DNA of 13,609 nt from an uncultured Ardenticatenia bacterium (GTDB lineage: Bacteria > Chloroflexota > Anaerolineae > Promineifilales > Promineifilaceae). The translations under genes and the position numbers were made by a program. Location of the stretch: positions 1-13,609 of the forward strand of contig CALLZA010000780.1 of assembly GCA_937858165.1 (NCBI GenBank). The letters are read 5' to 3'. Shown here one piece after another: positions 1-13,609 of this stretch. How positions within the stretch are numbered: position 1 is the stretch's first letter; every line of letters starts with the position of its first letter. The notes below the pieces were generated by a model that was not told where the DNA came from, ran no database searches, and saw nothing but the letters and a program-made list of their open reading frames with translations.

Positions 1-75
1 TTAACACGGTACTGTTGACGTAGTGTAGTTCATCAAGAAAAGTGTGTCACAATGGATTTGGTTCTTTTTTTTTTC
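1..75. other. Noise beyond the adapter, with a T run (non-biological)
   Basis: This stretch lies outside the P7 adapter end and contains a run of ten T at 65-74. The other contig end shows the mirror image: P5, then poly-A, then noise. Poly-A followed by random calls is what a read gives after it runs off the end of the library molecule, so this is sequencing artefact and should not be annotated as genome. Confidence 0.85.
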
Positions 76-141
76 AAAGAAGAAGTGGGCATACGAGATC
101 GAGTGCGGTTTCGTGGGCTGGAGGAGGGGTAAAAGAGACAG
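76..141 (+). other. Degraded Illumina Nextera P7/i7 adapter
   Basis: Bases 76-99 match the P7 oligo at 20 of 24 positions, including an unbroken run GGCATACGAGAT at 88-99. Bases 100-107 (CGAGTGCG) sit where the 8-base i7 index belongs and are closest to N702 (6 of 8). Bases 108-141 match the Nextera read-2 adapter with mosaic end at 27 of 34 positions and end in AGAGACAG at 134-141. Many mismatches are calls to G, as in low-quality read ends. Genome sequence starts at about 142. Confidence 0.93.
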
Positions 142-1274
142 GCCACTACCGCGACCGCCGCCACCAGCAGCGAGACGACGGTCGCCACGGCCAGCCCCGT
201 CTCCAGCCCCAGAAAGGGCACAGCGCGGCTATCGAGGCGCACCAGCTCCAGCAGGCTGCGGCCGATGGCGTAAGCCACCAGGTAGAGCGCCAGCAGCTCA
301 CCGGGCAGCAGCCGCGCCGCCCGTCGCCGCGCCAGCCCCAGCAAGACAAAGAACGTCAGCAGGCTCCACAGCGATTCGTACAGGAAAGCGGGGTGGAAGG
401 TGCTGAATTCGGCGAAGTCGGGCAGGCGATAGAGCGGGTCGATGGCGATGGCCCACGGCGCGTTGGTCGGCCGGCCGTAAAGCTCCTGGTTGAAGAAGTT
501 GCCCCAGCGGCCGATGGCCTGCCCCAGGGCCACGCCGACGACGGCCAAATCGGCCCAGGCCAGTGTTGGAATGCGGTTGCGCCGGGTATAGACGACCACC
601 GCCAGCAGCCCGCCGGCCATTGCGCCATAGATGCCCAGCCCGCCGGCGCGGAAGTTGATCAGTTGCAGCGGGTAGCGGATGTAGTCGCGCCAGGAGTAGA
701 TGCCGACGGCGGCCATGCTGGGCGAAGGGGTCAGTACGTGGTAGAGGCGCGCGCCGATGAGGCCCAGGATGACGATGAGCGTCAGCCCACCCCAGACGTG
801 ATCGGGGTTCCAGATGCGCCACGGGGCATTCGTTGTCCAGGTCGGATCGACATCGGGGGCGGCGGCCAGCGTTTCGACGGCGCGCGTCTGCTCTGCCCGC
901 TTCAGCCCCAGACGGCGCGGGTCCAGCCCCACGTCGTAGAGCGCCTCGCCCACGGTCGTCAGCTTGCGCCCCGCCAGCAACGTCACGACGTCGTCGGGCA
1001 GGGCGGCCCCGGCCAGCGGGCGGGCGCGCACCTCGGCTGGGACAGTGCTCTCGAAGACGCCCCGCGCGCGGGCAGCGGCCAGCCGGGCGACGACCCACGC
1101 CCCCAGGGCCACGCCGGTGATGATGCAGATGGCGTACCAGTAGATGGCGAAGCCGCCCACGGAGACGGCCGCGCGAGGCGGCATGGTACCGGTCAGCCAG
1201 TGGACGACCAGCACGGCCGCCAGAGCGACCAGGACAGGGACGATGACGTACCAGTACGGCTCGGCGCGGCGCAA
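142..1274 (-). CDS. lgt: Prolipoprotein diacylglyceryl transferase Lgt, 3' end missing
   Basis: Lgt moves diacylglycerol from phosphatidylglycerol to the lipobox cysteine of prolipoproteins in the inner membrane, the first step of lipoprotein maturation. The PROSITE-type signature GRWGNFFNQELYG is at residues 255-267, and the GGLGIYG loop at 211-217 has Tyr where E. coli has His103. The protein is longer than usual: an extra N-terminal membrane segment (about 8-28) and an insert of about 80 residues (75-158) lie before the usual second membrane segment. About 377 genuine residues are visible. The frame then runs into adapter, so any residues read below base 142 are artefact and the true C-terminus is absent. 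The start is uncertain: TTG at 1274, an in-frame CTG at 1283 placed 7 nt after AGGAG (1291-1295), or ATG at 1184. It follows the phosphatidyltransferase gene by about 20 nt, probably as one operon. Confidence 0.93.
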
Positions 1275-1290
1275 GGTAGACAGGGGGAGA

Positions 1291-1295
1291 CTCCT
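1291..1295 (-). promoter_or_regulatory. Ribosome binding site of lgt
   Basis: AGGAG on the minus strand lies directly after the TAG stop of the upstream gene. It is 7 nt from an in-frame CTG (1283-1281) but 16 nt from the TTG at 1274. The spacing favours the CTG, a rare start codon, so the start is unsettled. Confidence 0.5.
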
Positions 1296-1907
1296 CTAGC
1301 GCGACTGCTTCCAGACGGCGAACATCCGCTGGAAGAAGGTGAAGTAGGTGAAGGCGGCCAGGATGGGCAGGGCGATGTGGGGCATGGCCAGGGCCAGGAA
1401 GACGACGAGAACGACGTAGCGCTCGACGCGGCTCAGCACGCCCATCTTGGCCTCGAAGCCCAGCGCCTCGGCCCGCGAGCGGGCGTAGCTAACCATCAGC
1501 GAGCCGGTGACCGCTAGATAGGCCACGGCCAGCATCAGCGGGTTGTCATTGATGTAGTAGTAGACGATGAAGCCGCCGTAGAGGACGATCTCGGCCAGCC
1601 GGTCGAGCGACGAATCGAGGAACGCGCCGAAGCCGCCCTGCTTGCGGCCGAGCCGGCGTGCCAGCGCACCGTCGAGCGCGTCGAGTGGCGAGAACAGGGC
1701 GATGGCCAGCGCCGCCCAACGGAACTCGCCGATGGCGATGAGATAGGCGAACAGGATGTGGGTCAGCGCGCCGACGACCGTCAGCAGATCGGGCGAAAGC
1801 TTGAAGTGGGCCAGTGTCTCGACGACAGGGTCGATGATGAAGCGCGTGCGCGCGCGCAACTGGTCGGTCAGGGTGGGGCGGGGCGGCGATGGATGCTCTT
1901 GGTTCAT
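1296..1907 (-). CDS. CDP-alcohol phosphatidyltransferase family protein
   Basis: This is a 203-residue integral membrane enzyme that joins an alcohol to a CDP-activated lipid. The family signature D-G-x2-A-R-x9-G-x3-D-x3-D is complete: D79, G80, A83, R84, G94, D98 and D102, with an additional Asp at 76. These Asp residues bind the metal and the CDP group. Around six hydrophobic segments follow from residue 40. Length and the SRVER stretch near 159-163 resemble the phosphatidylinositol-phosphate or archaetidylinositol-phosphate synthase branch more than PgsA, but the substrate alcohol cannot be told from sequence. The ATG at 1907 follows a purine-rich AAGGGGGA. A promoter lies at 1939-1967, and lgt is next in the same unit. 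Together they suggest an envelope lipid operon separate from the energy genes. Confidence 0.9.
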   Translation of the reverse strand: MNQEHPSPPRPTLTDQLRARTRFIIDPVVETLAHFKLSPDLLTVVGALTHILFAYLIAIGEFRWAALAIALFSPLDALDGALARRLGRKQGGFGAFLDSSLDRLAEIVLYGGFIVYYYINDNPLMLAVAYLAVTGSLMVSYARSRAEALGFEAKMGVLSRVERYVVLVVFLALAMPHIALPILAAFTYFTFFQRMFAVWKQSR

Positions 1908-1938
1908 GGTGGACTGTCCCCCTTGATTTGTCTGGGTG

Positions 1939-1967
1939 ATGCTAACGTCGGGCTACGCGGCTGTCAA
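1939..1967 (-). promoter_or_regulatory. Sigma-70-like promoter of the phosphatidyltransferase-lgt unit
   Basis: On the minus strand a perfect TTGACA (1967-1962) is followed after 17 nt by TAGCAT (1944-1939), which matches TATAAT at four of six positions. Transcription would start near 1932, giving a leader of about 25 nt before the ATG at 1907. It sits between a GC-rich hairpin and the gene, as expected for the start of a new unit. Confidence 0.7.
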
Positions 1968-1986
1968 GCGACGCTCATAACGAAAC

Positions 1987-2010
1987 GGGCCGGGGTGGTG
2001 GCCCCGGCCC
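1987..2010 (-). terminator. GC-rich hairpin, possible end of the atp transcript
   Basis: A perfect 9-bp stem (1987-1995 with 2002-2010) encloses a 6-nt loop. On the minus strand it is followed only by GTTTCGTT, a poor U tract, so it is not a textbook intrinsic terminator. Its place downstream of the atp genes and just upstream of the next promoter supports a terminator or boundary role. Confidence 0.4.
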
Positions 2011-2118
2011 GCTGCCTATGATCTCGGTGTCAATCAGTCAGGCTTTCGTCCGCCGCAGCGGCTTGGCCGCCGTTTCGGCGCGGCGGCCGTCTTCTCCCCT
2101 CTCTTAACGAGAGCATTC

Positions 2119-2190
2119 TGTAGGGCGGGTTGCTTTACCCACCTCTCTAAAAACAGCGACAGAAGAGCGGGTTGCTTTACCCGCTCTACA
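2119..2190. repeat. Two copies of a short palindromic intergenic repeat
   Basis: The 16-mer GCGGGTTGCTTTACCC occurs at 2125-2140 and again at 2167-2182. In the second copy it forms a perfect 9-bp hairpin (2164-2172 with 2179-2187, loop TGCTTT). The first copy has one stem mismatch. The pair looks like a dispersed REP-type element. It begins a few bases after the stop of the fused atpF-atpH gene and could also stabilise or end that transcript. The rest of the 1908-2193 gap shows no convincing gene. Confidence 0.75.
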
Positions 2191-2193
2191 GGC

Positions 2194-2901
2194 TTAGCGA
2201 CGCAGCGACTCTTGCAGGGCGCTCATGCGGTTGGCGACGCTGTCGTCCACCACCCGGTCGCCCACGCGCACGATCAGCCCGCCCAGGATGGTCGGGTCGA
2301 CCTTGAACTGGACGTTGCTCGCGCCGACGATCTTGCGCACAGACTCTTGCTCGGCGGGCGTCAGGGGCAGGGCGCTGGTGATCTCGGCGGCGTCGCCCTT
2401 CAACGCGCCCACTTCGGCCGGGACGCGGCTGAAGAAGTCGTTGATGAGCTGATGCTGCCGCCGCTCGTCCAGCGACTCGCCGACCAGCTTGTTGGCGGCG
2501 GCGATGGAGATGGCCGCTACCTGGCCGCGCAGGTCGGCCAGAATGCGGTTGCGCTCCTCGGTCGCCTCGGTCTGAGCCGTGGCCATGATGCCCTTGGCGT
2601 CCTCGCGGGCGCGGGCCTCGACATCCTTGGCCGCCTGTTCGGCGGCAACGACCGCCTCGCGGCGGATGTTGGATGCCTCGACGCGAGCCTCGTCCAGGAT
2701 GCGCTTGGCGTCGGCGTCGGCGCTCTGGCGGGCGATCTCCGCCTGGCGGGCGTCTTCCAGCCCCTTGGCGATGCGCGCCTTGCGCTGGTCGAGCACGCGC
2801 AGGATGGGCTTGTAGACGAAAGCCGTCAACAACAAAATCAGCGCAGTGATGCCCAGGATTTGCGTCAGCAGGTAACCCAGGTTAATGCCTAATGCTTCCA
2901 T
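2194..2901 (-). CDS. atpF: F-type ATP synthase fused b-delta subunit (AtpF-AtpH)
   Basis: This forms the peripheral stalk that holds F1 against the rotating c-ring. Residues 8-30 form the single membrane anchor of subunit b, followed by a PILRVLDQRKARI stretch and a long charged Ala/Glu/Arg coiled coil to about 155. Residues 170-235 are unlike b and match the C-terminal part of delta (OSCP), with LTPAEQ near 180 and VDPTILGGLIVRVGD at 201-215. The six-helix N-terminal domain of delta is missing, so 235 residues do the work of two proteins. A comparable b-delta merger is known in mycobacterial ATP synthase and in the N-type ATPases. The ATG at 2901 is chosen over an upstream in-frame start because GAGAGGA (2908-2914) lies 6 nt before it and the anchor begins at once. 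It is the last gene of the unit, 58 nt after atpE, and no atpA follows. Confidence 0.92.
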   Translation of the reverse strand: MEALGINLGYLLTQILGITALILLLTAFVYKPILRVLDQRKARIAKGLEDARQAEIARQSADADAKRILDEARVEASNIRREAVVAAEQAAKDVEARAREDAKGIMATAQTEATEERNRILADLRGQVAAISIAAANKLVGESLDERRQHQLINDFFSRVPAEVGALKGDAAEITSALPLTPAEQESVRKIVGASNVQFKVDPTILGGLIVRVGDRVVDDSVANRMSALQESLRR

Positions 2902-2959
2902 TCGTGGTCCTCTCGATTGTGCATAAGCCGGCGAACACAGACCGCCGGACGGCATTGCT

Positions 2960-3208
2960 CTAGAACACGAACAGGATGATCAGGGCGACGACCAGGGCGT
3001 AGATAGCTACGGCCTCGGTGAACGCGATGCCCAGAATCATGTTCGTCTGAATGTTACCGCTGGCGTCGGGATTGCGGGCGATACCTTGCACCGCGCCGCC
3101 GACCAGGATGCCGATACCGGCACCGGCGCCGATGGCGCCCAACATAGCCAGGCCGGCGCCGATGGCCTTGAGACCTTCTGCCAAAGCGGCTGCAGACAAC
3201 TCATCCAT
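2960..3208 (-). CDS. atpE: F-type ATP synthase subunit c (AtpE)
   Basis: This is an 82-residue hairpin of two membrane helices, copies of which form the rotor ring in F0. The glycine motif G27-x-G29-x-G31-x-G33 packs the inner helices, R45-N46-P47 marks the cytoplasmic loop, and E65 is the ion-carrying carboxylate. Sodium-type rings carry Gln at position 32 and Ser or Thr at 66. This protein has I32 and A66, so protons are the likely ion. The ATG at 3208 is set by a strong GGAGGA (3215-3220) 6 nt upstream. An in-frame ORF extends further upstream, but its sequence is unlike subunit c. A 120-nt gap with a small hairpin separates it from atpB, fitting separate and stronger translation of this many-copy subunit. 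Confidence 0.97.
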
Positions 3209-3214
3209 GAATAA

Positions 3215-3258
3215 TCCTCCAGTGTTCGCTAGTTTGGCTTGTCGGCGCTGGAGCGCCG
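3215..3258 (-). promoter_or_regulatory. atpE translation leader: hairpin plus strong ribosome binding site
   Basis: The gap before atpE holds a 7-bp inverted repeat (CGGCGCT at 3243-3249 with AGCGCCG at 3252-3258) and a consensus GGAGGA (3215-3220) at ideal spacing. Enhanced atpE translation is known in E. coli. A similar role here is inference. Confidence 0.45.
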
Positions 3259-3328
3259 CAGTCGCCAGGATTTGACGTTCTTGATTGCTCTTACGCGCTG
3301 CCCGCAGGCGGCGCGGATTCACACACGA

Positions 3329-4471
3329 TTAGTGATGTTCCTCGTCGCCGCCGTGGTGTTCGGTGGCGCTGCTCATGAAGATGAGCGTCAGCAGGCCGAA
3401 AACGATGGCCTGGATGACGCCGACGAAGAACTCCAGCCCGAAGAAGGCGATGTTCAGCACGTTCAGAATGTAGGCCATGACGAACAGCAAGACCATGCCG
3501 GCGAACATGTTGCCCAGAAGACGGAAGGAGAACGAGAGGATCTTGGAGATTTCGCTGATCAACTCCAGGATGCCGACGGCCGGATCGATGGCGGCGATAG
3601 GATTCTTGGCCACCTGCGCGCCCCAGCCCTTCTTCAGGAACGGGAAGAACTTGGTCAGATAGCCGCCGCCCAGGTGCTTGAAGCCATAGTACTGCACCAT
3701 CGTCATGGCGATCAGGGCGAAGGCCAGGGTCATGTTCAGGTCGGTGCTGGCCGGGCGGAAGAAAGGCACAATCGTCCAGTCGGCGGCCTCGATGTTGCGG
3801 CCGATAGCGTCGCCGTGCGAGTTGGTCTCGATGGGCGCGCCCTCGATGGCGTTGCTGTTGCGGATGAGGAACAGGCCGTCGCGCAGGCCCCACTCATTCG
3901 CATCGTCCACCTGGGCGAACGCTTCTTCCTCAATGACGTGGATCTCATCCTCGGTCAGCTCCCGGCCGTCGACGGTGGCCGCGGTTTCAGCTTCCTTCAC
4001 TGCCTTTTCGGCGATGAAGTGCGGCTTGTGTTCCCACAGGCCGATGCTGTCGTAGCCGGGGATGAGGCCCATCCAGTTGGAGACCAGGATGATGAGGATG
4101 AAGCTCATGAAGTAGGGGAAGAACTCCTTCACCTTTGGCCCGGCAATGTTCTGGGCGAAGTTATAGGCCCCTTCGATGATCATCTCGAAGAAGTTATAGA
4201 AGCCGGTGGGCACTTCGTCGGCCGTGCGCGAGCGCCCGCGGACGGCCAGGATGAGCAGCAGGATGACGCCCCAGGCCAGCAGGGTGGCCATGAAGGTATT
4301 GGTGATGCCGGTGTTGTTGAACAGGAAGCTGGGCAACAGCCCTTCGGTGCCGGGGTATACTTCGCCGGGCAGCTGGATGAACGGCAACACGGGCTTGGTA
4401 TAGCCGATGACCGAGCCAAAGACGATCATCAGGATGACGACAAGCAGGAGGATGTAGCGTTTCTTGATCAT
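3329..4471 (-). CDS. atpB: F-type ATP synthase subunit a (AtpB) with a large loop insert
   Basis: Subunit a provides the half-channels that carry protons to and from the c-ring. The essential arginine is R317 in SFRLLGNMFAG, with N321, and Q354 corresponds to E. coli Q252. The E. coli E219 position is M326 and the H245 position is E347. The protein has 380 residues against 271 in E. coli. It has an extra N-terminal membrane segment (about 5-25). A hydrophilic acidic loop of about 100 residues (140-240) sits between SNWMGLIPG and the STDLNMTLAFAL helix, where E. coli has roughly 30. The C-terminus is His/Glu-rich. Its ATG overlaps the TGA of the preceding atpI-like gene by 4 nt, implying translational coupling. 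It is followed by atpE. Confidence 0.96.
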   Translation of the reverse strand: MIKKRYILLLVVILMIVFGSVIGYTKPVLPFIQLPGEVYPGTEGLLPSFLFNNTGITNTFMATLLAWGVILLLILAVRGRSRTADEVPTGFYNFFEMIIEGAYNFAQNIAGPKVKEFFPYFMSFILIILVSNWMGLIPGYDSIGLWEHKPHFIAEKAVKEAETAATVDGRELTEDEIHVIEEEAFAQVDDANEWGLRDGLFLIRNSNAIEGAPIETNSHGDAIGRNIEAADWTIVPFFRPASTDLNMTLAFALIAMTMVQYYGFKHLGGGYLTKFFPFLKKGWGAQVAKNPIAAIDPAVGILELISEISKILSFSFRLLGNMFAGMVLLFVMAYILNVLNIAFFGLEFFVGVIQAIVFGLLTLIFMSSATEHHGGDEEHH

Positions 4472-4761
4472 ACGGCTGGTTTATCCCTCTCTTCTGCTTC
4501 AATGCGCTCGATGCTTGCCTGGGCGCGGCCGACCATCCAAAGGCTGATGCGGACCATCGCGAAGAGGGTCACGGGAAAGCTACCGAGCATGAAAATTACA
4601 GTGAAGATCTTGCGCTCGTTGCCGAGCATGTCGTCCAACAGCCAGCCGGCCCCAAAAGCGAGGCCAATAATCAGCAGGGCGACGATGCCCGTCACGCAAC
4701 CGACCTGGCCAACCATGTTAGCCATATGAGCGGTGCGGCGGAGGTTTTGATCTTGCGACAC
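4468..4761 (-). CDS. atpI: AtpI/AtpZ-like ATP synthase accessory membrane protein
   Basis: This is a 97-residue protein with two membrane helices (about 17-42 and 52-75) and the GWLLDDMLG turn typical of the AtpI/AtpZ family that precedes atpB in many operons. In that family the protein is linked to c-ring assembly or to magnesium/calcium handling. Identification rests on the two-helix layout, the LLD turn and the position. The start is GTG at 4761, with no Shine-Dalgarno visible. An ATG at 4725 is an alternative that keeps both helices. The gene is first in the atp unit, with a promoter at 4881-4908 and a leader of roughly 110 nt that contains a long inverted repeat. Confidence 0.82.
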   Translation of the reverse strand: MSQDQNLRRTAHMANMVGQVGCVTGIVALLIIGLAFGAGWLLDDMLGNERKIFTVIFMLGSFPVTLFAMVRISLWMVGRAQASIERIEAEERDKPAV

Positions 4762-4772
4762 GGTTTTTAACC

Positions 4773-4869
4773 AATTAGGAATTAAAAATCAGGAATTACG
4801 AATTCAGAGAATCAACCGCGTGGCTCTCTGTTTCTTGGATTCCCAATTCTTAATTCCTAATTCCTAATT
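4773..4869. repeat. AT-rich inverted repeat of AATTAGG-type heptamers
   Basis: The right arm, read on the minus strand from 4869, is a run of 7-mers: AATTAGG, AATTAGG, AATTAAG, AATTGGG. The left arm from 4773 repeats AATTAGG and related words. Twelve outer base pairs are perfect (4773-4784 with 4858-4869); inner pairing needs a small bulge and some mismatches. An inner CAGAGA/TCTCTG pair lies at 4805-4810 and 4825-4830. It is strikingly AT-rich compared with the flanking genes and lies within the untranslated leader of the atp unit. Confidence 0.8.
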
Positions 4870-4880
4870 TCTACTTGCGC

Positions 4881-4908
4881 ATTCTATCACAAGCGATCAC
4901 GCTGTCAA
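4881..4908 (-). promoter_or_regulatory. Sigma-70 promoter of the atp (F0) unit
   Basis: On the minus strand a perfect TTGACA (4908-4903) is followed after 16 nt by TAGAAT (4886-4881), five of six matches to TATAAT, with an extended -10 TG two bases upstream. It starts one base after the nuoN TAA stop. Transcription would begin near 4874, giving a leader of about 110 nt to the GTG of the atpI-like gene. Confidence 0.82.
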
Positions 4909-4909
4909 T

Positions 4910-6400
4910 TTAGCCGGGGAAGAATGCCGCGGCCGCTTCGCGCGTCAGTTCGAAGGCCGGCCCGGCGCTAACGCCCAGGTAGATGATAAAGACCACGGCG
5001 ATGACCAGCCCGACCTGGGCCGCGCGTGAGACGGGAATGGCGATGTCGTCCTGCTCCGAGCGATAGAGGTACATGACCTTGATGATGTTCAGGTAGTAGT
5101 AGAGGCCGACGAAGGCCATCAGGATGCCGACGAGCGCCAGCCACCACAACCCGGCGTCAATGGCCGACTTGAACAGGAAGAACTTGCCGAAGAAGCCGGC
5201 CGTCGGCGGGATGCCGCCCAGCGACAGCACGGCGAACAGCATCACCAGCGCCAGGAAGGGCGAACGCCGGTTCAGCCCGTTCAGGTCCTTGATCTCGTCC
5301 GCGCCGGTGGCGTTGCTGACCAGGATAATCACACCGAAAGCGGCGATGTTGGTGAAAACGTACATCAGCAAGTAGAACAGCGTCGCCCCGGAGCCGTCCT
5401 GGGTTAATGTGACGAGGCCGATGAGGGCGTAGCCGGCCTGGGCGATACTGGAGTAGGCCAGCAGGCGCTTGATGTTTGTCTGGTAGATGGCGACAAAGTT
5501 GCCCAGCAGCATGGTGATGATGCACATGGCGATGAGCATGGCCCACCACCCGCCCTGGATGACCGGGCCGAGCGCACCGGACAGGAAGACGCGCAGAAAG
5601 ACGGCAAACCCGGCCGCTTTCGACGCCGTGGACAGGAAGCCGGTGAAGGGCGTCGGCGCGCCCTCATAGACGTCGGGGGCCCAGAAGTGGTAGGGCACAA
5701 TAGAGGTCTTGAAGGCGAAGCCGACAACGACCAGCACGGCCGCCAGCAGCAAGAGCGGCTGGACGCCGTCGATCGGCCGGCCGGTGAGCACGTCGCCGAT
5801 GACGTAGAGGTTGGTCGCGCCGGTGACGCCGTAGACGAGGCTCATGCCGTAGAGCATCACCGCCGTGGTGAAAGCGCCGTAGACGAAGTACTTCATGCCC
5901 GCTTCCGACGAACGCCGTTCGCCAGTGTAGAAACCGGCCAGCAGATAGGACGAGATGCTGGCCGTCTCCAGGGCAACGTAGACCATGATGAGGTCGGTCG
6001 AGGCGGCCATCAGGCTGAAGCCGATGGTGGCCATGATGAGCAGGGCGTAGTACTCGATCTTCTGCAAGCGCGGCACGTCCATCGACAGCAGCGCGGTCAG
6101 GATGAGGGCCGAGAAGAACATGAGCCGGAAGACGAACGTCACCAGGTCATTGCGCATCATGCCGCCCCAGAAGACGCTCTCCGACACGCCCCAGGTGCGC
6201 CCCGGCTGGTCGAACAGCCAGAAGAGGGCCGCGGTCAGCACCAGCACGGCCACGCCGCCCCAGGCGGTGAACAGACCGACCTGCCGCGGGTTCGACGGCT
6301 TGAACAGCTTCTCATAGAGCAGAACGCAGAAGAGAATGACCAGTAGCGCGATCTCCGGGGCCAGGGCCAGCACCCAGGAGAGGGTAATATTGGGGCTCAC
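4910..6400 (-). CDS. nuoN: NADH-quinone oxidoreductase subunit N (NuoN)
   Basis: NuoN is the antiporter-like proton-channel subunit nearest the quinone end of the complex I membrane arm. It has 496 residues and about 14 membrane segments. The channel residues are present: E145 in TM5 (YVALETASISSYLL), K231 in TM7 (FAFKTSIVPYHFWAPD), K261 in TM8 (TASKAAGF) and K406 in TM12 (GFFGKFFLFK). The VYEGAPTP stretch after HFWAPD separates it from NuoM. Translation starts at GTG 6400, which shares one base with the TAG stop of the upstream nuoM, and GGGAGG lies 6 nt upstream, so the two are coupled. It is the last nuo gene in this unit; the atp promoter begins immediately after its stop. Confidence 0.97.
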   Translation of the reverse strand: MSPNITLSWVLALAPEIALLVILFCVLLYEKLFKPSNPRQVGLFTAWGGVAVLVLTAALFWLFDQPGRTWGVSESVFWGGMMRNDLVTFVFRLMFFSALILTALLSMDVPRLQKIEYYALLIMATIGFSLMAASTDLIMVYVALETASISSYLLAGFYTGERRSSEAGMKYFVYGAFTTAVMLYGMSLVYGVTGATNLYVIGDVLTGRPIDGVQPLLLLAAVLVVVGFAFKTSIVPYHFWAPDVYEGAPTPFTGFLSTASKAAGFAVFLRVFLSGALGPVIQGGWWAMLIAMCIITMLLGNFVAIYQTNIKRLLAYSSIAQAGYALIGLVTLTQDGSGATLFYLLMYVFTNIAAFGVIILVSNATGADEIKDLNGLNRRSPFLALVMLFAVLSLGGIPPTAGFFGKFFLFKSAIDAGLWWLALVGILMAFVGLYYYLNIIKVMYLYRSEQDDIAIPVSRAAQVGLVIAVVFIIYLGVSAGPAFELTREAAAAFFPG

Positions 6401-8058
6401 TAAGCACCTCCCAACCAGCTCGAAAGGTTAGCGGCGACGATCTCCAGCAGGTGTTGAGCCGAGCCGGTAAGGGTTCCGCCGTGGAATTGGGCCGCCTGTT
6501 GGGCCACGTTCAGACGTTCGACGACCGGCACCATGCCCGACGTGACGATGGGGGCGATGACGGCCGGATAGACGCCGATGACGATCAGGATGACGGAGAA
6601 GCTGACGAGCACGAACTTGTCGATGCCCATCAGCGGTCGCATGTCGTGCCACTTCTCGGCGTCGTAGTCGCCGAAGAACACCGAGTGGACAGCGCGCAGG
6701 ATGTAGGCCGCGGTGATGATGATGCCCAGCACGGAGATGATGGCGACGATGCCGTAGTAGTTAGACGGGTTCAGCCCGAATACCGCGTTCACGTCGATGC
6801 TGTTGCCGTTCCAGACGCCGAGGAAGATGGGAAACTCGGCGATGAAGCCCGACAGCCCGGGCATGCCCATGCTGACGAGACCGCCGATGATGAAGGCCAC
6901 CACCGTCCAGGGCAGGGCGCGGCGCATGCCGCTCAACTCGTCCATGTCGCGGGTGTGGGCCCGGTCGTAGATCATGCCGACGACGGAGAAGAAGAGGGCC
7001 GTCATCACGCCGTGGCTGACCATCTGGATGCCCGCGCCGGTGAATCCGGCGATGGTCAGGGCGGCAAAGCCCATCGACACCAGCCCCATATGGCTGACGC
7101 TGGAGTAGCCGATGAGATACTTCATGTCCTTCTGTCGCATGGCGATGAACGCGCCATAGATGACGTTAACCAGGGTCAGCAGCAGGATGAACGGCAGCCA
7201 GTAGACGGCGCCCTCCGGCAGCAGTTGGATGCCGACGCGCATGGCGGCATAGGCCCCCAACTTCATCAGCACGCCGGCGTGGATCATTGACACGGCCGTC
7301 GGCGCGGCCACGTGGCCGTCAGGCGACCAGTTGTGGAACGGCCACAGACCGGCCAGCACACCGAAGCCCAGAAAGAGGGGCATGAACCAGATGATCTGGG
7401 TGTCGAAGGCGAAGCTGGCCTCCGACCAGATGCGCAGGTCGAACGTTCGCAGTGGCGCGCCGCCGTCCACCGGCGTGAAGTAGAGCACCAGGAAGGCGAT
7501 GAACGAGACGAAGCTGCCGATGAGCAAGTAGAGGGTCAGCTTCATGGCCGCGTATTCGCGGCTGACCTTCCAGCCCCAGACGACGATCAGGACGTACATA
7601 GGCAGCACGGCCAGTTCGTAGAAGAAGAAGAGCAGGAACGCATCGACGGCGATGAAGACGCCGTGGACGCCGGCCACCAGCAGCATGAAGAAGGCGTAGA
7701 ACTCGCGCGGCCGATCCTCAATGCTCCACGAGACCAGCACGCCGCCCAGACCGACGATGCTGGTCAGCAGCACCAGTGTGGCGCTCAGCCCGTCGACGCC
7801 GACGATGTAGTTCAGGTCGATGCTGGCAACCCAGTTGTACTCTTCGACAAAGCGCAGCGATTCGGCCCACGGCGTGCCCGCTTCCGGCAAGCTTTGGTAG
7901 GTGGCGATGTAGACGTAGAGCGACAGTACCAGCCCCAGCACCATGGCCGCCAGCCCCAACATGCGGGCGTTTTCGCCCCGCTCCTTGGGCATCATCAAGA
8001 TGAGCACGGCAAAGAGGATGGGCGAGAGTGCGATGATCGATAGGTATGGGAAGTCCAT
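6400..8058 (-). CDS. nuoM: NADH-quinone oxidoreductase subunit M, divergent paralogue lacking the TM7 lysine
   Basis: This is an antiporter-like complex I subunit of 552 residues with the core fold intact: E148 in TM5 (FFYELAVLPMY), K266 in TM8 (VLMKLGAY) and E408 in TM12 (GFIAEFPIF). Aligning WPFHNWSPDGHVAAPTA with WPFHTWLPDAHTQAPTA of the other NuoM puts L235 where the TM7 lysine should be. It also has SPDGH for LPDAH and MIHAGV for MILAGV, marks of a separate NuoM lineage rather than a recent duplicate. The C-terminus is extended by some 40 residues. ATG at 8058 has a weak GGGGA upstream, and a long inverted repeat separates the gene from the other nuoM. It probably forms an extra proton-channel module, altered at one key site. 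Confidence 0.93.
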   Translation of the reverse strand: MDFPYLSIIALSPILFAVLILMMPKERGENARMLGLAAMVLGLVLSLYVYIATYQSLPEAGTPWAESLRFVEEYNWVASIDLNYIVGVDGLSATLVLLTSIVGLGGVLVSWSIEDRPREFYAFFMLLVAGVHGVFIAVDAFLLFFFYELAVLPMYVLIVVWGWKVSREYAAMKLTLYLLIGSFVSFIAFLVLYFTPVDGGAPLRTFDLRIWSEASFAFDTQIIWFMPLFLGFGVLAGLWPFHNWSPDGHVAAPTAVSMIHAGVLMKLGAYAAMRVGIQLLPEGAVYWLPFILLLTLVNVIYGAFIAMRQKDMKYLIGYSSVSHMGLVSMGFAALTIAGFTGAGIQMVSHGVMTALFFSVVGMIYDRAHTRDMDELSGMRRALPWTVVAFIIGGLVSMGMPGLSGFIAEFPIFLGVWNGNSIDVNAVFGLNPSNYYGIVAIISVLGIIITAAYILRAVHSVFFGDYDAEKWHDMRPLMGIDKFVLVSFSVILIVIGVYPAVIAPIVTSGMVPVVERLNVAQQAAQFHGGTLTGSAQHLLEIVAANLSSWLGGA

Positions 8059-8077
8059 AGTGTTTCCCCAGAAAGAA

Positions 8078-8148
8078 GGGGCCAGGTTCCAGGGGCCAGG
8101 TTCCAGGAAAGACTTTTCCCTGGAACCTGGCCCCTGGAACCTGGAACC
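8078..8148. repeat. Long inverted repeat of CCAGGTT/CCAGGGG heptamers
   Basis: The left arm is four 7-mers: CCAGGTT, CCAGGGG, CCAGGTT and CCAGGAA (8082-8109). The right arm is their inverted copy. Bases 8082-8107 pair perfectly with 8119-8144 (26 bp) around an 11-nt loop, and 8078-8079 with 8147-8148 extend it after two mismatches. The outer edge is the last base of the TAG stop of the upstream nuoM (8150-8148). Almost all of the gap is this element. No U tract follows, so it is not a standard terminator. Confidence 0.92.
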
Positions 8149-9695
8149 TAACTGCTAAAGAGCCTCGTCACAGTATCGTTAATGACGGCCAGCAACCACT
8201 GTGGCCAGATGCCCAGGCTGAGCATCAGGACCATGAGCGGCCAGATGACCAGATGTTCGCGGACAGTCATCTCCGGCAGCCCCGCCCAGCGCGGCTTCAG
8301 CGGGCCGTGGAGCGTCGCGCCGATGCCCTTCAGGATGTAAGCGCCGGTCATGAGCAGGCCCAGCATCGACAGGGCCAGTTGCACGGTGAAGACCGACCAC
8401 GCGCCGCGAATGACCATGAACTCGCCCACGAAGCCGTTGAGGCCGGGCAGGCCCAGCGAGGCCATGCTGGTGAAAATGAGGATCATGCCGTAGACGGGCA
8501 TGACCGTCCAGATGCCGCCATACTCCTTCAGGTCGCGGGTGTGGGTGCGCGAATAGATGACGCCGACGAGGAAGAACATGCCCGCGGCCGACAAACCGTG
8601 GTTGAACATCTGCATCACCGCGCCGTTGGTGGCGATGATGGCGTCGTAGCTTAGCCCCGCGGCGCGGCCGGGCAGGCCATAGGCGTAGGCCATGACGGCA
8701 ATGCCCAGGACGACGAAGCCCATGTGGTTGATGGACGAGTAGGCCACCAGCCGCTTGAAGTCCCACTGGCCGAAGGCGGCGTAGGCTCCCAGGACGATGC
8801 TGAGCATGCCCAGCACGGCCAGGACGCCGGCTGTCAGGTGCGCCTGGGCCGGGAAGAGGGGAATGACTAGGCGGATGAAGCCATAGGCCCCCAGCTTCAA
8901 CAGCACGCCGGCCAGGATCATGGAGCCGGCCGTTGGGGCCTGGGTGTGGGCGTCGGGCAGCCAGGTGTGGAACGGCCAGATGGGCACTTTGATGGCGAAG
9001 GCGATGACGAACGCCCAGAAGGCGACGCCCTTCACCAGATCGACCGGGATGCCGGTGTTGGGCAAGACGCTGCCCGGCGGCAGGTTGACCCAGGTTGTCA
9101 TCAACTCCACGATGTCGAACGTGCCCATTGAGATGCCCATCACCTGGATAGCCAGCAGCAGGCCCAGGCTGCCGGCCATGGTGTAGATGATGAACTTGAA
9201 CGAGGCGTACTCGCGATCCTTGCCGCCCCACAGCTTGATCAGGAAGTACATCGGCACCAGGCCGAACTCCCAGAAGATGAAGAAGATGATCAGGTCGAGC
9301 GAGGCGAACAGGCCCAGCATGGCCGTTTCCATGAGCAGGAAGAGGAACATATAGGTGCGCACGTTCTCTTCGATCTCAAAGGAGGCCAGAATCGCCAGCG
9401 GCGTCAGCAGTGTGGTCAGCAGCAGCATCGCCAGGCTGATGCCGTCGATGCCGATGTGGAAGCTGGAGCCGATGGCCGGGAACCACGGCAACATCGTTTC
9501 GAACTGCATGCCGGCGTCCACGCGGTCATAGTTGAACCACATGATCAATACCAGCACCAGCGGCACGAGGCTGAACAGCAGCGCCAGCCGGCGGGCGGTG
9601 TCCTTGGCGTCGTCGGGCAAGACGAAGATCAGCAGTGATGCCGCCAGTGGGAAGAAGATCGTCAGGATCAGGAGGTTGTTGAGAATGACGTCCAT
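8148..9695 (-). CDS. nuoM: NADH-quinone oxidoreductase subunit M, canonical paralogue (NuoM)
   Basis: This is an antiporter-like proton-channel subunit of complex I with 515 residues, close to the usual NuoM length. All key charges are present: E143 in TM5 (FFIFWEFGLVPMY), K236 in TM7 (AFAIKVPIWPFHTWLPDAH), K267 in TM8 (LLKLGAY) and E425 in TM12 (GFVGEF). It lies directly after nuoL and before a second, divergent nuoM, so the complex encoded here should contain two M-type subunits. ATG at 9695 has no clear Shine-Dalgarno. Long inverted repeats occupy the gaps on both sides, and its TAG stop touches the one downstream. Confidence 0.97.
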   Translation of the reverse strand: MDVILNNLLILTIFFPLAASLLIFVLPDDAKDTARRLALLFSLVPLVLVLIMWFNYDRVDAGMQFETMLPWFPAIGSSFHIGIDGISLAMLLLTTLLTPLAILASFEIEENVRTYMFLFLLMETAMLGLFASLDLIIFFIFWEFGLVPMYFLIKLWGGKDREYASFKFIIYTMAGSLGLLLAIQVMGISMGTFDIVELMTTWVNLPPGSVLPNTGIPVDLVKGVAFWAFVIAFAIKVPIWPFHTWLPDAHTQAPTAGSMILAGVLLKLGAYGFIRLVIPLFPAQAHLTAGVLAVLGMLSIVLGAYAAFGQWDFKRLVAYSSINHMGFVVLGIAVMAYAYGLPGRAAGLSYDAIIATNGAVMQMFNHGLSAAGMFFLVGVIYSRTHTRDLKEYGGIWTVMPVYGMILIFTSMASLGLPGLNGFVGEFMVIRGAWSVFTVQLALSMLGLLMTGAYILKGIGATLHGPLKPRWAGLPEMTVREHLVIWPLMVLMLSLGIWPQWLLAVINDTVTRLFSS

Positions 9696-9721
9696 AGTCG
9701 TGTCGCCAACCGCAAGAGAGT

Positions 9722-9796
9722 AACCACAGATTTCACGGGTGATACAGAGTTACAGAGTGGTTGGTGAACACTGTGTCATCTGTGAAATCCGTGGTT
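9722..9796. repeat. Inverted repeat of CACRGATNN-type nonamers
   Basis: Bases 9722-9747 pair with 9771-9796 with four mismatches in 26. Within each arm a word of about nine bases recurs: CACAGATTT, CACGGGTGA, TACAGAGTT on one arm and CACGGATTT, CACAGATGA, CACAGTGTT on the other. It fills most of the nuoL-nuoM gap and begins 10 nt after the nuoL stop. Similar CACGGATTT-type palindromes recur between genes in several bacterial phyla. Confidence 0.8.
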
Positions 9797-9806
9797 TCTT
9801 TCTGCT

Positions 9807-12062
9807 TTAGAAAATGTTCGAGATCAGCCCGCTGTTGATTAGCAAGAGAATCGCCGCCAACGCTGTGGCGATGAAGACGGAGATGAGCGCATACTCCTGC
9901 ACCTTGCCCGTCTGCAAGTAGCGGAACTCCTTGGCCATGGACAGGAAGCCGTCCTTGATCTTGTCGACGCCGCTGCTGATGACTACCTCTTCAAAGCGCT
10001 TGAAGGCGGCTCCGGTGCGGTAGAAGGCGCGGGCGATGCCGTGAAGAATTCCGTCAATGATGTTCTGGTCGATCAGTTCGTAGGCAATCTTCTCTGAGAA
10101 GTAGGTCGTCGGGGCGACGAACAGCCGCTGATAGAGGCCATCCCAGCCCCACTTGTTGTTCAGGAAGCCGTGGGCCGGGCCGAGAGTGCGAATCATCGGG
10201 TCGGGCTGGCCGGTTTCCAGCGGCCGCCGGCCATAGACCCACCAGCCGAGCGCCAGCCCGCCCAGGGCCACCACCAGCGAGACGATCAGCGGAACCCACG
10301 ACCAGGGCAGGGTCTCAAAGGTGTGGGCCACCAGCCCCCGCTCATACAGCTCTTCCATCAGGTGGTAGTACTCCGCCCCGGCGTAGTGGTGGAAGAAGTT
10401 ATAGAAGATGCCGTCCGTGCCCAGGAAGCGGTCGGAGATGCCGCTCCAGCCTACGGTGACGGCGAACAGCGACAGCAGCACCAGCGGTATGGTCATGAAC
10501 GGCGAGCTTTCGTGGGCGTGTTCGGCCAGCTGGGTGCGCGGTTTGCCCAGGAAGGTCATGCTGATCTGGCGCGCCGTGTAGAAGGCAGTCAGCAGCGCGG
10601 CCACGGCCAGGGTGATAAAGACAACCAGAGCCAGCAGCTTGGCGTCGTGGGACCACTGGTACCACGCTTCGGCGAAGATCTCGTCCTTCGACCAGAAGCC
10701 GGCGGTGACGAACGGGAAGCCGGCCAGGGCCAGGCCGCCGATGAGGAACGTCCAGAAGGTGACGGGCATCTTGTGGCGCAAGCCGCCCATGTTGCGCATG
10801 TCCTGCGGGTCGTGGTGGTGGTCGTGGACGTGCACCGCGCCGTGCTCCATGCCGTGGATGACTGAGCCGGAGGCCAGGAAGAGCAGCGCCTTAAAGAAGG
10901 CGTGGGTGATCAGATGGAACGTGGCCGGCACGTAGGCCCCCAGGCCGACGGCGGCGACCATGAAGCCCAACTGCGAGATGGTCGAATAGGCCAGTACGCC
11001 CTTGACGTCATACTGGGCCACGGCGATGGTGGCCGCCATGAGCGCCGTGAACGCGCCGATGCCGGCAATGATCAGCCCGGCGTAGGGCGTGCCTTCGATG
11101 CTGACGGCGATCAACGGGAAGATGCGCAACAGCATGAAGATACCGGCCGAGACCATGGCCGCGGCATGGATGATGGCGCTGACCGGGGTGGGGCCTTCCA
11201 TCGCGTCGGGCAACCAGACGTGCAGCGGCCACTGGGCCGACTTGCCGACCGTGCCGGTGAACAGCAGCAGCGTCATGATGCCCAGCCCGCCGAAGCCGAC
11301 CAGGTTGATAACCTGCTCGAACTTCTCGACGGTGAACGCCTCGCTAAAGTCCAGCGTGCCGAACGCCCACCAGAAGAAGACGATGCCCAGCAGCATGACC
11401 ACGTCGGCGATGCGGGTGGTCATGAACGCTTTCTTGGCCGCCTCGCGCGGCGGAATGCGGCTGATCTCCTGGTGCTCAGGGTAGTTGCGGGCATACCAGA
11501 AGCCGATCAGCGAGTAGGAGCAGAAGCCCATCAGTTCCCAGCCGACGAACAGCAGCAACAGGTTATCGGCCACCACCAGCAGCAGCATGGAGCCGCCGAA
11601 GAGGCACATGTAGCCGAAGAAGCGGGCCAGCAGCGGCTCTTCGGTCATGTCGTGCTGCGGCTCGCCCTTGTGCTTGCCCAGCCCGTGGCCCCAGTTGTGG
11701 TAGCCGACGCTGTAGACGAAGATCATCGTCGTGGCAAAGGAGACCATCAGGAGCATGATCGCCCCCAGCGGGTCAACGGCCACACCCATCTTGAGCCACT
11801 GCCCCTGGAAGAAGTCGCCCAGCGGCAGCCAGTGGACAGCGCTGGCGATCTGCTCCGGGTGTTCTTCCAGTTCGTGGAGGCCGCGGCCGAGGACGCTGAT
11901 GGCCACCGTCCAGCTCATGATCAGCGAGCTGATGATGGCGACCCAGGCGATGATCCAACTGAGTGTGCGGCTGCGCCAGGCGAACAGGGCGATGATGAAA
12001 AAGGCCGCGATCGGCATGGCCGGTATCAGCCAGGTCAGGGTGGTTAGGAGCTGCGCGTTCAT
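9807..12062 (-). CDS. nuoL: NADH-quinone oxidoreductase subunit L (NuoL), extended lateral helix
   Basis: NuoL is the distal antiporter-like subunit of complex I, whose C-terminal lateral helix runs along the other channel subunits. It has 751 residues against 613 in E. coli. Channel residues are present: E176 (TM5, FVGWELMGF), K274 (TM7, GTVGKSAQWPLHVWLPDAMEG), H299 (SAIIHAAAMV), K391 (HAFFKALLFL) and the K459-D460 pair (FWSKDEI). A His-rich loop (HVHDHHHD) is at 411-418. After FVAP (648-651) about 74 residues precede the final membrane helix, against about 44 in E. coli, consistent with a longer lateral helix suited to spanning an extra NuoM. The ATG at 12062 has no Shine-Dalgarno, because an inverted repeat ends 5 nt upstream of it. 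Confidence 0.97.
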   Translation of the reverse strand: MNAQLLTTLTWLIPAMPIAAFFIIALFAWRSRTLSWIIAWVAIISSLIMSWTVAISVLGRGLHELEEHPEQIASAVHWLPLGDFFQGQWLKMGVAVDPLGAIMLLMVSFATTMIFVYSVGYHNWGHGLGKHKGEPQHDMTEEPLLARFFGYMCLFGGSMLLLVVADNLLLLFVGWELMGFCSYSLIGFWYARNYPEHQEISRIPPREAAKKAFMTTRIADVVMLLGIVFFWWAFGTLDFSEAFTVEKFEQVINLVGFGGLGIMTLLLFTGTVGKSAQWPLHVWLPDAMEGPTPVSAIIHAAAMVSAGIFMLLRIFPLIAVSIEGTPYAGLIIAGIGAFTALMAATIAVAQYDVKGVLAYSTISQLGFMVAAVGLGAYVPATFHLITHAFFKALLFLASGSVIHGMEHGAVHVHDHHHDPQDMRNMGGLRHKMPVTFWTFLIGGLALAGFPFVTAGFWSKDEIFAEAWYQWSHDAKLLALVVFITLAVAALLTAFYTARQISMTFLGKPRTQLAEHAHESSPFMTIPLVLLSLFAVTVGWSGISDRFLGTDGIFYNFFHHYAGAEYYHLMEELYERGLVAHTFETLPWSWVPLIVSLVVALGGLALGWWVYGRRPLETGQPDPMIRTLGPAHGFLNNKWGWDGLYQRLFVAPTTYFSEKIAYELIDQNIIDGILHGIARAFYRTGAAFKRFEEVVISSGVDKIKDGFLSMAKEFRYLQTGKVQEYALISVFIATALAAILLLINSGLISNIF

Positions 12063-12066
12063 AGGC

Positions 12067-12140
12067 AGTTGTTAGTTGTTAGTTGTCAGTTGTCAGTTGT
12101 CAGTGTCAAACTGATCACTGACAACTGACAACTAACAACT
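12067..12140. repeat. Long inverted repeat of AGTTGTY heptamers
   Basis: The left arm holds five 7-mers: AGTTGTT twice, then AGTTGTC three times (12067-12101). The right arm is three inverted copies. Bases 12074-12097 pair perfectly with 12117-12140 (24 bp). A shift by one heptamer gives another stem with 18 perfect inner pairs (12088-12105 with 12116-12133), so the hairpin can slip between registers. Its outer edge lies inside the nuoK stop codon (12141-12139) and the other edge is 4 nt from the nuoL start codon, so it fills the whole gap. Confidence 0.92.
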
Positions 12141-12447
12141 AGTTCTTCAGCGTATCGAGTTCCTCCGCGATGACCGAGTCGCGGCTGCGATAGACAGAGA
12201 TGACCAGGGCCAGACCGACGGCCGCTTCGGCCGCGGCAACGGTCAGAACAAACGTAGCCCACACCAGACCAACCGACTGATCGGGCGTGAAGTAGCGCCA
12301 GAAGGCGATCAGGTTGATGTTGACGGCGTTGAGCATCAGTTCGACACCCATCAGGATGGCGATGGCGTTGCGCCGGGCCAAGACGCCGTAGAGGCCAATG
12401 CAGAACAGGGCCGCGCTGAGCAGCAGGAACCACGACAGGGGAATCAC
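12139..12447 (-). CDS. nuoK: NADH-quinone oxidoreductase subunit K (NuoK)
   Basis: This is a 102-residue protein with three membrane helices that links NuoN-side channels to the J/H end of the complex I membrane arm. Two buried glutamates, E36 in TM2 (GVELMLN) and E74 in TM3 (AAAEAAVG), correspond to the pair in E. coli NuoK. The length is normal. The start is GTG at 12447, overlapping the TGA stop of nuoJ by 4 nt, with a strong GGAGGAG just upstream, so it is translationally coupled to nuoJ. Its TAG stop lies inside the AGTTGTY inverted repeat. Confidence 0.97.
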   Translation of the reverse strand: MIPLSWFLLLSAALFCIGLYGVLARRNAIAILMGVELMLNAVNINLIAFWRYFTPDQSVGLVWATFVLTVAAAEAAVGLALVISVYRSRDSVIAEELDTLKN

Positions 12448-12992
12448 TCGTTCTCCTCCTCGCCGCTGTGCGGCCAGGCGATGATGATGGAGCCGACGAG
12501 GGCCGCCAGCAGCAGCACGGAGGCCAGTTCAAACGGCAGCACGTAGGCCTCGGCGCTGACGAAGGAGCGGCCCAGGCGGGCGACGCTGCTCTGGAGCGTG
12601 GCCGGGTCGACCTGCGGCGCGGATTGCAGCGCGCCATCGGCCGGGATCATCGGGTAGAGCCGGACGATGACCACGACCAGGATGGCCAGGGTTAGCACCG
12701 CGCCGACCAACGCGCCGATGGCCTGCGAGTTAAACGGCGTCTCGTTGGTCTGCATCAGCCGGCGGGTCATCATGATGGCAAAGATGATCAGAATGGAGAT
12801 CGCGCCGATGTAGACGAGCAACTGGGCCATGCCCAGAAAGGGAGCTTCCAGAAGGACGTAGATGCCGGCCACGCCGACGAATGACACCATCAGGGCCAGC
12901 GCCGCGTGGAACAGGTTGCGCATGGTGACGACGACGATGGCCGACGTCAGCGTGATGGCGGCGAGGATGAAGAAGACGATCTGCTGGCTCAT
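12444..12992 (-). CDS. nuoJ: NADH-quinone oxidoreductase subunit J (NuoJ)
   Basis: This membrane subunit of complex I has 182 residues and five helices. The conserved third helix (about 55-76) has the YIGAISILIIF stretch with Y61 that lies beside the proton path and carries the pi-bulge in solved structures. The last helix (PFELASVLLLAALVG, 153-167) is also typical. The ATG at 12992 is chosen over a longer in-frame extension because the first helix begins directly after it and the upstream residues are low-complexity Pro/Thr/Arg sequence that overlaps nuoH in another frame. It follows the nuoH stop by about 30 nt without an intervening nuoI. Confidence 0.96.
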   Translation of the reverse strand: MSQQIVFFILAAITLTSAIVVVTMRNLFHAALALMVSFVGVAGIYVLLEAPFLGMAQLLVYIGAISILIIFAIMMTRRLMQTNETPFNSQAIGALVGAVLTLAILVVVIVRLYPMIPADGALQSAPQVDPATLQSSVARLGRSFVSAEAYVLPFELASVLLLAALVGSIIIAWPHSGEEENE

Positions 12993-13023
12993 GCTTGCGC
13001 CTCGTTTCCTTTGTTGTGCGGCC

Positions 13024-13406
13024 CTAGTGGACGGGCACGGTGATCGGCTCGCGCGCGCCGAGCGGCCCGCCGTGGGCCTCCGGTTCGCTGTGGGCCGGTT
13101 CGGCGTGGCCGTGGGCGTCGTGTTCGTCGTGCAGCAGTTCGCGTCCGCCGGGTCCGTCGCCACCGTTCATCGCCAGCCGATTCTGTCGGCCGCGCCGCCG
13201 CAGGATCTCCAGGGTGACCGCGGCGATCAGGATGTTGAGTGTCAGATGGATGGCCATGCGCAGCACGACGTTTGTCCCACTGGGGATGAGTTTATCGACA
13301 ATGGCCGTGAAGAACAGCAGCGCCAGCGACACCGGCACCAGGAACTTCCAGTTGAAGTTGAGGATTTGGTCAACCCGAACGCGGGGTAGGGTGCTGCGAA
13401 CCCAGT
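13024..13406 (-). CDS. nuoH: NADH-quinone oxidoreductase subunit H (NuoH), C-terminal part only
   Basis: NuoH sits at the junction with the hydrophilic arm and helps form the quinone site. About 126 C-terminal residues remain, starting [20 protein letters not shown], which is the conserved NuoH pattern before its last helix ([17 protein letters not shown]). E. coli NuoH ends soon after that helix. Here a further hydrophobic segment ([20 protein letters not shown]) and a tail of about 50 residues rich in His, Glu and Gly ([20 protein letters not shown]) follow. The 5' part of the gene is cut off at 13406 by sequencing adapter, so the gene is truncated by assembly and not broken in the cell. 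Confidence 0.93.
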
Positions 13407-13476
13407 CTGTCTCTTATACACATCTGACGCTGCCGACGAGCGATCTAGTGTAGATCTCGGTGGTCGCCGTATCATT
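13407..13476 (+). other. Illumina Nextera i5/P5 adapter read-through (non-biological)
   Basis: Bases 13407-13425 are the Nextera mosaic end CTGTCTCTTATACACATCT, followed by GACGCTGCCGACGA (13426-13439). Next come an 8-base index GCGATCTA (13440-13447), the reverse complement of TAGATCGC (index 501), and the complete reverse complement of P5 (13448-13476). Every adapter base matches. Confidence 0.99.
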
Positions 13477-13609
13477 AAAAAAAAAAAACACATAAAGAGC
13501 AGCAGCGACAGAACAGAGAACGACGAAAAGCATAAGCATGAAACGGAATAAGTGCTATATACACAAGAAGATATACAGAAGAAGGAAGAGACACAGGAAG
13601 GAATGAAGG
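13477..13609. other. Poly-A and noise after the adapter (non-biological)
   Basis: Twelve A follow the P5 end directly and then about 120 bases of A/G-rich sequence without coding or repeat structure. This is the usual output when a read continues past the end of the library molecule. Nothing here should be annotated as genome. Confidence 0.93.

Follow-up and report, generated by a model that had tools for sequence, protein, structure and literature searches.

The stretch of DNA analyzed here (13,609 nucleotides, hereinafter the window) carries nuoL, two different nuoM genes and nuoN in tandem, and probably encodes the four-module membrane arm of a 2M complex I of the Chloroflexota type, in which the extra module, the second NuoM (M-B), would be non-canonical. 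M-B belongs to a clade of NuoM proteins lacking the TM7 lysine that is retained in its neighbor, M-A. A host resembling Promineifilum (Anaerolineae, Chloroflexota) is indicated by close homologues. The earlier note on this DNA had predicted one more proton channel than in the standard enzyme; this part of its proposal is doubtful because the TM7 lysine is lost in every M-B orthologue examined.

Gene order and subunit composition

The open reading frames (ORFs) and their NCBIfam matches agree on the series nuoL, nuoM-A, nuoM-B and nuoN on one strand, as the earlier note had read it; the ORFs likewise bear out the two NuoM lengths that it gave (Table 1), and the motifs LPDAH and SPDGH are both present in the pair. 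Upstream of nuoL are nuoK and nuoJ, and a truncated nuoH lies at the contig end; the latter is 88% identical at the DNA level over 307 bp to nuoH of contig C180, and its PF00146 match (13303-13539) contains a stop. The order A-H-J-K-L-MA-MB-N recurs in all 14 related loci, so the arrangement is not due to chance, and 12 of the 14 have matches to the atpI-B-E-F ORFs behind the 2M operon. Besides the window's own genome, M-B was found in 32 genomes of the class, and M-A adjoins M-B in all 25 of these in which the locus could be read past M-B. The cluster nuoA-H-J-K-L-M-M-N is also present at locus L180, from the cultured 2M Anaerolineae Leptolinea tardivitalis.

Table 1. Features of the window, with coordinates on the 13,609-nucleotide stretch
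Feature	Position	Strand	Remarks
atpI-atpB-atpE-atpF	2194..4761	minus	directly downstream of nuoN; named from sequences; not part of complex I
nuoN	4910..6400	minus	496 aa; TIGR01770, 412 bits; TM7 Lys (K231) kept
nuoM-B (second NuoM)	6400..8058	minus	552 aa; TIGR01972, 430.3 bits; subfamily without TM7 lysine
Codon of M-B Leu235 (TM7 lysine site)	7354..7356	minus	computed from residue number
nuoM-A	8148..9695	minus	515 aa; TIGR01972, 523.6 bits; canonical-type NuoM
nuoL	9807..12062	minus	751 aa; ORF and NCBIfam match
Lateral-helix (HL) segment of NuoL	9912..10136	minus	residues 643-717, 75 aa between anchors; coordinates from residue numbers
nuoK	12139..12447	minus	NCBIfam match
nuoJ	12444..12992	minus	start set by us at MSQQIV; ORF open to 13163
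nuoH, C-terminal fragment	13024..13400	minus	cut by contig end and adapter-like sequence; upper limit approximate

In the relatives, the subunit set consists of nuoA-H-J-K-L-M-M-N and a separate nuoB-CD-I, which was read as a unit in all 11 loci fetched; a frame of fused NuoCD length is present in each of the 14 M-B genomes searched. No nuoB-CD-I of this type was found in the window's own metagenome-assembled genome (79% complete). The nuoE, nuoF and nuoG genes, which would mark a cluster for a canonical 14-subunit NADH complex I, had no match (E 1e-5) in any of the 14 loci of the cluster, nor in the 11 that carry B-CD-I. A single NuoF-type gene is present in each of two genomes, G009 and G110, that of G009 being located inside its canonical cluster.

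We also considered that one of the two NuoM proteins might serve a second nuo cluster, and rejected this because the canonical clusters of P. breve, G084, G025 and G009 have a NuoM of their own. The canonical cluster of the window's own genome lies in two pieces on contigs C800 and C561 and ends within nuoL; the rejection therefore rests on the relatives. Two NuoM genes beside nuoL and nuoN in one operon and an HL insertion of ~26 aa, the latter not specific, are among the features by which a 2M complex I is recognized, and the window has both. The conserved gene order, the separate canonical nuo cluster and the longer HL thus uphold the 2M architecture proposed in the earlier note.

The lateral helix of NuoL

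Between fixed anchors, HL of the window NuoL spans 75 aa, about 26 more than the canonical 47-49 aa, and a continuous helix is predicted for residues 637-713, for which the confidence has dropped to some 40-50 by the end of the helix. HL measures 73-77 aa in all 45 two-M loci, but it is also long in 38 of the 82 single-M loci, and such loci occur in several phyla; an extended NuoL is therefore neither a sign of 2M by itself nor, being non-specific, a proof of it. The long lateral region pointed out in the earlier note holds for the helix (75 against 48 aa in most canonical NuoL) but not for total length, which is a poor guide because the canonical-cluster NuoL of P. breve already has 774 aa. 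Canonical-cluster NuoL proteins had to be abandoned as a short-HL control since 4 of 20 have an HL of 77-78 aa, mostly with the insert FWHDF or similar, unlike the repeat units. The Fisher test of two-M loci against long HL (p 1.3e-11) ignores relatedness and is descriptive only, and the corresponding independent-pairs test had only three supported pairs, with which significance is unreachable. An HL value was obtained for all but three of the 154 NuoL; of these three, L201 and L233 are truncated and L240 is misassigned. The HL table is weighted heavily towards Anaerolineae, some of its named loci may duplicate species of the G-numbered genomes, and the scan of genome contigs for NuoL took the best 80 of 595 matches, so that phylum counts are not frequencies.

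The length of HL does not follow the number of nuoM genes. It falls into steps of 47-49, 73-77 (77-78 in some canonical clusters), 99-102, 126-129 and 149-154 aa; in Anaerolineae it grows by ~26 aa at a time to about 150, yet the operons read have one nuoM. The best shift in self-matches of the 118 segments of at least 99 aa is 26 aa in 103 cases, 27 in 13 and 23 in 2. Twenty-six residues amount to about 39 Å of helix, close to the spacing of the antiporter modules, whose TM7 helices are linked by HL. A tentative reading, compatible with the one we prefer, is that HL acts as a ruler built of repeats, in which each antiporter module beyond the canonical three accounts for one unit of ~26 aa. 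Where nuoM is single and one to four such units are added, the arm might then have four to seven modules, with the same NuoM stacked two or more times, and the 2M complex of the window might be the branch in which a separate, specialized and lysine-less NuoM fills one stacked position; we regard this reading and both its extensions as conceivable rather than likely. The steps, the 26-aa periodicity and the spread of long-HL single-M loci over several phyla speak for this, as do the reported connection of the TMH7s by HL (PMC7419157) and a genome rated 92% complete (G017) in which HL has 128 aa and only L, M and N match strongly as antiporter genes, a further match being weak (44 bits). Against it, HL in L127 and L130 has 96 aa, off the steps unless the extra residues preceding the repeats are discounted; unequal crossing-over also yields length steps while leaving the number of subunits unchanged; most of the longest HL come from a set retrieved with a long-HL query; AlphaFold2 confidence is low for long HL; and most single-M genomes searched have a second NuoM in the canonical cluster that could be borrowed. 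If the relationship did hold, complex I could have arms of different lengths by using one subunit several times, and NuoM copy number in the complex would not equal gene number.

The second NuoM and its TM7 site

M-A and M-B share 31% identity over 529 aligned positions, and M-A is 41% identical to the canonical-cluster NuoM of P. breve. In a tree of 114 NuoM rows, with support given by SH-aLRT only, the two fall into separate, supported clades. The M-B clade comprises 28 rows from Chloroflexota, Acidobacteriota, Verrucomicrobiota, one Nitrospira and others (SH-aLRT 100, and still 99 after removal of 47 TM7-TM8 columns); within it, the product of 6400-8058 groups with second NuoM proteins from other 2M loci, including a Nitrospira locus, and not with its neighbor M-A, the outcome for which the earlier note had proposed such a tree. 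Three rows of the clade are the sole NuoM of their locus, and the Myxococcota two-M locus L198, with the lysine in both NuoM, lies outside it. The tree took 75 of the 90 NuoM of the L-numbered locus set (leaving out 8 cyanobacterial rows, 6 from L177, L178 and L182, and 1 masked), 10 of the 30 M-B and 9 of the 38 M-A rows. The two proteins are thus an old paralogue pair, as the earlier note held.

None of the 28 rows in the M-B clade has the TM7 lysine, which all 86 rows outside possess; rows from the genome-contig scan were labelled Lys or no-Lys by this very residue, so that for them the result lies in the agreement of label with clade. A comparison of orthologues, independent of this labelling, found the lysine in 0/30 M-B against 38/38 M-A and 4/4 canonical-cluster NuoM. 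Its place is taken by Leu in 25 and Thr in 5 of the M-B orthologues, and by Leu in all 120 close homologues of M-B; no protonatable residue gained near TM7 of M-B was found. The lysine is kept in the NuoL (44/44) and NuoN (42/42) of the 2M operons compared. Window M-A has all four residues of the canonical pump set (TM5 Glu143, TM7 Lys236, TM8 Lys267, TM12 Glu425), whereas M-B combines Glu148, Leu235, Lys266 and Glu408. Both glutamates are conserved in all M-B orthologues and the TM8 lysine in 23/30 (the other seven have Lys one position earlier) and in 24/28 clade rows.

In Escherichia coli NuoM, E144, K234 and K265 are reported to be essential, their substitution abolishing quinone reductase activity and reducing or abolishing pumping (PMC5061711), and LysTMH7 has been described as absolutely conserved and part of a coupling point (PMC7419157). 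Judged by sequence, M-B may depart from the usual mode of proton pumping, and the missing TM7 lysine argues against the canonical route to a fifth proton per two electrons. That M-B is nonetheless a full fourth pump, giving five protons per two electrons as in the published interpretation (PMC8004040, PMC7117926, PMC6606698), appears unlikely to us: it accords with the conserved tandem order, the HL extension and the retained TM5, TM12 and mostly TM8 residues, but not with the clade-wide absence of the TM7 lysine, with no replacing charge nearby, or with the E. coli substitutions. Because these residues are retained, a pump cycle through TM8 and TM12 alone is possible; in Mrp, the proton path is drawn around TMH8 and TMH12, and the LysTMH7 pair is assigned a regulatory role (PMC7419157).

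A lysine-less NuoM is the only NuoM in three loci (L216, L220 and L232, from Limisphaerales, Gemmatimonas and Zixiibacteriota, respectively); subunits of this sort can therefore form part of a functional complex. These loci would also suit a scheme in which M-A and M-B alternate in the same slot depending on conditions, which is nevertheless improbable given the adjacency of the two genes in all 25 genomes of the class read past M-B and the contrast between the long HL of every two-M locus and the 48 aa in the three loci. A recent tandem duplication devoid of functional meaning, suggested by homologous genes lying side by side, is practically ruled out by the low identity, the separate clades and the conservation of the order across families and phyla.

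According to the preferred reading, NuoL, M-A, M-B and NuoN would be the four antiporter-like modules of one arm, assembled into a single complex and tied together by an HL lengthened by one unit of ~26 aa, and the peripheral part would, as in the relatives, be made up of NuoB, a NuoCD fusion and NuoI and have no dedicated NuoEFG. M-B, a member of an old NuoM subfamily that occurs in several phyla and has lost the TM7 lysine, would most likely fill one slot of the arm and conduct protons and the electrostatic signal laterally from one neighbor to the other instead of going through the canonical Glu-Lys gated pump cycle. What the enzyme acquires in this way may be a longer arm or tuning, and a fifth proton would not be assured.

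Relation to known complexes

In the parts of the literature examined, the extra proton of 2M complexes is deduced from the presence of an additional gene together with the increased length of NuoL. In the sampled lineages of its clade, the extra subunit is without an amino acid considered indispensable to pumping. The loss of the lysine makes the question of stoichiometry directly testable and supplies a sequence marker for the extra module. The 2M complex I was reportedly defined by Chadwick et al. in 2018, a work outside the literature that we searched; the portions of that literature available to us make no mention of a TM7 substitution in a second NuoM.

The Chloroflexota 2M complex I is of a described kind and has already been reported; added here are the second NuoM without the TM7 lysine and the single-nuoM relatives with an equally long HL. 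Chloroflexus aurantiacus, C. aggregans, Anaerolinea thermophila and Lost City Chloroflexi have the same duplicated nuoM beside nuoL and nuoN, and in Chloroflexus the 2M cluster has no complete NADH module and is accompanied by a second, complete nuo cluster (PMC3150298, PMC8004040, PMC7117926). In the Chloroflexi of PMC7117926, nuoBCDI is separate and nuoCD fused, as in the relatives of the window; we see no difference in kind. The 2M complex I of Nitrospira (clade 3) likewise combines tandem NuoM with a lengthened NuoL (PMC6606698). Our Nitrospira locus, L202, came from the NuoL scan (chlorite dismutase, tried as a route to a Nitrospira genome, was found in none of 11 genomes); its HL has 73 aa and its second NuoM, with Ile at the TM7 site, lies inside the lysine-less clade on a long branch whose placement is moderately supported (86), but the locus carries nuoG and a different gene set. 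In Ca. Manganitrophaceae, the 26-aa HL insertion is described for Complex_I_3 and Complex_I_1/2 and also for NuoL of complexes without extra pumps; Complex_I_3 differs in that MrpD-like subunits replace NuoL, and the section concerned gives no series of HL lengths (PMC9040806). HycC of the E. coli formate hydrogenlyase is a NuoM-like protein in which Leu occupies the site equivalent to NuoM K234 (PMC5061711), but it is an antiporter-like subunit of a hydrogenase complex rather than of a complex I arm.

Age of the two NuoM and the TM7 position of the second

The first (M-A) and the second (M-B) NuoM encoded in the window are 31% identical. In a tree of 114 NuoM rows, M-A groups with the lysine-bearing NuoM of other Chloroflexota, Acidobacteriota and Opitutae loci encoding complex I with two NuoM (2M), and M-B belongs to a different clade, which comprises 28 rows (SH-aLRT 100); when the 47 columns of TM7 and TM8 were dropped, one branch still split off the same 28 rows (SH-aLRT 99, 113 rows). 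Given this identity and the separate, supported clades, the two proteins are an old paralogue pair, as the earlier note had claimed. The NuoM tree proposed in that note also places M-B with one NuoM of other two-M loci: among the matches listed, its clade contains one of the two NuoM from Acidobacteriaceae, Opitutae and one Nitrospira locus. The Myxococcota two-M locus L198 lies outside this clade, both of its NuoM having the TM7 lysine. The sole NuoM of L216, L220 and L232 (Limisphaerales, Gemmatimonas and Zixiibacteriota), loci with a short NuoL lateral helix (HL), is lysine-less and inside the clade, and one Opitutaceae locus (L191) has the inverted order, with the M-B-type gene ahead of the M-A-type gene.

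Four residues are key to NuoM, namely a glutamate in TM5, lysines in TM7 and TM8, and a glutamate in TM12, and all four are present in M-A. In M-B, the position of the TM7 lysine is occupied by Leu235; this position holds leucine in 25 and threonine in 5 of 30 M-B orthologues, and leucine in 120 of 120 close M-B homologues. The lysine is present in 38 of 38 M-A rows (several of which share a genome) and in the NuoM of 4 of 4 canonical clusters, that is, separate ordinary nuo clusters. Across phyla, its presence coincides with the clade (0 of 28 rows within, 86 of 86 outside). The M-B clade keeps the TM5 and TM12 glutamates (28/28 each) and mostly the TM8 lysine (24/28), and NuoL (44/44) and NuoN (42/42) of 2M operons retain their TM7 lysine. 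Alignment comparison of the M-B clade with the rows outside revealed no new protonatable residue near TM7 of M-B, the sole gained charge that passed the test being Lys/Arg at M-B position 481.

According to the available text of one study, K234, K265 and E144 of Escherichia coli NuoM are essential, and HycC has leucine where NuoM has K234 (PMC5061711). The accessible part of another describes LysTMH7 as absolutely conserved, assigns a coupling point to LysTMH7, GluTMH5 and the neighbour's LysTMH12, and depicts the proton route as running around TMH8 and TMH12 (PMC7419157). Thus, the sequences argue against a canonical cycle in M-B, although protons may still move through it.

The NuoL lateral helix

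Measured between fixed anchors (LY ahead of HL and the Gln ahead of TM16), HL has 75 residues in the window NuoL vs 47-49 in short-form NuoL. In a single alignment of 154 NuoL (151 measurable; the cross-phylum loci are the best 80 of 595 matches), HL spans 73-77 residues in 45 of 45 two-M loci; among the 82 single-M loci with nuoN seen, it is short in 44 and long in 38 (32 of the 73-78 class, two of 96, three of about 100 and one of 128). Among the matches listed, such long-HL single-M loci belong to Zixiibacteriota, Poribacteria, Vicinamibacteraceae, Bacteroidota, Bacillota and Acidobacteria. A set of 120 homologues of a long-HL NuoL, biased to long HL by its query (HL of 128), comprises HL of 74-75 (6 proteins), 99-102 (95), 126-129 (17), 149 (1) and 154 residues (1). 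The best self-match shift is 26 residues in 103 of 118 HL segments of at least 99 residues. The strong antiporter genes of G017, a genome rated 92% complete with an HL of 128, are L, M and N, with one additional weak match of 44 bits. A 26-residue HL insertion in Manganitrophaceae complexes without extra pumps was noted earlier, in the available text of PMC9040806.

In a NuoL tree built without HL, the two-M clade of the window (23 rows, support 99) branches among Anaerolineae that have a single nuoM and a long HL, its sister being a protein with a 154-residue HL (support 96). This placement suggests that in the lineage of the window the long HL predates M-B, the alternative being loss of M-B in the others. 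The canonical NADH-type NuoL of five Anaerolineae loci (L052, L054, L056, L129 and L195) has an HL of 77-78 residues whose inserted sequence differs from the repeat units and in most of these loci resembles FWHDF, apparently an independent extension.

Gene neighbourhoods and the source assembly

Features of the window in minus-strand order (atp names assigned from the sequences)
Feature	Positions	Strand
nuoH fragment		minus
nuoJ		minus
nuoK		minus
nuoL		minus
nuoM-A	8148-9695	minus
nuoM-B	6400-8058	minus
nuoN		minus
atpI		minus
atpB		minus
atpE		minus
atpF		minus
CDP-alcohol phosphatidyltransferase		minus
lgt		minus
Adapter-like ends	1-60; about 13400-13609	

All 14 related loci read share the order nuoA-H-J-K-L-MA-MB-N, 12 of them with atp genes behind the 2M cluster, and M-A adjoins M-B in 11 of 11 further loci. 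All 14 genomes possess a fused-length NuoCD frame away from the 2M cluster; nuoB, fused nuoCD and nuoI occur together in 11 of 11 loci read, and both four-cysteine motifs are kept in three NuoI sequences. No NuoEFG was found in the 14 2M clusters or the 11 nuoB-CD-I loci. The genomes G009 and G110 have one NuoF-type gene apiece; that of G009 is located within the canonical cluster, and its 2M complex therefore has no NuoF of its own. Of 120 genomes of the class, 33, counting the own genome, have an M-B orthologue (>380 bits; the next score after the gap is 305), and 69 have the more widespread fused NuoCD type (>620 bits); many relatives therefore have the complex without a second NuoM. In 8 of the 11 nuoB-CD-I loci (L101-L111), a P-loop ATPase of the ApbC/Mrp type, named from its sequence without a family search, is encoded near nuoI. 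Among proteins of this type is a factor that assembles the iron-sulphur clusters of complex I.

Among organism-named homologues of M-B, that of Candidatus Promineifilum breve ranks first (86% identity), and G061, the genome taken here as P. breve, is 82% identical to the window in DNA across 10.2 kb. These matches point to a Promineifilum-like host within the Anaerolineae (Chloroflexota). P. breve, G084, G025 and G009 carry a second, canonical nuo cluster with a NuoM of its own; the nuoN of this cluster in P. breve probably corresponds to an antiporter gene located about 12 kb beyond it. In the own genome, this cluster is divided between contigs C800 and C561 and ends inside nuoL.

The source MAG comprises 1043 contigs (4.45 Mb, completeness 79%, contamination 5.9%), the window being one of them (C780) in full. 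Adapter-like ends are also seen in C561, C207, C190, C977 and C800, and the peptides translated from these contig ends are known from Illumina adapter read-through; assembly artefacts thus seem to account for the interruption of nuoH, lgt and the canonical nuoL. Another contig, C180 (L017), bears nuoA-nuoH of the same cluster type, and its nuoH end (5002-5308) is only 88% identical to that of the window, which suggests that the MAG is a mixture of two strains or species. Contigs C207, C977 and C190 carry a group-4-hydrogenase-like set (NuoB, C, D, H, I-like and maturation protease-like) and Mrp-like antiporter genes, all named from matches and sequence only.

Comparison with described complexes

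Neither the TM7 substitution in a second NuoM nor the HL length series was found in the available text of the literature searched, which excluded the paper defining 2M complex I. Of the earlier reports, one from 2011 already points out that Chloroflexus aurantiacus has a duplicated nuoM (PMC3150298), and two others describe 2M complexes of Chloroflexi (PMC8004040, PMC7117926). The complex encoded in the window belongs to this already described Chloroflexi kind.
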